Source of the DNA: Bacillota bacterium
GTDB lineage: Bacteria; Bacillota; Syntrophomonadia; Syntrophomonadales; Syntrophomonadaceae
Length of the DNA stretch: 64,000 nucleotides
Reading direction: 5' to 3'
NCBI GenBank assembly: GCA_029550685.1
Contig: JAKPGY010000091.1
Location: forward strand, 1-64,000
Made by a program: the position numbers and the translations under genes. The notes beneath the pieces were generated by a model, which was not told the DNA's origin, ran no database searches, and saw only the letters and a list, made by a program, of their open reading frames with translations. The stretch's first letter is position 1. Each line of letters begins with the position of its first letter. This document shows, one piece after another, positions 1 to 64,000 of this stretch.

Positions 1-1
1 A

Positions 2-166
2 CTGGTAGGTTTCGTTGCTGATGAGGCCGTTCAAATCCATGGTGGTTATGGGTTAATGAAAGATTATCCGGTAGAAAGGTTTTTCCGTGACTGGAAGCTG
101 GCTTCCATCGGCGGGGGCACCAGTGAAATCAACAAGAATATAGCTGCCCAGCTTCTGCTGAAATAG
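2..166 (+). CDS. Acyl-CoA dehydrogenase, C-terminal end (partial)
   Basis: Only the last 54 residues are in the window; the gene begins upstream of base 1. The visible part carries the acyl-CoA dehydrogenase C-terminal signature: a QIHGGYGLM segment, then VERFFRDWK, then IGGGTSEINKN. In short- and medium-chain enzymes the catalytic glutamate sits in an EGT triplet here. This protein has GGT, which in the family points to the isovaleryl/long-chain type, where the base is on another helix. The CoA transferase gene starts 39 bases after the stop, so the two probably form one operon for activation and oxidation of an acyl-CoA. Confidence 0.93.
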   Translation: MVGFVADEAVQIHGGYGLMKDYPVERFFRDWKLASIGGGTSEINKNIAAQLLLK

Positions 167-205
167 CCTCAACCCCCGGTTTAATCACAATTAGGAGGGA
201 GATGT

Positions 206-1546
206 ATGAATCGTTGGCAGGAGATGTATAAGCAAAAACTGACCGCGCCTGACGAAGCCATTAAGAATTATATCCAAAACGGCGATAAGGTGATTTCCCC
301 TCTGGGCAATGGACTGCCGCCGGCGTTGGTATCTGCTCTGGCGCGTAAAATAAAGGAAGATGAATTGAAAGATATTTTATATATCGATGCCTTGAATGTA
401 CGCTGCTTTGACATAATTGCTCCTGATATCCAAAGCAAGCTCACCGGTGGCACCAGTTATGCCACCCCGGTTAACCGCTGGGCTATTAATAGCGGTATTA
501 CTGACTTTGTTCCTATGCGGTTTTCAGATTCATCGCGTCTGATTGTTGAGGAAAACGTTTCCCTGTATGGCAGGCAGACTCCTTACCATCGCATCAATGT
601 TTCCGTGCACTGCGTTTCTCCCATGGATGAGCACGGTTTCTTCAGTGCTGGAACCAACCCTGACCACTCCTATGCTGTTGCCACGCAAAAGTATACTCAT
701 AAAATATTGCTGGAAGTAAACAAACACATGCCCCGCACCTTCGGCAACAATCATTTCCACATCAGTCAGGTGGATGCCGTGGTGGAAAACGACCTGCCTC
801 TGTTTTGCCTTCCCGATATACCGGTTACCAAAGAAGATGAAGCCATAGCTCATAACATTATCGAACATATTCCGGACGGAGCCTGCATTCAACTGGGTAT
901 CGGGGGAATACCCAATGCCGTAGCTAAATTCCTGGTAGATAAAAAAGACCTTAGCGTTCATTCGGAGATGCTGTGCGACAGTTATGTGGATCTTTATGAT
1001 CAGGGGGTAATAACCTCCCGGAAGAAAACCTATATGCCTGGCAAATGGGTAGCAACCTTTGTGTTTGGCTCCCAGCGATTATATGACTTCATTGATGAAA
1101 ACCCCATAATATACATGTGCGGAACTGATATGGTCAACAATCCCCGGATTGCAAGCCTGAATGACAATCTAATGTCCATCAATACTACCATAGAAGTTGA
1201 TCTGACCGGGCAATGTGCTTCAGAATCAATGGCCTACCGGCAATATACAGGGCTGGGAGGCCAGCTTGATTTTGTAAAAGCGAGTGCCATGTCCAAAGGC
1301 GGCAAATCATTTATCTGCACTTATTCAACCTATACCGATAAGGAAGGCAAACTCCAGTCCAAAATCGTTCCGGCACTGAATAATGTGGTTTCCGTAGGGA
1401 GAGCTGATATTGAATATGTGGTTACTGAATATGGTATAGCTTATCTAAAAGGCAGCAATTTAAACACCCGCATGAAAAAGCTTATCGCTATTGCCCACCC
1501 GGATTTCCGGGACTGGCTGAAATTCGAAGCCAGGAAGTTGGTTTAA
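206..1546 (+). CDS. Acetyl-CoA hydrolase/transferase family CoA transferase (copy 1)
   Basis: Full-length 446-residue enzyme of the acetyl-CoA hydrolase / 4-hydroxybutyrate or butyryl-CoA:acetate CoA-transferase family, which moves CoA between a short acyl-CoA and a free acid. The glycine-rich GIGGIPNA loop is at about residues 231-238. The likely catalytic glutamate that forms the glutamyl-CoA intermediate is E254 in HSEM. The start is supported by a strong AGGAGG site 7 bases before ATG 206. It follows an acyl-CoA dehydrogenase end and precedes a hairpin terminator. It is closely similar to copy 2 at 10402-11724. Probable role: activating butyrate or a related fatty acid for beta-oxidation. 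The exact substrate cannot be read from sequence. Confidence 0.93.
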   Translation: MNRWQEMYKQKLTAPDEAIKNYIQNGDKVISPLGNGLPPALVSALARKIKEDELKDILYIDALNVRCFDIIAPDIQSKLTGGTSYATPVNRWAINSGITDFVPMRFSDSSRLIVEENVSLYGRQTPYHRINVSVHCVSPMDEHGFFSAGTNPDHSYAVATQKYTHKILLEVNKHMPRTFGNNHFHISQVDAVVENDLPLFCLPDIPVTKEDEAIAHNIIEHIPDGACIQLGIGGIPNAVAKFLVDKKDLSVHSEMLCDSYVDLYDQGVITSRKKTYMPGKWVATFVFGSQRLYDFIDENPIIYMCGTDMVNNPRIASLNDNLMSINTTIEVDLTGQCASESMAYRQYTGLGGQLDFVKASAMSKGGKSFICTYSTYTDKEGKLQSKIVPALNNVVSVGRADIEYVVTEYGIAYLKGSNLNTRMKKLIAIAHPDFRDWLKFEARKLV

Positions 1547-1598
1547 CCAGCGGTCCCCCAATTGGCAGGGATTGAAAGAGTGTTTTCGCTCCCCTTTC

Positions 1599-1628
1599 GC
1601 AGGAGGATATTCTTCCTGCCTTTTTTTT
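1599..1628 (+). terminator. Rho-independent terminator after CoA transferase 1
   Basis: A 9-bp stem (GCAGGAGGA paired with TCTTCCTGC, with one G-T pair) closes a three-base TAT loop and is followed by an eight-base T run. It lies about 50 bases past the CoA transferase stop and ends the acyl-CoA dehydrogenase / CoA transferase unit. Confidence 0.85.
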
Positions 1629-1652
1629 ATACTTTTACCCATCTGTCATTTA

Positions 1653-1686
1653 TGTCACAATGCTGGCAAAACTGTCACTGCTGGCA
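1653..1686 (+). promoter_or_regulatory. Direct repeat, candidate activator site for sigma-54 promoter
   Basis: Two direct copies of a TGTCAC-TGCTGGCA motif occur at 1653-1668 (two extra bases between the halves) and 1673-1686. They lie about 120-150 bases upstream of a sigma-54-like promoter, the usual distance for enhancer-binding activators. The assignment rests on position and repetition only. Confidence 0.4.
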
Positions 1687-1805
1687 CGTTGGCGATTAAC
1701 GCTGATTATTAATAATGCCCTCCTCTGATGACTCAAATGTCACCATACAAAATCCCCTCATGGTTTTTATCCTGACAGAATCCATACAAACGGTGTTGGG
1801 GCCAC

Positions 1806-1821
1806 TGGCATAAAGCTTGCT
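1806..1821 (+). promoter_or_regulatory. Sigma-54 (-24/-12) promoter
   Basis: TGGCATAAAGCTTGCT matches the sigma-54 consensus TGGCAY-N5-TTGCW, with GG and GC spaced by exactly ten bases. It lies about 95 bases before the ATG of the acyl-CoA dehydrogenase at 1916. The rest of the 369-base gap from 1547 holds the preceding terminator and the direct repeat at 1653-1686. No ORF is evident. Confidence 0.7.
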
Positions 1822-1915
1822 TAACTTAACAACCAAGAGCTGCCAAGCTGCAGCGTTAGTTGGGCTGGTGGCCTGAATGACACTGTACCTGGCATATAAA
1901 AGGGGGGAAAAGAAG

Positions 1916-3082
1916 ATGGATTATACTCTTACCGATGAACAGAGAATGCTGCATGATACCGTATTCAAGTTTACCAAAAATGAATGGGAACCCCGAACTA
2001 TTGAAATTGATGAGAGCGACAGTTTCCCTTGGTGGCTGTGGGAACGGCTGCGGCAGTTGGATTGGTGTGGGTTGCTGATACCGGAAGAGTATGGCGGTTC
2101 GGGAATGGGTGTCCTTGATACAGCCATTATGATGGAAGCTGCCGGTCACGCCGGTGCAGATACTGGCAGTATCCTGGCTTGGGGAGTGCATCTCACTATA
2201 GGGACTATCCCCATAGTACTGTGTGGAACCGAAGAACAGAAAGCCAAATATTTGCCTAAAATCGCTACTGGTGAATACATTACCTGTTTTTGTCTTACTG
2301 AACCTAATATTGGCTCTGATGCTGTTAATGTCCAGTGCTCCGCTGTTCGCAAGGGTGATCACTACGTATTGAACGGCACCAAAATGTTTATAACCAACGG
2401 TCCCATTGCTGACCTGGCTATCGTTATAGCTGCTACTGACAAAAGTAAGGGAGTGCGGGGTGTTTCTGCATTCATAGTGGAGAAAAATTTTCCCGGCTTC
2501 AGCGTGGGGAAAAAACTGAACAAGATCGGCCAGCGAGGTTCAGAAACATCAGAAATCATTTTCGACAACTGCATGGTCCCGGTGGAAAACCGTCTACTGA
2601 ACGAAGGTGATGGTTTTACCAAGGTTGGGGCTATCAATCTTGAATACGAAAGATCAATCCTTTCCGCCGGCTGGACAGGTATGCTGGGCTACAATCTTGA
2701 TCTGGCCACCGCCTATGCCCACCAGAGAACCCAGTTTGGTCATCCCATCGTTAAATACCCGCAGATACGGGAGATGCTGGTACGCATGAAAATGAATTAC
2801 GACATTTCCAAACTGCTTTTGTACCGGGCCGCCTGGATGAAAGACCAGGGCCTGCCCGCCGCACTGGAAGCTTCTCTGTATAAAGCTTTTACTGCCCAGG
2901 CCTGTATGCAGAGTGCTATTGACGGAATGCAGGTGCATGGGGGGTACGGGTTGATGCAGGAATACAAAATCGAACGGTCTTTGCGGGATGCCAAATTATG
3001 CTCAGTTGGTGCTGGTACTGACCAGGTTTTGTATGAGATTATCGCTCGAGCCATAACCGGTACCAGATCACTGACCCTGTAA
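1916..3082 (+). CDS. Acyl-CoA dehydrogenase
   Basis: FAD enzyme of 388 residues that introduces the 2,3-double bond in an acyl-CoA and passes electrons to electron-transfer flavoprotein. Visible family motifs are CFCLTEPNIGSD (about 124-135, FAD/substrate contact), GTKMFITNG, an RTQFG segment near 271 and QVHGGYGLMQEY near 339. The EGT catalytic triplet of short-chain enzymes is AGT here. E245 in LEYERSIL sits where isovaleryl/long-chain enzymes carry their base. I chose ATG 1916, behind AGGGGGGAA, over ATG 1877, because residues of the longer form look like leader sequence. A sigma-54-like promoter precedes it, suggesting activator-controlled expression. Confidence 0.93.
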   Translation: MDYTLTDEQRMLHDTVFKFTKNEWEPRTIEIDESDSFPWWLWERLRQLDWCGLLIPEEYGGSGMGVLDTAIMMEAAGHAGADTGSILAWGVHLTIGTIPIVLCGTEEQKAKYLPKIATGEYITCFCLTEPNIGSDAVNVQCSAVRKGDHYVLNGTKMFITNGPIADLAIVIAATDKSKGVRGVSAFIVEKNFPGFSVGKKLNKIGQRGSETSEIIFDNCMVPVENRLLNEGDGFTKVGAINLEYERSILSAGWTGMLGYNLDLATAYAHQRTQFGHPIVKYPQIREMLVRMKMNYDISKLLLYRAAWMKDQGLPAALEASLYKAFTAQACMQSAIDGMQVHGGYGLMQEYKIERSLRDAKLCSVGAGTDQVLYEIIARAITGTRSLTL

Positions 3083-3088
3083 GACAGC

Positions 3089-3312
3089 AACTGTCACCTG
3101 GAGTTCAGGCCACGATGAATGAAAATCTTAAGCCGGTCATCGCGAGGAGCGAAGCGACGTGGCGATCTATCAACTCAAACCGTAGATAAGCACAGAGATT
3201 GCCACGCCCCTTTGGGGCTCGCAACACTAGTAGTGAGCGTCAGCGAACATCGGGAGTCCTTTAGGGCAATGACACTTGAGTAGAGACCACGATGACATTG
3301 CAAGAACTATTT
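3089..3312. repeat. Mosaic of short palindromic repeats (BIME-like)
   Basis: Non-coding gap between converging genes. It contains a short CCACGATGAATGAAAA repeat with an upstream TGTCACC (3093-3125). A GC-rich palindromic unit starting GTCATCGCGAGGAGCGAAGC lies at 3136-3168. An oppositely oriented partner beginning GAGATTGCCACGCC lies near 3195, and the gap ends in TTTTCACAGCA. The same modules recur in other gaps of the window. No ORF or clear terminator is seen. Confidence 0.75.
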
Positions 3313-3975
3313 TCACAGCAGGACCGGTCTATCCAGCAGTAGTTGGGTCAGTTCTTCCACGGTATGAACCAAGTAATTGGGCCGGGCTTGGGTAAGTTCC
3401 TCAACTGATCCATAACCGTAGGCCACCGCTACTGAGTCAATGCCGTTGCTCCGGGCACCTTCAATATCATGACGGCGATCCCCTATCATTAAAGCCCTGC
3501 TTTCCCTGCCGAATTCTGCCAGGCAGGCCTGAATCACATCAGCCTTGGCTACCCGGGTACCGTCCATGTTGCTGCCCACTACCAGCCGGAAATAATCAGC
3601 CAGGTCAAAATGTCTCAGGATGGTCTCAGTGTAAACAGTAGGCTTGGAGGTGGCAATTCCCAAAGGGATTCGCCGGGAGTTGAGCTCCTGCAGGAGTTCA
3701 GGTATTCCCGGGTACACACGGTTGTCATACAGACCATACTCTGCGAAATACTCCCGGTAATACTGCACAGCCAACCAGGCCTGCTCCGGGCTTAAGTGAT
3801 AAAACTGCTGAAAGGATTCAGCCAGCGGCGGCCCGATGAAAGCAGTCAGCTTATGGCGATCCGGCTCATCAATATTCATTTTGGCCAGGGCATATTGAAC
3901 TGACTTGGTAATACCTTCCCAGGGGTCGGTTAGGGTACCGTCCAAATCAAAGAGTACAAGCTCATACTTCAGCAC
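3313..3975 (-). CDS. HAD-superfamily phosphatase (phosphoglycolate phosphatase-like)
   Basis: A 220-residue HAD hydrolase. Motif I is FDLDGTLTD with nucleophile D10 and acid D12. An ATSKP stretch gives motif II, and MIGDRRHDIEGA gives motif IV. The helical cap follows motif I, as in subclass I enzymes of the Gph/PpaX group, and IGPPLAESF is typical of that group. Likely substrates are phosphoglycolate or pyrophosphate; sequence does not settle which. The ATG has AGGAGGATATT just upstream. Its leader contains the T-tailed hairpin at 3999-4020, so it is insulated from the upstream aldo/keto reductase. Confidence 0.88.
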   Translation of the reverse strand: MLKYELVLFDLDGTLTDPWEGITKSVQYALAKMNIDEPDRHKLTAFIGPPLAESFQQFYHLSPEQAWLAVQYYREYFAEYGLYDNRVYPGIPELLQELNSRRIPLGIATSKPTVYTETILRHFDLADYFRLVVGSNMDGTRVAKADVIQACLAEFGRESRALMIGDRRHDIEGARSNGIDSVAVAYGYGSVEELTQARPNYLVHTVEELTQLLLDRPVLL

Positions 3976-3992
3976 GAATAATATCCTCCTGA

Positions 3993-4020
3993 AAAAAGCC
4001 AGGCTCAGTTTAGAGCCTGG
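3993..4020 (-). terminator. Terminator hairpin (left copy) bordering a repeat element
   Basis: On the reverse strand CCAGGCTC pairs with GAGCCTGG around a six-base loop and is followed by CTTTTTT. This is a good rho-independent terminator for the upstream aldo/keto reductase. A near copy of the hairpin without the T run is at 4275-4296, on the other side of a repeat element. Confidence 0.75.
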
Positions 4021-4274
4021 GAGAGTGTCAAAAAAGCTTATTAACGGTTCAAAAGTTCGAGATTACCACGGCACTTCGTGCCTCGCAACTTTAATCGCGA
4101 GCATCAGCAGCCTAAATTGTGTTCATAATCCGTAGGGTTTGAACACATCAGTAGTACCCGAAGGGTGTAATACCCGCAGGGTGCAATGACACATAAAATG
4201 GCCTTCGGTTCTGTCATCGCGAGGAGCGTAGCGACGTGGCGATCTCTTTTATTAGCAACTTTATTAACAGCCTG
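4021..4274 (-). mobile_element. Terminator-associated non-coding element, copy A
   Basis: This 254-bp non-coding segment lies between two copies of the same hairpin (4275-4296 and 3999-4020). Read on the reverse strand it begins AGGCTGTT and ends AGCTTTTTTGACACTCT, then meets the hairpin. Inside are palindromic repeat units (4213-4245 in forward sense), a CGAGATTACCACG partner, and a short tandem of ACCCG(A/C)AGGGTG at about 4157-4190. The same layout, with the same end sequences, occurs at 39981-40136. No protein is encoded, so movement would need a protein encoded elsewhere. Confidence 0.6.
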
Positions 4275-4296
4275 CCAGACTCAGCATAGAGCCTGG
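4275..4296 (-). repeat. Second copy of terminator hairpin (no T run)
   Basis: A 22-base imperfect copy of the hairpin at 3999-4020 (one stem mismatch, different loop) lies at the far border of the repeat element. It looks like an old target duplication or a captured terminator stem. Confidence 0.6.
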
Positions 4297-4388
4297 CTCA
4301 ACTATGCGACATTAAACCGGTGCTAAGGCCTGGTGCCGCCAACTTAAGGGAAGGAGGCACCTAGAAAAAATCTATGGAAACCAGCTAT

Positions 4389-5360
4389 TTACAGAGAAAA
4401 CTGTTTGACCAAAGCAGTGATAGCTTCCATATCGCCCGGGTCAACTTCCACGTTTCCAGCCTGGGCGTTTTCTATGGCTTGTTCCGGAGTACGAGCACCT
4501 ACCAGAGCATGGGTGACTCCTGGCTGGGCAATGGTCCAGGCAATAACCATCTGTCCTAAAGTCAGGCCATATTTTTCAGCATAGGGCTGAATGCCATCCA
4601 ACAAGGATTTAACTTTAATGCGGTTTTCTATCGAATAACGCGGATTGGTGCTGCGAGAGTCATCACTGCTGAATACCCGATCCGGTCCCACTTTACCGGT
4701 TAACAATCCCTGCGCCAAGGGTGCATAAGCCAAAAATGCCACTTGGTTATTCATACACCAGGTCAGGTTGTTCCCCTCAAGCTGGCGATCCAGCATGCTG
4801 TATTTTTCCTGATCGCTGTCCACTGCCCCCAGTTTGCGGTAGCGTTCCATTTCCTCCACTGTAGCATTGCATACTCCGATAGCCCGGATTTTGCCTTCTT
4901 CTTTCAGACGTACTAATTCTGCCATGGTATCTTCGATAGGAGTGGTAACATCCTGCCAGTGGGTCTGGTATAAGTCAATATAGTCCGTCTGCAAGCGCTT
5001 TAGGCTCTGTTCCACTTCATATCTGATCGACTCCGGCCCCAGGTACTTGTGAACAGGTTTGTCGTATTCCTGAATAAAGAAAGTACCCTGCTGAATATGC
5101 CAGACCAAACCGCATTTTGTGGCGATGACAGCCTTATCACGCCTACCCTTTAACGCTTTGGCGACAATTTCTTCGGATAGACCCAGTCCATAAACCGGTG
5201 CGGTATCAATGAAATTAACGCCCGCATCCAAAGCAGCGTGTATAGCCCGGATCGACTCCGCCTCATCAGTGCCTCCCCAGCGCCATCCGCCTATAGCATA
5301 GGTGCCAATTGCTATTACTGAAGCTGATAGTCCCGATGTTCCCAATGTACGTTGCTGCAT
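4389..5360 (-). CDS. Aldo/keto reductase
   Basis: A 323-residue NAD(P)H-dependent oxidoreductase with a TIM-barrel fold. The catalytic tetrad is visible as D52, Y57, K82 and H134. GVNFIDTAPVYG and the late VGARTPEQ cofactor-binding stretch also match the family. The substrate is unknown; general stress-protein type reductases of this size act on small carbonyls. ATG 5360 has AAAGGAGCAAATC ahead of it. It lies 49 bases after the SDR gene on the same strand, and the two oxidoreductases could be co-transcribed. Confidence 0.9.
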   Translation of the reverse strand: MQQRTLGTSGLSASVIAIGTYAIGGWRWGGTDEAESIRAIHAALDAGVNFIDTAPVYGLGLSEEIVAKALKGRRDKAVIATKCGLVWHIQQGTFFIQEYDKPVHKYLGPESIRYEVEQSLKRLQTDYIDLYQTHWQDVTTPIEDTMAELVRLKEEGKIRAIGVCNATVEEMERYRKLGAVDSDQEKYSMLDRQLEGNNLTWCMNNQVAFLAYAPLAQGLLTGKVGPDRVFSSDDSRSTNPRYSIENRIKVKSLLDGIQPYAEKYGLTLGQMVIAWTIAQPGVTHALVGARTPEQAIENAQAGNVEVDPGDMEAITALVKQFSL

Positions 5361-5409
5361 GTGATTTGCTCCTTTCTTTTTTAAGAATTAGCTCAGATCT
5401 TACTGGGGT

Positions 5410-6165
5410 TCAGGCGGTCCAACCGCCATCAACAGGTATTACTTGACCATTTATGTAGTTACCTCCCTCAGAGAGGAGAAATACCGCCATTTTAGCTACA
5501 TCTTCCGGGCATCCCAGCCTCCCCAAAGGAATATCTGCGGCTAAGTCCTGCCTTTCCTGAGCAGTTAGTTCCCCAGCCAGCATATCAGTACCAATGGGTC
5601 CCGGCGCCAGAGCATTTACGGTTATCCCCGAAGGGCCCACTTCCTGGGCCAGTGATTTTGTGAAAAGAATCAGCCCACCTTTGGAGGCTGCATAAACACT
5701 TTCGCAAGAAGCTCCCCTCATTCCCCACACCGAAGCTATATTTATGATACGGCCCCAGCGACTGCGGATCATATGGGGCAGGGCTCGACGACAGCATAAA
5801 AATGGCCCTTTCAGATTAGTATTTATAACCTGATCCCACTGTTCATCACTGGTATGGGTAACCAGCTCCCGCAAGGAAACCCCGGCATTGTTTACCAGCA
5901 GAGAAACCGGGCCCCATTCATGCTCTATCGTGGTAAACAGTCTCTCCACATCAGCAGGCGAACCTACATCTGCCTGGACAGTCCCGGCTTCATGGCCTAA
6001 ATCACGTAGCTCTTCTGCCAGCGATTCTGCCAGGTGCCTGGAACTGCGATAGTTAATTACTACAACTGCTCCTGCGGCTGCGGCTGCTCGGGCAATAGCA
6101 GCACCGATACCGCGGCTGGCACCGGTGACCAGACAGACCTTGCCCTGCAATAGTAAATCAGACAT
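5410..6165 (-). CDS. Short-chain dehydrogenase/reductase (FabG-like)
   Basis: A 251-residue classical SDR. The TGASRGIG nucleotide-binding loop is at 14-21, NNAG at 92-95, and the catalytic S145, Y158 and K162 are present. It resembles 3-oxoacyl-[ACP] reductase and beta-ketoacyl/hydroxyacyl-CoA dehydrogenases; which one cannot be decided. The start is the ATG at 6165, preceded by GGGAGG. An in-frame ATG five codons earlier (6180) overlaps that ribosome site and is less likely. It lies directly upstream of the aldo/keto reductase on the same strand. Confidence 0.88.
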   Translation of the reverse strand: MSDLLLQGKVCLVTGASRGIGAAIARAAAAAGAVVVINYRSSRHLAESLAEELRDLGHEAGTVQADVGSPADVERLFTTIEHEWGPVSLLVNNAGVSLRELVTHTSDEQWDQVINTNLKGPFLCCRRALPHMIRSRWGRIINIASVWGMRGASCESVYAASKGGLILFTKSLAQEVGPSGITVNALAPGPIGTDMLAGELTAQERQDLAADIPLGRLGCPEDVAKMAVFLLSEGGNYINGQVIPVDGGWTA

Positions 6166-6319
6166 GAAGTATCCTCCCATTACAGCAGCCGGGCACCAAA
6201 AAATGGCTCACCTGCATGTAAAATTCACCAATTATTATACAGTATGCACCTAAGATAACACCATCAATAAAAGAAATGCATGGCAAATACTGGCTGGTAT
6301 GGCTAGACCTCCAATAAAA

Positions 6320-6550
6320 AAAGACCGCTTACAGCGATCTTTTATTCATTGTTGGGGTGGCGGAGATTAGTCACGAACTTTAATGATGGGAAACTTCCTA
6401 CCTCTCGAAACATTAACCGCCTGACAATTTATTTTGAAAAAGGGTCTTAACTAAGCGTATTTAACTTAATGACTTACCGATTTACTTTTTACCGATTAAC
6501 TTAACACATGAGTGGACTAGAAACAGGTTATCTGACTCTCCGCCACCTAT
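6320..6550 (-). ncRNA. Possible structured RNA with 3' terminator
   Basis: The gap 6166-6611 has no ORF. On the reverse strand GGTGGCGGAGA (about 6548-6538) pairs perfectly with TCTCCGCCACC (about 6366-6356), and a further GTCA/TGAC pair extends the stem past a bulge, closing roughly 190 bases. A small GGAAGTTTCC hairpin lies inside. About 20 bases further is a stem (GATCGCT/AGCGGTC) followed by seven T. A long closing stem plus terminator fits a small RNA of 6S-like size, or a leader that controls the SDR gene. I could not match it to a known family. Confidence 0.4.
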
Positions 6551-6611
6551 CTATAGTATATCCCAGGCAGACCGTTTAGGGCAAGGTTTTGTGTCCAGGT
6601 AATATTATCCA

Positions 6612-6989
6612 CTATCCATGAATCAGCCTGGGCAGACAACGGGTACAGCACCACCTGGATTGGCCTTTATGCTTGACAGCAATAAGGTAACTCTCCTCTT
6701 CACTGGTAGTGCACATGAAGCAATTTTGCGGAATATAGGATCGTTTTTGCTCAGCCTGATGTTTTTCAACCGCTATAGCAGAAAACTCAGGGGCTTCACG
6801 AACTTCCAGGGACAAAGCTCCGGTCGGACAGACTGCCAAGCATACTCCAGCCCCATCACACAGTTCTTCTTTTATAACCTTAGCTTTGCCGTTTTCCAAC
6901 ATCAGAGCCCCTTCTGCACAAGGACTAATACATGCTCCACAGCCGTCACATAGTTCTTCATCGATTTTCACAATGGTTCTGGTTGCCAT
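6612..6989 (-). CDS. Ferredoxin-type protein with unusual second cluster and Cys-rich tail
   Basis: A 125-residue iron-sulfur protein. The first motif, CDGCGACISPC, is a complete four-cysteine 4Fe-4S site. The second, CDGAGVCLAVCP, lacks one cysteine (alanine instead), so its cluster may be 3Fe-4S or ligated otherwise; this variant is common in clostridial relatives. The last 35 residues add CFMC and a CCTRC-LPRLIHG motif, an extra possible metal site. It lies 21 bases after the CGGC protein and probably works with it in electron transfer; the partner enzyme is not evident. Confidence 0.88.
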   Translation of the reverse strand: MATRTIVKIDEELCDGCGACISPCAEGALMLENGKAKVIKEELCDGAGVCLAVCPTGALSLEVREAPEFSAIAVEKHQAEQKRSYIPQNCFMCTTSEEESYLIAVKHKGQSRWCCTRCLPRLIHG

Positions 6990-7010
6990 TTCCTACACCT
7001 CATTTACAAC

Positions 7011-7526
7011 TTAGTGATGAGTACCTTCCACCACTTTAATGCCTTTACTCTCTATCATGGCTTTGATTTCCTTAACGTGAGGGCAAGCTGGATAGTCCCC
7101 TTCCAGCAGCATACAAGAGGAAAGATGTACCGCATCCAGGCTGTGTTTTTTCAAGCTGTTTACCAGCCGGGAGACTCTTCTTCCCGGGCATCCTCCGCAG
7201 GTAAAAAAGCCAATTATTTCCGTGTTTTCTCCATAGCCCTGGAAATGGCTGTGTTTTTTGTAAAACGCTTTGAAACAAGCTACTCCCGGACAAACTTCGG
7301 ATACAGTTTCACAGCGTACCACCGCAATACGGGTTTTGGCCTGATCTTCCGGTTTGTCCTCAGCAAAGGCAATATGCTTTTGATGCCCACGGGCTACATC
7401 TTCAGCAGTTACCAAATTTCGGCCTTGAGAACGTACTTCTTTTTCCACTGCCCGCTTGGCCATAGAACGTACAAACCCAGGCACTCTTTCCAGGGCAGCT
7501 TTAGCTTCTTCGGTCCACTCCACCAA
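7011..7526 (-). CDS. PCP_red + CGGC domain protein
   Basis: A 171-residue fusion. Residues 1 to about 50 (WTEEAKAALERVPGFVRSMA) match the small helical domain at the C-terminus of light-independent protochlorophyllide reductase B, which also occurs alone in non-phototrophs. Residues from about 65 onward are a CGGC domain with FFTCGGCPGRR and further cysteines (CETVSEVCPGVAC, SSCML, CPH), predicted to bind metal. Its function is not known. Neighbours on the same strand are the ferredoxin downstream and a cupin upstream, so a redox or metal-handling role is a reasonable guess. Confidence 0.8.
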   Translation of the reverse strand: MVEWTEEAKAALERVPGFVRSMAKRAVEKEVRSQGRNLVTAEDVARGHQKHIAFAEDKPEDQAKTRIAVVRCETVSEVCPGVACFKAFYKKHSHFQGYGENTEIIGFFTCGGCPGRRVSRLVNSLKKHSLDAVHLSSCMLLEGDYPACPHVKEIKAMIESKGIKVVEGTHH

Positions 7527-7590
7527 CTATCATCTCCCTCAGAATCTTTCCAATCTCACCTCAAATTTCTCGCCTCTCACTTCTCACTTC

Positions 7591-7917
7591 TCAATTCGCT
7601 TCTCGAATCATCACCAGCATCATCTTAAAAGCAGTTACCGCCAATACTGCGTGAGGATGATTAGCCGGCATGATTAACAGGTCTCCAGCCTTTACCGTGT
7701 GCGGTTCACCATCAATGCGGATTTCACCCTGGCCTTCCAGACCTAGTACCAGAGCGTCAAAAGGGGCACTATGTTCGCTCAGAGATTGACCTTGATCAAA
7801 AGCAAACAAGGTTACCGTGCCGGTTTTCTCATTAACCAGGGTACGGCTGACTACCGCACCAGGCTGTACTTCTACTAATTCAGCTGCAACCCAGACTCCC
7901 GAGAGTTTTTCTGCCAT
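7591..7917 (-). CDS. Small cupin-domain protein
   Basis: A 108-residue single-domain cupin. The two cupin motifs are seen as EHSAPFDALVLGLEGQGEI and the later GDLLIMPANHPHAVLA, with histidines that could bind a metal. Such proteins are metal-binding enzymes or sensors of unknown substrate. ATG 7917 follows AAAGGAGGAATATTG; a TTG codon one position earlier is the alternative. It lies 51 bases after hcp on the same strand, so it may belong to the hcp stress unit. Confidence 0.82.
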   Translation of the reverse strand: MAEKLSGVWVAAELVEVQPGAVVSRTLVNEKTGTVTLFAFDQGQSLSEHSAPFDALVLGLEGQGEIRIDGEPHTVKAGDLLIMPANHPHAVLAVTAFKMMLVMIREAN

Positions 7918-7971
7918 CAATATTCCTCCTTTGCATTTCAGGGGCAGCGGCAGCTGCCCCCTTTATTATAC

Positions 7972-9582
7972 CTATTTGAGAATCGCATTCAGGTCTTCTT
8001 GGGCAGTAGTGATAGGTTTGATCCCAAAGTTTTCTACCAGTACGTTTAGTACACCCGGCGAAATGAAGGCCGGCAGACTCGGTCCCAGTCGAATGTCCTT
8101 AATTCCCAGGTATAATAGACTGAGCAATACGGACACAGCTTTTTGTTCGTACCAGGACAATACCAGGGACAGGGGCAGTTCATTTACTCCACATTGGAAA
8201 GCATCTGCCAGGGCCAATGCTATTTTAACCGCTGAAAAGGCATCATTGCATTGCCCGCAATCCAGCAACCGGGGTATCCCACCAATTTGCCCCAGATTAT
8301 GGTCGAAAAACCTAAACTTGCCGCATCCCAGGGTCAGAATAACGGTATCCGCAGGTGACTGGTCAACCAATTCGGTGTAGTAATTGCGTCCGGCTTTGGC
8401 ACCATCGCATCCCCCCACCAGCAAGAAGTGGCGAATGTCTCCGGATTTAACTGCGTTAATTATAGTATCTGCTATACCGATAACCGTATGGTGGGCAAAT
8501 CCTACCATTACCGAACCCGCTTCCAAATCTTCAGGGAAACCTGGCATTTCCAGTGCTTTCTCAATAATAAGGTCATACTCCCCATTGGGCACATAGGTCA
8601 CACCCGGCCAGGCCACCGGCCCGGTAGTAAAGATGTTTCCTTTATAACTATCCCGGGGTTCCTGAATACAGTTGGTAGTCATTAATATAGCACCCGGAAA
8701 TTCAGCAAATTCATTACGCTGATTCTGCCAGGCGGTACCATAATGCCCCACCAAATGAGGATACTTTTTCAATTCCGGATAACCATGGGCCGGCAGCATT
8801 TCCCCGTGGGTATAAACATTTATTCCAGTTCCCAGAGTAGCTTCCAGCAGTCCCTGCAGGTCGTGCAGATCATGACCTGATACCAGTATAGCTTTACCCT
8901 TTTTGTGTCCCAGCGGAACAGAAGTAGGCACTGGATGCCCGTAGCTTCCAGTATTGGCTGCATCTAAAAGCTCCATAGTCAGCAGGTTAATCTCACCGCA
9001 TTTCAATACCATATCTAACCAGAAGGATAAATCCTTACTGCGGTCGTTTACTGCCGACAGAGCCTGATGTACAAATTCATAGATGCGTTGATCTTCTTTT
9101 CCCAGTACCTGTGCGTGATGAGCATAAGCTGCTACTCCTTTAATTCCATGCACTAAAATCTGCTGCAGGGAATTAATGTCTTCAGGCTGGGCTAAATCTA
9201 CCAGGTATCCAACCCTCTCCCCGGCTTCTACAAGTTCAGAAACGGTTTGCCCTTTTATCTCCATTACAGAGTTTTCTACGGCAACACCAGCTTGCTGTAA
9301 CTGTTGTTGATATTTTATTGCCTGATGAATATAGGTCTGCAGGCTTTCCGGGTCAAAATTGACGTTGGTTAAGGTGGCAAACAATGCATCCATGGTAAAC
9401 CGGTTAATTTCCTCAGCAACTTCAATTCCTTGCGCCCGGGCAGCCTGGGCATATTTGCTCAAGTCCTGCAGAGTGTGCAGCAATAAATCCTGCATTGCTG
9501 CTGCGTCCGGTTTTTTGCCGCAGACACCAACCACGGTGCAAGCTACCCCTTTTGAAGTCTGTTCACACTGGTTACAATACAT
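7972..9582 (-). CDS. hcp: Hybrid cluster protein (hydroxylamine/NO reductase)
   Basis: A 536-residue hybrid cluster (prismane) protein. The N-terminal Cx2Cx8Cx5C motif (C3, C6, C15, C21) is the class I form found in strict anaerobes. Later segments such as TNCIQEP, LGCGKFRFFD and GGIPRLLDCGQCND supply ligands to the 4Fe-2O-2S hybrid cluster. The family reduces hydroxylamine and, in later work, nitric oxide, and protects anaerobes from nitrosative stress. It lies next to an Rrf2 regulator on the same strand, the usual arrangement for NO- or Fe-S-responsive control. Start ATG 9582 has GAGAGGAGGAAAAG upstream. Confidence 0.95.
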   Translation of the reverse strand: MYCNQCEQTSKGVACTVVGVCGKKPDAAAMQDLLLHTLQDLSKYAQAARAQGIEVAEEINRFTMDALFATLTNVNFDPESLQTYIHQAIKYQQQLQQAGVAVENSVMEIKGQTVSELVEAGERVGYLVDLAQPEDINSLQQILVHGIKGVAAYAHHAQVLGKEDQRIYEFVHQALSAVNDRSKDLSFWLDMVLKCGEINLLTMELLDAANTGSYGHPVPTSVPLGHKKGKAILVSGHDLHDLQGLLEATLGTGINVYTHGEMLPAHGYPELKKYPHLVGHYGTAWQNQRNEFAEFPGAILMTTNCIQEPRDSYKGNIFTTGPVAWPGVTYVPNGEYDLIIEKALEMPGFPEDLEAGSVMVGFAHHTVIGIADTIINAVKSGDIRHFLLVGGCDGAKAGRNYYTELVDQSPADTVILTLGCGKFRFFDHNLGQIGGIPRLLDCGQCNDAFSAVKIALALADAFQCGVNELPLSLVLSWYEQKAVSVLLSLLYLGIKDIRLGPSLPAFISPGVLNVLVENFGIKPITTAQEDLNAILK

Positions 9583-9683
9583 TTTCTTTTCCTCCTCTCA
9601 ACATACAGCACGTTATAGATATTTTGCACCTTTTTTATCCCCTTTGAGAGCAAACCCTTTACCCAGGGTGGTTTAAATAGCAA

Positions 9684-10088
9684 CTACATAGACTTCAACA
9701 TTTCAGCCAGCGATTGTCTCTGTAATTCAGCCATTAAAGCATCCTGGGCTCTTTGGAAAACCTGCTTGGAAGGACAGGTAGGCTGGTTTGGACATTTATA
9801 AGCAGGGGACAGGCATACATTTAAACAAATCGGGCCCTCTACGGCAGTAATAATATCCAGCATAGTTATCTGTTCTGCCGGTCTGGCCAGTCTGACACCT
9901 CCGCCGGTACCCCGTTGAGTGACAACCAGATCCGCTAGTGCCAGCAGCTTAATGGTTTTTTTCAGAAAATCCTCAGGTATATCCTGTCGTTCTGATATGA
10001 AACGAGTGGACAGGATCTCTCCTCCGGGGGCTCTGGCTAACTCCAGCATAGTACGGATAGCATATTCGGTTTGTCGAGTGATTTGCAT
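9684..10088 (-). CDS. Rrf2-family transcriptional regulator
   Basis: A 134-residue winged-helix regulator. QITRQTEYAIRTMLELA begins the DNA-binding domain and the GTGGGVRLARP wing follows. Cysteines C88, C92, C99 and C105 lie in the region where IscR and NsrR hold a Fe-S cluster. It likely senses NO or Fe-S status and controls hcp, which starts about 100 bases downstream on the same strand. ATG 10088 fits an AGAGG site 8 bases away; a TTG two codons earlier is possible. A perfect GGATAA-TTT-TTATCC palindrome just upstream may be its own operator. Confidence 0.9.
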   Translation of the reverse strand: MQITRQTEYAIRTMLELARAPGGEILSTRFISERQDIPEDFLKKTIKLLALADLVVTQRGTGGGVRLARPAEQITMLDIITAVEGPICLNVCLSPAYKCPNQPTCPSKQVFQRAQDALMAELQRQSLAEMLKSM

Positions 10089-10110
10089 AGCCAACGCCTC
10101 TTTTGTTTGT

Positions 10111-10125
10111 GGATAATTTTTATCC
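10111..10125. promoter_or_regulatory. Palindrome upstream of Rrf2 gene, candidate operator
   Basis: GGATAA and TTATCC form a perfect inverted repeat around TTT, 23 bases before the Rrf2 start. A related TTTTATCCCC stretch lies upstream of hcp (about 9635-9644 on the forward strand). The remaining gap to 10401 is AT-rich and must hold divergent promoters; no ORF is seen. Confidence 0.35.
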
Positions 10126-10401
10126 TCTTTATCTATTAGTAATTTTATATGAGGAAATATTTTTCTGCAACTCTTTTTTGCATTTTTTCCTGCCTAATAA
10201 ATACTCTCCAGCTTTCTAGTTCAGTGGCAAGCAAGCAACCTGACACGGATTAATTTACAGAATTTTTTATTTTTTCTGGCAGGTATATATTATCATCGCA
10301 TCGTATTATCTTATAATAATTAATCGCAGCGGTCCGCAGAAAGGAGGTTTAAGGTCAAAGCGGCGGCGATCAACACTAATTTCTTGGGAGGGGTTAACGC
10401 A

Positions 10402-11724
10402 ATGCTAAGCAGATGGCAGGAACTATATAAACAGAAATTAACTAGTCCTGAAGAGGCCGCTCGTTTAGTTCAAAACGGCGACCTGATTGTAGCACCTTTA
10501 TCCAACGGTCAGCCCCTGGCTCTGATTAATGCTGTGGCCAAGCGAATCAGAGACGGTGAAGTTGAAGACCTAACCTATGTCAGCGGTGTGGATGTACGTT
10601 GGTTCGACCTGTACCACCCGGATCTGGTGGGGAAAGTCACTATTGATTCGGGCTTCGTTTCTCCTGCCACTCGTCAAGGAGTTGGTCAGGGGATTTTCAC
10701 CTATACCCCTTGCCGTTTAGGAGAAGCTGTAGATATGGTCACCAGATGCCGTAACTGCAACATTAGCAGCTTGGTAGTATCCCCCATGGATAAACACGGC
10801 TTTTTCAGCACAGGATGCAATGTGGACTGGGGTTGGGAAACCGCCAAGACCGGCAACCCTCGCCACATAGTAGTAGAAGTCAATGAAAACATGCCGCGCA
10901 CCTATGGACATAACCAGCTGCACATAACCGAGGTCAGTGCTGTAGTGGAAAATCATATTCCTCTGTTCGAATTACCAGAGATCCCCATTAGCAAAGAAGA
11001 TGAAATTATCGGCCATTATATTGCCGACATGATTGAAGACGGTTCCTGCATTCAAATTGGCATCGGCGGCATGCCTAATGCTATCGCCAAATTTTTGGTG
11101 GATAAAAAGGATCTAGGGGTTCATTCCGAGATGCTCACCGACAGTATGGTGGATCTTTACTATGCTGGAGCTATTACCTGTGAGAAAAAGAATTTTATGC
11201 CCTACAAATGGATTGGCTCTTTTGCTTTAGGCAGTCGCAAACTATACGATTTTATAGATAACAATCCCATGGTGGAAATGCACTCCACCAAATTTGTTAA
11301 TGATCCAGTGGTTATCGGATATAACGATAATCTGATATCGGTAAATGCTACCTTTGAAGTTGATTTAACAGGACAATGTGCTTCGGAATCTATTGGCCCG
11401 GTACAATATTCTGGAACGGGAGGACAACTGGACTTTGTTCAAGGTGCCTGGCGTTCCAAAGGCGGCAAATCATTCCTAACTCTGTATTCAACTTACACTG
11501 ACAAGGAAGGGAATAGACGTTCCAAGATAGTCCCCACCATATCCCCTGGTATGTTTACTACCGTATCCCGCACCGATGTTCAATATGTGGTTACTGAATA
11601 TGGAGTGGCCTATTTGAAAGGGCAGAACCTCCGTACTAGGGTCAAAGAATTAATCAGAATAGCTCACCCCGATTTTCGTGACTGGTTACAGTTTGAAGCC
11701 CGTCGTCTCCACTACATCCTTTAA
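10402..11724 (+). CDS. Acetyl-CoA hydrolase/transferase family CoA transferase (copy 2)
   Basis: A 440-residue paralogue of the enzyme at 206-1546, recognisably the same along its whole length. The GIGGMPNA loop is at 220-227 and the likely catalytic E243 is in HSEM. Unlike copy 1 it is a single-gene unit, with its own upstream region and a strong terminator after it. The start is ATG 10402 behind GGGAGGGG; the TTG at 10384 overlaps that site. It probably serves exchange of CoA among short-chain acids (butyrate, acetate or related). Differences outside the active site may reflect a different acid. Confidence 0.92.
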   Translation: MLSRWQELYKQKLTSPEEAARLVQNGDLIVAPLSNGQPLALINAVAKRIRDGEVEDLTYVSGVDVRWFDLYHPDLVGKVTIDSGFVSPATRQGVGQGIFTYTPCRLGEAVDMVTRCRNCNISSLVVSPMDKHGFFSTGCNVDWGWETAKTGNPRHIVVEVNENMPRTYGHNQLHITEVSAVVENHIPLFELPEIPISKEDEIIGHYIADMIEDGSCIQIGIGGMPNAIAKFLVDKKDLGVHSEMLTDSMVDLYYAGAITCEKKNFMPYKWIGSFALGSRKLYDFIDNNPMVEMHSTKFVNDPVVIGYNDNLISVNATFEVDLTGQCASESIGPVQYSGTGGQLDFVQGAWRSKGGKSFLTLYSTYTDKEGNRRSKIVPTISPGMFTTVSRTDVQYVVTEYGVAYLKGQNLRTRVKELIRIAHPDFRDWLQFEARRLHYIL

Positions 11725-11734
11725 TATACAAAAT

Positions 11735-11778
11735 ATAAAAAAGGGTAAGGAGAAATCGCTCTCCTCCACCCTTTTTTA
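11735..11778. terminator. Bidirectional terminator between converging genes
   Basis: GGGTAAGGAG pairs imperfectly with CTCCTCCACCC, flanked by A6 on the left and T6 on the right. It can therefore stop both the CoA transferase from the left and the cysteine desulfurase operon from the right. Confidence 0.8.
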
Positions 11779-11797
11779 TTTATATTATGATGCTTTA

Positions 11798-12946
11798 CTA
11801 CTGCCGTTTGGCCAGCTGGTACACACTTTTTATAACCTTATCTATGTCCTCCGCAGTGGTAAAGAAGCCGGGACTAAGCCGGCAGGAACCACTTTCAAAG
11901 GTACCGATAGTCTGATGAGCCAGAGGAGCACAGTGCAGACCCGCTCTGGTTATAATACCGAACTCATAATCCAGATTGAGACTTAGTTCCCCGCAATCCA
12001 TCCCTTCAACATTCATCGCCACTACTGCGGTACGCTGTTTAAGGTCTGAAGGGCCATAAAGAGCAACTCCAGAAATAGATGACAGACCTTCGATCAACTG
12101 TTCCAACAAAGCCTGCTCTTTCTGATATATGGTATCCAGGCCTGTTTCTTCTATGAACCGAATCCCCGCCAGCAACCCGGCCAAACCCGGAGTATTAAGG
12201 GTACCGCTTTCCAGGCTGTCCGGCATTAATTCCGGGTGTTCCAGGTATTCAGAAAACGATCCGGTTCCGCCTTGCCGGAGCGGGTTAACCGTTAATCCGG
12301 GACGTACATAAAGACCGCCGGTTCCCTGCGGTCCTAACAAGCCTTTATGGCCGGTGAAAGCCAGTAAATCAATATGGGCTCTTTCTACATCAATAGGCAG
12401 AATTCCGGCAGTCTGAGCACTGTCCACCATAAAGAGAATATTTTCCTGGCGGGCTATTTTACCAACCTCTTCAATGGGCATGATGGTTCCTATTAAATTG
12501 GATGCGTGCAGCATACAAATCATGCGGGTATTAGACTTGATGGCTTTGCGTATATCTTCCGGATCCAGCCGACCTTCCGGGTCGCAGGGCACAGCGGTCC
12601 ATTCCACACCCTGCTGGCTTAAAAAATACAGGGGGCGGGCTACCGCATTATGCTCCATACTGGTGGTAATAACGTGATCACCGGGTCGCAGTATCCCCTT
12701 CAGCCCGATGTTGAGGGCATCGGTTATATTGAAGGTAAATGCTATACGCGAACTATCCTCTATATTAAATAATTTAGCCAGTGCTTCTCGCGTTTGCAGG
12801 ACCACAGACCCTGCTTCCAAAGTTGATCTACTGCTTCCCCGCCCTGGATTTCCTCCCATGAATCTGTTGAAACGGTCCACCGCATCATAGACCGCTTCAG
12901 GTTTAGGATACGAGGTGGCAGCATTGTCCATATAGGTGACTTCCAC
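11798..12946 (-). CDS. Cysteine desulfurase family protein (class V aminotransferase fold)
   Basis: A 382-residue PLP enzyme. YMDNAATSYPKP opens the fold, FTGHKG holds the PLP lysine K201, and RAGLHCAP near residue 335 carries the mobile catalytic cysteine that takes sulfur from cysteine. It belongs to the variant desulfurase family often beside YedF and 2-hydroxyacyl-CoA dehydratase-like genes, not to the housekeeping iscS. It is last in a five-gene operon, 17 bases after yedF. It likely supplies sulfur (or selenium) for the operon's iron-sulfur proteins. The start is GTG 12946. Confidence 0.88.
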   Translation of the reverse strand: MEVTYMDNAATSYPKPEAVYDAVDRFNRFMGGNPGRGSSRSTLEAGSVVLQTREALAKLFNIEDSSRIAFTFNITDALNIGLKGILRPGDHVITTSMEHNAVARPLYFLSQQGVEWTAVPCDPEGRLDPEDIRKAIKSNTRMICMLHASNLIGTIMPIEEVGKIARQENILFMVDSAQTAGILPIDVERAHIDLLAFTGHKGLLGPQGTGGLYVRPGLTVNPLRQGGTGSFSEYLEHPELMPDSLESGTLNTPGLAGLLAGIRFIEETGLDTIYQKEQALLEQLIEGLSSISGVALYGPSDLKQRTAVVAMNVEGMDCGELSLNLDYEFGIITRAGLHCAPLAHQTIGTFESGSCRLSPGFFTTAEDIDKVIKSVYQLAKRQ

Positions 12947-12962
12947 CGTATACTTTCCTTTC

Positions 12963-13544
12963 TTAAAGAGTTATACTGCGGCTAGCCCGGCTTAGTATTT
13001 CAGTGGCCGTGTACATGTTGGTAATTTCCCCTACCGCCAGTTTGTCCTTCAGTCCATAGAAGTCAAGGCAAGTGCCGCAGGATAGTACCTTTACCCCTTC
13101 GCGGCTAAGTCCCTGTAAAATTTCCAGTACTTCCGAACCTTCCGTAGTCAGAAAAACCCCGCTGTTCATAAAAATTATATTTTTTACCCGCCCGCTTAAT
13201 TCATTAAGAGTATACAGAAAACTGCGCATCAAAATTCCACCCAGTTCCTCATTGCCCTGGCCTAAATACCGGCTGGTAATCAAAACAGCTACGTCCTCTT
13301 GCATGTCAGCTGCTTCGGCTGTCATTTGCCCGGAGCGAATCATAGTGATGTAGTAATCGCCTTCCTTATTCTCAACTTCTACCTCGAATCCTTGGCTCTT
13401 GGCCAGTTTGGTTACGTTTTCCAGGGCAGCGGTTTGATCAACAATGGTTACCAAACGGTCTACCTGTCCTTCATCCATAGCCCGTTTGGTCATAATAACC
13501 GGTTCCGGGCAGTTCAGTCCGCGTGCATCAACAATTCGGCTCAT
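12963..13544 (-). CDS. yedF: Sulfurtransferase-like selenium metabolism protein YedF
   Basis: A 193-residue two-domain protein. Residues 1 to about 75 are a TusA/SirA-like domain with RGLNCPEPV, where C12 would carry a persulfide. The rest is DsrE-like, with FMNSGVFLTTEGS and SCGTCLDFYG. The family tracks selenium use in bacteria and is thought to relay sulfur or selenium; no reaction is proven. ATG 13544 is preferred over upstream GTG because of the AGAGGTG spacing. It lies between the small Cys protein and the desulfurase, a natural donor-acceptor pair. Confidence 0.88.
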   Translation of the reverse strand: MSRIVDARGLNCPEPVIMTKRAMDEGQVDRLVTIVDQTAALENVTKLAKSQGFEVEVENKEGDYYITMIRSGQMTAEAADMQEDVAVLITSRYLGQGNEELGGILMRSFLYTLNELSGRVKNIIFMNSGVFLTTEGSEVLEILQGLSREGVKVLSCGTCLDFYGLKDKLAVGEITNMYTATEILSRASRSITL

Positions 13545-13602
13545 GATCAACACCTCTTTATATTACTATTGAGATTTACTCTAGAAGCTTACTATAAAAA
13601 AC

Positions 13603-13821
13603 TTACCCCATTTGGGCGGCCCGATTCAATTCGATTAATAGTTCTTCATGATCCAGGGGAATAATTCGTGTAACCTCTTCCAAGGTACAGAACAGGTAGT
13701 CACACAACAAACATACCTGAGTCTGTTCTTCATAGCGGCGAAATACCGCTTCTGTCCTGGGATAGTTGTAGACTATGTCCAGCAGCTGATCTTTGCCGCT
13801 AATAACCGAACCTGAGCTCAC
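13603..13821 (-). CDS. Small DUF1858-like cysteine protein
   Basis: A 72-residue protein with the look of the DUF1858 family: a helical N-terminus (QLLDIVYNYPRTEAVFRRYEE), then CLLCDYLFCTLEEV, and an end in LLIELN. DUF1858 proteins are small helical proteins associated with redox enzymes, some near hybrid cluster genes. The GTG start shares one base with the stop of the activase gene, so translation is probably coupled. It may carry a redox disulfide or deliver sulfur within the operon. No homologue with a proven function comes to mind. Confidence 0.7.
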   Translation of the reverse strand: MSSGSVISGKDQLLDIVYNYPRTEAVFRRYEEQTQVCLLCDYLFCTLEEVTRIIPLDHEELLIELNRAAQMG

Positions 13822-14582
13822 TAACTTTCACTTCCTATCAAGGCCGCTCCCAGTGCACCAGTATACTGGCACATCTCTGGTACCAGTACCGTACAGCCTA
13901 ATTCCTGTTCCAGAGCTCTTTTTATACCTTGGTTCATGGCCACGCCTCCAGTAAAGGCCACTTCACCAACAATCCCCAATCTCTTGGCCATGGCCGCAAC
14001 TTTCTTGCCTACCGAACGGTGCAGACCGGCTATAATGCCGCCCTTGTCAACACCCTGAGCCAGGAGTCCTATAATCTCTGATTCGGCAAAAACTGTACAC
14101 ATACTATTGATATCCACCGCTTGCTCCGGATTTTCCCCATCAGATAGCTCGCTGACATCCAGCCCCAGGGCGTTGGCCATTACCTGCAGAAACCGTCCTG
14201 TGCCAGCAGCGCATTTATCGTTCATGACAAAGTCAACTACCCGGCCCTGACTGTCAATCTGAATAACTTTACTGTCCTGACCACCGATGTCAATGATAGT
14301 ACGAACCTGCGGGTACAGAGCCGCCACACCGCGAGCATGGCATTTTATTTCCGTAACCGTACGGGCAGCGTTATTAATGGCTACTCGTCCATACCCTGTT
14401 ACAGTAATATTGTGCACAGCGTGATCCGAATAGCCAGCGCTCTGCAGTAAACAATCAATTAGCTGCTCTCCAGCATCGCGGGGACTCCAGCCGGTAGGGA
14501 TCATCATCAAGTGCTGCTGCCCCTCCTGGAGCAACACCCCCTTGGCAGCTACCGACCCAATGTCCAACCCGATAGAAATCAT
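13821..14582 (-). CDS. Acyl-CoA dehydratase activase (HgdC-type ATPase)
   Basis: A 253-residue ATPase of the BadF/BadG/HgdC type. LDIGSVAAKG is the N-terminal phosphate loop and IDIGGQDSK the second nucleotide motif. C124 in NDKCAAGTGRF and C162 in SMCTVFAES are the ligands that, in HgdC dimers, hold one 4Fe-4S cluster between subunits. It should bind ATP and drive a low-potential electron into the partner reductase. The four-base ATGA overlap with the reductase gene supports a functional pair. Confidence 0.93.
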   Translation of the reverse strand: MISIGLDIGSVAAKGVLLQEGQQHLMMIPTGWSPRDAGEQLIDCLLQSAGYSDHAVHNITVTGYGRVAINNAARTVTEIKCHARGVAALYPQVRTIIDIGGQDSKVIQIDSQGRVVDFVMNDKCAAGTGRFLQVMANALGLDVSELSDGENPEQAVDINSMCTVFAESEIIGLLAQGVDKGGIIAGLHRSVGKKVAAMAKRLGIVGEVAFTGGVAMNQGIKRALEQELGCTVLVPEMCQYTGALGAALIGSES

Positions 14583-15721
14583 TGGTTAACCATCTCCAGT
14601 AAAGCTTCAATGCGGACTTTTATGCTCTCCAGATCCGAGTTGGAGTAATCACTTTCCAGATGCAGGTGGGGAAGCCCCTTGCTTTTTACCAGCTTGCTTA
14701 CCTCATAGGCTTCAACATTATAAGTATGGCAAGCCTGCCAGGTAAGATCTATAACCGCATCCACCTTAAAATCAGCTATCATCCTCTCCAGAAGTTCCAT
14801 ACGATAGGGGTTGGGACTCATACAGGAACAGGGGATAGAAATATATTTATGGGCCAAAGCCACAATTGGATCATCAAACTCTTTACTGGTCTGCAGTTCC
14901 AAGGTCTTATAGCCAGAACAGTTTTCCATAGCTACTACATTGCCGCCTACCTCGCTGACAATGCGAATAACCTTCTCAGTACCCAGCCCCACCGGACATC
15001 CGGTAAGCAACACTCTAGGTTTACTAGGTGAAGCATCTTGGTTTTCCGTGGCATATTTGCTGTGTAACTCATTGAGCATATTGATAACTTCTTCTTTATT
15101 ACTGCTGAACCCTCGCGACCAGGTGACGGTCAGTAGATCCAGTCCACTCAGGGGAGGCGGATCCATTTGATTTAGATCACATATAGCCTTGGCAGCAGCT
15201 GTTTCCCGGTTAACGATATCAATTGCTTCCCAAATAGCATCATCAGTTATTTCTGCTTCCAGGTGTTCTTCCAGGAAGCTTCTCAGGTTACGCAATTCAT
15301 CTATCCACAGATTCATAGAAGCCTGAGTCTTATTCAAATGAGGAAGTTGCATAACGTACACCGGTTTAATTTCCTGCAGCAGCTCAAACATTTTTTTCTT
15401 GCCATCACAGGTGGTCTCTCCAATAACCACATCGGAGAAATGGAAAAACGGACAGGTATCACTGACGGCAAAGCCATAGGATGATTTAATCAATGGGCAT
15501 AAGTTACGAGGCAAGTGTTCCTCAGCCTTGGCTATGGGTTCCTCTTTGGTGCCGCATAACCCTACCGGTATGGCTCCCGCGGCCAATACTAACTCCTGGG
15601 GACAAAAAGTGCAATAAATACCAACTACCTTCTGGCCGCCTGCCTCCTTGGCATCCTTTATGCGCATAAGGCTGACTTCTCTGATCTTTAAGAAGTCTTC
15701 TACAGTTGGTTGATTGCTCAT
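14579..15721 (-). CDS. 2-hydroxyacyl-CoA dehydratase-family reductase, probable double-cubane-cluster protein
   Basis: A 380-residue protein of the HgdB/FldC/BcrC family. Cysteines cluster at C37 and C40 (YCTFCPQE), C56, C75, C90 and C105, with more at LTGCPVG, MENCSG and IPCSC. The single-subunit layout next to its own activase fits the double-cubane-cluster reductases described from Carboxydothermus, which hold an 8Fe-9S cluster and reduce small molecules at very low potential. There is no second dehydratase subunit, which argues against a true 2-hydroxyacyl-CoA dehydratase. ATG 15721 follows GAGAGGAG. This is the first gene of the five-gene operon. The substrate is unknown. Confidence 0.82.
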   Translation of the reverse strand: MSNQPTVEDFLKIREVSLMRIKDAKEAGGQKVVGIYCTFCPQELVLAAGAIPVGLCGTKEEPIAKAEEHLPRNLCPLIKSSYGFAVSDTCPFFHFSDVVIGETTCDGKKKMFELLQEIKPVYVMQLPHLNKTQASMNLWIDELRNLRSFLEEHLEAEITDDAIWEAIDIVNRETAAAKAICDLNQMDPPPLSGLDLLTVTWSRGFSSNKEEVINMLNELHSKYATENQDASPSKPRVLLTGCPVGLGTEKVIRIVSEVGGNVVAMENCSGYKTLELQTSKEFDDPIVALAHKYISIPCSCMSPNPYRMELLERMIADFKVDAVIDLTWQACHTYNVEAYEVSKLVKSKGLPHLHLESDYSNSDLESIKVRIEALLEMVNQ

Positions 15722-16040
15722 AATGCAAACTCCTCTCCTCTTACTTATGGTTAAATATATCACATTCATAGTTATAATATAAATGAATATTAGTTATAGC
15801 TCCAGGTAAGAAACCACAGCTCTATAGCGTCTTGGCTGTAGAATTATCCAGTTTATATAACTAATTGTGCATATACCGGCAGATAATGAGGCTAAATACC
15901 TCATCACCTGGCCGCAGGTTACCTGTTTAGCCGGCGATCATCAGGCAGTCGTGACCGCTATTTCCTATGTGCAGAGTTGGTTTACATCAGCCGGCAGCAG
16001 GTGTATATTGTAGTCAAAGCCTGGTACTGGAGGTATATAA
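15722..16040. other. Divergent intergenic region
   Basis: About 320 bases separate the divergent reductase operon and sir2 gene. The side next to the operon (about 15745-15800) is very AT-rich and probably holds its promoter. The rest shows no ORF or strong hairpin. Confidence 0.5.
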
Positions 16041-16796
16041 ATGCAGGATCTTATTAGACGTGCAGCGGAAGTAATGAAAAACTCCCGCAAAACGGTAGTA
16101 GTAACTGGGGCTGGTATCAGCACTGAGGCCGGTATTCCAGATTTCCGCGGTGAAAACGGCATCTACCGCCAACTGGGCGAGGACCGTGTTATGCGGATTA
16201 TTAATATTGATTTTTTCCGCCATAATCCTGAGGAATTCTATTCTTTTTACCGCCAATATTTCAATTTTCCAGCTGTAGAACCAAGCAAAGCCCATTATAT
16301 GCTAGCCCGTTTAGAAAAAGAAGGCTATGTAGCCGGAGTAGTTACCCAAAATATTGATAATCTCCATCAAAAAGCCGGCAGTAAAAATGTAATCCCCATC
16401 CACGGCAATGCGGAACAGTTTGTTTGTCAGGGGCGTAGCTGCCGGACCCGCTATGATGCCAGTTATGTAGAAAACTATCCTGAAACCGTTCCCCGCTGTT
16501 CCGCCTGTGGCAGTGTTATAAAACCTGATGTAGTCCTGTTTGGCGAGAACATCTACAATTATGCAGATGCCCGGGAGATGATACTTTCCGCTCAACTGTT
16601 GATCGTGATCGGTTCTTCTCTCACCGTATACCCCTTGGCTGGTTTCGTCAGGGAATTCTGCACTTTCACCCAGGACCTGATCATTATAAATAAAGGACCT
16701 ACTTATTTAGATCACGCCGCATTACTGAAGATTGATACCGGCACTACTGGCGCCGTTCTGGAACAGATCTACCAGTACCTGCAGCAGAAAAGATAA
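16041..16796 (+). CDS. cobB: NAD-dependent protein deacylase (sirtuin)
   Basis: A 251-residue Sir2 enzyme that removes acetyl or other acyl groups from lysines using NAD. The motifs are complete: GAGIS (23-27), GIPDFRG (31-37), TQNIDNLH (102-109), catalytic H121, and a four-cysteine zinc site (C129, C134, C153, C156). GSSLTVYP gives the ribose-binding end. In an organism rich in acyl-CoAs, a role in reversing non-enzymatic lysine acylation is plausible. ATG 16041 follows CTGGAGGTATATAA. Confidence 0.92.
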   Translation: MQDLIRRAAEVMKNSRKTVVVTGAGISTEAGIPDFRGENGIYRQLGEDRVMRIINIDFFRHNPEEFYSFYRQYFNFPAVEPSKAHYMLARLEKEGYVAGVVTQNIDNLHQKAGSKNVIPIHGNAEQFVCQGRSCRTRYDASYVENYPETVPRCSACGSVIKPDVVLFGENIYNYADAREMILSAQLLIVIGSSLTVYPLAGFVREFCTFTQDLIIINKGPTYLDHAALLKIDTGTTGAVLEQIYQYLQQKR

Positions 16797-17394
16797 CAAA
16801 AAGACGACTCTTTCTGTAACATCATTACTGTGAAAATGACCTCCCAATGTGTCATTGCTGTGAAAACGTCCTAGCGATGGACAGACCCGAAGCCTTCTTA
16901 TGTGTCATCGCGAGCGCGTAGCGCGTGGCGATCTCTATGTACATCTGCGCTAACCACGGCTTAGCAGTACTGTTAGCCGGAATGCAGGGGTATTAGCCGG
17001 CTCGCTCCGGGACTCCTCGCCTGCAACACATCGGCTTGCTTCGGTGCGAAGCGGATCGCTCGTAATTCGGCATCCTGCACTCAGTACTTGCTGCTCGAAA
17101 CGTCCTGTTTCTCGCTCCCTTTCGCAGCCCTCAGTTGCGCCGTGGGTTGCAACGGCTCGTCGTACGTCACTGCCCCGGCTAATACTCCTGCTTAAGCCAG
17201 ACAGTGATGATTTGCTTTCACGGTAATTGTCACCGGTAGAGCAGACCACGATGAATGAAAAGTCACCTTTTGTCTCATTGCGAGCGCAGCGAAGCAATCT
17301 CAAACGAGGTACGCAGGTTGCGAAAAAGAGATCGCCACGTCGCTTCGCTCCTTGCGATGACAAAAAAGGAAGCCATTTTCACAGCAAATAATGA
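16797..17394. repeat. Repeat-rich gap: short repeats around MITE family 1 copy
   Basis: Non-coding. It contains, in order: TTACTGTGAAAAT and TGTCATTGCTGTGAAAA motifs; a palindromic unit at 16904-16935; a MITE family 1 copy (16984-17191); TTGTCACC plus CCACGATGAATGAAAA (17227-17260); and a pair of opposed palindromic units at about 17269-17361. An ATTTTCACAGCA motif closes it. Small ORFs here run through the repeats and recur at the other copies, so they are not genes. Confidence 0.8.
16984..17191 (+). mobile_element. MITE-like element, family 1, copy A
   Basis: A 208-bp non-coding unit with inverted ends: GCAGGGGTATTAGCCGG on the left against CCGGCTAATACTCCTGC on the right. The interior (GCAACACATCGGCTT, GCTGCTCGAAAC, TTGCAACGGCTCG) is shared with the copies at 51353-51559 and 58459-58668. 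An extra degenerate end sequence (GCAGTACTGTTAGCCGG) lies just upstream at about 16964-16980. No ORF is conserved, so a transposase encoded elsewhere would be needed. Confidence 0.78.
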
Positions 17395-17427
17395 AAAAAG
17401 AGAACCCGGATTCGTCCGAGTTCTCTC
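17395..17427 (-). terminator. Terminator after superoxide dismutase
   Basis: On the reverse strand GAGAACTCGG pairs with CCGGGTTCTC around a short loop, followed by TTTTTT, about 20 bases beyond the superoxide dismutase stop. Confidence 0.85.
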
Positions 17428-17446
17428 TCAAGCTGCTGAATTGGTT

Positions 17447-18040
17447 TTAACGAGCGGCAGTAAATCGTTTTTCCACAACCTCCCAGTTGACTATGTTCCA
17501 CCAGGCATTTATCCACTCGGCGCGGCGGTTTTGATATTTGAGGTAATATGCGTGTTCCCACACGTCCAGAATCAGCAGGGGAACTATGCCCCATACGGTC
17601 AAATCCTGGTGCTTCTCAACCTGGTTAATTAATAATTTGCTTAATTGGGGCTGCCAGCCCAGGACCGCCCAGCCTGATCCTTCCACTGCTCCGGCTGCAG
17701 CGCTGAACTGCTTTTGAAAAGCTTCAAAACTGCCGAAATCCTTTTCAATTTGCTGCAGCAGTTCACCGCCAGGCTTGCCTGAACTTTGCGGGGTCATGTT
17801 TTCCCAGAACAAGGTGTGCAGAACGTGACCGGAACCTTGGAAGGCTAACTCTTTCTCCCAATGCTTGATGAGGGAATAATCACCTTTTTCCCGGGCTTCG
17901 GCCAGTTTGGTCAGAGCATTATTCAGACCATCCACATAAGCCTTATGATGCATGTCGTGATGGATACGAACTGTCTGTTCATCATAGTACGGTTCCAGAG
18001 CATTGTAAGCGTAGGGCAATTCGGGAAGAGTAAAATTCAT
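17447..18040 (-). CDS. Superoxide dismutase (Fe/Mn type)
   Basis: A 197-residue Fe/Mn superoxide dismutase that converts superoxide to oxygen and peroxide. The metal ligands are visible as H27, H75, D159 and H163 (DVWEHAYY). WENMTPQ and GSGWAVL match the family. Length is normal for a cytoplasmic bacterial enzyme, and no signal peptide is seen. Metal preference cannot be read safely. It is a single-gene unit with its own terminator and suggests that this anaerobe meets oxygen at times. Confidence 0.94.
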   Translation of the reverse strand: MNFTLPELPYAYNALEPYYDEQTVRIHHDMHHKAYVDGLNNALTKLAEAREKGDYSLIKHWEKELAFQGSGHVLHTLFWENMTPQSSGKPGGELLQQIEKDFGSFEAFQKQFSAAAGAVEGSGWAVLGWQPQLSKLLINQVEKHQDLTVWGIVPLLILDVWEHAYYLKYQNRRAEWINAWWNIVNWEVVEKRFTAAR

Positions 18041-18133
18041 ACTTTCACCTCAATTCTTCAAACTAAAGTTATATACCCAAAACAAACACCACTGCAGATA
18101 CTTTTATTTACAGCTTACCGCAGCCTCTTAAGA

Positions 18134-18655
18134 TTACACCGTTTGGACCGGAGGGTAATCCACTCCCCTGGTGTCCACGGTGACTTCTTTAATGCGCTGG
18201 TCAGTTAAGGGACGGTCCTGAAAATTAGTAGGGACAGATACGATAGCATCTACAGTATCCATTCCTTTTATAACCCGGCCAAAAGCTGCATAGTTCCCGT
18301 CCAGATGAGGAGCAGCCTCAACCATAATGAAAAACTGTGAACCTGCCGAATCTGGAACCGCTGTGCGGGCCATAGACAGAACACCGCGTTCGTGCTTGAG
18401 CGGGTTGTCGAAACCATTGCTGCTGAACTCGCCTTTGATACGATAGCCGGGACCTCCCGTACCAACCCCCTGAGGGCACCCGCCCTGAATCATGAAGCCG
18501 GGGATGACCCGGTGGAATATGATCCCGTTATAAAAACCCTTTTGAATAAGAGAAATAAAATTACTTACGGTATTGGGAGCTACATCGGGATACAATTCAG
18601 CCCGAATCTGAGCACCATTTTCCATAGTGATAGTAACCAGCGGGTTCGAACTCAT
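18134..18655 (-). CDS. Peptidyl-prolyl cis-trans isomerase (cyclophilin)
   Basis: A 173-residue cyclophilin that speeds proline isomerisation during folding. The active-site core is clear: [13 protein letters not shown], the SAGSQFFI motif and [11 protein letters not shown]. No signal peptide is present, so it is cytoplasmic. The GEF segment and [19 protein letters not shown] are typical of the bacterial group. It lies upstream of sod on the same strand but about 90 bases away. Confidence 0.93.
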
Positions 18656-18717
18656 ATTATTTACTCCTTCGCCTGGTTTTCTTGCCTATTATACCATAGC
18701 CCACTGGTATTCATACA

Positions 18718-19596
18718 TCAGATATTTTCAGCTAATTCATTAAGTCGATTGGCGTTAGCTAAGAGTTCCTCAATGCTGGCGGAAATTTCCTGACTGGCAG
18801 CTGCCTGTTCTTCTGATGCCTGTACTGTGGCCCGGGAGCTTTCTCCGGCAATACTTATCTTTTCTTCAATTATTCTAGTCAGCTTACCTATACCTTCCGC
18901 AGTTTGTTTGGAGGATTCCGAAAGCTTACGGATTTCTTCCGCCACAACCCCAAAACCTTTACCGGCATCGCCGGCACGGGCAGCTTCTATAGCGGCATTC
19001 AATCCCAGCATTTTGGTCTGATCTGCAATACTTTTAATACTGTCAAGAATAGAGATAATTTCACTGGCGGATTGTTGAATTTCTGCGATATGCTGGTTTA
19101 ACTTTTGCTCGCTGGCATTGATACTGGCAGCACTGGCAGCAGTTTGCTGTATCGCAGCAGAGATCTCCGTTAATCCATTCATAAATGAAGCCGCCATTTC
19201 TTTCATAGCTTCGGCATTATGGCGAGTAATTACCACACCGAAAGTACCAATGACTTCTTGGGTATCGTCATCAAAAAGCGGAAAACAGGATACGCGCAGG
19301 GGCAGACCGTATACCTCAGCTCCCAGTTCGACGGCTAGGGGCTGGCGAGAATCCATGACATAGTCGGCTGCTCCGCCTTTAGCAAAGGGCTGACCAGGCT
19401 TAACAAAAGATACCCGGTTCAGAGGATCAATTTTCATTATGAATTTTTCCCGGTCGGTAGCGTAAAACCCCACGGTACGATCAGTAAACAAAGCTGCCAT
19501 TTTAGGAAGCATGATAAGAAAACTTTGATACAGCTTACTGTTAAGGACAACACCAGTGTCCTCAATAGCAATTTGATCCTGAATGGTGTTTTTCAT
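18718..19596 (-). CDS. Soluble methyl-accepting chemotaxis protein
   Basis: A 292-residue cytoplasmic receptor without membrane segments. The N-terminal ~130 residues form a sensory region of PAS-like type ([32 protein letters not shown]). The C-terminal half is a signalling coiled coil with the conserved hairpin tip [20 protein letters not shown], which contacts CheA and CheW. The signalling part is shorter than in transmembrane receptors. The ligand is unknown; the soluble form suggests sensing of an internal metabolic or redox cue. It may not have its own methylation helices in full. Confidence 0.88.
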
Positions 19597-19729
19597 TTGA
19601 TAGCATTACCCCCAGACTAGCCTAATTTGTACCAATATTGACAACATTCTCTAAATAAGTTCAGAATCCTCTAAAAATCACACAAGCAAAAATAAAACTG
19701 GTATTAATAAGTGAAGGCAGGGAGGAAAG

Positions 19730-19894
19730 TCACCGTTGAGCTATACTGTGAGGAAGAGATCCGCTCTCAATTAAAGATGAAGTAAACCAGGTATCCCCGC
19801 TGAGGATGAAAAGAACTACAGCTGCTGAAAAGCTGATAAATATAATCATAATCAACCATAGTATTATACGTTTCATCTGCTTATCACTGGGCAT
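19730..19894 (-). CDS. Small single-pass membrane protein (54 aa)
   Basis: A short ORF of 54 residues, MPSDKQMKRI at the start and SIAQR at the end. One strong hydrophobic segment (about residues 10-31, IILWLIMIIFISFSAAVV) follows basic residues, so the N-terminus should face the cytoplasm. Its ATG overlaps the last 11 bases of the DUF1700 gene and has GGAGAATACC upstream, which suggests translational coupling. It would act in the membrane with its neighbour. No family is recognised. Confidence 0.65.
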   Translation of the reverse strand: MPSDKQMKRIILWLIMIIFISFSAAVVLFILSGDTWFTSSLIESGSLPHSIAQR

Positions 19895-20501
19895 AGGTAT
19901 TCTCCTTTCGTTTCAGGCGCAGGTGAAAATGCAAGTATCTTAAGGTGCCACGATAAAGGATACGCCACAGGTAATAGTCACCAATTAAGAAGAGCAGTCC
20001 CAAAGCAGCCAGGCCCACCGACATGGAGATAGTAGCCGCCGCAGTCAGTCCATCGCTGTACCACAGAGCAGGTATATCAATTATTCCCGGTTGGATCAGA
20101 TTAGCTAAGACTCCGATCATCAGAAAAAGTCCGGTAAAGCTGACCGCCATACCAGCAGCCAACAGGGCAACCATGGCCCCGGCTACACCGAGAACCGGGC
20201 CTAACACCAGGACTAGATTGGCAAATCCCAGTTTCAATACTGCTTTAATGGCATGGATAAGGTTACGAAAAGAAGATTCCAGCTCAGCTAGTGTTATCAG
20301 GTGGTGGGCTTGGTAATAGCGGGCTATAGCATGCGGGCTGCCCAGACTGGCGGCAATTTCTTCTTCCGTCCGGCCTTGTTCCAAACCCATGCGGAACAAC
20401 TCCTGATGAGTTTTCAGAATGTTGCCCTTATCCGCTTTATCTATGTGGGATATTTTATCCAATTCAAGTTGCAGAGCCTGCAGAAATTCCTGTTGGTTCA
20501 C
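19884..20501 (-). CDS. DUF1700 / HAAS-domain membrane protein
   Basis: A 205-residue protein. Residues 1 to about 65 are the HAAS (DUF1700) helical domain, recognisable from NQQEFLQALQLELDKI and AASLGSPHAIA. The remainder has about four hydrophobic segments (GFANLVLVLGPVLGVAGAM, VALLAAGMAVSFTGLF and two later). Such proteins usually follow a PadR-type regulator gene and modulate envelope stress functions. No regulator gene is adjacent here; the small membrane protein overlaps its end. Its precise role is unknown. Confidence 0.82.
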   Translation of the reverse strand: MNQQEFLQALQLELDKISHIDKADKGNILKTHQELFRMGLEQGRTEEEIAASLGSPHAIARYYQAHHLITLAELESSFRNLIHAIKAVLKLGFANLVLVLGPVLGVAGAMVALLAAGMAVSFTGLFLMIGVLANLIQPGIIDIPALWYSDGLTAAATISMSVGLAALGLLFLIGDYYLWRILYRGTLRYLHFHLRLKRKENTYAQ

Positions 20502-20691
20502 CCCAATTCCCTCCCCCGCTAGTCAAACACCATGTATGACCGAGACCTCAGCTACATATCACCGATTCAAAAGCCATGTGTAAACCGGTAATGAAGTCAT
20601 AATTAGCTGACATCTACTCATTAATGTAACATCAGCTGGGCTATCAGGCAAGGAAATCAATTTTGACCGCAGTCAGCTATTTTAGTAACAA

Positions 20692-22077
20692 TCATACAAG
20701 ATTACGCATCCAGTCATGATGATAGCTTATGGTGGGCAGGAACTCCTGCTGGTGGTGATTAAAGGGGTAAAGACGCTGGTAGTAATTTGTATTATTGGCG
20801 ATTTGCCGCAGCAGCGAGGCCAGCCGGTCAATTTCTTCCCGGGTATTATAGGCAGCCAGGCTGATGCGAACCATACCCGGCCAATGAGCAGGACTAACCT
20901 GCCTCCAGTCTGACAATGGACGTTCAGAGTTGATGTTTAAAAGTCTGCGCACATAATTCTGGGCGCAAAAACAGCCGGTTCTTACTCCAATCCCTCCTTC
21001 ATGGCAGAGGATGACGCCCAGTTGGGCATGAGGGATGGAGGATAGGTTAAAAGTGATTACCCCCACCCGGGGCTGCGAGCCGTATATAGTTATACCTGGA
21101 ATAGCTGATAAAACTGCCAGGGCATGATTGGTAAGTTCATCTTCATAAGCGGCCATTCTATCCAGACCCAATTGCTGCAGGTATTGTAAGGTATCCGCCA
21201 GAAGGATAGCTCCTAGTACATTGGGAGAACCGGCTTCCTCCCGATCCGGCAGACCAGCCCAGATGATTTGCTCTTTAGTAACCAGCGACACAGTTCCTCC
21301 CCCGGTATGATCAGGATTACCCAGCTGGAAAAACTCACGGGGACCGATAAGAGCTCCGCAGCCAAAAGGAGCATATATCTTATGGCCGGAAAAGGCTAAA
21401 AAATCAATATGGCTGGAGTCACTATGAGGTTTCATGTCTACAGGCAAGTGGGGTACCAGCTGGGCTGCGTCTACCAGGATAAGAGATCCGTATTCATGGG
21501 CCATGGCTGCCAGGTAATGTATATCATTAATATGGCCGGTTACATTGGAAGCCCCACAAACCGCCAACAGCCTGGTATGAGGATAGTATTCCTTAAGCAT
21601 TTTCTCCAAAACAGCAGTTTGTAAACAGCCTTTTTCATCAACAGGTACGTATTCTACCCGGGCTCGAAAACGCCAGGGCAGATCATTGGAGTGATGTTCC
21701 ATTTCGGTGGATATAACCAGATCACCAGCTTGCCAGGGAAACCGGTAAGCCAGTTTATTTATAGCCTCAGTGGTATTTTTGGTGAGGATCACTGTGTCTC
21801 GATCCAAGTCAGCTTTCACAAAATGTCCGATAATATCGTGGCTTTTGTCATAGTAATAAGAAGACAGCCGGGATTTGTGCCCGGTTCCCCGGTGAACTCC
21901 GGAATACCAGCGCAGGTAATCACCCAGGCGTTCGACTACCGGCTGCAGAGCTGGGGTGCTGGCAGCGTTATCAAAATGAACATAGGGGGCCTGACGGCTG
22001 CGCCGCGTAGGGACCCGGCAGTCTATCCCTATAATTTGGCGGCGAAAGGTTTGAAAGGGAAAACCCCGCTGTTTAAT
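20692..22077 (-). CDS. Class V aminotransferase (cysteine desulfurase-like), apparent ATT start
   Basis: A PLP enzyme related to SufS-type desulfurases. The PLP lysine is in FSGHKIYAPFG (about residue 233) and the cysteine loop is GVRTGCFCAQ. The first ATG/GTG/TTG in frame is GTG 21819, but 86 conserved codons lie upstream of it, including VHFDNAASTPALQPVVE and WYSGVHRGTGHKS, which the family needs. That reading frame is open only back to a TAG at 22081-22083. The sole plausible start is ATT at 22077, eight bases after GGTGG. This gives 461 residues. Alternatives are a mutated start codon or initiation at ATA or CTG. The physiological substrate is unknown. Confidence 0.8.
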   Translation of the reverse strand: MKQRGFPFQTFRRQIIGIDCRVPTRRSRQAPYVHFDNAASTPALQPVVERLGDYLRWYSGVHRGTGHKSRLSSYYYDKSHDIIGHFVKADLDRDTVILTKNTTEAINKLAYRFPWQAGDLVISTEMEHHSNDLPWRFRARVEYVPVDEKGCLQTAVLEKMLKEYYPHTRLLAVCGASNVTGHINDIHYLAAMAHEYGSLILVDAAQLVPHLPVDMKPHSDSSHIDFLAFSGHKIYAPFGCGALIGPREFFQLGNPDHTGGGTVSLVTKEQIIWAGLPDREEAGSPNVLGAILLADTLQYLQQLGLDRMAAYEDELTNHALAVLSAIPGITIYGSQPRVGVITFNLSSIPHAQLGVILCHEGGIGVRTGCFCAQNYVRRLLNINSERPLSDWRQVSPAHWPGMVRISLAAYNTREEIDRLASLLRQIANNTNYYQRLYPFNHHQQEFLPTISYHHDWMRNLV

Positions 22078-22153
22078 AGCCTATCCCACCTTTGGAACTG
22101 TTTAATCTATACTATGTACACCTAGTGTTTTTGTCACTGTTAGGTGCAGCTGG

Positions 22154-22633
22154 TTAGATAAACAATTCCAGGTTGGCATTTACTGCATCCTGCAAATAGT
22201 CTTTGACATCCAATACTTCTACTTCCGGCAGCAGTTCTTCCGGTTTTAGACCCATAACCTCCAAGGACAGCTTGCATGCATAAAAGGAAACCCCTTTTTT
22301 GCGGGCACCCTGTAGAAAGTCAGCTAACCGGGGAGTGTGGGAATCTTCCATCATCTCCACCAGCATGTATTTACCCAGACCGCTCATATTCATGCGGGAT
22401 AAAGGTAACTGGTCCGGTCCTTTAGGAGTTACGGCTGTAAACATTTTCTCATAGGCACTTTTGTCTTCCAGGCTCATTTTATCGGGATCTCTCAGCAGCA
22501 TTAACCCCCAAAAGGCGAAGAACATGGTCACCGACATGCCCAGCTCCCGCGCTCCATTGGCCAGGATCAGAGCCGCCAAAGCCTTGTCATAGTCGCCGCT
22601 GAAAACCAGTAAGTTTACATGCTTATTATCCAC
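22154..22633 (-). CDS. DsrE/DsrF-like family protein
   Basis: A 159-residue protein of the DsrE superfamily in the peroxiredoxin-like branch. VNLLVFSGDYDKALAALILANGA opens the Rossmann-like fold, MFFAFWGL follows, and FYACKLSLEVMGL carries the conserved cysteine that may hold a persulfide. Length matches the DsrE/DsrF/DrsH-like group linked to sulfur relay. The start is GTG 22633, behind GAGGAGG about 10 bases away. Its neighbour downstream is the desulfurase-like gene, a natural sulfur donor. Confidence 0.85.
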   Translation of the reverse strand: MDNKHVNLLVFSGDYDKALAALILANGARELGMSVTMFFAFWGLMLLRDPDKMSLEDKSAYEKMFTAVTPKGPDQLPLSRMNMSGLGKYMLVEMMEDSHTPRLADFLQGARKKGVSFYACKLSLEVMGLKPEELLPEVEVLDVKDYLQDAVNANLELFI

Positions 22634-23288
22634 TAAAACATGACCTCCTCTAATTGCTATGAAAATGGATTCCTAATGTGTCATTGCTGTGAAAACTCCT
22701 TTTACCTGAGTCGAAGTGTGACAGTAGGTTTGCCCTTAGCACCTGTTCCGTCGTCACGATATAGTAACGGCTCGATGTGCGACTCAGGGGGTACCGGGCT
22801 AAACAAACGTCCTGTTTGATAACCCTCTTACGGACATCCTGTCCCTCGCCCCCCTTCGTCTGCCCATCTTCGCCGGCTATATCGGACTCCTTCACCAAGG
22901 TGCTCAGGTAAACCTAGTGGCAACAATATATTGCGAGCCGTTGCTAGGCGACAAAGTCGTCCCCCCTACGTTTGGGTGTTTTCATTCATCGTGGCCGGTT
23001 CTTCAGGTGACAATTACTGTGAAAATAGTCGTCGTTGTGTCATCGCGAGGAGCGAAGCGACGTGACGATCTCTTTTTCGCAGCCTGCGAGCCTCTCTTGA
23101 TTGCTTCGCTGCACTCGCAATGACTAAAATGGTGACTTTTCATTCATCGTGGCCTGGGTCGCAGGTGACAATCGCCCTCTGCTAGTAGCATGTACTATTT
23201 GCAGCTTAATTATAAAAAGGAGCAGACCATAGATTTAGCCAAGGTATGGTAAACTGTAAATGGAATTTCAGGTTAGGCAGGGATTTTA
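22634..23288. repeat. Repeat-rich gap: MITE family 2 copy and palindromic units
   Basis: It begins with TGTCATTGCTGTGAAAA, followed by a MITE family 2 copy (22722-22919). Then comes TTTTCATTCATCGTGG with CAGGTGACAATT at 22978-23015, and opposed palindromic units at about 23038-23124. A second TTTTCATTCATCGTGG copy follows near 23137-23152. The last 120 bases lack repeats and probably hold the promoter of the HD-GYP-type gene. No gene is supported. Confidence 0.8.
22722..22919. mobile_element. MITE-like element, family 2, copy 1
   Basis: A 198-bp non-coding unit. Its ends are inverted repeats of about 22 bases: CAGTAGGTTTGCCCTTAGC on the left, and CACTAGGTTTACCTGAGC when the right end is read on the reverse strand. 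The interior (GATATAGTAACGGCTCGATG, GGGGGTACCGGGCTAAAC, CGGACATCCTGTCCCTCGC) matches the copy at 58687-58885. Confidence 0.75.
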
Positions 23289-24434
23289 ATGCAGCACAGG
23301 CATATAGTGATAAGCGGCTTCATCATTACGGCTTTGCTGGCTGCGGTAATATTGAGCGGTTGGCTGCCCGATTGGGCCATAGCTCTGTTCATCCTGGGAG
23401 CAGGGGTGGGGCTTACTTATTTGCTGGCCTTAATATCACGACAGCAGGAATACCTAACCCACCAACAGGCTTTCGTAAGGGCTTTGCAGGACTTGCATAA
23501 GGCTGACTCTTACCAGAGTTTGGTCAAGCACCTGGAAATGGCCCTGCACCGGGTGCTTGCCGGTGAGGCAACCGCAGTAAAGGTATTGGAATCCGCTCCG
23601 TCTGCTCCGCCGGAAGCAGACCTATGCGGTTGGGCGGATTTGTTAGAACGTGCTGATGCCAGCTCTGATTTACAGATGATTACCAAGGAAGATGAGGATT
23701 GGTATGTACTGCCGGTGCAGGATTCATCCGCGCAACCAAGGAAGATATTTCTATGCTGGAAACAAAAACATAACCCAGCCGGGCTAGCGGTTCAAGGGAA
23801 TCTGAAAATTATTGCTGCCACTGCCTCCCAGATACTCGTCAGGTTAAATAAGCAGCAGCATTACGAGGAGTTTTTAAATCAGCTTCTGCATAGCGCTGTT
23901 AAGGCTGGCGAGGACCAAGTGCCTGGCTTCAGCGGGCACAGCCAAAGAGTAGCCCTGATCGCTGGTATCTTGGGGCAGCAATTGGGGCTGGATGAACGGG
24001 AAAGCAGGGATTTGCACTATGCCGCTCTGCTGCATGATATAGGCCGAAATAGACCAGTTCAAGGTGTTGATGAGGATCATCCTGGCAAAGGAGCCCAGGC
24101 ATTTCCAGCAGGAGATGAGTGGAGTCTGATCCGGGAAGCCATCCAATATCACCATGAAAGATACGATGGCAGCGGTTTCCCGGAAGGGAAAAAGATGACG
24201 GATATTCCTCTTTTAGCACGCATTTTGGCAGTAGCAGATATTTTTGACGGTCTAACTGCCCTGGCTCCAGAAGAACATAGGCTGTCGCCTGAACTGGCTT
24301 ATCAAGTTATCCAGAAAGCCACCGGATCAGGCTTCGATCCTTTAGTAGTAGTGGCCTTGAAGGAGTCCCTGGCCATGATTCAAGAAGAATTGACTGTGTT
24401 AACACCTATGGCAGCAAGGGATGTTGAAAACTAG
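23289..24434 (+). CDS. HD-GYP-type phosphohydrolase with membrane anchor
   Basis: A 381-residue protein. Two hydrophobic segments (residues about 8-25 and 29-49) anchor it in the membrane. The middle, about 60-185, could be a GAF-like sensory domain. The catalytic part has H217, the H249-D250 pair in LLHDIGR, and HHERYDGSGFP (288-298), which is the HD-GYP pattern of cyclic-di-GMP phosphodiesterases. The GYP triplet appears only as a DGSGFP stretch. It may therefore degrade cyclic-di-GMP and influence the envelope genes that follow. ATG 23289 has only a weak GCAGGG ribosome site. Confidence 0.8.
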   Translation: MQHRHIVISGFIITALLAAVILSGWLPDWAIALFILGAGVGLTYLLALISRQQEYLTHQQAFVRALQDLHKADSYQSLVKHLEMALHRVLAGEATAVKVLESAPSAPPEADLCGWADLLERADASSDLQMITKEDEDWYVLPVQDSSAQPRKIFLCWKQKHNPAGLAVQGNLKIIAATASQILVRLNKQQHYEEFLNQLLHSAVKAGEDQVPGFSGHSQRVALIAGILGQQLGLDERESRDLHYAALLHDIGRNRPVQGVDEDHPGKGAQAFPAGDEWSLIREAIQYHHERYDGSGFPEGKKMTDIPLLARILAVADIFDGLTALAPEEHRLSPELAYQVIQKATGSGFDPLVVVALKESLAMIQEELTVLTPMAARDVEN

Positions 24435-24578
24435 GACCAGGATAAGAGGAAAATTTCAAAAAAAAGCGCTTGAGGGAGTAGAAAGAATATCTTGCCTGTG
24501 ACTAGCCTTTAAGAGGTCCTGGATAGAAACCGATAAAAATAAGGAATAACTGTGCACTAAATGTCGGGAGGGTCTAAT

Positions 24579-27500
24579 GTGAAAAGGATCCGTTCACTCA
24601 TATCAATTATATTGACTGTGGCATTGCTACTATTGAGTTTTCCGGGATATTCTCCCCAAGTTTGGGCCGAAGGTCCAATACAAATCGATAATGTTTTTGT
24701 GGAAAGAACCGATAATGAACTGTTGGAGACTGTAAACGGGGTTATCGAAATAGATGGCAGCGGACTTAAAGATGCCCTGGTGTTGGTTCGTACCACGGCT
24801 GGTGGCGGCAGTAAAATATTAGGTAAGGAGATGGGCCAGCGACTGGCCAACGAAGACACCTATCTCAAATTTCAACTGACCGGTGCAGAAATGAAATCGA
24901 TATTACTGAGCGATGGTATCAAAATCGGTACTGTGTCGGTGGCTGTCGATGACTCCAATTTTGCCACAATAAGCAGTGTTGAACCCAAAGTTGTAAATAT
25001 GGGAGCTTCTACACAATTGACGATACGGGGAAGCAATCTGAATAATGACAATCTGACTTTTGGAAAGGGTTCATTTAACGGCGGAAGCATCAACAGGACT
25101 TTTGATACGATTACTATTAGCAACCTGTCAGGTGATACCGGTTTTCACGATATTATTTTCACGCGGGTAAGAGAGGACGTTGCCAATGTAAGCGGGAAGG
25201 TTACACTCCGCCGTCTCTACCAAAACCAGTTTCGGGCAGTACAGCAGCGGAATTTTGCGGGACTGGAGATGTACCCGAATAAAGGAGTAGCTGGACAAAC
25301 CATAGTTTATTTCCAAGCCCCTCATTTAGATGAAAGTTCAGTGTTTTTCCTCCGGGATATCAATGACCCCTATTATTCCTCTAATCTGGGCACTGACTAC
25401 CATTATCAAGGCAGTACTGAAAATGATGATATTATTACCGTCAAAGTGCCCAACCTGACTCCGGGAACCTATCAGGTGGTATTGACCAACCACTTGTCGA
25501 ACCCGCCCGCCGGGTCTGATTTGCGCGGCTATATCATATGGCAGCAGGTAGTAGGGAGTTTTCTGGTGGTTAGTGCCAGCAATGCGGCCCAAATAGTTAA
25601 GGTGGAACCAAACCAGGGACCGAATTTGAACAAGAATAAGGTGACGGTAATTGGACAAAATTTTGACGAACTGCTGATAGATGGTTTGACAATGGATGCC
25701 GGTCAGACACCTGATATCAAGGTATCTGCCGATAACAAATCTTTAAGTATCGACTATGGAACCGGAACGTATAATGTGGGTACGACCAGCAAAGAAGTTG
25801 AGGTTAAGCGTATTATCAAAGTGTTCATTGGAGATGCTGCAGAGTTTCAGGCTGCAAATCTGCAGGAGTTTAGCAGTATCTACGATAACCTGCGGGTTTT
25901 CACTCCCATCTTAAATGATGAAAAGATAAAGAATGAACCCAATCAAGATGTGAAGGTGGAATTAATCACTACGTTAACAGTAAAAGACACCGGTCAGGAG
26001 TACCGGTTTATGGAACAACCCATATTGGCCAAAGGCTATTCATATATAAAGAGTTACACGGAACCTAACTTCACAGAAGTAATTCCCAATAGTATTCCTG
26101 TTATAAATACGAATGGAGAATATGAGACCAGAGAGGACCTGGTTATCAGTATAATTGGTCAAGATTTTATGGTAAATAAATTCACCGATCCAGAAACGGT
26201 TACTGAACATGTTTACTATCCTCTAGTGAATTTAGGGGGTGCTATTACCCTCAGCCGGATAGGGAAAAATGCTGATGATGTACTGATCAAAGATGCCAGC
26301 GGTTTGTGGAACAGGTACCAGGGAGCCAGCATGGAGGTGCTTCATGGTACCACGGTAATTGATGGCACTGCTGGCAAGGAAGTGGGTAATCGGATAGTTA
26401 TCCGTATTCCGGCGGGTATCAAGGTGAGCAGCGATTGTTTGGAGGCTACTCACTTGGAGATCACCAATCCCATGAAGAATTCTAGTGACTACGGTTATCC
26501 CATCCGGAAAGAGGATATGCTTCGCTTTTTACTAGTGGACAAAGAGCAGGGACCTGTTATTACCAGTGTGGAGCCCTACATAGTTCCTGCGGAAGGAGAG
26601 AAAGGGGTCCAGATTAAAGGTTACAATTTCCAGGTGGGGGTACGGGTATTTATCGATGGCTTGGAAGTAAAGAACATAAAGCGAGATAACTTCTCGCAGC
26701 TTATAACTTTTGATGCTCCCCCCGGCCGGGAAGGGGAAACCCGATTGGTAGTCATGAATCCTAATGGCGAGGCTGATTCTGCCCAGTTTATTTATGTAAA
26801 GACCCAGACTAATCCTCGCATAACCAGTATTTCACCTACTGAGGGCACCATTGGTACTCTGGTAGTGATCAGCGGTGATGGGTTCATGGGGCCTGATCCC
26901 ACGGCTACTCCTGCGGGAATGGGTATCTACCGGTTACTGGGAGCGCGAGTCTTATTTGATAATGAGGATAAAAACGAATACCGGTACCGCGAAGGCAGCA
27001 ACAGTGTGATTGAGCCGCAGGGATACAGGGCTCCGGCTGGGCAGGAATTGCTGCGGGTGGAAAACAGCCGGTTAGTTCTGGCTGACTATTACCCCAGCAT
27101 TCTGCTAAGAGATGGTAATAACCAGTATTACATTATAAACAAAAACAACGCCCAACAACCGGTCTTGACCGATGGGGCTCATGAATGGACCTTTGCTTAC
27201 GATGGCACGGACATAATTGCCAGTGATAAAAGCGGCAACATTTATGAAATCAGTTTAGGTGTTAATGGTGATCATGACCAATTAACCTTAACCCGCAATG
27301 AATCAGACTTGGTGTTGGATATTCTGACTCCTTATCTGGTAGACAGCAATAATGTCATAGTAGGCCATAAGGCCAAGGTGGTCGACGGTGGTAAGCGGAT
27401 TATGGTAACCGTACCTAATCTGCAGGTACAAAAATATTATGATATTACCGTCATTAATCCTGACACCAAGAGAGCTACTGTTAAGGAAGGGTTCTATTTT

Positions 27501-30500
27501 TATCTAAGCCCCCAGCGAATTCCCGTTATTAAAGAAATAATTCCCAACCGGGGTTCCACCACGGGTGGTTATTATATTGATATTATAGGCGAAAATTTTG
27601 AACGCACTGATACTATTCAGACCCGGGTATTTATAGATGGGGTAGAGGTCCCTAAAGCTGATACTATAGTGAGCCCTGACTTGAAATCTATCCGGGTCAA
27701 AGTCCCGCCATATAAAGGTGATCTGGCTAAAGAACTGGGGGTAGGTTTCAAGGCAGTACCAGTAGTGGTATTGAATCCTTCCGACGGAGGAAGTTCCGGT
27801 CTGCCGGAAGGCTTTACCTATGTGGTACCCACCAGCCAGCCGGTTATTGACAGCCTGACGGTTACGGAAGGATCAGCCGCTGGAGGCGACCCTGTCCTGA
27901 TACAGGGCCGGGATTTCCGCTTATATGAACCTTACCAGGATCTTAACAACAACGTCCGGTTTGATCCGGAAGTGGATACATATACGGATATTAATGGAAA
28001 TGGCCAGTGGGACGATTTAAGCCTGTTGTTCAGTTTGGATAATATAAAAAACCGGCTTAAGGATGAAGGCTTGAATGAAGACGAGGTTGAAGACCAGGTT
28101 AAAAAGCTGATTCAGGTTTTGCCCCGGGTATACTTCGGCAATCAAGAAGCTAAGGTAGTAGATTTCGACAGAGGGTTACTGGGAGTTATAACCCCCGCTT
28201 CTCAGCCAGGAACGGTATCTGTATACGTAGTTAACAATGATTACGGGGTTTCCAACAGCAAACCCTTCACCTTCAAAGGCTCCAGTCCTCGCATCACGGC
28301 GGTAATTCCCGATGTAGGCCGCCGGCAGGGGGGCGAGATAGTAGAAATCCACGGCTCTGGCTTACAGGAAGGCATTATTAACATATTGGGCACTGATAAA
28401 AACGTAGAGAAAAAGACCATGCATCTGGTGCGCTTTGGCAGCCTGGAAGGAAGCGGGACCATCATAGATGGCCGGGTCAGCAATCTGGATGTTGGGGGAT
28501 ACTTAACAGTTAAATATAACGCCAATGTTGCCGACAATAATCTATCTCTGTCGCTGCAAACCGTTGTCGGTCAGGTTTACCAGCAGGATTACTCCTATGA
28601 CGGCAGCGATCTGTTTATCGATCTCAGTCACCTTCAGGACAGCCAGGGCCAGTCTTATGGCAGCCGGGAGCTAGTACGGGTGCAGTTAATTTTGGACAAT
28701 CAGGGTTACCGCCTGCAAGTACAGCGAGGTTTTTCCCCCGAGGCTACCCTGGTTAGTTCCGGTCAAATCCGGGTTACTACTCCCCCTTACTATACTGTAG
28801 GACAGGTAGTTTTGTCGGTTATCAACCCCGATGGCGCCATAGCCACTGGGTCCTTTACTTACCGCAACCCGGACAGCAGGCCGGTCATTACCAATATTAC
28901 CAGGGATGATCAAGCCCCGGTATTAACTGACATAGAGGGACGGCAGGTAAAAATACTGCGCATGAATTACCAGGGGGAAAGTCAGGTAAAAGTATTTGGT
29001 ACAGACTTCCGGGAGAATGCCATTATAAAAATAGGAAACCTATTTACCATTACCCCGGATCAGATTATCTATACCTTACCAGACCAATTAACCTTTACCA
29101 TGCCTAAGGTTCCCGAAAGTGAAATAGGCAAGCTGCACCGGGTAGTGGTTATAAATGAAGACGGAGGTACTGCAGCTTCTGACGAACCGGTCTCTGGCAA
29201 AGACCAGGACAAGATTTACCTGCAGTTCACCAAAGGTGAAACCGAACCGGCAGTAGAGGCAATAGATCCGGTGAAGGGGCCGGCTTCCGGAGGTACCCGT
29301 ATTAAGATTGCCGGCAAGGACTTCCGCAAGGTTATGGAAGGCTATGGTGACAAATCTGTGAAGGTGTTTGTGGGCGGAAAGGAAGCTACCGCTGTGGAGG
29401 TGGCTGATTATAAAACCATCTGGGCTACTACTCCTCCTAATAACCCCGGTACCCTGACTGTTAGAGTGGAAAATCCCGATGGACAAATCAGCATACCCGC
29501 GGGGAACTATACCTACATCAGCAGCCCCCAAGTAACTGGTGTGGTTGATCCTACCGATCCAGCGGAGGATACCCCTATAGATAATATTTCCATTGAAGGC
29601 GGACAGGAGATTAAAATAAAAGGCAGCGGATTTATGCAGGGAGCCAAGGTGGTCTTTGCTCCGGTGCTGGAGAAGGCTGCCTCTGATACCGGTGGCAATA
29701 TCATCTACCGGGTAACTACTGCCGACAACAACGGCTATACCAGTCAGGTGCTGGATCCCTACCTGCTAAAATCGGGAAGTTCAGGCACGGATGTGCGGTT
29801 TATTGACGAAAACACCCTGACCGTAAAGACTCCGCCAGGAAAACTGGATACTATGGGGTTAATAGTGGTTAACCCCGACCAGGGTGCCAGTGAGGATTAT
29901 GGAGATATTTCCTACGAACTCCCGGAACTGCCTGCCCCCGAAGGCAAAGTTTATGCCGAGATCATTCATGACCAGCATAATCGAACCGATCGGGCCATCA
30001 AAGTGTCCTGGAATGGTGTGGCCGGGGCCCGGGAATATGAAATTTACGTAGTGCGGGGAAGCAGGGAGGAATTCATCGGGTCCACCCAGCTTACCTCTTA
30101 TATATTTAATGATCTGGAACCCAATACCCGCTACCGTTTCATCGTCAAAGCAGTGGGTGATTTCGGTTCTTCCAAACCATCCCAGGAGAGCAACTGGGTA
30201 AGAACCGGATCCAGAGTCGGTCCTCCCGATGAGGACGGCAAATTAGGTGAGAAAACGGAAATAAAGCGTGAAGGTACCACTGCCTATGTAAATATTGGCA
30301 GCCGGGACAGTTCCCGCTCCACCCTGTGGGTCGATCTGACCAAGGGTGACCTGGCGGGCAGCAGCCAGGTGGTAGTAGCTATTCCTGCCAGCGTGGCAGC
30401 CAGCGGTGGTGCGGATATTGTTATTCAAGGACGGGATTTCCAGATTAGATTTAACCCCCGGGTATTTAATACTACTCAGGTGTACAACAGCCGGAATCGT

Positions 30501-30830
30501 GATGATGCGGGAATACGTTTCCGGGTATCACCTTTGACAGGTACTCCGCCAGCTTCTTCCGGCAATATTTTGTCAACTCCCTACCGATTGGAAGCTACCT
30601 TTTATCGTGGATCGGAACAAACAGCATTGGACAAGCTGGCCCAGACCATGTCCTTGGAGCTGAAATATGATTTACAAAAAGCTCAACTGCGCCGGCTATC
30701 CCAGGCTGCGGTTTACAGGTATGATTCACTTTATGCCCGCTATGTTCCGGTGTCCGCTGCAACTGCCGGAACTCCAGCGGCAGCCATTAATCAAATGGGT
30801 ATATATTCAGTAATAGGAATCAGGAGGTAA
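24579..30830 (+). CDS. Giant secreted IPT/TIG-domain protein
   Basis: A protein of about 2,080 residues. Start GTG 24579 follows GGGAGGG; the ATG at 24561 precedes that site. Residues 1-28 are a signal peptide (basic KRIR, hydrophobic core, VWAEG). Then come about ten IPT/TIG immunoglobulin-like repeats, each opening with a line such as ITSISPTEGTIGTLVVISG or VEAIDPVKGPASGGTRI and followed by V-F-GG-E turns. A calcium-type loop DINGNGQWDD sits near residue 1145. A fibronectin type III domain (KVSWNGVAGAREYEIYV) is at about 1805-1890, then a unique C-terminal region. No sortase or SLH motif is visible, so attachment probably depends on partners. It heads the envelope cluster. Confidence 0.85.
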   Translation: MKRIRSLISIILTVALLLLSFPGYSPQVWAEGPIQIDNVFVERTDNELLETVNGVIEIDGSGLKDALVLVRTTAGGGSKILGKEMGQRLANEDTYLKFQLTGAEMKSILLSDGIKIGTVSVAVDDSNFATISSVEPKVVNMGASTQLTIRGSNLNNDNLTFGKGSFNGGSINRTFDTITISNLSGDTGFHDIIFTRVREDVANVSGKVTLRRLYQNQFRAVQQRNFAGLEMYPNKGVAGQTIVYFQAPHLDESSVFFLRDINDPYYSSNLGTDYHYQGSTENDDIITVKVPNLTPGTYQVVLTNHLSNPPAGSDLRGYIIWQQVVGSFLVVSASNAAQIVKVEPNQGPNLNKNKVTVIGQNFDELLIDGLTMDAGQTPDIKVSADNKSLSIDYGTGTYNVGTTSKEVEVKRIIKVFIGDAAEFQAANLQEFSSIYDNLRVFTPILNDEKIKNEPNQDVKVELITTLTVKDTGQEYRFMEQPILAKGYSYIKSYTEPNFTEVIPNSIPVINTNGEYETREDLVISIIGQDFMVNKFTDPETVTEHVYYPLVNLGGAITLSRIGKNADDVLIKDASGLWNRYQGASMEVLHGTTVIDGTAGKEVGNRIVIRIPAGIKVSSDCLEATHLEITNPMKNSSDYGYPIRKEDMLRFLLVDKEQGPVITSVEPYIVPAEGEKGVQIKGYNFQVGVRVFIDGLEVKNIKRDNFSQLITFDAPPGREGETRLVVMNPNGEADSAQFIYVKTQTNPRITSISPTEGTIGTLVVISGDGFMGPDPTATPAGMGIYRLLGARVLFDNEDKNEYRYREGSNSVIEPQGYRAPAGQELLRVENSRLVLADYYPSILLRDGNNQYYIINKNNAQQPVLTDGAHEWTFAYDGTDIIASDKSGNIYEISLGVNGDHDQLTLTRNESDLVLDILTPYLVDSNNVIVGHKAKVVDGGKRIMVTVPNLQVQKYYDITVINPDTKRATVKEGFYFYLSPQRIPVIKEIIPNRGSTTGGYYIDIIGENFERTDTIQTRVFIDGVEVPKADTIVSPDLKSIRVKVPPYKGDLAKELGVGFKAVPVVVLNPSDGGSSGLPEGFTYVVPTSQPVIDSLTVTEGSAAGGDPVLIQGRDFRLYEPYQDLNNNVRFDPEVDTYTDINGNGQWDDLSLLFSLDNIKNRLKDEGLNEDEVEDQVKKLIQVLPRVYFGNQEAKVVDFDRGLLGVITPASQPGTVSVYVVNNDYGVSNSKPFTFKGSSPRITAVIPDVGRRQGGEIVEIHGSGLQEGIINILGTDKNVEKKTMHLVRFGSLEGSGTIIDGRVSNLDVGGYLTVKYNANVADNNLSLSLQTVVGQVYQQDYSYDGSDLFIDLSHLQDSQGQSYGSRELVRVQLILDNQGYRLQVQRGFSPEATLVSSGQIRVTTPPYYTVGQVVLSVINPDGAIATGSFTYRNPDSRPVITNITRDDQAPVLTDIEGRQVKILRMNYQGESQVKVFGTDFRENAIIKIGNLFTITPDQIIYTLPDQLTFTMPKVPESEIGKLHRVVVINEDGGTAASDEPVSGKDQDKIYLQFTKGETEPAVEAIDPVKGPASGGTRIKIAGKDFRKVMEGYGDKSVKVFVGGKEATAVEVADYKTIWATTPPNNPGTLTVRVENPDGQISIPAGNYTYISSPQVTGVVDPTDPAEDTPIDNISIEGGQEIKIKGSGFMQGAKVVFAPVLEKAASDTGGNIIYRVTTADNNGYTSQVLDPYLLKSGSSGTDVRFIDENTLTVKTPPGKLDTMGLIVVNPDQGASEDYGDISYELPELPAPEGKVYAEIIHDQHNRTDRAIKVSWNGVAGAREYEIYVVRGSREEFIGSTQLTSYIFNDLEPNTRYRFIVKAVGDFGSSKPSQESNWVRTGSRVGPPDEDGKLGEKTEIKREGTTAYVNIGSRDSSRSTLWVDLTKGDLAGSSQVVVAIPASVAASGGADIVIQGRDFQIRFNPRVFNTTQVYNSRNRDDAGIRFRVSPLTGTPPASSGNILSTPYRLEATFYRGSEQTALDKLAQTMSLELKYDLQKAQLRRLSQAAVYRYDSLYARYVPVSAATAGTPAAAINQMGIYSVIGIRR

Positions 30831-30833
30831 CCT

Positions 30834-32501
30834 ATGCTGCGTAAAATCATCTGGGGAGCAATATTGGCCGTATTTCTTTATTGCCCGGCTGCGTTAGCAG
30901 CTGAAGCATCACCCTTTGTACAGGGTTATATAGAAGGATACTTAATTAAGATAAATGTCACGGAAGAAACGGGGCGAACCGCGGAAATTGAAACCTATGA
31001 GGGACAACGGTTTGTTTTGACCATTCACCCGCAAGCTCGCTTTTTGATTGATGATCGCCCGGTTAACCTGAGCAATCTGTACAGCGGGATGGAGGTTTAT
31101 GGTACTATTCAAGGCCGGCAGCTTCAAACCCTGGAGGCCTATTCCACCGCCCAGTTGGGATTTATTAATCCCGGCAGCAAGGTTCGTAAAGGAGTTATAT
31201 CCCAGATAAACAGTGAATCATTGGAGATTCGCTCTCAGGATGGCTCCCGGGTTAACTACAGCCTCCTGCCCGGCACTATTATACTTCGCCAGGGCAAAGC
31301 AGTCTCTGCCGTTACTCTATATACCGGGGACCGGGTCAAATTGTTCTTTGATGACATCCATACTGATGTGATAAGCCGCGTGGAGGTACAGGGAGACTCT
31401 ATCCAGGTCAAAGATATATACCGGGGGCAGATGACTTCGGTGGATGCTTATGCTAACCGCTTAACGGTGGACAACCTGGAGCGTTTCTATAATGGCCGGT
31501 GGCAGGATGCTCCCCAGAATTACTCCCTGACCTATACCCAGGGGTTACCGCTTTACTATGGCGGGCAGCTGGTCCCGGAGCGTAACTGGCCTTATTTTCG
31601 CGGCAAGACCATTTATATGATCAGCAAGAACTTATTAGGCCGGGAAACGGTTGACAGGGCTATTATTAAAGGCCAGTATGAATCCGGATACACGGATAAA
31701 ATAGACAGCATCAATTGGTTTTCAGAGAGCCTGGAATTGAAGAGCCATCGCAACTTGAGACTTAATGAAGGTACCATAGTCATTAAAAACGGGCGCCTGC
31801 AGGATCGCTATGTCATTAATCCAGGAGATGACGTTTACATTGTAGCTGATGGCAGCGGCAATTCAGCAACAGCTAATATAGTTTACATATTAAACGAAGA
31901 TATTAATCACTCCGCCCTGGGTCAGCATTTCCTCTACTGCGGAACCATCGACCAGATATTTGAGGACCGCATCTGGCTGGATAGATATCATATACTGAAC
32001 CAGCACGAATGGGAGCGTTATACAACCGATAAAGAACTATACTACGATTTGGATAGTGATTTTTATAATCTGGAGACCCAGAGCTTCATCAGCGGGGAAG
32101 AACTATATGCTGGAGATTATGTAGTGGATGAAAATGAGGACCGGGCTCGCGATCTTGACCTGGAAGACTGGTATGCCTGGATTTATACCGACGGTGACCG
32201 CATTGCCGCTATGGCCGTGCAAAAAGAGTATGAAGGTCGTGGGGAACGAATAACTGCCGGGCGGGTGGCTGGCGTTAATAATGACAGCCTGGTGGGTTGG
32301 ACCATCACTGTAGGCGACAGCCGGGACTGGAGCAGCCGACGGGAAGCCTGGGTACCGAAAAATTCCGATCTGCGCATTAATGTAGCTAAGGCTATGATAA
32401 TCCGCAACGGAGAAATTATTACCGCTGATCAACTTAAACCCGGTGAGCGGCTCTACATAGTACGCAGTGACTTTCGAGCTCATGTAGTTATCGTACAGTA
32501 A
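30834..32501 (+). CDS. Secreted protein of unknown function, beta-repeat
   Basis: A 555-residue protein with a clear signal peptide (residues 1-22, LAVFLYCPAALAAEA). The mature part is built of short beta-rich units in which a G-x-I-x2-I-N/D start leads to a D-G-S-x-V-x-Y turn and a G-D-x-V-x2 end (KGVISQINSE, GQMTSVDAYA, TDKIDSINW, GTIDQIFED). I do not recognise a catalytic motif. Its AGGAGG ribosome site lies within the last codons of the giant IPT gene, so the two are co-expressed. It is probably part of the cell surface layer or its assembly. Confidence 0.7.
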   Translation: MLRKIIWGAILAVFLYCPAALAAEASPFVQGYIEGYLIKINVTEETGRTAEIETYEGQRFVLTIHPQARFLIDDRPVNLSNLYSGMEVYGTIQGRQLQTLEAYSTAQLGFINPGSKVRKGVISQINSESLEIRSQDGSRVNYSLLPGTIILRQGKAVSAVTLYTGDRVKLFFDDIHTDVISRVEVQGDSIQVKDIYRGQMTSVDAYANRLTVDNLERFYNGRWQDAPQNYSLTYTQGLPLYYGGQLVPERNWPYFRGKTIYMISKNLLGRETVDRAIIKGQYESGYTDKIDSINWFSESLELKSHRNLRLNEGTIVIKNGRLQDRYVINPGDDVYIVADGSGNSATANIVYILNEDINHSALGQHFLYCGTIDQIFEDRIWLDRYHILNQHEWERYTTDKELYYDLDSDFYNLETQSFISGEELYAGDYVVDENEDRARDLDLEDWYAWIYTDGDRIAAMAVQKEYEGRGERITAGRVAGVNNDSLVGWTITVGDSRDWSSRREAWVPKNSDLRINVAKAMIIRNGEIITADQLKPGERLYIVRSDFRAHVVIVQ

Positions 32502-32523
32502 CAATTGGTCAAAGGAGAGTAAC

Positions 32524-34032
32524 ATGAAAAAATTTGTACTGATTGTAACGCTACTAGGTTTTGTGCTGGTGGGACCGAAGGCTTATGCAGCCCCTCCTGA
32601 TTTTGGGGGAGGGGTAAATAATGAATATGAATACGAAGAAGTAGTATTTGTAAGCGGCGTTCCCATAAAGTTTACCGGCAGCGGGAAAAACGTCAATATT
32701 AAAGTCTCAGAAAAGGATGACAGCCGTACCATTACTTACCGGCTGAAACTATCCTCGGCTGATCCCGCTTACCCAGGGGAGCTAAACCGGTCCATTACCT
32801 ATAAAACCACCCTGTCTAAGCACAGTGATAAAGGTCAGACTACGGCCCAGATGGAAGTGGAAAAGTTTTCGGAAAAGATTGAGATCGGATCTGATCGATA
32901 TGAATTAAGCGACTATCAATTCTCCCGTTCGGATCTTATTGATAACCGTCCGGCTTCAGACTATTATTCTGGTAGTCTTAAAGCCCGTAAAACTTATGTA
33001 ATAAATAAAAATCAGGGTAAAGTAACCATGGACATCAGTGGAGCTATGGTGGGCTATGAAAATTTCTGGGGTAAGACCGAGACCCAGCAATTGGAGTATA
33101 TCATTGAATATAACCGGGTTGTTAACCAGGAGGATGAGGACAGACAACAAACTAGAGACTTGTCCTGGCAAGGAACGGTATCCGTAATGGCTTCAGATAG
33201 CATGACCAAGACCCTGAAGTACTCTGACAATCAAGCCAATCTGTCCAGCTTTTCCGGCGGACACAGCCGCATAACCAATCAGAGTATGTATTCCCGCTAT
33301 GATTACAATCTGCCCCGTATAACCAATGGGCAAGTTTCAAGCAGCCGCCTGCGCGGCAGCGTGGAGCTGAATCTGGAAATGTCCCCGCGCATTGAAAGAT
33401 TAGTGGTGCCCAAGTTTAGAGATGTAGCCGGACATTGGGCTCAGGATGATATTGAAAAGCTTTATTCCCTGGATGTTTTTGAAGGAACTCCTGCTTTCTT
33501 TGCTCCTGATGCTCCCATGACCAGGGCTGAATTTACCCGGGCTATAGTCAAAGGAGCCAATATGCGGGCCTCTATAGAGGAAAAGCCGAAAACTTCCCGC
33601 AGCCGTTCCAAAACTGAGGAAGTTTCACCATTCTTGGATGTTCCCGTCTCATCCCCTGATTACCAGTACATTAAGGATGGTGTAGATAAGGGGATAATCA
33701 GCGGTATAACCGATCAGCTATTCGGACCGGAAAATTCTTTGACCAGGGCCCAGGCCATCACTATTATGGTAAGGGCATTAGGGTTTGAAAGTATGGCCCC
33801 CACACCTGGGTATCGTACTTCCTTTTCCGATGATCAAGCTATTCCTAACTGGGCTATCGACAGTGTTTATGTAGCCCGTGAAATTGGCCTGATCAGCGGG
33901 GATTCCCATAACCGGTTAAACCCCAACCAGGTCTTGACCCGGGGAGAGGCTTCCTCGATGCTGGTGCGGTTTCTAAACTTCCTGGAGCAGGATCTGCAGA
34001 AGGATTATCGTGAAGACCTGGTGCTGTATTAA
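32524..34032 (+). CDS. SLH-domain surface protein
   Basis: A 502-residue protein with signal peptide (MKKFVLIVTLL to KAYA). The N-terminal ~290 residues are beta-rich with no family recognised. The C-terminal 200 residues hold three S-layer homology domains: FRDVAGHWAQDDIEKLYSL near 299, FLDVPVSSPDYQYIKDGV near 371, and FSDDQAIPNWAIDSVYVA near 439. Such domains bind pyruvylated cell-wall polymer, so this protein is probably the wall anchor for the cluster. It starts 22 bases after the preceding gene and has AAAGGAGAG upstream. Confidence 0.9.
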   Translation: MKKFVLIVTLLGFVLVGPKAYAAPPDFGGGVNNEYEYEEVVFVSGVPIKFTGSGKNVNIKVSEKDDSRTITYRLKLSSADPAYPGELNRSITYKTTLSKHSDKGQTTAQMEVEKFSEKIEIGSDRYELSDYQFSRSDLIDNRPASDYYSGSLKARKTYVINKNQGKVTMDISGAMVGYENFWGKTETQQLEYIIEYNRVVNQEDEDRQQTRDLSWQGTVSVMASDSMTKTLKYSDNQANLSSFSGGHSRITNQSMYSRYDYNLPRITNGQVSSSRLRGSVELNLEMSPRIERLVVPKFRDVAGHWAQDDIEKLYSLDVFEGTPAFFAPDAPMTRAEFTRAIVKGANMRASIEEKPKTSRSRSKTEEVSPFLDVPVSSPDYQYIKDGVDKGIISGITDQLFGPENSLTRAQAITIMVRALGFESMAPTPGYRTSFSDDQAIPNWAIDSVYVAREIGLISGDSHNRLNPNQVLTRGEASSMLVRFLNFLEQDLQKDYREDLVLY

Positions 34033-34084
34033 CCTATTGTGATCTGGGACAAGTCCCCAGTCCGGTAAGAAAAGGTGGTGGAGC

Positions 34085-35551
34085 ATGGGAAGGAAGTTCT
34101 GGTTTATAGTAATCGTGGCTGTACTGATAAGTTCAAGTTACTTTTTCTGGAACGGTAACCAGTCCAGCACCCAAGTAGCCGCTACCTTACCTGCCAGCAA
34201 TAAGCCGGAAACGGCTTCCACATTTCCGGCACCGGGTAAAACTCTGTACCGGATGAGTCTTTATCTGGACATTAACACCAGAACCTTGCATGGTACTACA
34301 ATCTTAACCACCAATAATACCTGCGGCCAGGTTTTATCTGAGCTCTGGTTTACTATTTACCCGGATGCCTTTCGTAACTCCGCAGCCACACCTGCTCCGG
34401 CTTCTGCTTACTATGCAGGATTTGAACCAGCCGGAATAGAATTTGAAGAAATCCTGGTCAACTATAAACCGGTTGATTATATTAAAGAAGGGGTTTCCCT
34501 GCAGTTGATTCCTGCCGAGGAGATTCTCCCCGGTCAGGATATTGCTGTAGAGATGAAATGGAAGGCTCGAATACCCCGATTATCATATCGCTATGGCTAT
34601 AAAGACGGGGTATTTATGCTGGGCCACTTTTATCCCGTCCTGAATGTATATGATGATCGGGGCTGGAGAATCTCCTATGATTCAGATTTTGGTGATCCCT
34701 TCTGCTTGAATTGTGCTGATTACGTGGTGCGCTTGAACATTCCCGAAGCCTATAGTATGGTATCAACAGGGAGTGTTGTGGAAACAATAGCAGAAGATAA
34801 TGGACGACAGTTTATTACCGTGATTGCCGAAAATGTTCGCGATTTTGCAATAGTGGTTTCTCACCAGTATCAGGCTCTGAAAGAGACGGAACAGAAGTAT
34901 ACCGTTTCCATACATGCTCCGGATCAAGCCCATGCCAGCCTGGACTCAATGCTGCAGGAGACCATTGATATTTTAGATTTCTTCTCCTGTACCTGGGGGT
35001 CTTATCCTTACCCGGAATTCAAGGTGGTATTTGTACCTATGCAGGGCTTCCATGGTATGGAGTATTCAGGTATAATATTCCTTTCAAAGGAATTGCTGCG
35101 CCCAGGTGCTGACCAGCAGCAAACCCGTTTCCTGCTGGCTCATGAGGCTGCTCATCAGTGGTGGTACGGGCTGGTAGGCAATGACCAGGTGCGTGAACCC
35201 TGGCTGGACGAAGGCTTGGCCAACTGGGGAGCATATAAATACTTAAACCAGCAGGACCAGACATCAAAGGGCAGTAAGGCCGGTGCCAGAATCAACCTGG
35301 CCAGGGAGCTGAAGGACATGCATTCCCGTGATGATTATTATTCCACTGCTTATACGGGGGGCGAGTCCTTTTGGTGGGGGTTAGAGAAGGAATTAGGTGA
35401 AGAAAAGGTTAAGCAGGTTCTGCGCCGTTATCTGGCGAATTATCGTTTCCAGATAGCGACCACTGGCGATTTATTGCAGGTAATCCAGCAGGAAGCTCAT
35501 CGTGATATGCAAGAATACTTTAATAGTTGGTTTAATTATCATAATGAATAA
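34085..35551 (+). CDS. M1-family metallopeptidase, membrane anchored
   Basis: A 488-residue peptidase of the gluzincin type. An N-terminal hydrophobic segment (residues about 5-21) gives a signal or anchor, followed by a Ser/Ala/Pro-rich linker. Zinc ligands are H353 and H357 of HEAAH and E376 of WLDEGLANW. GMEYS (324-328) takes the place of the usual GAMEN exopeptidase motif. The later C-terminal helical domain of classical aminopeptidase N is absent, so it is a short form. It should act outside the membrane, perhaps processing surface proteins of the same cluster. Confidence 0.88.
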   Translation: MGRKFWFIVIVAVLISSSYFFWNGNQSSTQVAATLPASNKPETASTFPAPGKTLYRMSLYLDINTRTLHGTTILTTNNTCGQVLSELWFTIYPDAFRNSAATPAPASAYYAGFEPAGIEFEEILVNYKPVDYIKEGVSLQLIPAEEILPGQDIAVEMKWKARIPRLSYRYGYKDGVFMLGHFYPVLNVYDDRGWRISYDSDFGDPFCLNCADYVVRLNIPEAYSMVSTGSVVETIAEDNGRQFITVIAENVRDFAIVVSHQYQALKETEQKYTVSIHAPDQAHASLDSMLQETIDILDFFSCTWGSYPYPEFKVVFVPMQGFHGMEYSGIIFLSKELLRPGADQQQTRFLLAHEAAHQWWYGLVGNDQVREPWLDEGLANWGAYKYLNQQDQTSKGSKAGARINLARELKDMHSRDDYYSTAYTGGESFWWGLEKELGEEKVKQVLRRYLANYRFQIATTGDLLQVIQQEAHRDMQEYFNSWFNYHNE

Positions 35552-35583
35552 AAATACAGCCCATGATAGTAACTTGGACCAAT

Positions 35584-35630
35584 TCCCTGTTCATAAGTTT
35601 CACCTTATTAAACGGCTTTTTGAACAGGGA
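35584..35630 (+). promoter_or_regulatory. Long hairpin in the argS leader
   Basis: TCCCTGTTCA at 35584 pairs perfectly with TGAACAGGGA ending at 35630, enclosing 27 bases with a smaller GTTT/AAAC helix. It lies 32 bases before argS. There is no T-box GGTGG-type bulge, so tRNA sensing is not supported. It may terminate the upstream cluster or regulate argS. Confidence 0.5.
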
Positions 35631-35661
35631 TTATATATGCAGCAGGTGCAGGAGGTAAGGG

Positions 35662-37344
35662 ATGAGCCCAATTGAATCAATTCAACAATCTATAAGGGAA
35701 AAAATAACCGATGCAGTAAACCAGGCCGTGAAAAATGAGTTGTTGACCATTGACACTATTCCTGACTTTGTAGTAGAGGTCCCACGGGAGAAAGAACATG
35801 GGGATTTTGCTGTTAATATAGCCATGTTGTTGGCTCGCCAGGCCCGTATGGCTCCTCGCAAAATTGCCGATATACTGGTAGGTATTATGCAGCAAAGCCC
35901 AGATCCCCAGTTGGAGAGGATTGAGGTTGCGGGGGCTGGGTTCATCAATTTTTTCCTGAGCAAAACTTGGCTATATGAAGTGCCTCGGCTGATATACAAC
36001 CTGGGGGATGCCTATGGCTGCAATCCAAACCGGCAGGGTAAGGTTCAGGTAGAATTTGTGAGTGCCAATCCTACTGGTAATTTACATATGGGAAATGCCC
36101 GGGGAGGGGCTATTGGCGATTCCCTGGCTAACATACTGGAACGGGCTGGTTATCAGGTGGAAAGGGAATTTTATGTAAATGACGCCGGCAACCAGATTGA
36201 GATTTTTGCCGATTCCCTGGAAGCCCGGTATCTTCAGCTAACTGGCCACAATGTTTCTTTCCCCGATAACGGTTATGCCGGACAGGATGTTATTGATACC
36301 GTTAAACGAATAATAGCCCAGTACGGCAAAGATTTGGGGGACATGTCCCCTGATAAGCGGCGATCCATCATAGTTGAGTATGCCTTGCATGAAAAGGTAG
36401 ACTATATAAAAAATACCCTGGCCAACTTCGGTATCCATTATGATGTATGGTTTCATGAAAGGACCCTGCATGAGAGCGGGGAAGTTGACCAGGTGTTGGC
36501 AGAATTGGAGCAGAAGGGATTTATTTATGAAAGTGAAGGAGCGCTGTGGTTTAAGTCAACCCTCTTCGGGGATGAAAAAGACGAGGTAGTCAAGAGGGCT
36601 AATGGACTGCCCACCTATTTTGCTGCTGATATTGCCTACCACCGTAATAAATTTGAGCGAGGTTTTGACTGGGTAATCAATGTGTGGGGGGCTGACCATC
36701 ATGGCCACGTTGCCCGTATGAAAGGGGCTATGCAAGCTTTAGGCATTGATCCCAACCGCCTGGATATTGTACTTATGCAGTTGGTGAGGCTATATCGCAA
36801 AGGTAATCTGGTACGAATGTCCAAACGTACCGGAACCACAGTAACCCTCGATGAGCTAATTGAAGAAGTGGGTAAAGATGCTGCTCGATTTTTCTTTGTT
36901 ATGCGCAGCCCTGACAGTCATCTTGATTTTGACCTGGAATTGGCCAAACAGCAAAGCCAGGAAAACCCGGTTTATTATGTACAGTATGCTCATGCCCGTA
37001 TATGCAGCATTTTCCGGCAGGCGAAAACTGCCGGCACACAGATGAGCGCGGCCGATCAGATCGATACCAGTCTGTTAAAAGAAGAAGAGGAAGTGGCCCT
37101 GCTGCGTAAGCTGGCGGATTTCCCGGAAGAGATAAAAATAGCGGCCCGTACCCTGGCACCTCATCGTATTGCCAGGTATGCCTTGGATTTGGCCGGATTA
37201 TTTCATAGTTTCTACAACCATCACCGGGTATTAAATGAAAACCAGCAGCTGCAGGATGCACGCTTACTCCTGATGGAGGCTACTCGCATCACCATAAAAA
37301 ACGCTTTGCAAATACTGGGTGTAAGTGCGCCCGAGCAAATGTAG
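35662..37344 (+). CDS. argS: Arginyl-tRNA synthetase
   Basis: A 560-residue class I synthetase that charges tRNA-Arg. The N-terminal additional domain ([19 protein letters not shown]) is followed by the HIGH-type motif in [15 protein letters not shown] at about 138. VRMSKRTG (near 390) replaces KMSKS, as is usual in this family. The C-terminal anticodon-binding helices end in ALQILGV. ATG 35662 follows GCAGGAGGTAAGG. The gene heads the argS-rpoE-pyrG-spo0F order that is also known in Bacillus. Confidence 0.95.
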
Positions 37345-37356
37345 GAGGTTTTAGTA

Positions 37357-37590
37357 ATGCACCAGAGAAAACGCAGTGAAGCGGATTGGGCAGTGGAGAT
37401 ATTGCTGGAAAAACAGGAACCCGTTTATTACTTGGATTTGGTCAAGGAAATAAGTAAGCGGATGGGACGAAGCCAGGACGATTATTCCCTGACTTCAATT
37501 TATACCAGACTTAATCTGGACAACCGTTTGGTTCATCAAGGGGATGGCTACTGGTTTTACGATACCAACCGCATTCGTCCTGAGGAGTGA
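37357..37590 (+). CDS. RpoE-like protein (RNA polymerase delta-type HARE-HTH)
   Basis: A 77-residue protein formed almost wholly by a HARE-HTH winged-helix domain (ADWAVEILLEKQEPVYYLDLVKEISKRM to FYDTN). Bacillus delta factor has this domain plus a long acidic tail; the tail is missing here, so it is a shortened form. Position between argS and pyrG matches rpoE in Bacillus, where it modulates RNA polymerase. Without the acidic tail its effect may differ. It starts 12 bases after argS. Confidence 0.82.
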   Translation: MHQRKRSEADWAVEILLEKQEPVYYLDLVKEISKRMGRSQDDYSLTSIYTRLNLDNRLVHQGDGYWFYDTNRIRPEE

Positions 37591-37594
37591 TATT

Positions 37595-39930
<2,336 letters not shown>

Positions 39931-39957
39931 GGCCAGCCAATTAACAGCAAATAAAAA

Positions 39958-39980
39958 GGGCAGTATCTGCGATACTGCCC
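39958..39980. terminator. Terminator hairpin, copy next to pyrG
   Basis: GGGCAGTATC and GATACTGCCC form a perfect 10-bp stem with a TGC loop. It lies 27 bases after pyrG. An identical 23-base copy is at 40137-40159. On the reverse strand this copy runs into TTTTTA. Confidence 0.75.
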
Positions 39981-40136
39981 TCAGACTGTCTAAGAAGTCC
40001 ATTTAAAGAGATCGCCACGTCGCTACGCTCCTCGCGATGACAGAACCGAAAGCCACCGTTTGGGTCATTGCGAGCCCCTGAAAGGGGCGTGGCAATCTCA
40101 AATATCCAACTTCTAATAGCTTTTTTGACACGCTGA
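39981..40136 (+). mobile_element. Terminator-associated non-coding element, copy B
   Basis: A 156-bp segment between two identical terminator hairpins. It begins with CAGACTGTCTAAG and ends with AGCTTTTTTGACACGCTGA before the second hairpin, like the ends of copy A (4021-4274). Two opposed palindromic repeat units lie inside (about 40009-40052 and 40064-40102). The perfect hairpin duplication suggests recent arrival. No ORF is present. Confidence 0.65.
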
Positions 40137-40159
40137 GGGCAGTATCTGCGATACTGCCC
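40137..40159. repeat. Second identical terminator hairpin
   Basis: The 23 bases are identical to 39958-39980. It sits 13 bases from the end of the reverse-strand CoA transferase gene and could serve as its terminator. The identity of hairpins serving two different converging genes is best explained by duplication. Confidence 0.7.
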
Positions 40160-40172
40160 TAAAGTTTTCTGT

Positions 40173-41540
40173 TTAGAAAGGTATGCGGTTGGTGCGCGAC
40201 CAGATTTTCATTTCCTTAGCGGCGGCCAACAGTTCATCGCGGAAATCGGGATGGGCCAAATTTATCAAGGCTTCTGCTCGTCCCCAAACAGACGTAGCCT
40301 TTAGGTTGGCTTTGCCATATTCGGTTACTACCCAATGCACCTGGGTACGAGGTACCGTAACCACTGCACCCGGAGTCAGCATAGGACGAATTCGGGAATG
40401 AATCTTGCCTTGTTTGTCCTTATAGGTAGAGGAGAAGGCAAGAAAAGCCTTGCCGCCTTTGGAATGGAAAGCACCCACCACAAAATCCAGCTGGCCTCCA
40501 GTTCCTGAGATTTGCCGCAGACCGGAAGTTTCTGAGCAGACCTGGGACAGCAGGTCTATCTCGAGAATGTTATTAATGGCGACCACATTATCGTGCATGG
40601 CCACCCGGTAGGGATCATTAGTGTAGTTTACAGTGCAGGAGGCTACCCGGGGATTGCGATCCAGAAAATCATAGGTATCCTGGGTACCTAGGCAGAAGGA
40701 GTAGGTACTCTTGTTTATATCATAGGCTTTTTTAGCATTGGTTACTTTGCCGGTTTCATACATACGCACGAAGGCATCACAGAACATTTCACTCTGAATA
40801 CCCAGGTCCTTCAAATCTGACTCGGCAAGCAGGTTGCCGATAAGGTTAGGCATAGCGCCTATACCCAGCTGAATCATCGCTCCGTCCCCAATTTCCTCCA
40901 TTATATATTCCGCAATTTTACGGTCCTCGGGAGATGGATCTGGGGGTGGCGGTGTAGTAAAGATGGGAGTATTAGATCCCTCAATGATATAATCAATCTC
41001 GCTTATATGTACGTATTCGTCATTACCGCCCAAGCATACGGGCATGTTCTCATTTACTTCTACAATAGCTATTTTAGCATTCAAGGCTAATCCTCGATTA
41101 TGAGAGTTGGCCAGCCCGAAATTGAAGCAGCCATGTTTATCCATAGGAGCTACCTGGCAAACCCATACATCAGGCCAAAGATGGGAGAAATCCGGGTTGT
41201 AAGCTAACAAAGTGGCTTCATGATAATTAAAGGGATTATGAACTGCCAAACCCATATCGCAGGCCTTGCGATCCAATAAAGTGAAATACCAGCTAAAATA
41301 TTGAAAGGTTTTTTGCTCAGGATCGTTTTTAATAACTTCGGGAATAGGTAAAATTGATCCAGTGCCACGGATAGCCACGTTTTCCAGTCCATCCCCGGCA
41401 CGTTTTCCCAGAGCAGCATCAAAATCAACTGGTTTGGTAGCGAACATGCCATAGTCAATAATAGAATTTGATTGAACCAGTTGGGCTGCTTTTTCAGCAG
41501 TAATTAGTTTGCTTTTGTATTCCTCCAAATAACTTCTCAA
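40173..41540 (-). CDS. Acetyl-CoA hydrolase/transferase family CoA transferase (copy 3)
   Basis: A 455-residue CoA transferase, more distant from copies 1 and 2 than they are from each other. The GIGAMPN loop is at 226-232 and the likely catalytic residue is E251 in SEMFCD. Sequence style resembles butyryl-CoA:acetate or 4-hydroxybutyrate CoA transferases of clostridia. The PPPPDPSPED linker near 197 is distinctive. The start is TTG 41540, preceded by AGGGGGGG. It is a single gene inserted in reverse into the pyrG-spo0F backbone, which suggests later arrival there. Confidence 0.9.
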   Translation of the reverse strand: MRSYLEEYKSKLITAEKAAQLVQSNSIIDYGMFATKPVDFDAALGKRAGDGLENVAIRGTGSILPIPEVIKNDPEQKTFQYFSWYFTLLDRKACDMGLAVHNPFNYHEATLLAYNPDFSHLWPDVWVCQVAPMDKHGCFNFGLANSHNRGLALNAKIAIVEVNENMPVCLGGNDEYVHISEIDYIIEGSNTPIFTTPPPPDPSPEDRKIAEYIMEEIGDGAMIQLGIGAMPNLIGNLLAESDLKDLGIQSEMFCDAFVRMYETGKVTNAKKAYDINKSTYSFCLGTQDTYDFLDRNPRVASCTVNYTNDPYRVAMHDNVVAINNILEIDLLSQVCSETSGLRQISGTGGQLDFVVGAFHSKGGKAFLAFSSTYKDKQGKIHSRIRPMLTPGAVVTVPRTQVHWVVTEYGKANLKATSVWGRAEALINLAHPDFRDELLAAAKEMKIWSRTNRIPF

Positions 41541-41848
41541 TATTAACCCCCCCTAAAACTTTCCTTACCCCAAGTCGAGTAATAATTACCCATAACTACC
41601 GTTGTTTTTGTATATATTAGAATATTCGCACAAAAAATATATAATCCTCTCACGTAGCTAAATTCGGAAAATTAAGAATTTTAACAACATATTTTGCGGT
41701 TTAAAGGCTGATTTAGGCAACCCTGGCTTTATTCAGTAATAATTATTTGCTGCCGGGCAGGCATTTGGCGGGATAGTGACGAAAAGAATCATGGATAAGA
41801 CCAAAATAGGCGATACTAGCTGACAAAACCCTAACAAAGGAGACAGTG
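41541..41848. other. Divergent intergenic region
   Basis: About 300 AT-rich bases between the divergent CoA transferase and femX-like genes. Promoters for both must lie here. I see no ORF, no repeat copy and no convincing sigma-54 site. Confidence 0.4.
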
Positions 41849-42919
41849 ATGTTTACCACCCGGATTATCGATAAGAATGAAAAGGACCGTTATAATCGTT
41901 TTGTCGCCACTCACCCCCAGGGCCACTTCTTGCAGTTGTGGGAATGGGGACAGGTTAAACAAGGCATGGGATGGGAGAAGCTGCCTCTTATACTGGAGGA
42001 AGATGGAGAAATCAGAGCCTCTCTGCTGATTCTAAAACGTCCTCTGCCGGTACCTGGTTTGAAAAAATGTATCTTTTACTCTCCCCGTGGGCCGGTGGTA
42101 GATCTGGAAAGTGAAGAGTTATGCCGGGCTTTGTTTGACGGGGCGGCCCGCGTGGCCAAAGATCATGGAGCTATCTTTTTGAAAATTGATCCTGATGTAG
42201 ATCATCGCCAGACAGGATTTGCTGAAATACTAAGCCGCCTAGGATTTCGCAAAAACGAAACCGGCCTTGATTTTGAAGGAGTTCAGCCCCGGTTTGTCTT
42301 TCGCTTGGATATTACCCCTTCGGAAACAGTTTTACTGGAAAACATGCACCAAAAATGGCGTTACAATATTCGCTTGGCCTCTCGTAAGGGGGTAGTTATT
42401 CGCCAGGCGGAAAGCAAGGAGGATTTGCGAACCTTTTACGATATCCTCCTGGAAACTGCCCAGCGTGACAAGTTTTTAATCCGCGGCTATGAGTATTTTG
42501 AATGGATCTGGGAGTACATGGTGCTAAATGGGTACGGCCAGATTTTTATAGCTGAATATGAAGGCCAGGCTATAGCTGCTACTCTGGCTATGATTTTAGG
42601 AGACAAGGCTTGGTACCTGTATGGGGCCTCCAGCAATGAACATCGCAATGTCATGCCGAACTATCTGATACAGTGGGAAATGATCCGCTGGGCCAAACAA
42701 CAGGGATGTAGTATATACGATTTCCGCGGGGTATCCGGGGACCTGGATGAAAATAATCCCCTATATGGTTTGTACCGGTTCAAAAAGGGATTTGGCGGGG
42801 AGTTTACGGAATTTGTCGGGGAATATGACCAGGTTTATTCGCCCCTTTTTGACTGGTTGTGGTCTCGTGTACTGCCCGTTTACATGAAACTGCGGCATAG
42901 AAAGGGAGCAGGTGATTAA
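41849..42919 (+). CDS. FemAB/FemX-type peptidoglycan aminoacyltransferase
   Basis: A 356-residue protein of the FemAB family with two GNAT-like halves. LQLWEWGQVKQGMGWEKLPL opens the first half, and MHQKWRYNIRLASRKGV marks the region before the second. WYLYGASSNEHRNVMPNYLIQW and IYDFRGVSGD are typical of lipid II transferases. They add amino acids from aminoacyl-tRNA to the peptidoglycan stem peptide. The start is ATG 41849 behind AAAGGAGAC. It overlaps alr by one base, so both work in cell-wall synthesis. Confidence 0.88.
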   Translation: MFTTRIIDKNEKDRYNRFVATHPQGHFLQLWEWGQVKQGMGWEKLPLILEEDGEIRASLLILKRPLPVPGLKKCIFYSPRGPVVDLESEELCRALFDGAARVAKDHGAIFLKIDPDVDHRQTGFAEILSRLGFRKNETGLDFEGVQPRFVFRLDITPSETVLLENMHQKWRYNIRLASRKGVVIRQAESKEDLRTFYDILLETAQRDKFLIRGYEYFEWIWEYMVLNGYGQIFIAEYEGQAIAATLAMILGDKAWYLYGASSNEHRNVMPNYLIQWEMIRWAKQQGCSIYDFRGVSGDLDENNPLYGLYRFKKGFGGEFTEFVGEYDQVYSPLFDWLWSRVLPVYMKLRHRKGAGD

Positions 42920-44127
42920 TGACAGCAGATGGCTGGGCTGACAAATGGATCGAAATCGATGTGGATGATATCCGCTGGAATTTGGAACAGGTTCGCTCCT
43001 GTCTGCAGGAAGGAGTTCGTTTAATTGCTGTAGTAAAAGCTAATGCCTATGGACATGGAGCACCTGAAGTAGCCCGCATTCTTTACCAGCAAGGGGTTGA
43101 CTTTTTTGCGGTAAGTTATCTTAAAGAAGCTCTGGCTTTAAGGCACAGTGGTCTGCGGGGCAGTATCTTGCTGCTGACCCCGCTTATTACTGAAGATCAA
43201 GTACAAGAAGCTCTGGAAAACCACATTACCCTAAGTATTACCTCGTTACCGGAGGCAGAATTAATTGATAAAGTAAGCCGCTTATCAAAGCGAATAGCTA
43301 CCGTTCATCTCAAAGTTGACACTGGATTAGGACGTTTCGGTATGGATCTGGAACAGGCCTTGCAATGCTGTGAGGCATTGAATCGAAATTCCAACATATA
43401 TATTGAAGGAATATATACACATATGGCAGAAGGAGCTGCACGTAATACCCGTTATACCCTAAACCAGTTTAAGCGATTTAGGGAAGTGATTAACCAGCTG
43501 CAAGACCGGGGATATCATATTCCCATCTGTCACTGCGCTAACAGTGCTGTACTTCTCAATTATCCCCATATGCAGCTGGATGCGGTGAGAGTAGGCACCC
43601 TTCTTTCCGGGCAGCATCCGGTGGGAAAAATTAGTCACCGCTTGGAATTGCGAGATCCCTATCGCTTCAAATGCCGGATTATATCTGTACGGAACCTGAA
43701 AAAAGGCAGCTATCTTGGGTATAACCGGACCTACCGGTTGAAGCATGCGGCTAAAGTAGCGGTCCTTCCGGTTGGATACCACGATGGGTTGGCACTGGCA
43801 GTAGATAACCGTCCATCAGGATTAGTCGACCTGCTTAAAGTTCTGGCCAAGACTGTACTCAACTATTTCCATTTTCCTCGTCTGCAGATGAAGGTGTCTT
43901 ATAAGGGCCACCTATATCCAGTTCGCGGCAAGGTATTTATGCAGATGTGCCTGGTAGAGCTGCCGGTGGATTTGGAGGTCCAGGTGGGAGATGAAGTGGA
44001 AGTGCCCATCAGGAAAACTTTAGCTCTGGGCAGTCTAATGCGTCTTTATGTACGGGAAGGTAAAGCAGGCAAGGTTGATAACGATCAGTATGTATCCTAT
44101 GTGGTGGAGGAGGAATTTAATGAATAA
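42919..44127 (+). CDS. alr: Alanine racemase
   Basis: A 402-residue PLP enzyme that makes D-alanine for peptidoglycan. K40 in VVKANAYGHG binds PLP. Y268 in GYNRTY is the second acid-base residue, and VGYHDGL gives the phosphate site. The C-terminal part has extra sequence between the last motifs (about 300-340) and the usual MDQ triplet is MQM, so it is a divergent form. Its ATG overlaps the TAA of femX-like by one base. Confidence 0.88.
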   Translation: MTADGWADKWIEIDVDDIRWNLEQVRSCLQEGVRLIAVVKANAYGHGAPEVARILYQQGVDFFAVSYLKEALALRHSGLRGSILLLTPLITEDQVQEALENHITLSITSLPEAELIDKVSRLSKRIATVHLKVDTGLGRFGMDLEQALQCCEALNRNSNIYIEGIYTHMAEGAARNTRYTLNQFKRFREVINQLQDRGYHIPICHCANSAVLLNYPHMQLDAVRVGTLLSGQHPVGKISHRLELRDPYRFKCRIISVRNLKKGSYLGYNRTYRLKHAAKVAVLPVGYHDGLALAVDNRPSGLVDLLKVLAKTVLNYFHFPRLQMKVSYKGHLYPVRGKVFMQMCLVELPVDLEVQVGDEVEVPIRKTLALGSLMRLYVREGKAGKVDNDQYVSYVVEEEFNE

Positions 44128-45025
44128 AAAACTGGTGGTTGGTATTCTGGTAGTATTTTTAGCCGTTATGACCATTCTGTCCCTGCAAGGGATAACCAAT
44201 GCTGGTAGTGGGAGAAAACTTATGGGTAGTTCTGTCATAGGAGTAATAGAGATAAACGGTGTTATCAGCGGTGAAGCTGGCGGAGGACTGGTGAGCGGGT
44301 ATTCAGCTAATGCCATGGATATTATGGAGAGTATCCGGCAGGCTCGTGAAAGAGAGGACATCAAAGTAGTGGTGTTGCGTATAGACAGTCCGGGGGGCAG
44401 TGCCGTTGCCTCCCAGGAAATTGCCCGGGAGTTAGACCGCCTGCGGGAAGAGGGCAAAAAGGTGATCACTTCCATGGGTGATACATGTACTTCCGGGGGT
44501 TACTGGATTGCCTGCAGCAGCGACTATATCATGGCCAATGGGGCTACTCTGACCGGCAGTATTGGGGTGATTATGCAGTTAAGCAATCTGGAAGGTTTGT
44601 ATGAAAAGCTGGGGATTAAAGAAGAGGTTATTAAAAGCGGCAAGCATAAGGATATGGGCTCCGCTACTCGTGATCTTACCGAAGAAGAACGTCAATTGCT
44701 GGAGGACATAGTAGGTGATTCTTATGATCAATTCCTGGATCAGGTCCTGAAAGGCCGCGCTGGGAAAATCACCCAGGAAAAACTGTTGGAAGTGGCGGAT
44801 GGACGTATTATTTCCGGCCGGCAGGCTTTAGAGCTGGGACTGGTCGATGGGATTGGCAATTATTATGATGCCCTGGCTCAAGCCCGTAAGTCAGCCGGGT
44901 TATCAGAAGACAGCCCGGTCGAAATATTGAATGGAACCGGTTTTTGGAAAAGCCTGGGCCTTGGTGTCCTAGCAGAACTGTCAGAACAGGTTCCAGGCCA
45001 TTTCATGGAGCTGCGCTACCAGTAA
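44120..45025 (+). CDS. sppA: Signal peptide peptidase SppA (S49 serine protease)
   Basis: A 301-residue membrane-anchored serine peptidase that cleaves signal peptides left in the membrane. A hydrophobic anchor covers residues 5-22. The catalytic Ser is S125 in DTCTSGGYWIA and the general base is K177 in SGKHKDMG. RIDSPGGSAVAS is a family hallmark. The length matches the short Gram-positive form. ATG 44120 lies inside the end of alr (8-base overlap), with GGAGGAGG in the alr coding sequence. Confidence 0.9.
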   Translation: MNKKLVVGILVVFLAVMTILSLQGITNAGSGRKLMGSSVIGVIEINGVISGEAGGGLVSGYSANAMDIMESIRQAREREDIKVVVLRIDSPGGSAVASQEIARELDRLREEGKKVITSMGDTCTSGGYWIACSSDYIMANGATLTGSIGVIMQLSNLEGLYEKLGIKEEVIKSGKHKDMGSATRDLTEEERQLLEDIVGDSYDQFLDQVLKGRAGKITQEKLLEVADGRIISGRQALELGLVDGIGNYYDALAQARKSAGLSEDSPVEILNGTGFWKSLGLGVLAELSEQVPGHFMELRYQ

Positions 45026-45044
45026 TGATTAGGGAGGAGTTTGT

Positions 45045-45617
45045 TTGTCTGTTACGGAATCAATTTATGGGGTGCTTTTCGAACCGGTGACCACTTTGCG
45101 TACTTTGGCGGTCCAGAAACCCTATGGCAGAGCTCTGCTGATTTTTTTGGCCGTAACCCTGCTCAGCCTCATTTTTGAACAGGCTTTAATGGTTTACAAT
45201 GACAATGAAGCTCTGGAAATACTTCCTGCCAATGCGGTATGGATGTTTAACATCTTGGGAACATTCCTGTCAGTCCTGCTGCTGCTGGTAATAAGCGGGT
45301 TATTATCGTTAATTAGCGAGATAATTTACGGCAAATTCAATGCCGGCGGGATACTGGTAACCTTATGCTATGCATCAGTCCCCGGTATTTTAGGGCCCCC
45401 GATCCATTATGCTTTTTCCCTGGCTGGACAGGAGTGGCTGGGGTCGATATTAGCGTTATTGGCTATGGTGTGGGTCCTGATATTACAAGTAATAGGCGTA
45501 AGAGAATCCCTACAGGTTACAACTGGCCAAGCGATTCTGATTATGGTGTTACCAGGCCTGTTTACATTAATAATGATCACAAGTTTGGTGGTTGTGGTGT
45601 TGTCAGGTATGAATTAA
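45045..45617 (+). CDS. Yip1-domain membrane protein
   Basis: A 190-residue integral membrane protein. The N-terminal SIYGVLFEPVTTLR phrase is typical of bacterial Yip1-like proteins. About five hydrophobic segments follow (near 28-48, 66-90, 100-125, 128-148 and 160-185). Function is unknown. The start is TTG 45045, preceded by AGGGAGG, 19 bases after sppA, so it is likely expressed with that gene. Confidence 0.8.
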   Translation: MSVTESIYGVLFEPVTTLRTLAVQKPYGRALLIFLAVTLLSLIFEQALMVYNDNEALEILPANAVWMFNILGTFLSVLLLLVISGLLSLISEIIYGKFNAGGILVTLCYASVPGILGPPIHYAFSLAGQEWLGSILALLAMVWVLILQVIGVRESLQVTTGQAILIMVLPGLFTLIMITSLVVVVLSGMN

Positions 45618-45700
45618 CCAAAATTTTCCTGCGAAAGGCAGGATATAGTTTTCGCTCTGCCGAATTAGGTATGGGGAAACCGATCCTGGGGGGGAGTAGT

Positions 45701-46072
45701 ATGCCTAATAAAATTCTTATTGTTGACGATCAAAAAGGAGTACGACGTCTTCTAGAGGAATTGTTTAAGAAGGAAGGGTGGAGCGTATACATCGCCTCAG
45801 ATGGTTTGGAAGCCATCAATATGGTGCAAGAAATTATTCCCGATATTGTCCTGATGGATATGAAAATGCCCAATATGAACGGGCTGGAATCCTCAACATT
45901 AATTCTGAAACAATTTCCGGACATGATAATAATTATGATGACCGCTTACGGGGAAATGGATGTGGTTAAAAAAGCCCTGGAGGCGGGTGTTAAACGGTGT
46001 ATAACCAAGCCTTTTGATATTTTAAGCCTGCGGGATCTGGTAAATGAATTAGTTATGGATAAGGTGTCGTAA
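45701..46072 (+). CDS. spo0F: Single-domain response regulator (Spo0F)
   Basis: A 123-residue receiver domain and nothing more. The acidic pocket is D9 and D10, the phosphorylated residue is D53 in LMDMKMP, and T81 and K103 complete the switch. Length and location just before the class II aldolase gene agree with Bacillus spo0F, which passes phosphate from sensor kinases to Spo0B and Spo0A. Many Clostridia lack a phosphorelay, so here it might work with a different partner. The start ATG 45701 follows GGGGGGAG. Confidence 0.88.
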   Translation: MPNKILIVDDQKGVRRLLEELFKKEGWSVYIASDGLEAINMVQEIIPDIVLMDMKMPNMNGLESSTLILKQFPDMIIIMMTAYGEMDVVKKALEAGVKRCITKPFDILSLRDLVNELVMDKVS

Positions 46073-46093
46073 TAATACAAAGAGGTGAGAACA

Positions 46094-46948
46094 ATGCCAT
46101 TAGTTTCCGTTCACGAACTACTGTCGAAGGCTGACCAAAAAGGATATGCGGTGGGAGCATTCAACGCCAATAATATGGAGATTGTTCAAGCTATTGTCAC
46201 CGCAGCAGAATTGGAAAAATCTCCAGTGATTATGCAGGCCAGTCAGGGTGCCATCAGCTACGCAGGCTTGGAGTATATCACCCAGATGGTGACCATTGCT
46301 GCCCGGGAAGCTTCGGTTCCCGTTGCACTGCACTTGGATCACGGTACTGATTTTGACCAGGTAGTACGCTGTATCCGCAGCGGCTTTACTTCGGTAATGT
46401 ATGATGGCAGCAAGCATCCGCTGGAAGAAAATATTGCGGTGACCAGGCAGGTTATCGCTATGGCCCGGCCTATTGGAGTATCGGTGGAGGCTGAATTGGG
46501 TAAAATAGGAGGGACCGAGGATAATGTTCATGTAGATGAGCGGGAAGCCATGTTCACTGATCCGGAAGAAGCCCGCTATTTTGTAGAGCAAACCGGTGTG
46601 GACTGCCTGGCTATAGCCATCGGCACAGCTCACGGACGCTATAAGGGAGAACCCAAACTTGATTTTACCCGCCTAGAAAAAATCAGGAATCTGGTCAACA
46701 TTCCCCTGGTCCTGCACGGTTCATCTGGCGTACCTGACGACGCGATTCGTCAGGCGATTCAGCTGGGGATTCGTAAAGTCAACATTGATACAAACATCCG
46801 CGAGGCATTTGTCAATGAAATGCGCCGTGTTATCGAAGAAAAGCCCGGGGAAATTGACCCGCGCAAGATACTGGGACCGGCCCGCCAGGCTGCGGTAGAA
46901 ATTATTCGTGAAAAGATCAGGGTGTTCGGCAGTTCTGGTCAAGCGTAA
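46094..46948 (+). CDS. fba: Fructose-bisphosphate aldolase, class II
   Basis: A 284-residue zinc aldolase that splits and forms fructose-1,6-bisphosphate. Metal ligands include the histidines in LHLDHGTD and the AIGTAHG and VLHGSSG segments, all present. PLVSVHELL is the usual N-terminus, so ATG 46094 is preferred over the GTG at 46085. It lies 21 bases after spo0F and ahead of the transaldolase-like gene, as in Bacillus. In a syntroph its role is probably gluconeogenic, given the neighbouring glpX. Confidence 0.95.
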   Translation: MPLVSVHELLSKADQKGYAVGAFNANNMEIVQAIVTAAELEKSPVIMQASQGAISYAGLEYITQMVTIAAREASVPVALHLDHGTDFDQVVRCIRSGFTSVMYDGSKHPLEENIAVTRQVIAMARPIGVSVEAELGKIGGTEDNVHVDEREAMFTDPEEARYFVEQTGVDCLAIAIGTAHGRYKGEPKLDFTRLEKIRNLVNIPLVLHGSSGVPDDAIRQAIQLGIRKVNIDTNIREAFVNEMRRVIEEKPGEIDPRKILGPARQAAVEIIREKIRVFGSSGQA

Positions 46949-47000
46949 AAAAACCATCTAATCCAGACAGCTTAAGGGAGGGAATAAAGGAGGTTTATCT

Positions 47001-47642
47001 TTGCGAATTTTTATTGACTCTGCTAATATAGATGAAGTAAAAGAGATTAATGAAATGGGGTTCCTGGCTGGGGTCACCACTAACCCCTCTCTGGTAGCTA
47101 AGGAAAAAAGGGATTACAGGGAAGTTATTCAGGAAATATGCAAAGTAGTAGATGGACCTATCAGCGCTGAAGTCATCTCCTTAGAGTATGAGGAAATGGT
47201 TCGTGAGGGAGAAGAGCTGGCTGCTATCCATCCCAATGTGGTAATCAAAATCCCTCTTACGGAAGCAGGGCTGAAGGCCATAAGTTCCCTAAAGAAAAAA
47301 GGAATCCCTACCAACGCCACTCTGATATTCTCCGCCAATCAGGCCTTGTTGGCTGCTCGAGCGGGAGCAGCCTATGTCAGTCCTTTCTTAGGTCGGGTCG
47401 ATGATTACGGGAATGACGGATTGACCCTTTTGAGTGAAATACTCACCATTTTTGATCAGTATATGTTTCAAACAGAGGTAATTGCCGCCAGCATTCGTCA
47501 TCCCATGCATGTCGTGCAGGCAGCACTTCTGGGTTCTCATATAGCTACTGTTCCATACCAGGTTATTAAGCAAATGGTGAAACACCCTCTCACCGATGCT
47601 GGGATTGAAAAGTTTATGGCAGATTGGAAAAAGGCGTTTTAG
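47001..47642 (+). CDS. tal: Transaldolase / fructose-6-phosphate aldolase family protein
   Basis: A 213-residue short transaldolase (TalC/MipB group). [14 protein letters not shown] opens the barrel, [12 protein letters not shown] follows, and K83 in VIKIPLT is the Schiff-base lysine. Either transaldolase or fructose-6-phosphate aldolase activity is possible from sequence. The start is TTG 47001, preceded by a strong AAAGGAGG. Confidence 0.9.
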
Positions 47643-47665
47643 CTTGAAACAGGGGAGGTCTAAAG

Positions 47666-48652
47666 TTGGAACGGGAACTGGCGCTGGAATTCGCTCGAGT
47701 GACCGAAGCGGCAGCATTGTCTGCAGCCTGCTGGGTAGGCAAAGGCGACAAGGAAGCTGCCGATGAAGCCGCTGTAACAGCTATGCGGGTTATGTTTGAT
47801 ACCGTATCAGTTGATGGTACTGTTGTTATTGGTGAGGGGGAGATGGATGAAGCTCCCATGCTTTATATCGGTGAAAGAGTAGGGAACGGTACTCCCCCGG
47901 AAGTAGACATTGCCGTTGATCCATTGGAAGGTACTAACATTGTAGCTAAAGGATTAACAGGGGCTATCGCCGTTCTGGCTGCAGCTCCCCGCCATTCATT
48001 ATTACATGCTCCCGATATGTATATGGACAAAATCGCTGTAGGCCCGGCATGCAAGGGCAGAGTGCACTTGGATGCTCCGGTGAAGGAAAATCTGCGGGAA
48101 GTAGCCCGGGCACTGGATAAATTGATAAGTGAAGTTACAGTGGTTATTCTGGATCGGCCGCGTCATCAGCAGTTAATTGAAGATATACGCCGGGCGGGAG
48201 CACGTATAAAATTGATCAGTGATGGAGATGTTTCACCTGGAGTGGCTGCTGCCTATGAAAATTCCGGAGTAGATATTTTAATGGGAATTGGCGGTGCTCC
48301 CGAAGGAGTAATAACCGCTGCCGCCCTTAAGTGTCTGGGAGGAGACTTTCAAGCCCGGCTGTGTCCAGAGGAGGAAAGTGAAGTACAGCGTTGCCATGAA
48401 ATGGGCATTAGTCAGGTAGATCGCCTGTTCACCATTGATGAATTGGTAGCTTCTGATGATGTAATTTTCGTAGCCACGGGTATTACTGACTCTTTTCTGT
48501 TAAAAGGAGTTCGCTATAATAAACGCCGGGCCGTAACTCAGACTCTGGTCATGCGCAGTACTTCGGGGACGATTAGACACATCGAGGCCAATCACAATTT
48601 GGATCGGAAACCTCTATTTCGTGACCATCGCATTAAATTGCTAATAGGATAA
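47666..48652 (+). CDS. glpX: Fructose-1,6-bisphosphatase, class II
   Basis: A 328-residue metal-dependent phosphatase that removes the 1-phosphate from fructose-1,6-bisphosphate. GEGEMDEAPML and VDPLEGTN hold the metal-binding acids, and GIGGAPEGV lies near the substrate. The start is TTG 47666 after GGGGAGG. With fba and tal it makes a gluconeogenic and pentose-supplying group, which suits an organism that grows on fatty acids. Confidence 0.93.
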   Translation: MERELALEFARVTEAAALSAACWVGKGDKEAADEAAVTAMRVMFDTVSVDGTVVIGEGEMDEAPMLYIGERVGNGTPPEVDIAVDPLEGTNIVAKGLTGAIAVLAAAPRHSLLHAPDMYMDKIAVGPACKGRVHLDAPVKENLREVARALDKLISEVTVVILDRPRHQQLIEDIRRAGARIKLISDGDVSPGVAAAYENSGVDILMGIGGAPEGVITAAALKCLGGDFQARLCPEEESEVQRCHEMGISQVDRLFTIDELVASDDVIFVATGITDSFLLKGVRYNKRRAVTQTLVMRSTSGTIRHIEANHNLDRKPLFRDHRIKLLIG

Positions 48653-48876
48653 GGGAGGAGTGAAATACTCTCTTTGCAAACTTGATTCACCATACAGGGG
48701 GGTATGTTATTATCCCCCTAAACCCAAGTAATGAATAAGCTGCCTTCTACCGGCACCTCACCGCCAGGATTAGTTGCGATATGATATCAATTCACACCAC
48801 ATGATTTTCACCTGTATTAAGGCTTTACCGATTGACAAAAACAATTAAACCAGACCTATCTGGAAGGAGGACTATA
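48653..48876 (+). other. Leader region of rho
   Basis: About 220 bases with no ORF that I trust. A hairpin formed by GGGGG and CCCCC around TATGTTATTAT lies at about 48700-48717. It could be a weak attenuator or part of a metal-type operator (CATACAGGGGGGTATG). Rho genes in other bacteria are autoregulated in the leader, but no such element can be shown here. Confidence 0.35.
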
Positions 48877-50163
48877 TTGGCTAACGTAAATATATCCGAA
48901 TTGGAAAATAAGACTATCTTGGAATTGTATCAAATTGCCCGGGAGATAAATCTGACCGGTTATTCCAAGCTGCGTAAAAAAGAATTAATATTTGAAATAA
49001 CCAAGGCTTTAACTCATTCTGATGAGTTGCTGCAGGCCCAAGGTGTTTTGGAAATCATGCCTGATGGCTACGGCTTTCTAAGACCCTTTGCCTATTTGCC
49101 CAGCCAGGATGATATATATGTTTCTCCTTCCCAGATTCGCAAATTTGAACTGCGCACCGGGGACCGGGTAGCTGGTCAGGTGCGATCCCCCAAGGATAAT
49201 GAACGGTTCTTTGCTTTATTAAAAGTGGAAAATGTCAATGAATTTCCTCCGGAAGATTCCGCCAAAAGAATACACTTCGATGCTCTTACCCCGCTATACC
49301 CTACGGAACGAATTGTTTTGGAAACAGACTCCAAGGAGTTATCCACCCGGGTTATTGACTTAATTGCCCCTATAGGTAAAGGGCAGCGCGGTCTTATTGT
49401 CGCTCCCCCTAAAGCAGGCAAAACCATTTTGCTGCAAAAAATTGCCCAGGGTATTACTGCTAATCACCCGGAGATGGAAGTAATCATTCTCCTGGTGGAT
49501 GAACGACCGGAAGAAGTTACTGATATGCAGCGTTCTACCAAAGCAGAAGTAGTAGCCTCTACCTTCGACGAACCACCCGAGAACCATGTCAAGGTAACCG
49601 ACATGGTGCTGGAACGAGCTAAACGACTGGTGGAACACAAGAAAGACGTGGTTATACTGATGGACAGCGTCACCAGGCTGGCGCGGGCTCATAACCTGGT
49701 GGTTCCACCCAGCGGACGTACCCTGTCAGGTGGTATTGACCCGGCTTCGCTAGACAAACCCAAGCGGTTTTTCGGTGCTGCCCGTAACATTGAAGAAGGT
49801 GGCAGTCTGACCATTATCGCTACGGCTTTAGTGGAAACCGGTTCCCGCATGGACGAAGTTATTTTTGAGGAATTTAAAGGCCGGGGCAACATGGAATTGG
49901 TTTTGGATCGTAAGCTGGCGGAAAGGCGCATTTTCCCAGCTATAGATCTGAAGCGTAGTGGTACCCGCAAAGAAGAACTGCTCCTTACCAGTGAAGAATT
50001 GGAACTTAGCTGGCATTTACGCAATTATTTCAGTGAGTATAATCCGGTAGATACTATGCAGATCATGCTGGATACCCTGAAAAAGACTAAATCCAACAAG
50101 GACCTGGTCCGAGCTGCTCCTCTGGTATTCGGCAAAGCCAATGGGGTGCGGGGAGTTAACTAG
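48877..50163 (+). CDS. rho: Transcription termination factor Rho
   Basis: A 428-residue hexameric RNA helicase. The N-terminal region ([25 protein letters not shown]) is the Rho N domain, followed by the cold-shock-like RNA-binding part (DGYGFLRP). Walker A is APPKAGKT (176-183), and [10 protein letters not shown] and the Q/R loops follow. The start is TTG 48877 because AAGGAGG is 6 bases ahead; upstream codons from 48832 run through this site. The terminator hairpin at 50192 ends the unit. Confidence 0.94.
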
Positions 50164-50191
50164 AAGTATATCTTGCCTAAAATTGGTCAAA

Positions 50192-50219
50192 AATAAGGGC
50201 ACAGGCCCTTATTTTTTTT
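50192..50219 (+). terminator. Terminator after rho
   Basis: ATAAGGGC pairs with GCCCTTAT around ACAG and is followed by eight T, about 30 bases after the rho stop. Confidence 0.9.
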
Positions 50220-50248
50220 GTGCCTGATAAGAAATGAGGTGGAAAATC

Positions 50249-51106
50249 GTGTATAAACGATGGGTAGGATCCCTTGTGTTGGGTGTACTCTGCACAGGAA
50301 TCCTGGCAGCTCCGGTCTGGGCTGGATTAAACCAGGGCAATTTCATTCCAGCCGGCGGCTCAAGAGCTGTGGCGGTGGACAGCCAGGTCAGGTACTACCA
50401 GGTACAAAAAGGTGATACGCTCTGGGATATATCCAGAAGTTTCAATGTTGATATACAAACTCTAACCTCGATAAATAATTTAAACCGAAACAGCATTCTT
50501 AAAATTGGCCAGACTCTTCAGATCCCGGGATCTGGTCAGCGCCTGCATGTGATCCGCCCTGGGGAAACCATGTGGGATATCGCCGCCCGCTACAAAGTGA
50601 GCCTGACCAGCTTAAAAGCAGCTAATCCCAGCAAGAATCCGGTTAATCTCAAAATTAATGACCAGTTGGTCATACCATCCTCAACTTACCAAGTGGCTCA
50701 GGTTACTCAACAGCCTTCCCGGGGATGGACCTATACCAGCCTCTTTAACTGGCCCCTGGTGGGTACGATCACCTCCGGATATGGGTGGCGCCAGTCAGGA
50801 TATCATCATGGCATTGACATTGCCGGAGAAATAGGAGATCCTATTAAAGCCTGTGCCGCCGGGACCGTCACCTTTGCCGGCTATAAATCTGTTTATGGGC
50901 GAACTGTGGTTATCGAGCATCCGGACGGCAAGGAGACCCTTTATGCCCATGTGCAGACTATCAAGGTATCCCAGGGAGAGAGCGTAGCTAGAGGTCAGGT
51001 TATTGCCACAGTAGGTATGACCGGGCGGACCACCGGACCCCATGTGCACCTGGAAGTCCGTAACAATGGGGAACTGTGCAATCCCCTGAATTATCTGAGC
51101 CGGTAA
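50249..51106 (+). CDS. LysM/M23 peptidoglycan peptidase
   Basis: A 285-residue secreted protein. Signal peptide about residues 1-25 (VLGVLCTGILAAPVWA). Two LysM domains follow, at about 49-92 (YQVQKGDTLWDIS) and 96-142 (HVIRPGETMWDIA). The C-terminal M23 domain holds the zinc ligands in HHGIDIA and GPHVHLEV. It should cut cross-links in peptidoglycan while LysM binds the wall. GTG 50249 has GAGGTGG at a suitable distance; the ATG at 50234 would extend the N-terminus by five residues. It probably has a role in sporulation or wall remodelling. Confidence 0.9.
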   Translation: MYKRWVGSLVLGVLCTGILAAPVWAGLNQGNFIPAGGSRAVAVDSQVRYYQVQKGDTLWDISRSFNVDIQTLTSINNLNRNSILKIGQTLQIPGSGQRLHVIRPGETMWDIAARYKVSLTSLKAANPSKNPVNLKINDQLVIPSSTYQVAQVTQQPSRGWTYTSLFNWPLVGTITSGYGWRQSGYHHGIDIAGEIGDPIKACAAGTVTFAGYKSVYGRTVVIEHPDGKETLYAHVQTIKVSQGESVARGQVIATVGMTGRTTGPHVHLEVRNNGELCNPLNYLSR

Positions 51107-51867
51107 ACAGACCACCGAGCCTTAAAGGGGCTCTGACTGTCGATAAAGGCTATAAGAGAGATTGCCGCGTAGCTAGCGCTCCTCGCAACATTAATAGTGA
51201 GCGACAGCGAACATTGGGAGTCCTTTAGAACAATGTCACCAGTGTCACGGGCCACGATGAATGAAAATACCCTCTCAGACGTAGGGAAGGCTTTAGCCTC
51301 CCATCGGAAGCTAAAGTTTCCGCTAGGGCTTGACAGGAGTATTAACCGGAATGCAGGGGTATTAGCCGGCTCGTTCCGGGACCCCTCACCTGCAACACAT
51401 CGGCTTACTTCGGTGCGAAGCGGATCGCTCGTAATTCGGCATCCATGCACTCAGTACTTGCTGCTCGAAACATCCTGTTTCTCGCTCCGCTTCGCAGCCC
51501 TCAGTTTCGCCGTGGGTTGCAACGGCTCGTCGTAGTCACTCGCCCGGCTAATACTCCTGATTCAGTTATGCAGCGATGTTTTCGTTCATCGTGGTCTGTA
51601 CCACAGGTGATAATTGCGAGCGCAGCGAAGCAATCTCAAAAGAGGCTCGCAGGCTGCGAAAAAGAGATCGCCACGTCGCTTCGCTACTCGCGATGACACA
51701 ACGACTACTAATTTCACAGCAATGGCACTAAAGAGCGACTGTTGTCATCGCGAGTCGTAGGCGTGGCAGAATTACTGAGGTACTATTTGCACCCTTCGCT
51801 CCTTAGGGGGCTTTTTTTATGGATAAATTTCCGCTAGTCTATAGATATACTGAAAGCGAGGACATAT
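51107..51867. repeat. Repeat-rich gap around MITE family 1 copy B
   Basis: The 760-base gap has no gene. It holds a GAGATTGCCGCG palindromic unit and partner (about 51159-51238) and a TGTCACC plus CCACGATGAATGAAAA repeat (51235-51267). MITE family 1 copy B is at 51353-51559. Then come a TTTTCGTTCATCGTGG copy (51570-51586) and opposed palindromic units (51614-51698), with ATTTCACAGCAATG at about 51710. A weak hairpin with seven T (51792-51818) may be a terminator. The promoter of the radical SAM gene should lie in the last 50 bases. Confidence 0.8.
51353..51559 (+). mobile_element. MITE-like element, family 1, copy B
   Basis: A 207-bp copy with the inverted ends GCAGGGGTATTAGCCGG and CCGGCTAATACTCCTG. 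An extra end-like CAGGAGTATTAACCGG lies 4 bases upstream (51334-51349), so this end is doubled, as in copy A. Interior sequence matches copies A and C with scattered changes. Confidence 0.78.
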
Positions 51868-53118
51868 ATGTTTCTAGTTCTCTATGCTAATGAAAAGAAT
51901 GAATTGCTGGAACACCCTGGTGTGACAATGCTGGGTCGAACCGGTACCACCTGGGTAGAACCGGAGGAGCAGGAAATGATCCCGCTGCCTAAAGGGGCAT
52001 CATTGGTCACGGTGCCTTACAGCCTTCCCGTAGGACTGGACCAGGACCGGCTCACTTATTTTGAATCCGACCCTTCCGGTCGCGGACAGAAGGCGTACGC
52101 GGTCGCAGCATTGCTGCCCCAGGGATTTACCAGAACCCTTTGGCCTGCCTGTGTCAGCAGCCGCAGTGCGGGGAGTCTTCCCCTGCTGGGTTATGCAGCG
52201 GTGGGATTTAAGAATGGCCAGGTATATACCGCCGCAGTGCAGACCGATGAACACCGGAAATGGCATCCGGTTTATTATAATACGCCTCGTCTTCCCCAGC
52301 GTATTGATCAGAAACTGCGGCGTTATCCTCACAATAGGATATTACGGCACCTGGCCCTCTGTTCTCTGGACTATGGCTGTTTTACTGCCCAGAATATATT
52401 TTATCGTCGCTGGGAAGGGGGGATTCCCACCATGACCGCCTGCAATGCAGATTGTATTGGCTGTATATCCGAAGGGCACGATGGGAATGTCTCTCCTCAG
52501 CAGCGTTTGAATTTTGTTCCTGAGGTGGCGGAGATTTGCGAAATTGCTGTGGATCATCTCGAATATGCCCGGGAAGCTATTATCAGTTTCGGTCAGGGGT
52601 GTGAAGGAGAACCTTCTTTGAATGCTGCTCGCCTGGCGGAAGCCATTGGTTTGATACGCCAGGCCACGGATAAAGGAACCATCAATATTAATACCAATGG
52701 CGGATTTTCCAGGGGGCTTAGCCAATTATACGCAGCCGGCTTGGATAGCATGAGAGTTACTATTTTTTCATTTAACGAAGATAATTATGTCCGCTATCAC
52801 CGGCCCCGCGGTTATAAGTTTGCCCAGGTAGGTGAATCCATTGCTGAAGCCCGGGAAAAGGGGATCCATGTTTCTATAAATCTGCTGGTTTGCCCTGGAT
52901 TTACTGATCGTATGTCCGAGATCGAAGCCTTGGTGGAGTTCGTTAGAAAAACACCGGTAAACATGATTCAACTGCGTAACTTAAACATTGACCCTGATTA
53001 CCTGCTGAACTTATTTAATAATCAAGAATCCGGAGTAGGTATGCTGTCTTTTCTAAATATTATCCGGCAGGAATTACCGGAAGTGGCTATTGGGTCATAC
53101 ACCCATCCGGTGCGTTAA
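51868..53118 (+). CDS. Radical SAM protein
   Basis: A 416-residue radical SAM enzyme. The N-terminal ~185 residues have no family I can name. The cluster-binding CxxxCxxC motif is C192, C196 and C199 in ACNADCIGC. GQGCEGEPSL and NINTNGG follow, as in SAM-binding barrels. The product is unknown. It is 19 bases upstream of the YhaM-like gene, and both are inserted between rho and rpmE, a position where Bacillus has other genes. Confidence 0.88.
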   Translation: MFLVLYANEKNELLEHPGVTMLGRTGTTWVEPEEQEMIPLPKGASLVTVPYSLPVGLDQDRLTYFESDPSGRGQKAYAVAALLPQGFTRTLWPACVSSRSAGSLPLLGYAAVGFKNGQVYTAAVQTDEHRKWHPVYYNTPRLPQRIDQKLRRYPHNRILRHLALCSLDYGCFTAQNIFYRRWEGGIPTMTACNADCIGCISEGHDGNVSPQQRLNFVPEVAEICEIAVDHLEYAREAIISFGQGCEGEPSLNAARLAEAIGLIRQATDKGTININTNGGFSRGLSQLYAAGLDSMRVTIFSFNEDNYVRYHRPRGYKFAQVGESIAEAREKGIHVSINLLVCPGFTDRMSEIEALVEFVRKTPVNMIQLRNLNIDPDYLLNLFNNQESGVGMLSFLNIIRQELPEVAIGSYTHPVR

Positions 53119-53137
53119 ATAAAGGGAGTGAGTTTGT

Positions 53138-54121
53138 GTGGAAAAAAAAGGGCCCTTTACTATACAGGAGTTAAAAAGTCTGCCGGCTGGCAGTCAACTG
53201 TGGGGAAAATACCTGGTTTTGGAGAAGAACCAGCGTAAGACCAAAGATGGCCGGGATGTAATAAATCTGAAACTGGGTGATGCTACTGGAGAAGTGGATG
53301 CGGTGGTATGGGACAACTGCCAGGTGAGCGGGCCGGTGGAAGCAGGCACTCTTTTGGGAGTACTGGGAGATCTGGGCAGCTATAACAATAAGCTGCAGCT
53401 TACGGCCAAGAGAATCAAAGCTCTGGATGAAGATATTTCTCCCTATCTTAAAAAGCCGGATATCGATATAGATTCGTTGATTAAAAAGTTTAACCAGATG
53501 CTGGACCGAGTTACTGATCCGGCACTGGGTAAGTTATTGGAAGTTGTATTCACCCCAGAAGTACGCCAGCAGTTTTATGAAGCCACTGCTGCCAAAAAAG
53601 TGCACCACAACTATCCAGGAGGGCTGCTGGAACACACCGTCCAGGTCGCCGAATTATGCCTGCATGCCGCTCCGTCTTACCCGCTTCTTAATACAGACCT
53701 GTTAATCACCGGTGCTATACTGCATGACATTGGCAAATTGGATGAATACCAGACCAAGATTGTTACCGAATACACCGTAGAAGGAAAACTCCTGGGACAT
53801 ATTATTATGGGAGTGGAACGCATTGGAGCAGCTATTTCCGAAGTTCGCAGCCAGGGTCAGGGCTTTTCCCAGGAATTGGAGTGGATGATCAAGCACATGA
53901 TACTCAGCCATCACGGCACCACCGAGTTTGGCTCTCCGGTAGTTCCTATGTTTCCGGAAGCCTTTGTTCTGCACATGATGGACAACCTGGATGCCAAGAT
54001 GTTTGTATACTGGCATAAAATTCAAGACACTGAGGATGGAGACGAGTTTTTCAGCACCTATGATAACTTCTTCCAGCAGCAGTTTTTTAAATACCGTTTG
54101 CCCGGTTCAGAACCAACTTAG
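53138..54121 (+). CDS. 3'-5' exoribonuclease YhaM family protein
   Basis: A 327-residue protein. The N-terminal ~100 residues are an OB-fold nucleic-acid-binding domain (GKYLVLEKNQRKTKDGRDVINLKLGD). The HD domain follows, with H166 in LLEHTVQV and H196-D197 in ILHDIGKLDEY. The layout is that of YhaM, a manganese-dependent 3'-to-5' exonuclease. The start is GTG 53138 with AAAGGGAG upstream. Its role in RNA or DNA turnover is inferred from the family. Confidence 0.9.
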   Translation: MEKKGPFTIQELKSLPAGSQLWGKYLVLEKNQRKTKDGRDVINLKLGDATGEVDAVVWDNCQVSGPVEAGTLLGVLGDLGSYNNKLQLTAKRIKALDEDISPYLKKPDIDIDSLIKKFNQMLDRVTDPALGKLLEVVFTPEVRQQFYEATAAKKVHHNYPGGLLEHTVQVAELCLHAAPSYPLLNTDLLITGAILHDIGKLDEYQTKIVTEYTVEGKLLGHIIMGVERIGAAISEVRSQGQGFSQELEWMIKHMILSHHGTTEFGSPVVPMFPEAFVLHMMDNLDAKMFVYWHKIQDTEDGDEFFSTYDNFFQQQFFKYRLPGSEPT

Positions 54122-54151
54122 GGTCAGCAACCACCTAGGCTGATCTTTTCC

Positions 54152-54180
54152 TTGTTTTTTACTATGATTATTGCTATAAT
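54152..54180 (+). promoter_or_regulatory. Sigma-A type promoter of rpmE
   Basis: TTGTTT at 54152-54157 and a perfect TATAAT at 54175-54180 are separated by 17 bases. The -10 lies about 65 bases before the rpmE start. Confidence 0.65.
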
Positions 54181-54244
54181 TTCATTTGCAGTCTGCCCAT
54201 ACGGGGAACTACCAGCAGACGTGGGCAAAAGAGAGGTGATACCG

Positions 54245-54448
54245 ATGAAGGATAAAATCCACCCTGAATATAAGCTTACCGTAGCCAGATGTGCCTGCGG
54301 AAACGAATTTGAGGTAGGATCAACCAAAGAGAATATACGCGTAGAAATTTGTTCCAAGTGCCATCCGTTCTACACCGGTAACCGGGCCAGAATTGTTGAT
54401 ACTACCGGAAGGGTTGACAGGTTTAAGAAGAAATACGGTTTACAGTAA
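54245..54448 (+). CDS. rpmE: Ribosomal protein L31, zinc-binding type
   Basis: A 67-residue protein of the large ribosomal subunit. CAC at the start ([11 protein letters not shown]) and [10 protein letters not shown] form the four-cysteine zinc site of the C+ form of L31. The length is normal. ATG 54245 has AGAGAGGTG ahead of it. It is transcribed alone from its own promoter and ends at a terminator. Confidence 0.95.
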
Positions 54449-54454
54449 CCTGGC

Positions 54455-54484
54455 AATAGCAGAGCGGCATACTCTGCTATTTTG
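54455..54484 (+). terminator. Terminator after rpmE
   Basis: AATAGCAGAG pairs with CTCTGCTATT across a short loop, followed by a T-rich stretch, directly after the rpmE stop. Confidence 0.75.
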
Positions 54485-54512
54485 CTTCTAGGATAGAAAT
54501 TGGGTGGTTAAT

Positions 54513-55436
54513 ATGGGAAAACCTTCAATTGGAGGTATGGCGGTTATCGAAGGCGTAATGATGCGCGGGCCTAAGCATACCTCAGTGGCGGTTAGAAAAG
54601 CTGATGGAAGTATAGAGATTGAGAAAGAACCAGTTAAGGAGCTATCCCCCTACTGGTCTTTCTTAAAATGGCCCTTTATCCGGGGAACTTATGTACTAAT
54701 CGACTCTATGGCATTGGGTATTCGCATGCTTAATAAGTCAGCCAACCTGTCCATGCCCGAAGAAGAGGAAGAGTTAACCCCCACTGAAATGCTGGTAACC
54801 GGCCTTTTTGCATTTGTACTGGCTATTTTGTTGTTTGTGATTTTGCCTACTGCTGTGGTTCATTTCACCCAGGGCTATATCGGCGGAATAGTAGCTCAGA
54901 ACCTGGTAGAAGGTATTTTGCGTATTGCTTTCTTCCTTTTATATGTTTATGCTATTTCCCGGATGGAAGAAATAGATCGGGTTTTTATGTATCATGGAGC
55001 CGAGCATAAATCAATTTTTACCTATGAAGCAGGCGAAGAGTTGACTGTGGAAAATGCCCGTAAATACTCTACCTTGCATCCACGCTGCGGCACCAGTTTC
55101 CTGTTGATTGTAATGGTTATTTCTATTCTAGTGTTTGTGATGCTGGGTGATGGAAACTTATTCTATCGCATCTGGTCGCGTCTGGCGGTACTTCCAGTGG
55201 TGGCCGGACTGGCTTATGAGTTTATTAAGTTTTCCGGGAAATATTATCATAATCGCCTGGCCCGTATAGTAATTGCACCGGGACTATGGCTGCAGAAGCT
55301 GACCACCCGGGAACCTGATGATCAGCAGTTGGAAGTTGCTTTGATAGCATTAAAAGCAGTGCTCCCTGTGGAAAACACGGACTTAGCTAAAAACTTGGAA
55401 CCTGCTTTAGATCAGGTGGAACTGGCCCGGGCTTAA
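54513..55436 (+). CDS. DUF1385 membrane protein (YqhQ-like)
   Basis: A 307-residue membrane protein. [13 protein letters not shown] is the family opening phrase and [13 protein letters not shown] with HPRCGTSFL are the conserved middle motifs. Four or so hydrophobic helices lie between residues 95 and 245. In Firmicutes these genes often sit just before prfA, as here; function is not settled. The start is ATG 54513; a GTG three codons upstream overlaps its ribosome site. Confidence 0.88.
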
Positions 55437-55476
55437 GCTTGTACTGAAACCGATATCAAGGAGGATCTATTCCCCC

Positions 55477-56544
55477 ATGTTGGAAAAACTGCAGAGTTTG
55501 GAAGATAAATACCAGGAATTAACAGAATTATTAAGTCAGCCGGAAATCATTGCCGATCCGGCTCGTTTTCAGAAATATGCCAAAGCTCATGCTGACTTGA
55601 CCGAGATCGTCACTACTTATCGTGAATATAAATCAGTCTTGCAGCAGTTGTCCGATACCCGGGAAATGCTTACCTCGGAGCAGGATGAAGAATTCCGGCA
55701 GATGTTGAATGAGGAATTGGCCAACTTGCAGGAAAAGCAGGAATCCTTGGAACACCAGCTGAAGGTGTTGCTGCTGCCCCGTGATCCCGATGATGACAAA
55801 AGCGTTATTATGGAAATAAGAGCCGGTACCGGGGGAGAAGAAGCAGCCTTGTTTGCTGGTGATCTCTTTCGCATGTATTCCCGCTATGCAGAAGAAAAGG
55901 GCTGGAAAATCGATATAATGGACGCTCATTATACTGATATCGGCGGCATCAAGGAAATTATATTTGGAGTGGATGGCCCAGGTGTATATAGCCAGTTAAA
56001 ATACGAGTCGGGTGTGCACCGGGTTCAGCGTATACCAGCTACTGAGTCAGGAGGGCGTATCCATACCTCGGCCGCTACTGTAGCGGTACTGCCGGAAGCT
56101 GAGGAAGTAGAAGTAGAACTGGACCCTAATGAGTTGCGCATAGATGTATATTGTTCCAGCGGCCCGGGGGGACAATCGGTTAATACTACCCAATCGGCGG
56201 TTCGCATTACTCACATTCCTACCGGACTGGTAGTAACCTGCCAGGACGAGAAATCCCAGCATAAAAACAAGGCCAAAGCCTTAAGAGTACTACGTGCCCG
56301 CCTGAAAGAAATTATAGAAGAAGAAAAGAATGCGGAGCTGGCCGGAACCCGCAAAAGCCAGGTCGGTACCGGGGATCGCAGTGAACGCATACGCACTTAC
56401 AACTTCCCCCAGGGAAGAGTAAGCGACCATAGGATTAATCTTACCCTGCATAAGCTGGATGCGATACTGGACGGACAGCTGCAGGAAATAATTGATTCCT
56501 TGATAGCCCACGATCAGGCGGAACGGTTGCGACAGGTGGAATAA
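55477..56544 (+). CDS. prfA: Peptide chain release factor 1
   Basis: A 355-residue class I release factor that reads UAA and UAG and frees the completed peptide. The GGQ loop is in [11 protein letters not shown] near 230, and the PxT region that contacts the codon is in [16 protein letters not shown] 55477 follows AAGGAGG. Its stop overlaps the ATG of prmC by one base, coupling release factor and its methylase. Confidence 0.95.
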
Positions 56545-57431
56545 TGCAGGAAACGTGGACCATAAAAGATCTATTGGCATGGACTACCCGGTTTTTTACT
56601 GACAAAGGCATAGAAGAACCCCGGCTTAATGCCGAAGCTCTGCTGGCCCGAGTTCTTAAAAAGGACCGGGTCTATTTGTATGCCAATTATTTTGCTCCGG
56701 TTAACCAGAATGAACGTGAACAATACCGGGAATTGATAAAAAGAAGAGCTGCCCGGGAACCGCTGGCCTATTTGCTGGGAAAGCGGGAGTTTATGTCCCT
56801 GGATTTTAGAGTGACTCCGGAGGTTCTAATACCCCGTCCCGAAACCGAACTGCTGGTGGAAACTGTTTTACAGTTGGCCACCAAAGACCAACCGGTTTCA
56901 ATCTGTGATGTGGGTACCGGGTCCGGTGCTATTGCCGTCAGCCTGGCCTACTATATACCCCATGCACAGGTTACTGCTATCGATATTTCCGGAGCCGCGT
57001 TGGAAATAGCCCGTTATAACGCGGAAGAGCATGGAGTTAAAGTACATTTTTTGGAGGGAGACCTGCTGGCTTCTGTACCGGCCGGGGAACAGTTTGATTT
57101 CATATGTGCCAATCTTCCCTACATATCAGAAGCGGAATATCCCAAGCTGGATCCGGAAGTACTCCATTATGAACCGCGCCTGGCCTTATGGGGATCCGGT
57201 GATGGCCTGGAACTATATAGGAGGTTGATACCTCAGGCCTGGCAGCACCTGCATTCGGACGGGTATTTGCTCATGGAAATCGGTTGTAACCAGGCTGAAG
57301 CGGCGGTTGCATTGTGCTCCGCCTTCTCTCAGGTACAAGTCAGGCAGGACTGGGCAGGACGTGACCGGCTGATCATAGCTCAAAAAGGAGATGTTAGTGG
57401 TGAAGACCATATACTGGCAGGTGAATCCTGA
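56544..57431 (+). CDS. prmC: Release factor glutamine methyltransferase
   Basis: A 295-residue SAM-dependent methylase that modifies the glutamine in the GGQ loop of PrfA. The helical N-terminal domain (LAWTTRFF to YLLGKREFMSLDF) binds the release factor. DVGTGSGAIAVSL is the SAM-binding loop. The catalytic motif reads NLPY rather than the usual NPPY. It overlaps prfA by one base. Confidence 0.93.
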   Translation: MQETWTIKDLLAWTTRFFTDKGIEEPRLNAEALLARVLKKDRVYLYANYFAPVNQNEREQYRELIKRRAAREPLAYLLGKREFMSLDFRVTPEVLIPRPETELLVETVLQLATKDQPVSICDVGTGSGAIAVSLAYYIPHAQVTAIDISGAALEIARYNAEEHGVKVHFLEGDLLASVPAGEQFDFICANLPYISEAEYPKLDPEVLHYEPRLALWGSGDGLELYRRLIPQAWQHLHSDGYLLMEIGCNQAEAAVALCSAFSQVQVRQDWAGRDRLIIAQKGDVSGEDHILAGES

Positions 57432-58416
57432 CCAACCCGAACAGGACATTATCCAGAAAGCCGCCCGGATCATAAAAGCTGGAGAGCTGGTAGCTTTTCC
57501 AACGGAAACCGTATACGGATTAGGAGCCGATGCTTTTTCCTCCCCGGCAGTGGAGAAGATTTATCAAGTCAAAAACCGTCCCCCAGTTAATCCCTTGCTG
57601 GTTCATATTGCCCGCTTCGATCAGGTAAGCCAGCTGGCGGCTGAGGTGACCGCTTCAGCCCGGCTGCTGATGGAGAGATTTTGGCCGGGACCTCTCTCCC
57701 TTATCCTTCCGGCGAAACCTCAGGTTCCTGGTATAGTGACCGCCCATCGTCCCGGGGTAGGCTTGCGCATGCCTTCTCATCCGGTAGCTTTAGCCTTAAT
57801 CAACGCGGCTGGTCCCCTGGCCGCTCCCAGCGCCAATTTGTCCGGACGGCCCAGCCCGGTTAACGCTCAGCATGTCAAGGATGATTTGGATGGTCATATA
57901 GCCGCTGTCCTGGATGCCGGAGCTACCGGTTTGGGTATAGAATCTACCGTTGTTGATATGTGCGGCCCTGCCCCTCGTCTGATCAGGATAGGAGGGGTCA
58001 GCCGGTCCCAGTTGGAAAGTATACTGGGGCAAAAGCTGATCATGGCAGCAGAAGAGCCGTCCTCCATACCCCACTACCGGACCTCAGCGCAAGTTTTATT
58101 GGCAGGCAGCGAAACAATGCTGCAAGCAACAGCGCAGAAATACTTAAACCAGGGGAAAAAGGTGGCAGTTGTACATAATAATATTTCTCCGGCACATAAA
58201 ATAGAAGGAGTGAGTCTTTTCCATCTTAATTTAGGTTCTGCAGGATCAGATATTTACCAGGTATTGCGTGAAGCGGAAAAACAGCAAATCGAAGTTTTAA
58301 TATTTGCTCCCTTACCTGAGGCAACCGATGGAGTAACTGCAGCGGTGCTGGATCGTATTTGCCAGGCTGCTCAAAATGACCCCTATAGAACAGGACGCGA
58401 TGCAGAAAAAACTTAA
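57397..58416 (+). CDS. L-threonylcarbamoyladenylate synthase (Sua5/YwlC)
   Basis: A 339-residue protein. The YrdC domain covers about residues 10-195 (VAFPTETVYGLGADA, KNRPPVNPLLVH, RPGVGLRMPSH) and makes the threonylcarbamoyl-AMP used in tRNA t6A. A Sua5 domain fills the C-terminal ~140 residues. GTG 57397 has AAGGAG 6 bases away, unlike ATG 57391, which is too close. The gene begins inside the end of prmC. Downstream of it lie two adjacent MITE-like elements. Confidence 0.9.
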   Translation: MVKTIYWQVNPDQPEQDIIQKAARIIKAGELVAFPTETVYGLGADAFSSPAVEKIYQVKNRPPVNPLLVHIARFDQVSQLAAEVTASARLLMERFWPGPLSLILPAKPQVPGIVTAHRPGVGLRMPSHPVALALINAAGPLAAPSANLSGRPSPVNAQHVKDDLDGHIAAVLDAGATGLGIESTVVDMCGPAPRLIRIGGVSRSQLESILGQKLIMAAEEPSSIPHYRTSAQVLLAGSETMLQATAQKYLNQGKKVAVVHNNISPAHKIEGVSLFHLNLGSAGSDIYQVLREAEKQQIEVLIFAPLPEATDGVTAAVLDRICQAAQNDPYRTGRDAEKT

Positions 58417-58458
58417 AACCTGTTATTGCCCCCTTCGGGGACTACTGATGCTCCCTTC

Positions 58459-58668
58459 GCAGGAGTATTAGCCGGGCGAGTGACGTACGACGAGCCGTTG
58501 CAACCCACGGCAAAACTGAGGGCTGCGATGCGGAGCGAGAAACAGGATGTTTCGAGCAGCGAGGACTGAGTGCATGGATGCCGAATTCTTAAGCGGTCCG
58601 CATCGCACCGAAGTGAGCCGATGTGTTGCAGGCGAGGAGTCTTGGAGCGAGCCGGCTAACACTCCTGC
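58459..58668 (-). mobile_element. MITE-like element, family 1, copy C
   Basis: A 210-bp copy in the opposite orientation to copies A and B. Ends are GCAGGAGTATTAGCCGG and GCCGGCTAACACTCCTGC. Internal sequence agrees with copies A and B on the reverse strand. The gap 58417-58947 contains only this element, family 2 copy 2 and short flanks. Confidence 0.8.
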
Positions 58669-58686
58669 AAAGCTGTGCCTAGTAAC

Positions 58687-58885
58687 CAGTAGGTTCATCA
58701 TGCGCACCAGTTCCGTCGTCATGATATAGTAACGGCTCGATGCGCGACTCAGGGGGTACCGGGCTAAACAAACCTCCTATCTGATAGCCCTCTTACGGAC
58801 ATCCTGTCCCTCGCCCTCCTTCGTCCGCCCATCTTCACCGGCTATATCGAACTCCTCCACTAAGGTGCTCGTGGCAAACCTACTG
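58687..58885. mobile_element. MITE-like element, family 2, copy 2
   Basis: A 199-bp copy that starts CAGTAGGTTCATCATGCGC and ends GGCAAACCTACTG, matching 22722-22919. It lies 18 bases from MITE family 1 copy C. Together they separate the Sua5/YwlC gene from mntP. Confidence 0.78.
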
Positions 58886-58947
58886 GCTGCTATATAGGTG
58901 AGAGGCGTTTTCACAGCATGTAGTCTTTCACACCAAGGAGATAGCTG

Positions 58948-59541
58948 ATGATCGAACAATATATAACTATTATACTGGTGGCCATAGTCCTGGGACTGGA
59001 TGCCTTTTCTCTTTCCCTGGGTATGGGCTTGAAAGGTGTAACCCGCAGTTTTGAAACCAAGTTCGTGTCTACGGTGGGTATTCTCCATGTAATAATGCCC
59101 TTGATCGGGTTGGGCCTGGGTGCAGCTGTAGGACGTTTCCTGGGGGTGTGGGCAGCCCGGGTGGGCGCTTTAGTCCTGGCCTACATCGCTTTGGACCTGC
59201 TGCTGAAAGGATATAGACAGCTGCGTCCCCGAGCATATAAATTTTCTGAAGCCCAGCGACTCCTGTCCCTTCAGACATCGAAACGGAACTTTTCTTCTGA
59301 CTGGTGGAGTATTATAGTGCTGGGAGTATCAGTCAGTATTGATGCCTTGACAGTCGGTTTCGGTTTAGGTACTTTAAGAGTGCCTGTATTCTTTACCGTA
59401 ATCCTTATGGGAGCCACAGCCGCAATTATGACCGTAGCCGGATTCGCCGGGGGCAGAGTATTTGGCCGTTTGGCAGGAAGCTATGCCCAATTGGTTGGGG
59501 GAGTGATACTAATGGCTCTGGCTATAAAATGGGTTTTATAA
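58948..59541 (+). CDS. mntP: Manganese efflux pump MntP
   Basis: A 197-residue membrane protein with six predicted helices. Paired repeats carry the key acidic residues: LGLDAFSLSLGMG near residue 15 and SIDALTVGFGLG near 130. These match MntP, which exports Mn2+. The gene position between the ywlC and ywlE homologues is the same as in Bacillus. ATG 58948 follows AAGGAGATAGCTG. Confidence 0.92.
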   Translation: MIEQYITIILVAIVLGLDAFSLSLGMGLKGVTRSFETKFVSTVGILHVIMPLIGLGLGAAVGRFLGVWAARVGALVLAYIALDLLLKGYRQLRPRAYKFSEAQRLLSLQTSKRNFSSDWWSIIVLGVSVSIDALTVGFGLGTLRVPVFFTVILMGATAAIMTVAGFAGGRVFGRLAGSYAQLVGGVILMALAIKWVL

Positions 59542-59554
59542 AAGGAGGATCGGT

Positions 59555-60025
59555 ATGAAAAAGGTGCTGTTTGTATGTACCGGAAATACCTGTCGAAGTC
59601 CTATGGCGGAGGCTCTTTTTACCAGGATGCTGCAGCTAAGCGGTTACCCTGCCGACGAAATCAGGGTTGAATCAGCCGGGCTGTATGCCTGGGAGAATGA
59701 CCAGGCTACTCCGGAAGCGATAGAGGTTATGAGCCAGTTGGGTATCGATCTTACCGGTCACCGTTCCCGCTCAATTGATGATGCCATGGTGCAAGAGGCT
59801 GATTTAATTTTAACTATGACTAGAAACCATCGGGATAAGCTGCAAGAATTATTTCCTCATCTAAGAAGCAAAATTTATACTCTGGCCGAATATGCGGGCC
59901 AACCGGATGAAGAAATCCCTGATCCCTATGGGCAGAATATAGAGACTTATCAACAAGCCCTGCAGCAGATAAAAAGCCTTTTAGAAAAAATTATTGTCAA
60001 CCAGCAAGAATCTCGCCTTAATTAA
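59555..60025 (+). CDS. ywlE: Protein-arginine-phosphatase (YwlE-like low-MW phosphatase)
   Basis: A 156-residue low-molecular-weight phosphatase. The P-loop is CTGNTCRS (nucleophile C8, R14) and the acid is in IPDPYGQ. T12 corresponds to the threonine that makes YwlE specific for phosphoarginine rather than phosphotyrosine. A partner kinase McsB is not in the window. Position before rpiB matches Bacillus ywlE. ATG 59555 follows AAAAGGAGG. Confidence 0.9.
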   Translation: MKKVLFVCTGNTCRSPMAEALFTRMLQLSGYPADEIRVESAGLYAWENDQATPEAIEVMSQLGIDLTGHRSRSIDDAMVQEADLILTMTRNHRDKLQELFPHLRSKIYTLAEYAGQPDEEIPDPYGQNIETYQQALQQIKSLLEKIIVNQQESRLN

Positions 60026-60077
60026 TTGCAATATAACTGCAACCAAAGGCTGTATTACCGAAAACGAGGTGAATTAG

Positions 60078-60530
60078 TTGAAAATCGCTATCGGATGTGA
60101 TCATGCCGGTTACGACCTGAAACAGGAAATCATAAACCATTTGCAGAATGATGGTCATACTGTAGTAGACTGTGGTACCTATAGCCGTGACTCTGTGGAT
60201 TATCCTGATATAGCAGCAAATGTATGTTCTCTGGTGCTGGAAGAGGATATCCCCGGTATATTGATCTGTGGCACCGGCATAGGTATTTCAATTGCTGCTA
60301 ATAAGGTCAAGGGTATACGGGCAGCCCTGTGTAATGACTGCTATACTGCCCGCCTGGCCAGAGAGCATAATAATGCCAATATAGTAGCACTGGGCTCTCG
60401 TGTTATTGGACCAGGCCTGGCAGTCGAAGTGGTAAAAACCTTTATCAGTACCCCTTTCGCAGCAGGGAGACACCAGCGCCGGGTAGAAAAGATATGTCAG
60501 CTAGAAAATGCTGGCTTGAGGGAGGAGTAA
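60078..60530 (+). CDS. rpiB: Ribose-5-phosphate isomerase B
   Basis: A 150-residue isomerase for ribose-5-phosphate and ribulose-5-phosphate. [11 protein letters not shown] opens the protein and [14 protein letters not shown] contains the catalytic cysteine. The start is TTG 60078 following CGAGGTGAATTAG. It joins tal, glpX and fba as sugar-phosphate enzymes in this backbone. Confidence 0.94.
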
Positions 60531-60535
60531 AACAG

Positions 60536-61786
60536 GTGGACTATATTGAACAGTATGTGAGGCCAGTGGATCCGGAAGTAGCTGAAGCTATTGCCCAGGA
60601 AGAACACCGGCAGAATTATAAGCTGGAGCTGATTGCATCGGAGAATTTTGTCTCCCGGGCCGTCATGGCCGCTCAAGGCGGAGTAATGACTAACAAGTAT
60701 GCGGAAGGATATCCAGGTAAACGTTATTATGGTGGGTGCGAATATGTAGATGTGGTTGAAGAACTAGCCCGCACCAGGGCCAAAACTCTTTTTGGAGCCG
60801 AGCATGTTAATGTTCAGCCCCATTCTGGAGCACAAGCCAATACCGCCGTTTATTTTGCTGCCCTTGAACCAGGGGATACCGTCCTGGGTATGAACCTAAA
60901 CCATGGAGGTCACTTGACCCATGGCAGCAAGGTAAATATATCCGGAAAATATTTTAACTTCGTAGATTACGGTGTAAGCCCGGACAGCGAAACCATTGAT
61001 TATGATCAAGTACGCCAGGTGGCCCTCCAGTACCGGCCAAAAATGATCGTAGCTGGTGCCAGTGCTTACCCGCGTATAATAGATTTCCAGCGCTTCAGAG
61101 CTATTGCTGATGAAGTGGGTGCTTATCTATTTGTAGATATGGCCCATATTGCCGGTCTGGTAGCAGCAGGGCTCCACCCTTCTCCCATTCCCTATGCCGA
61201 TTTTGTTACTACCACTACCCATAAAACCTTGCGCGGACCCCGGGGCGGATTAATCATGTGCCGTGAAGAGTGGGGAGCCAAAATAGATAAAGCGGTATTC
61301 CCCGGTATTCAGGGCGGACCGCTCATGCATGTTATTGCTGCCAAAGCGGTATGTTTTAAGGAAGCATTGACCGGAGAATTTAAGCAGTACCAGCAGGATA
61401 TAGTTGAGAATGCAGCAGCATTAGCTGATGCTTTGGTGAAGAATGGTTTGAGACTAGTCTCCGGAGGAACTGATAACCATCTTATGCTGGTAGATGTACG
61501 GCCTAAAGGGTTAACTGGAAAAGAAGCTGAGGAAATTCTGGAAAAAGTCAATATTACGGTCAACAAAAACGCCATTCCTTTTGACCCGCAGAAACCTACT
61601 ATAACCAGTGGTATTCGCATGGGTACACCGGCATTGACTACCCGCGGATTTAAGAATCATGACATGCTGGAAGTAGCCCAGGCTATAACCATAGCTTTGG
61701 ACCATCCACAGGAGGATAACTATTTGCAGGAGGCCCGGCAAATAGTTAAAAAGCTGTGTGATAAATATCCCCTGTACAGCGTATAA
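60536..61786 (+). CDS. glyA: Serine hydroxymethyltransferase
   Basis: A 416-residue PLP enzyme that converts serine and tetrahydrofolate to glycine and methylene-tetrahydrofolate. The PLP lysine is in [38 protein letters not shown] and HTTG-type motifs are complete. The GTG at 60536 has GGGAGGAG upstream and gives the normal length; ATG 60494 lies inside rpiB and is too far upstream. Confidence 0.95.
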
Positions 61787-61806
61787 CAAGAAATGAGGGT
61801 TATCGC

Positions 61807-62265
61807 ATGGACACGCGTCCCAGCTGGAATGAGTATTTTTTAGAAGTAGCTGATCTGGTAGCTACCCGTTCCACCTGCTTGCGCCGGCAAGTAGGAGCAG
61901 TTTTGGTAAAAGACAAACGTATAATTTCCACCGGTTACAATGGGGCACCTCGCAAGCTTAAGCACTGTAGTGAAACGGGCTGTCTCCGGACGGAGAACGA
62001 TATTCCTTCCGGACAGCGTTACGAATTGTGCCGGGGGGTACATGCTGAGCAAAATGCTATCATTAATGCTGCTTACTACGGGATTTCTACCCAGGATACC
62101 GTGATGTATTGTACCAATCAGCCATGTATCATATGTGCTCGTATGATCATTAATGCCGGGATTGAAAAAGTAGTACATAGAGGTAATTTTCAGGATGATA
62201 TCGCTCTGGAACTGATGCGGGAAGCAGGAATCGAGCTGGTGGTGGTGGAAAAACATAACCGGTAG
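61807..62265 (+). CDS. comEB: dCMP deaminase-type protein (ComEB)
   Basis: A 152-residue zinc-dependent deaminase. HAEQNAI and PCIICARM bind zinc and place the catalytic glutamate. The extended RPSWNEYFLEVADLVATRSTC opening is typical of the ComE operon protein 2 family. It should turn dCMP into dUMP for thymidylate synthesis. ATG 61807 lies about 20 bases after glyA. Confidence 0.92.
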   Translation: MDTRPSWNEYFLEVADLVATRSTCLRRQVGAVLVKDKRIISTGYNGAPRKLKHCSETGCLRTENDIPSGQRYELCRGVHAEQNAIINAAYYGISTQDTVMYCTNQPCIICARMIINAGIEKVVHRGNFQDDIALELMREAGIELVVVEKHNR

Positions 62266-62306
62266 GTTCATACCAGCCAGTTGTGATGAACGGAGAGCGA
62301 TATATC

Positions 62307-62618
62307 ATGGAAGCAAAAACATTATCACTTCCCCGGCTTAACCAATTGACCCCTACCCTGGAGTCCACCGCTTTGAAACTGATGGAGGAAGCCGGAGAAC
62401 TGGCCCAAGTGATCGGAAAATTTCGAGGCTTGAGCGGGGAAAAGGTTGACTGGGATGATAAGACGGTAGTCAAAGAGATAACCCGGGAACTGTTGGACGT
62501 GGCCCAAACCGCAGTAACCATGATGTTTGTTATGGAAGAGCAATTTGGAGTTGATTTGGATCAAGCTTTGCAAGAGCACTGGGCCAAGTTAGAACGTAAA
62601 GGCTACCTGGCTCGTTGA
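62307..62618 (+). CDS. MazG-like nucleotide pyrophosphohydrolase
   Basis: A 103-residue all-helical protein of the MazG superfamily. LKLMEEAGELAQVIGK and ELLDVAQTAVTM hold the EExxE and ExxD metal-binding acids. It would hydrolyse a nucleotide triphosphate and may cleanse unusual dNTPs. ATG 62307 is chosen behind CGGAGAG; the ATG at 62283 lies outside the best ribosome site. It follows comEB closely, another nucleotide enzyme. Confidence 0.85.
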   Translation: MEAKTLSLPRLNQLTPTLESTALKLMEEAGELAQVIGKFRGLSGEKVDWDDKTVVKEITRELLDVAQTAVTMMFVMEEQFGVDLDQALQEHWAKLERKGYLAR

Positions 62619-62663
62619 GATTAAAATCGACAAAAATTTATAGCTGTGGTTTAACTAAAAAGC

Positions 62664-62695
62664 AGGCTGCCGGAGAAGCTGGCAGCAGTATTCGT
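62664..62695 (+). terminator. Possible terminator after mazG-like gene
   Basis: GCTGCC and GGCAGC form a stem across GGAGAAGCT, but the following sequence has few T residues. The 200-base gap to atpZ must also hold the ATP synthase promoter, which I cannot locate with confidence. Confidence 0.4.
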
Positions 62696-62819
62696 TTACT
62701 TTTGATCCAGGGGTATAGGAAGCCTTGAGAAAAAATACCCTGTATAAAAAAGGGTTTTGACTGTTTATGACGAATACAATTAACGGATATTTGTCAACCT
62801 ATAAACTAAGGAGTGGGGA

Positions 62820-63077
62820 ATGGCCAACGCCAAGAAAAACTGGGTAAAATCTTTAAGTGATGCGATAAATATGGCAACTACCATAGCAGCAGCTATAGCA
62901 CTAGGGTATTTGGGAGGCAGGTGGCTGGATACCAGGTTCGATACGGAACCCTGGCTTAGCGTCGCCGGCTTTTTACTTGGCGTAGCCACAGGAATAAAAG
63001 TAATGTGGGACCGCACCATGGCAAGCGGGAATTCCTACACATCTAAAGGGGATGATGATTCCTCCGGTGAAAAATAA
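62820..63077 (+). CDS. atpZ: AtpZ/AtpI family protein
   Basis: An 85-residue membrane protein with two helices (residues about 15-32 and 44-64) linked by GGRWLDTRFDTEPW, as in the AtpZ-type family. It is always near ATP synthase genes and is thought to help ring assembly or magnesium supply. ATG 62820 has AAGGAGTGGGG upstream. It starts the atp operon here, ahead of atpB. Confidence 0.85.
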   Translation: MANAKKNWVKSLSDAINMATTIAAAIALGYLGGRWLDTRFDTEPWLSVAGFLLGVATGIKVMWDRTMASGNSYTSKGDDDSSGEK

Positions 63078-63088
63078 GGAGGTCATTC

Positions 63089-63146
63089 GGATCGTTACCG
63101 ATCCGTATGGGAATATTATCTCCAACCTGAGGGCACAGGTTGGATA
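63089..63146 (+). promoter_or_regulatory. Two hairpins between atpZ and atpB
   Basis: CGGATCG-TTAC-CGATCCG (about 63089-63106) and CCAACCT/AGGTTGG with an eight-base loop (about 63123-63144) lie in the 105-base gap. Neither has a T run, so they are more likely mRNA-stability or translation elements than terminators. Confidence 0.45.
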
Positions 63147-63182
63147 CTCGACAATCTAATATGAAGGGGGGGAGAAATAGTT

Positions 63183-63866
63183 ATGCTATTTGGTATGTTG
63201 GATGGGGTGTTTTTTCACCTGGGTCCAATTCCAGTTGACCATATCATAGTAACCGAATGGGTTATTATAGCTTTAATTGGGCTTATCGCCTATTTTGCCA
63301 CCCGGGATATGCAGATGGTTCCCCGGGGTCTACAGAATGCTTTCGAAATGATCATCATTTGGACCTACGACTTTTTTACCCAGTTAATGGACAAAGAGCA
63401 CGTCGCCAAGAAGTGGGCTCCACTGCTCACGGCTTTTTTCCTTTTCATACTGCTCAGTAACTACAGTGGTCTTCTTCCTGGGGCTGCTGGCATTTCTGGT
63501 TATCAACCGCCAACCAGTAACTGGAATATCACCTTGACTCTAGCCATGATTACCTTCTTCTCAGTTCATATAGCTGGATTTGCAGAGCATGGTGGTCATT
63601 ACTTGGGTCATTTTGTAAGTCCAAGTTGGGCAATGTTGCCGCTGAATCTGGTGGAAGAGCTGGCCCATCCGCTGTCCCTCACCGTCCGTCTTTTCGGGAA
63701 CATCTTTGGTGAGGAAATGGTTATTGCGTTTCTGTTGTTCATGGCACCCTTTATTGTACCTGGAGCGATAATGGGTTTAAGCTTGTTGTTGGGTGCTATC
63801 CAGGCTATTGTTTTTACCATACTGTCTGCTAGTTATATAGCTGCTGCTACTGGAGAGGGTCATTAA
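63183..63866 (+). CDS. atpB: ATP synthase F0 subunit a
   Basis: A 227-residue membrane subunit of the proton channel. The conserved arginine lies in LTVRLFGNIFGEE and the final helix has GAIQAIVFTILSASYI. About five to six helices are present. ATG 63183 has GGGGGGGAG 9 bases upstream. Followed by atpE after a 70-base gap. Confidence 0.95.
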   Translation: MLFGMLDGVFFHLGPIPVDHIIVTEWVIIALIGLIAYFATRDMQMVPRGLQNAFEMIIIWTYDFFTQLMDKEHVAKKWAPLLTAFFLFILLSNYSGLLPGAAGISGYQPPTSNWNITLTLAMITFFSVHIAGFAEHGGHYLGHFVSPSWAMLPLNLVEELAHPLSLTVRLFGNIFGEEMVIAFLLFMAPFIVPGAIMGLSLLLGAIQAIVFTILSASYIAAATGEGH

Positions 63867-63936
63867 AAATTAACATAAATTTTAAGTGGCTCTGCATAAT
63901 TAGTTTAACTGGTGCATGAAGAAAGGAGGGAAAAGA

Positions 63937-64000
63937 ATGGGCGTAGCGTTAGGCGCTGGTCTGGCCGTATCGATCGCAGGTATCGGCGGTGGAATAGGAA
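63937..64000 (+). CDS. atpE: ATP synthase F0 subunit c (partial, 5' end)
   Basis: Only the first 21 codons are in the window. They read MGVALGAGLAVSIAGIGGGIG, the start of the glycine-rich first helix of the c-ring subunit. ATG 63937 follows AAAGGAGGG. Confidence 0.9.
   Translation, partial: MGVALGAGLAVSIAGIGGGIG

Follow-up and report, generated by a model that had tools for sequence, protein, structure and literature searches.

Starts at AUU, AUC or AUA (hereafter AUH, or ATH in DNA) have been recognised in very few bacterial genes. The infC gene starts with ATT in Bacillus subtilis (PMC6097659) and with AUA in Staphylococcus aureus (PMC13009471), and AUH starts likewise limit pcnB (AUU) of E. 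coli and cvfC1 (AUU), ccpN and citZ (AUA) of S. aureus (PMC13009471). The AUH start of ccpN is kept from S. aureus to B. subtilis, and AUU and AUA starts yield about 10% of AUG expression in S. aureus (PMC13009471). The first-pass annotation of the locus described here regarded ATT starts as rare and named infC of E. coli; the rarity stands, and pcnB, cvfC1, ccpN and citZ show that infC is not a unique case. The present gene, which encodes a desulfurase-like enzyme, resembles infC of the same genomes in its AUH start and in the spacing of its Shine-Dalgarno (SD) sequence, which is 11 for infC and mostly 8–11 at the ATH codons of the present gene. Unlike infC, it encodes an enzyme of sulfur metabolism and no translation factor, so the autoregulatory logic of infC does not apply; its SD is weaker (duplexes of -6.8 to -10.6 kcal/mol versus about -15 kcal/mol), and its AUH start is not universal in relatives. 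It shares with pcnB, cvfC1, ccpN and citZ the use of an AUH start by a gene other than an initiation factor gene, whereas the proteins are unrelated and AUU, AUC and AUA swap with AUG at one position inside one bacterial family. A literature search for a non-AUG start in any cysteine desulfurase found none reported, which is a weak negative given the limited coverage of subscription papers.

The window, that is, the whole stretch of 64,000 nucleotides analysed here, carries on its minus strand a reading frame (22080–20692) that opens after an in-frame TAG (22083–22081) and closes at TGA (20694–20692). Read from an ATT at 22077–22075, the coding sequence (20692–22077, minus strand) specifies a class V PLP enzyme of 461 residues with matches to Aminotran_5, TIGR01979 and PDB entries. 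The score against PF00266 (Aminotran_5, aminotransferase class V) is 291.6 bits, above the gathering cut-off of 21.5, and cysteine desulfurases in the PDB match with E-values down to 1.7e-65. The enzyme shares with SufS and CsdA its fold family and the blocks around the active-site Lys, His and Cys (SGHK, MEHHSN and RTGCFCAQ), which are invariant or nearly so in an alignment of homologues (A1); K222, C360 and H117/H118 are invariant there. By analogy with E. coli SufS, we take K222 to be the PLP lysine and C360 the substrate cysteine, and assign H117/H118 in the same way. Unlike SufS and CsdA, the enzyme scores under the curated cut-off of the SufS profile TIGR01979 (285.8 versus 475.1 bits), and unlike SufS it has a DsrE2-like partner gene, with no SufU or SufBCD seen in the stretch. 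The product is best read as a SufS-like, probably sulfur-mobilising PLP enzyme. Homologues found by scanning the contigs of named genomes are distant (≤48% identity), and the protein of G001, another species of the same genus, is 85% identical to that of the window's genome (G000).

No ATG, GTG or TTG occurs in this minus-strand frame between the in-frame TAG and a GTG at 21819–21817, which is the first canonical start codon of the frame and lies 86 codons past the ATT. These 86 codons encode VHFDNAASTP and WYSGVHRGTGHKS. Over 73 codons ahead of the GTG, comparison of G000 with G001 gives a dN of 0.069 and a dS of 0.645, and over the remainder of the gene 0.098 and 0.757, respectively. Since dN/dS upstream of the GTG resembles that of the rest of the gene, the upstream codons are coding and under strong protein-level constraint. 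Re-reading the sequence agrees with the first-pass annotation, which had described a frame without a standard start and with 86 codons of family sequence upstream of the first one, closed upstream by TAG and with GGTGG eight bases before an ATT. That the GTG is nevertheless the start, the upstream part being untranslated or a relic, would be suggested by its being the first standard start codon in frame. Such a start would remove the DNAA..TP and Y..VHRG.G.KS blocks, which are invariant in 15 homologues (in A1, residues D25, N26, A27, A28, T30 and P31 and the block from Y47 to S58), and would leave the low upstream dN/dS unexplained, so that the GTG is rejected as the start and its use has a practically negligible probability.

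The codons preceding the conserved FRRQIIG are GCT ATT AAA CAG CGG GGT TTT CCC TTT CAA ACC. After the in-frame TAG and before this motif, the ATT, 10 codons ahead of FRRQIIG, is the sole near-cognate codon. It is preceded by the SD sequence AAAGGTGG (22093–22086, minus strand), which includes the GGTGG at 22090–22086 and gives an anti-SD duplex of -9.9 kcal/mol at an aligned spacing of 10, within the genome-wide 5–95% range of 5.5–12.6 (median 9). The SDs at ATH codons are close to those of ordinary genes, whose medians are -11.1 kcal/mol and a spacing of 9. The initiator tRNA of G000 is normal, with a CAT anticodon, a C1:A72 mismatch and a GGG/CCC stem, and 150 ordinary genes start with ATG, TTG or GTG behind a good SD, so initiation is unlikely to be generally altered or relaxed. 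Folding of the leader RNA gave a stability no greater than that of shuffled sequences, and an Rfam scan of the locus gave no match above threshold. The position of the ATT, its SD and the normal initiator tRNA, together with the comparison of relatives below, lead us to conclude, with a probability of roughly 0.86, that translation of an intact gene begins with AUU at 22077 and that this is a weak AUH start of the infC/pcnB/ccpN type, conserved in relatives.

Leaders were aligned across the family over the stretch between a conserved promoter element and the (F/L)R(R/K)xIxG motif, in line with the first-pass suggestion that orthologues be aligned. G001 has an identical start, ATT-AAA-CAG-CGG-GGT-TTT-CCC, although the spacer before it differs (GAGGTGGGATAAAC-ATT versus AAAGGTGGGATAGGCT-ATT in these two species of one genus). 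ATG stands at this site in two further genomes of the genus, G002 and G003, so the weak start is dispensable. The ATG of G002 and G003, and the fragmented state of the window's assembly with its 7% contamination, could point to a freshly damaged start or an assembly error in place of a true or recent ATG, as the first-pass annotation had allowed. Because G001, an independent sequence from another species, shares the ATT and the next codons behind a different spacer at a dS of about 0.7, and because ATT, ATC or ATA stands at the same codon in other genera, a recent lesion or base-call error is in effect ruled out and retains only a very small probability, and the other option of that annotation, a real ATT start, gains support.

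In most relatives the start is the codon at -10 ± 1 relative to the motif. ATG occupies -10 in G013, G018, G068 and G069, -11 in G002, G003, G029 and G073, and -9 in G022 and G035. ATT is found at -10 in G000, G001, G011, G023, G036 and G072, ATC in G008, G006 and G030, and ATA in G028 (read by eye) and in G004, which also has ATT at -11. An ATH codon thus lies exactly ten codons before the motif in seven genera of the family. With one representative per genus, the probability of this by chance is about 2e-8, or 3e-5 when any position from -9 to -11 is accepted, both figures being indicative because the -10 register was picked post hoc. Four of the seven genera have no usable canonical start: in G000, G001, G004 and G030 no canonical codon ahead of the motif is served by an SD, and the only one in G011 is an ATG 8 codons inside the ATH and two before the motif, without an SD. 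The other three (g6, g21 and g4) have an in-frame GTG inside the SD, 2–3 codons upstream of the ATH (G008, G028, G006 and three g21 genomes). This GTG is 0–3 nt from its SD, with duplexes of -3.8 to -4.0 kcal/mol where computed, so that it is a less likely but still credible candidate for an alternative start. In G004, G012 and G030 the corresponding GTG is out of frame or is followed by a stop, and looks like part of an extended SD (GGTG), not a start.

The GTG of the SD also bears on the idea that translation begins at a canonical start in another frame and reaches the gene by a programmed frameshift, or that ribosomes reinitiate after a two-codon ORF, GTG-GGA-TAG/TAA, overlapping the SD. 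G000 and G001 carry GTG GGA TAR, and G030 carries GTG TTC TAA, but the register of this mini-ORF relative to the ATH codon varies, it is missing in the ATH lineages G011 and G004, its GTG belongs to the extended SD, and no common slippery sequence was seen in the compared leaders. Both routes are improbable, and direct initiation at the ATH codon remains the preferred reading.

At -10, ATH and ATG are both missing from G012, whose sister G030 carries ATC, and G012, G007, G027 and others have an ATG, TTG or GTG start elsewhere in the leader. A tree with outgroups requires a minimum of 6 switches between ATH and canonical starts, some of them inside genera g1, g2, g9 and g10, and ATH is found in most of the deepest lineages (G030, G004, G008/G028, the G023 group and G006). 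This distribution suggests that ATH came early and gave way to AUG several times, the direction being tentative.

To place the gene within its genome, we scored coding potential ahead of the first canonical start in 882 kb (about 30%) of G000, which contains 675 ORFs whose upstream stop falls within the scored sequence. The desulfurase-like ORF has the top score (16.7) and infC ranks fourth (13.0); on inspection by eye, the two ORFs ranked between them probably reflect a wrong-frame call (L209) and a frameshifted gene (L204). The desulfurase-like gene and infC are clear outliers among the 675 scored genes, and folC, described below, proved an unanticipated third. The infC gene also lacks a canonical start, having GGAGGTG-N8-ATC/ATT-AGC-AAG-GAT with a spacing of 11 in all 18 of the genomes in which its N-terminus was found. 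IF3 is apparently missing from G001; since L20 is missing too, an assembly gap is the most likely cause. As a separate observation, the gene at L204:4158-5087 encodes an S-layer-like protein and appears frameshifted with respect to its upstream part, continuing from another frame.

Use of the ATT with no regulatory role, the trait drifting neutrally in a gene of low expression, would fit the six or more switches on the tree, including those within genera g1, g2, g9 and g10. Against this, ATH recurs in deep lineages and in seven genera, and among the roughly 675 genes no more than one or two others resemble the desulfurase-like gene, so that drift, while a serious contender, falls somewhat short of an even chance.

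The fifth rank in the survey is folC (L216:17002-18327, G000:C114, minus strand), which was compared across L244–L254. In G000 and G001 it has no ATG, GTG or TTG ahead of the conserved N-terminus, and in 10 of 11 genomes an ACG preceded by strong GGAGGGTAT-like SDs is found exactly 48 codons ahead of GTNGKG. The 3' end of valS runs through this ACG in another frame, with CAA CGN encoding Gln-Arg in most genomes, and these valS codons may forbid ATG at the folC start. The constancy of CAA in the overlap is suggestive because CAA makes up only 33% of Gln codons in G000. In several relatives a canonical codon occurs deeper inside folC, so a conserved ACG start is a possible, candidate assignment.

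Upstream of the desulfurase-like gene, the aligned leaders of 30 relatives point to a conserved -10-like promoter element, CATAGTATA (22116–22108, minus strand), and a -35-like element, GTGACAAAAA (22137–22128, minus strand; general form GTNNCAAA). The former contains CATANNNTA, which resembles the -10 of sigma-K promoters; the sigma-K consensus adds to this -10 a -35 with AC some 15–17 nt upstream. Most of the 30 leaders show GTNNCAAA, then about 13–14 nt, then CATAGTATA, with CATA invariant and the AC dinucleotide of GTNNCAAA present in only part of them. The gap in B. subtilis sigma-K promoters is 14–16 nt (PMC517825). The sequence CATAGTATANNTWAA occurs only once in G000, at the desulfurase-like gene, and about once in each of the other genomes, mostly at this gene. 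Across many of the family's genera the combined element CATAGTATA(N2)TWAA (22116–22102 in the window) likewise occurs about once per genome, mostly before this gene, and is a conserved, very gene-specific putative promoter element. Since CATANNNTA resembles the sigma-K -10 and spoIVA is carried by 46 of the 54 genomes of the family, among them every one of the 28 of good quality, expression in the mother cell during sporulation is possible. Directly upstream lies a DsrE2-like (DrsE_2) gene (22633–22154, minus strand; PF13686, E 1.3e-56), a homologue of which adjoins the desulfurase-like gene in nearly all of the relatives' loci examined, the two forming a conserved pair.

A plausible course of events would be as follows. 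The gene for a SufS-like enzyme would be transcribed from its own gene-specific promoter, possibly at the time of sporulation, and the enzyme would pass sulfur to the DsrE2-like carrier encoded next to it. A good SD at normal spacing would set the initiator fMet-tRNA on the AUU at 22077 in the fashion of infC, and the AUH codon, a trait that recurs in this gene within the family and is probably old, would keep translation low and make it sensitive to IF3 and to initiation fidelity. By analogy with the ATC/ATT start of infC in the same genomes, regulation by IF3 through start-codon discrimination is plausible. The fuller proposal, that AUH is a translational brake on a late-sporulation sulfur-mobilising enzyme whose synthesis tracks IF3 or initiation fidelity in the mother cell, is tentative and on the whole rather unlikely.

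Genes with AUH starts are missed or truncated by standard gene finders, which here would cost 86 codons and essential residues. Comparing relatives is enough to recognise the present start, infC serving as an internal control. The alternation of AUG and AUH at one position in close relatives is a natural experiment on why weak starts persist. If the translational brake is real, it would be a case of infC-like control acting on a gene that is no part of the translation machinery, in use in several genera and with AUG as an interchangeable alternative.
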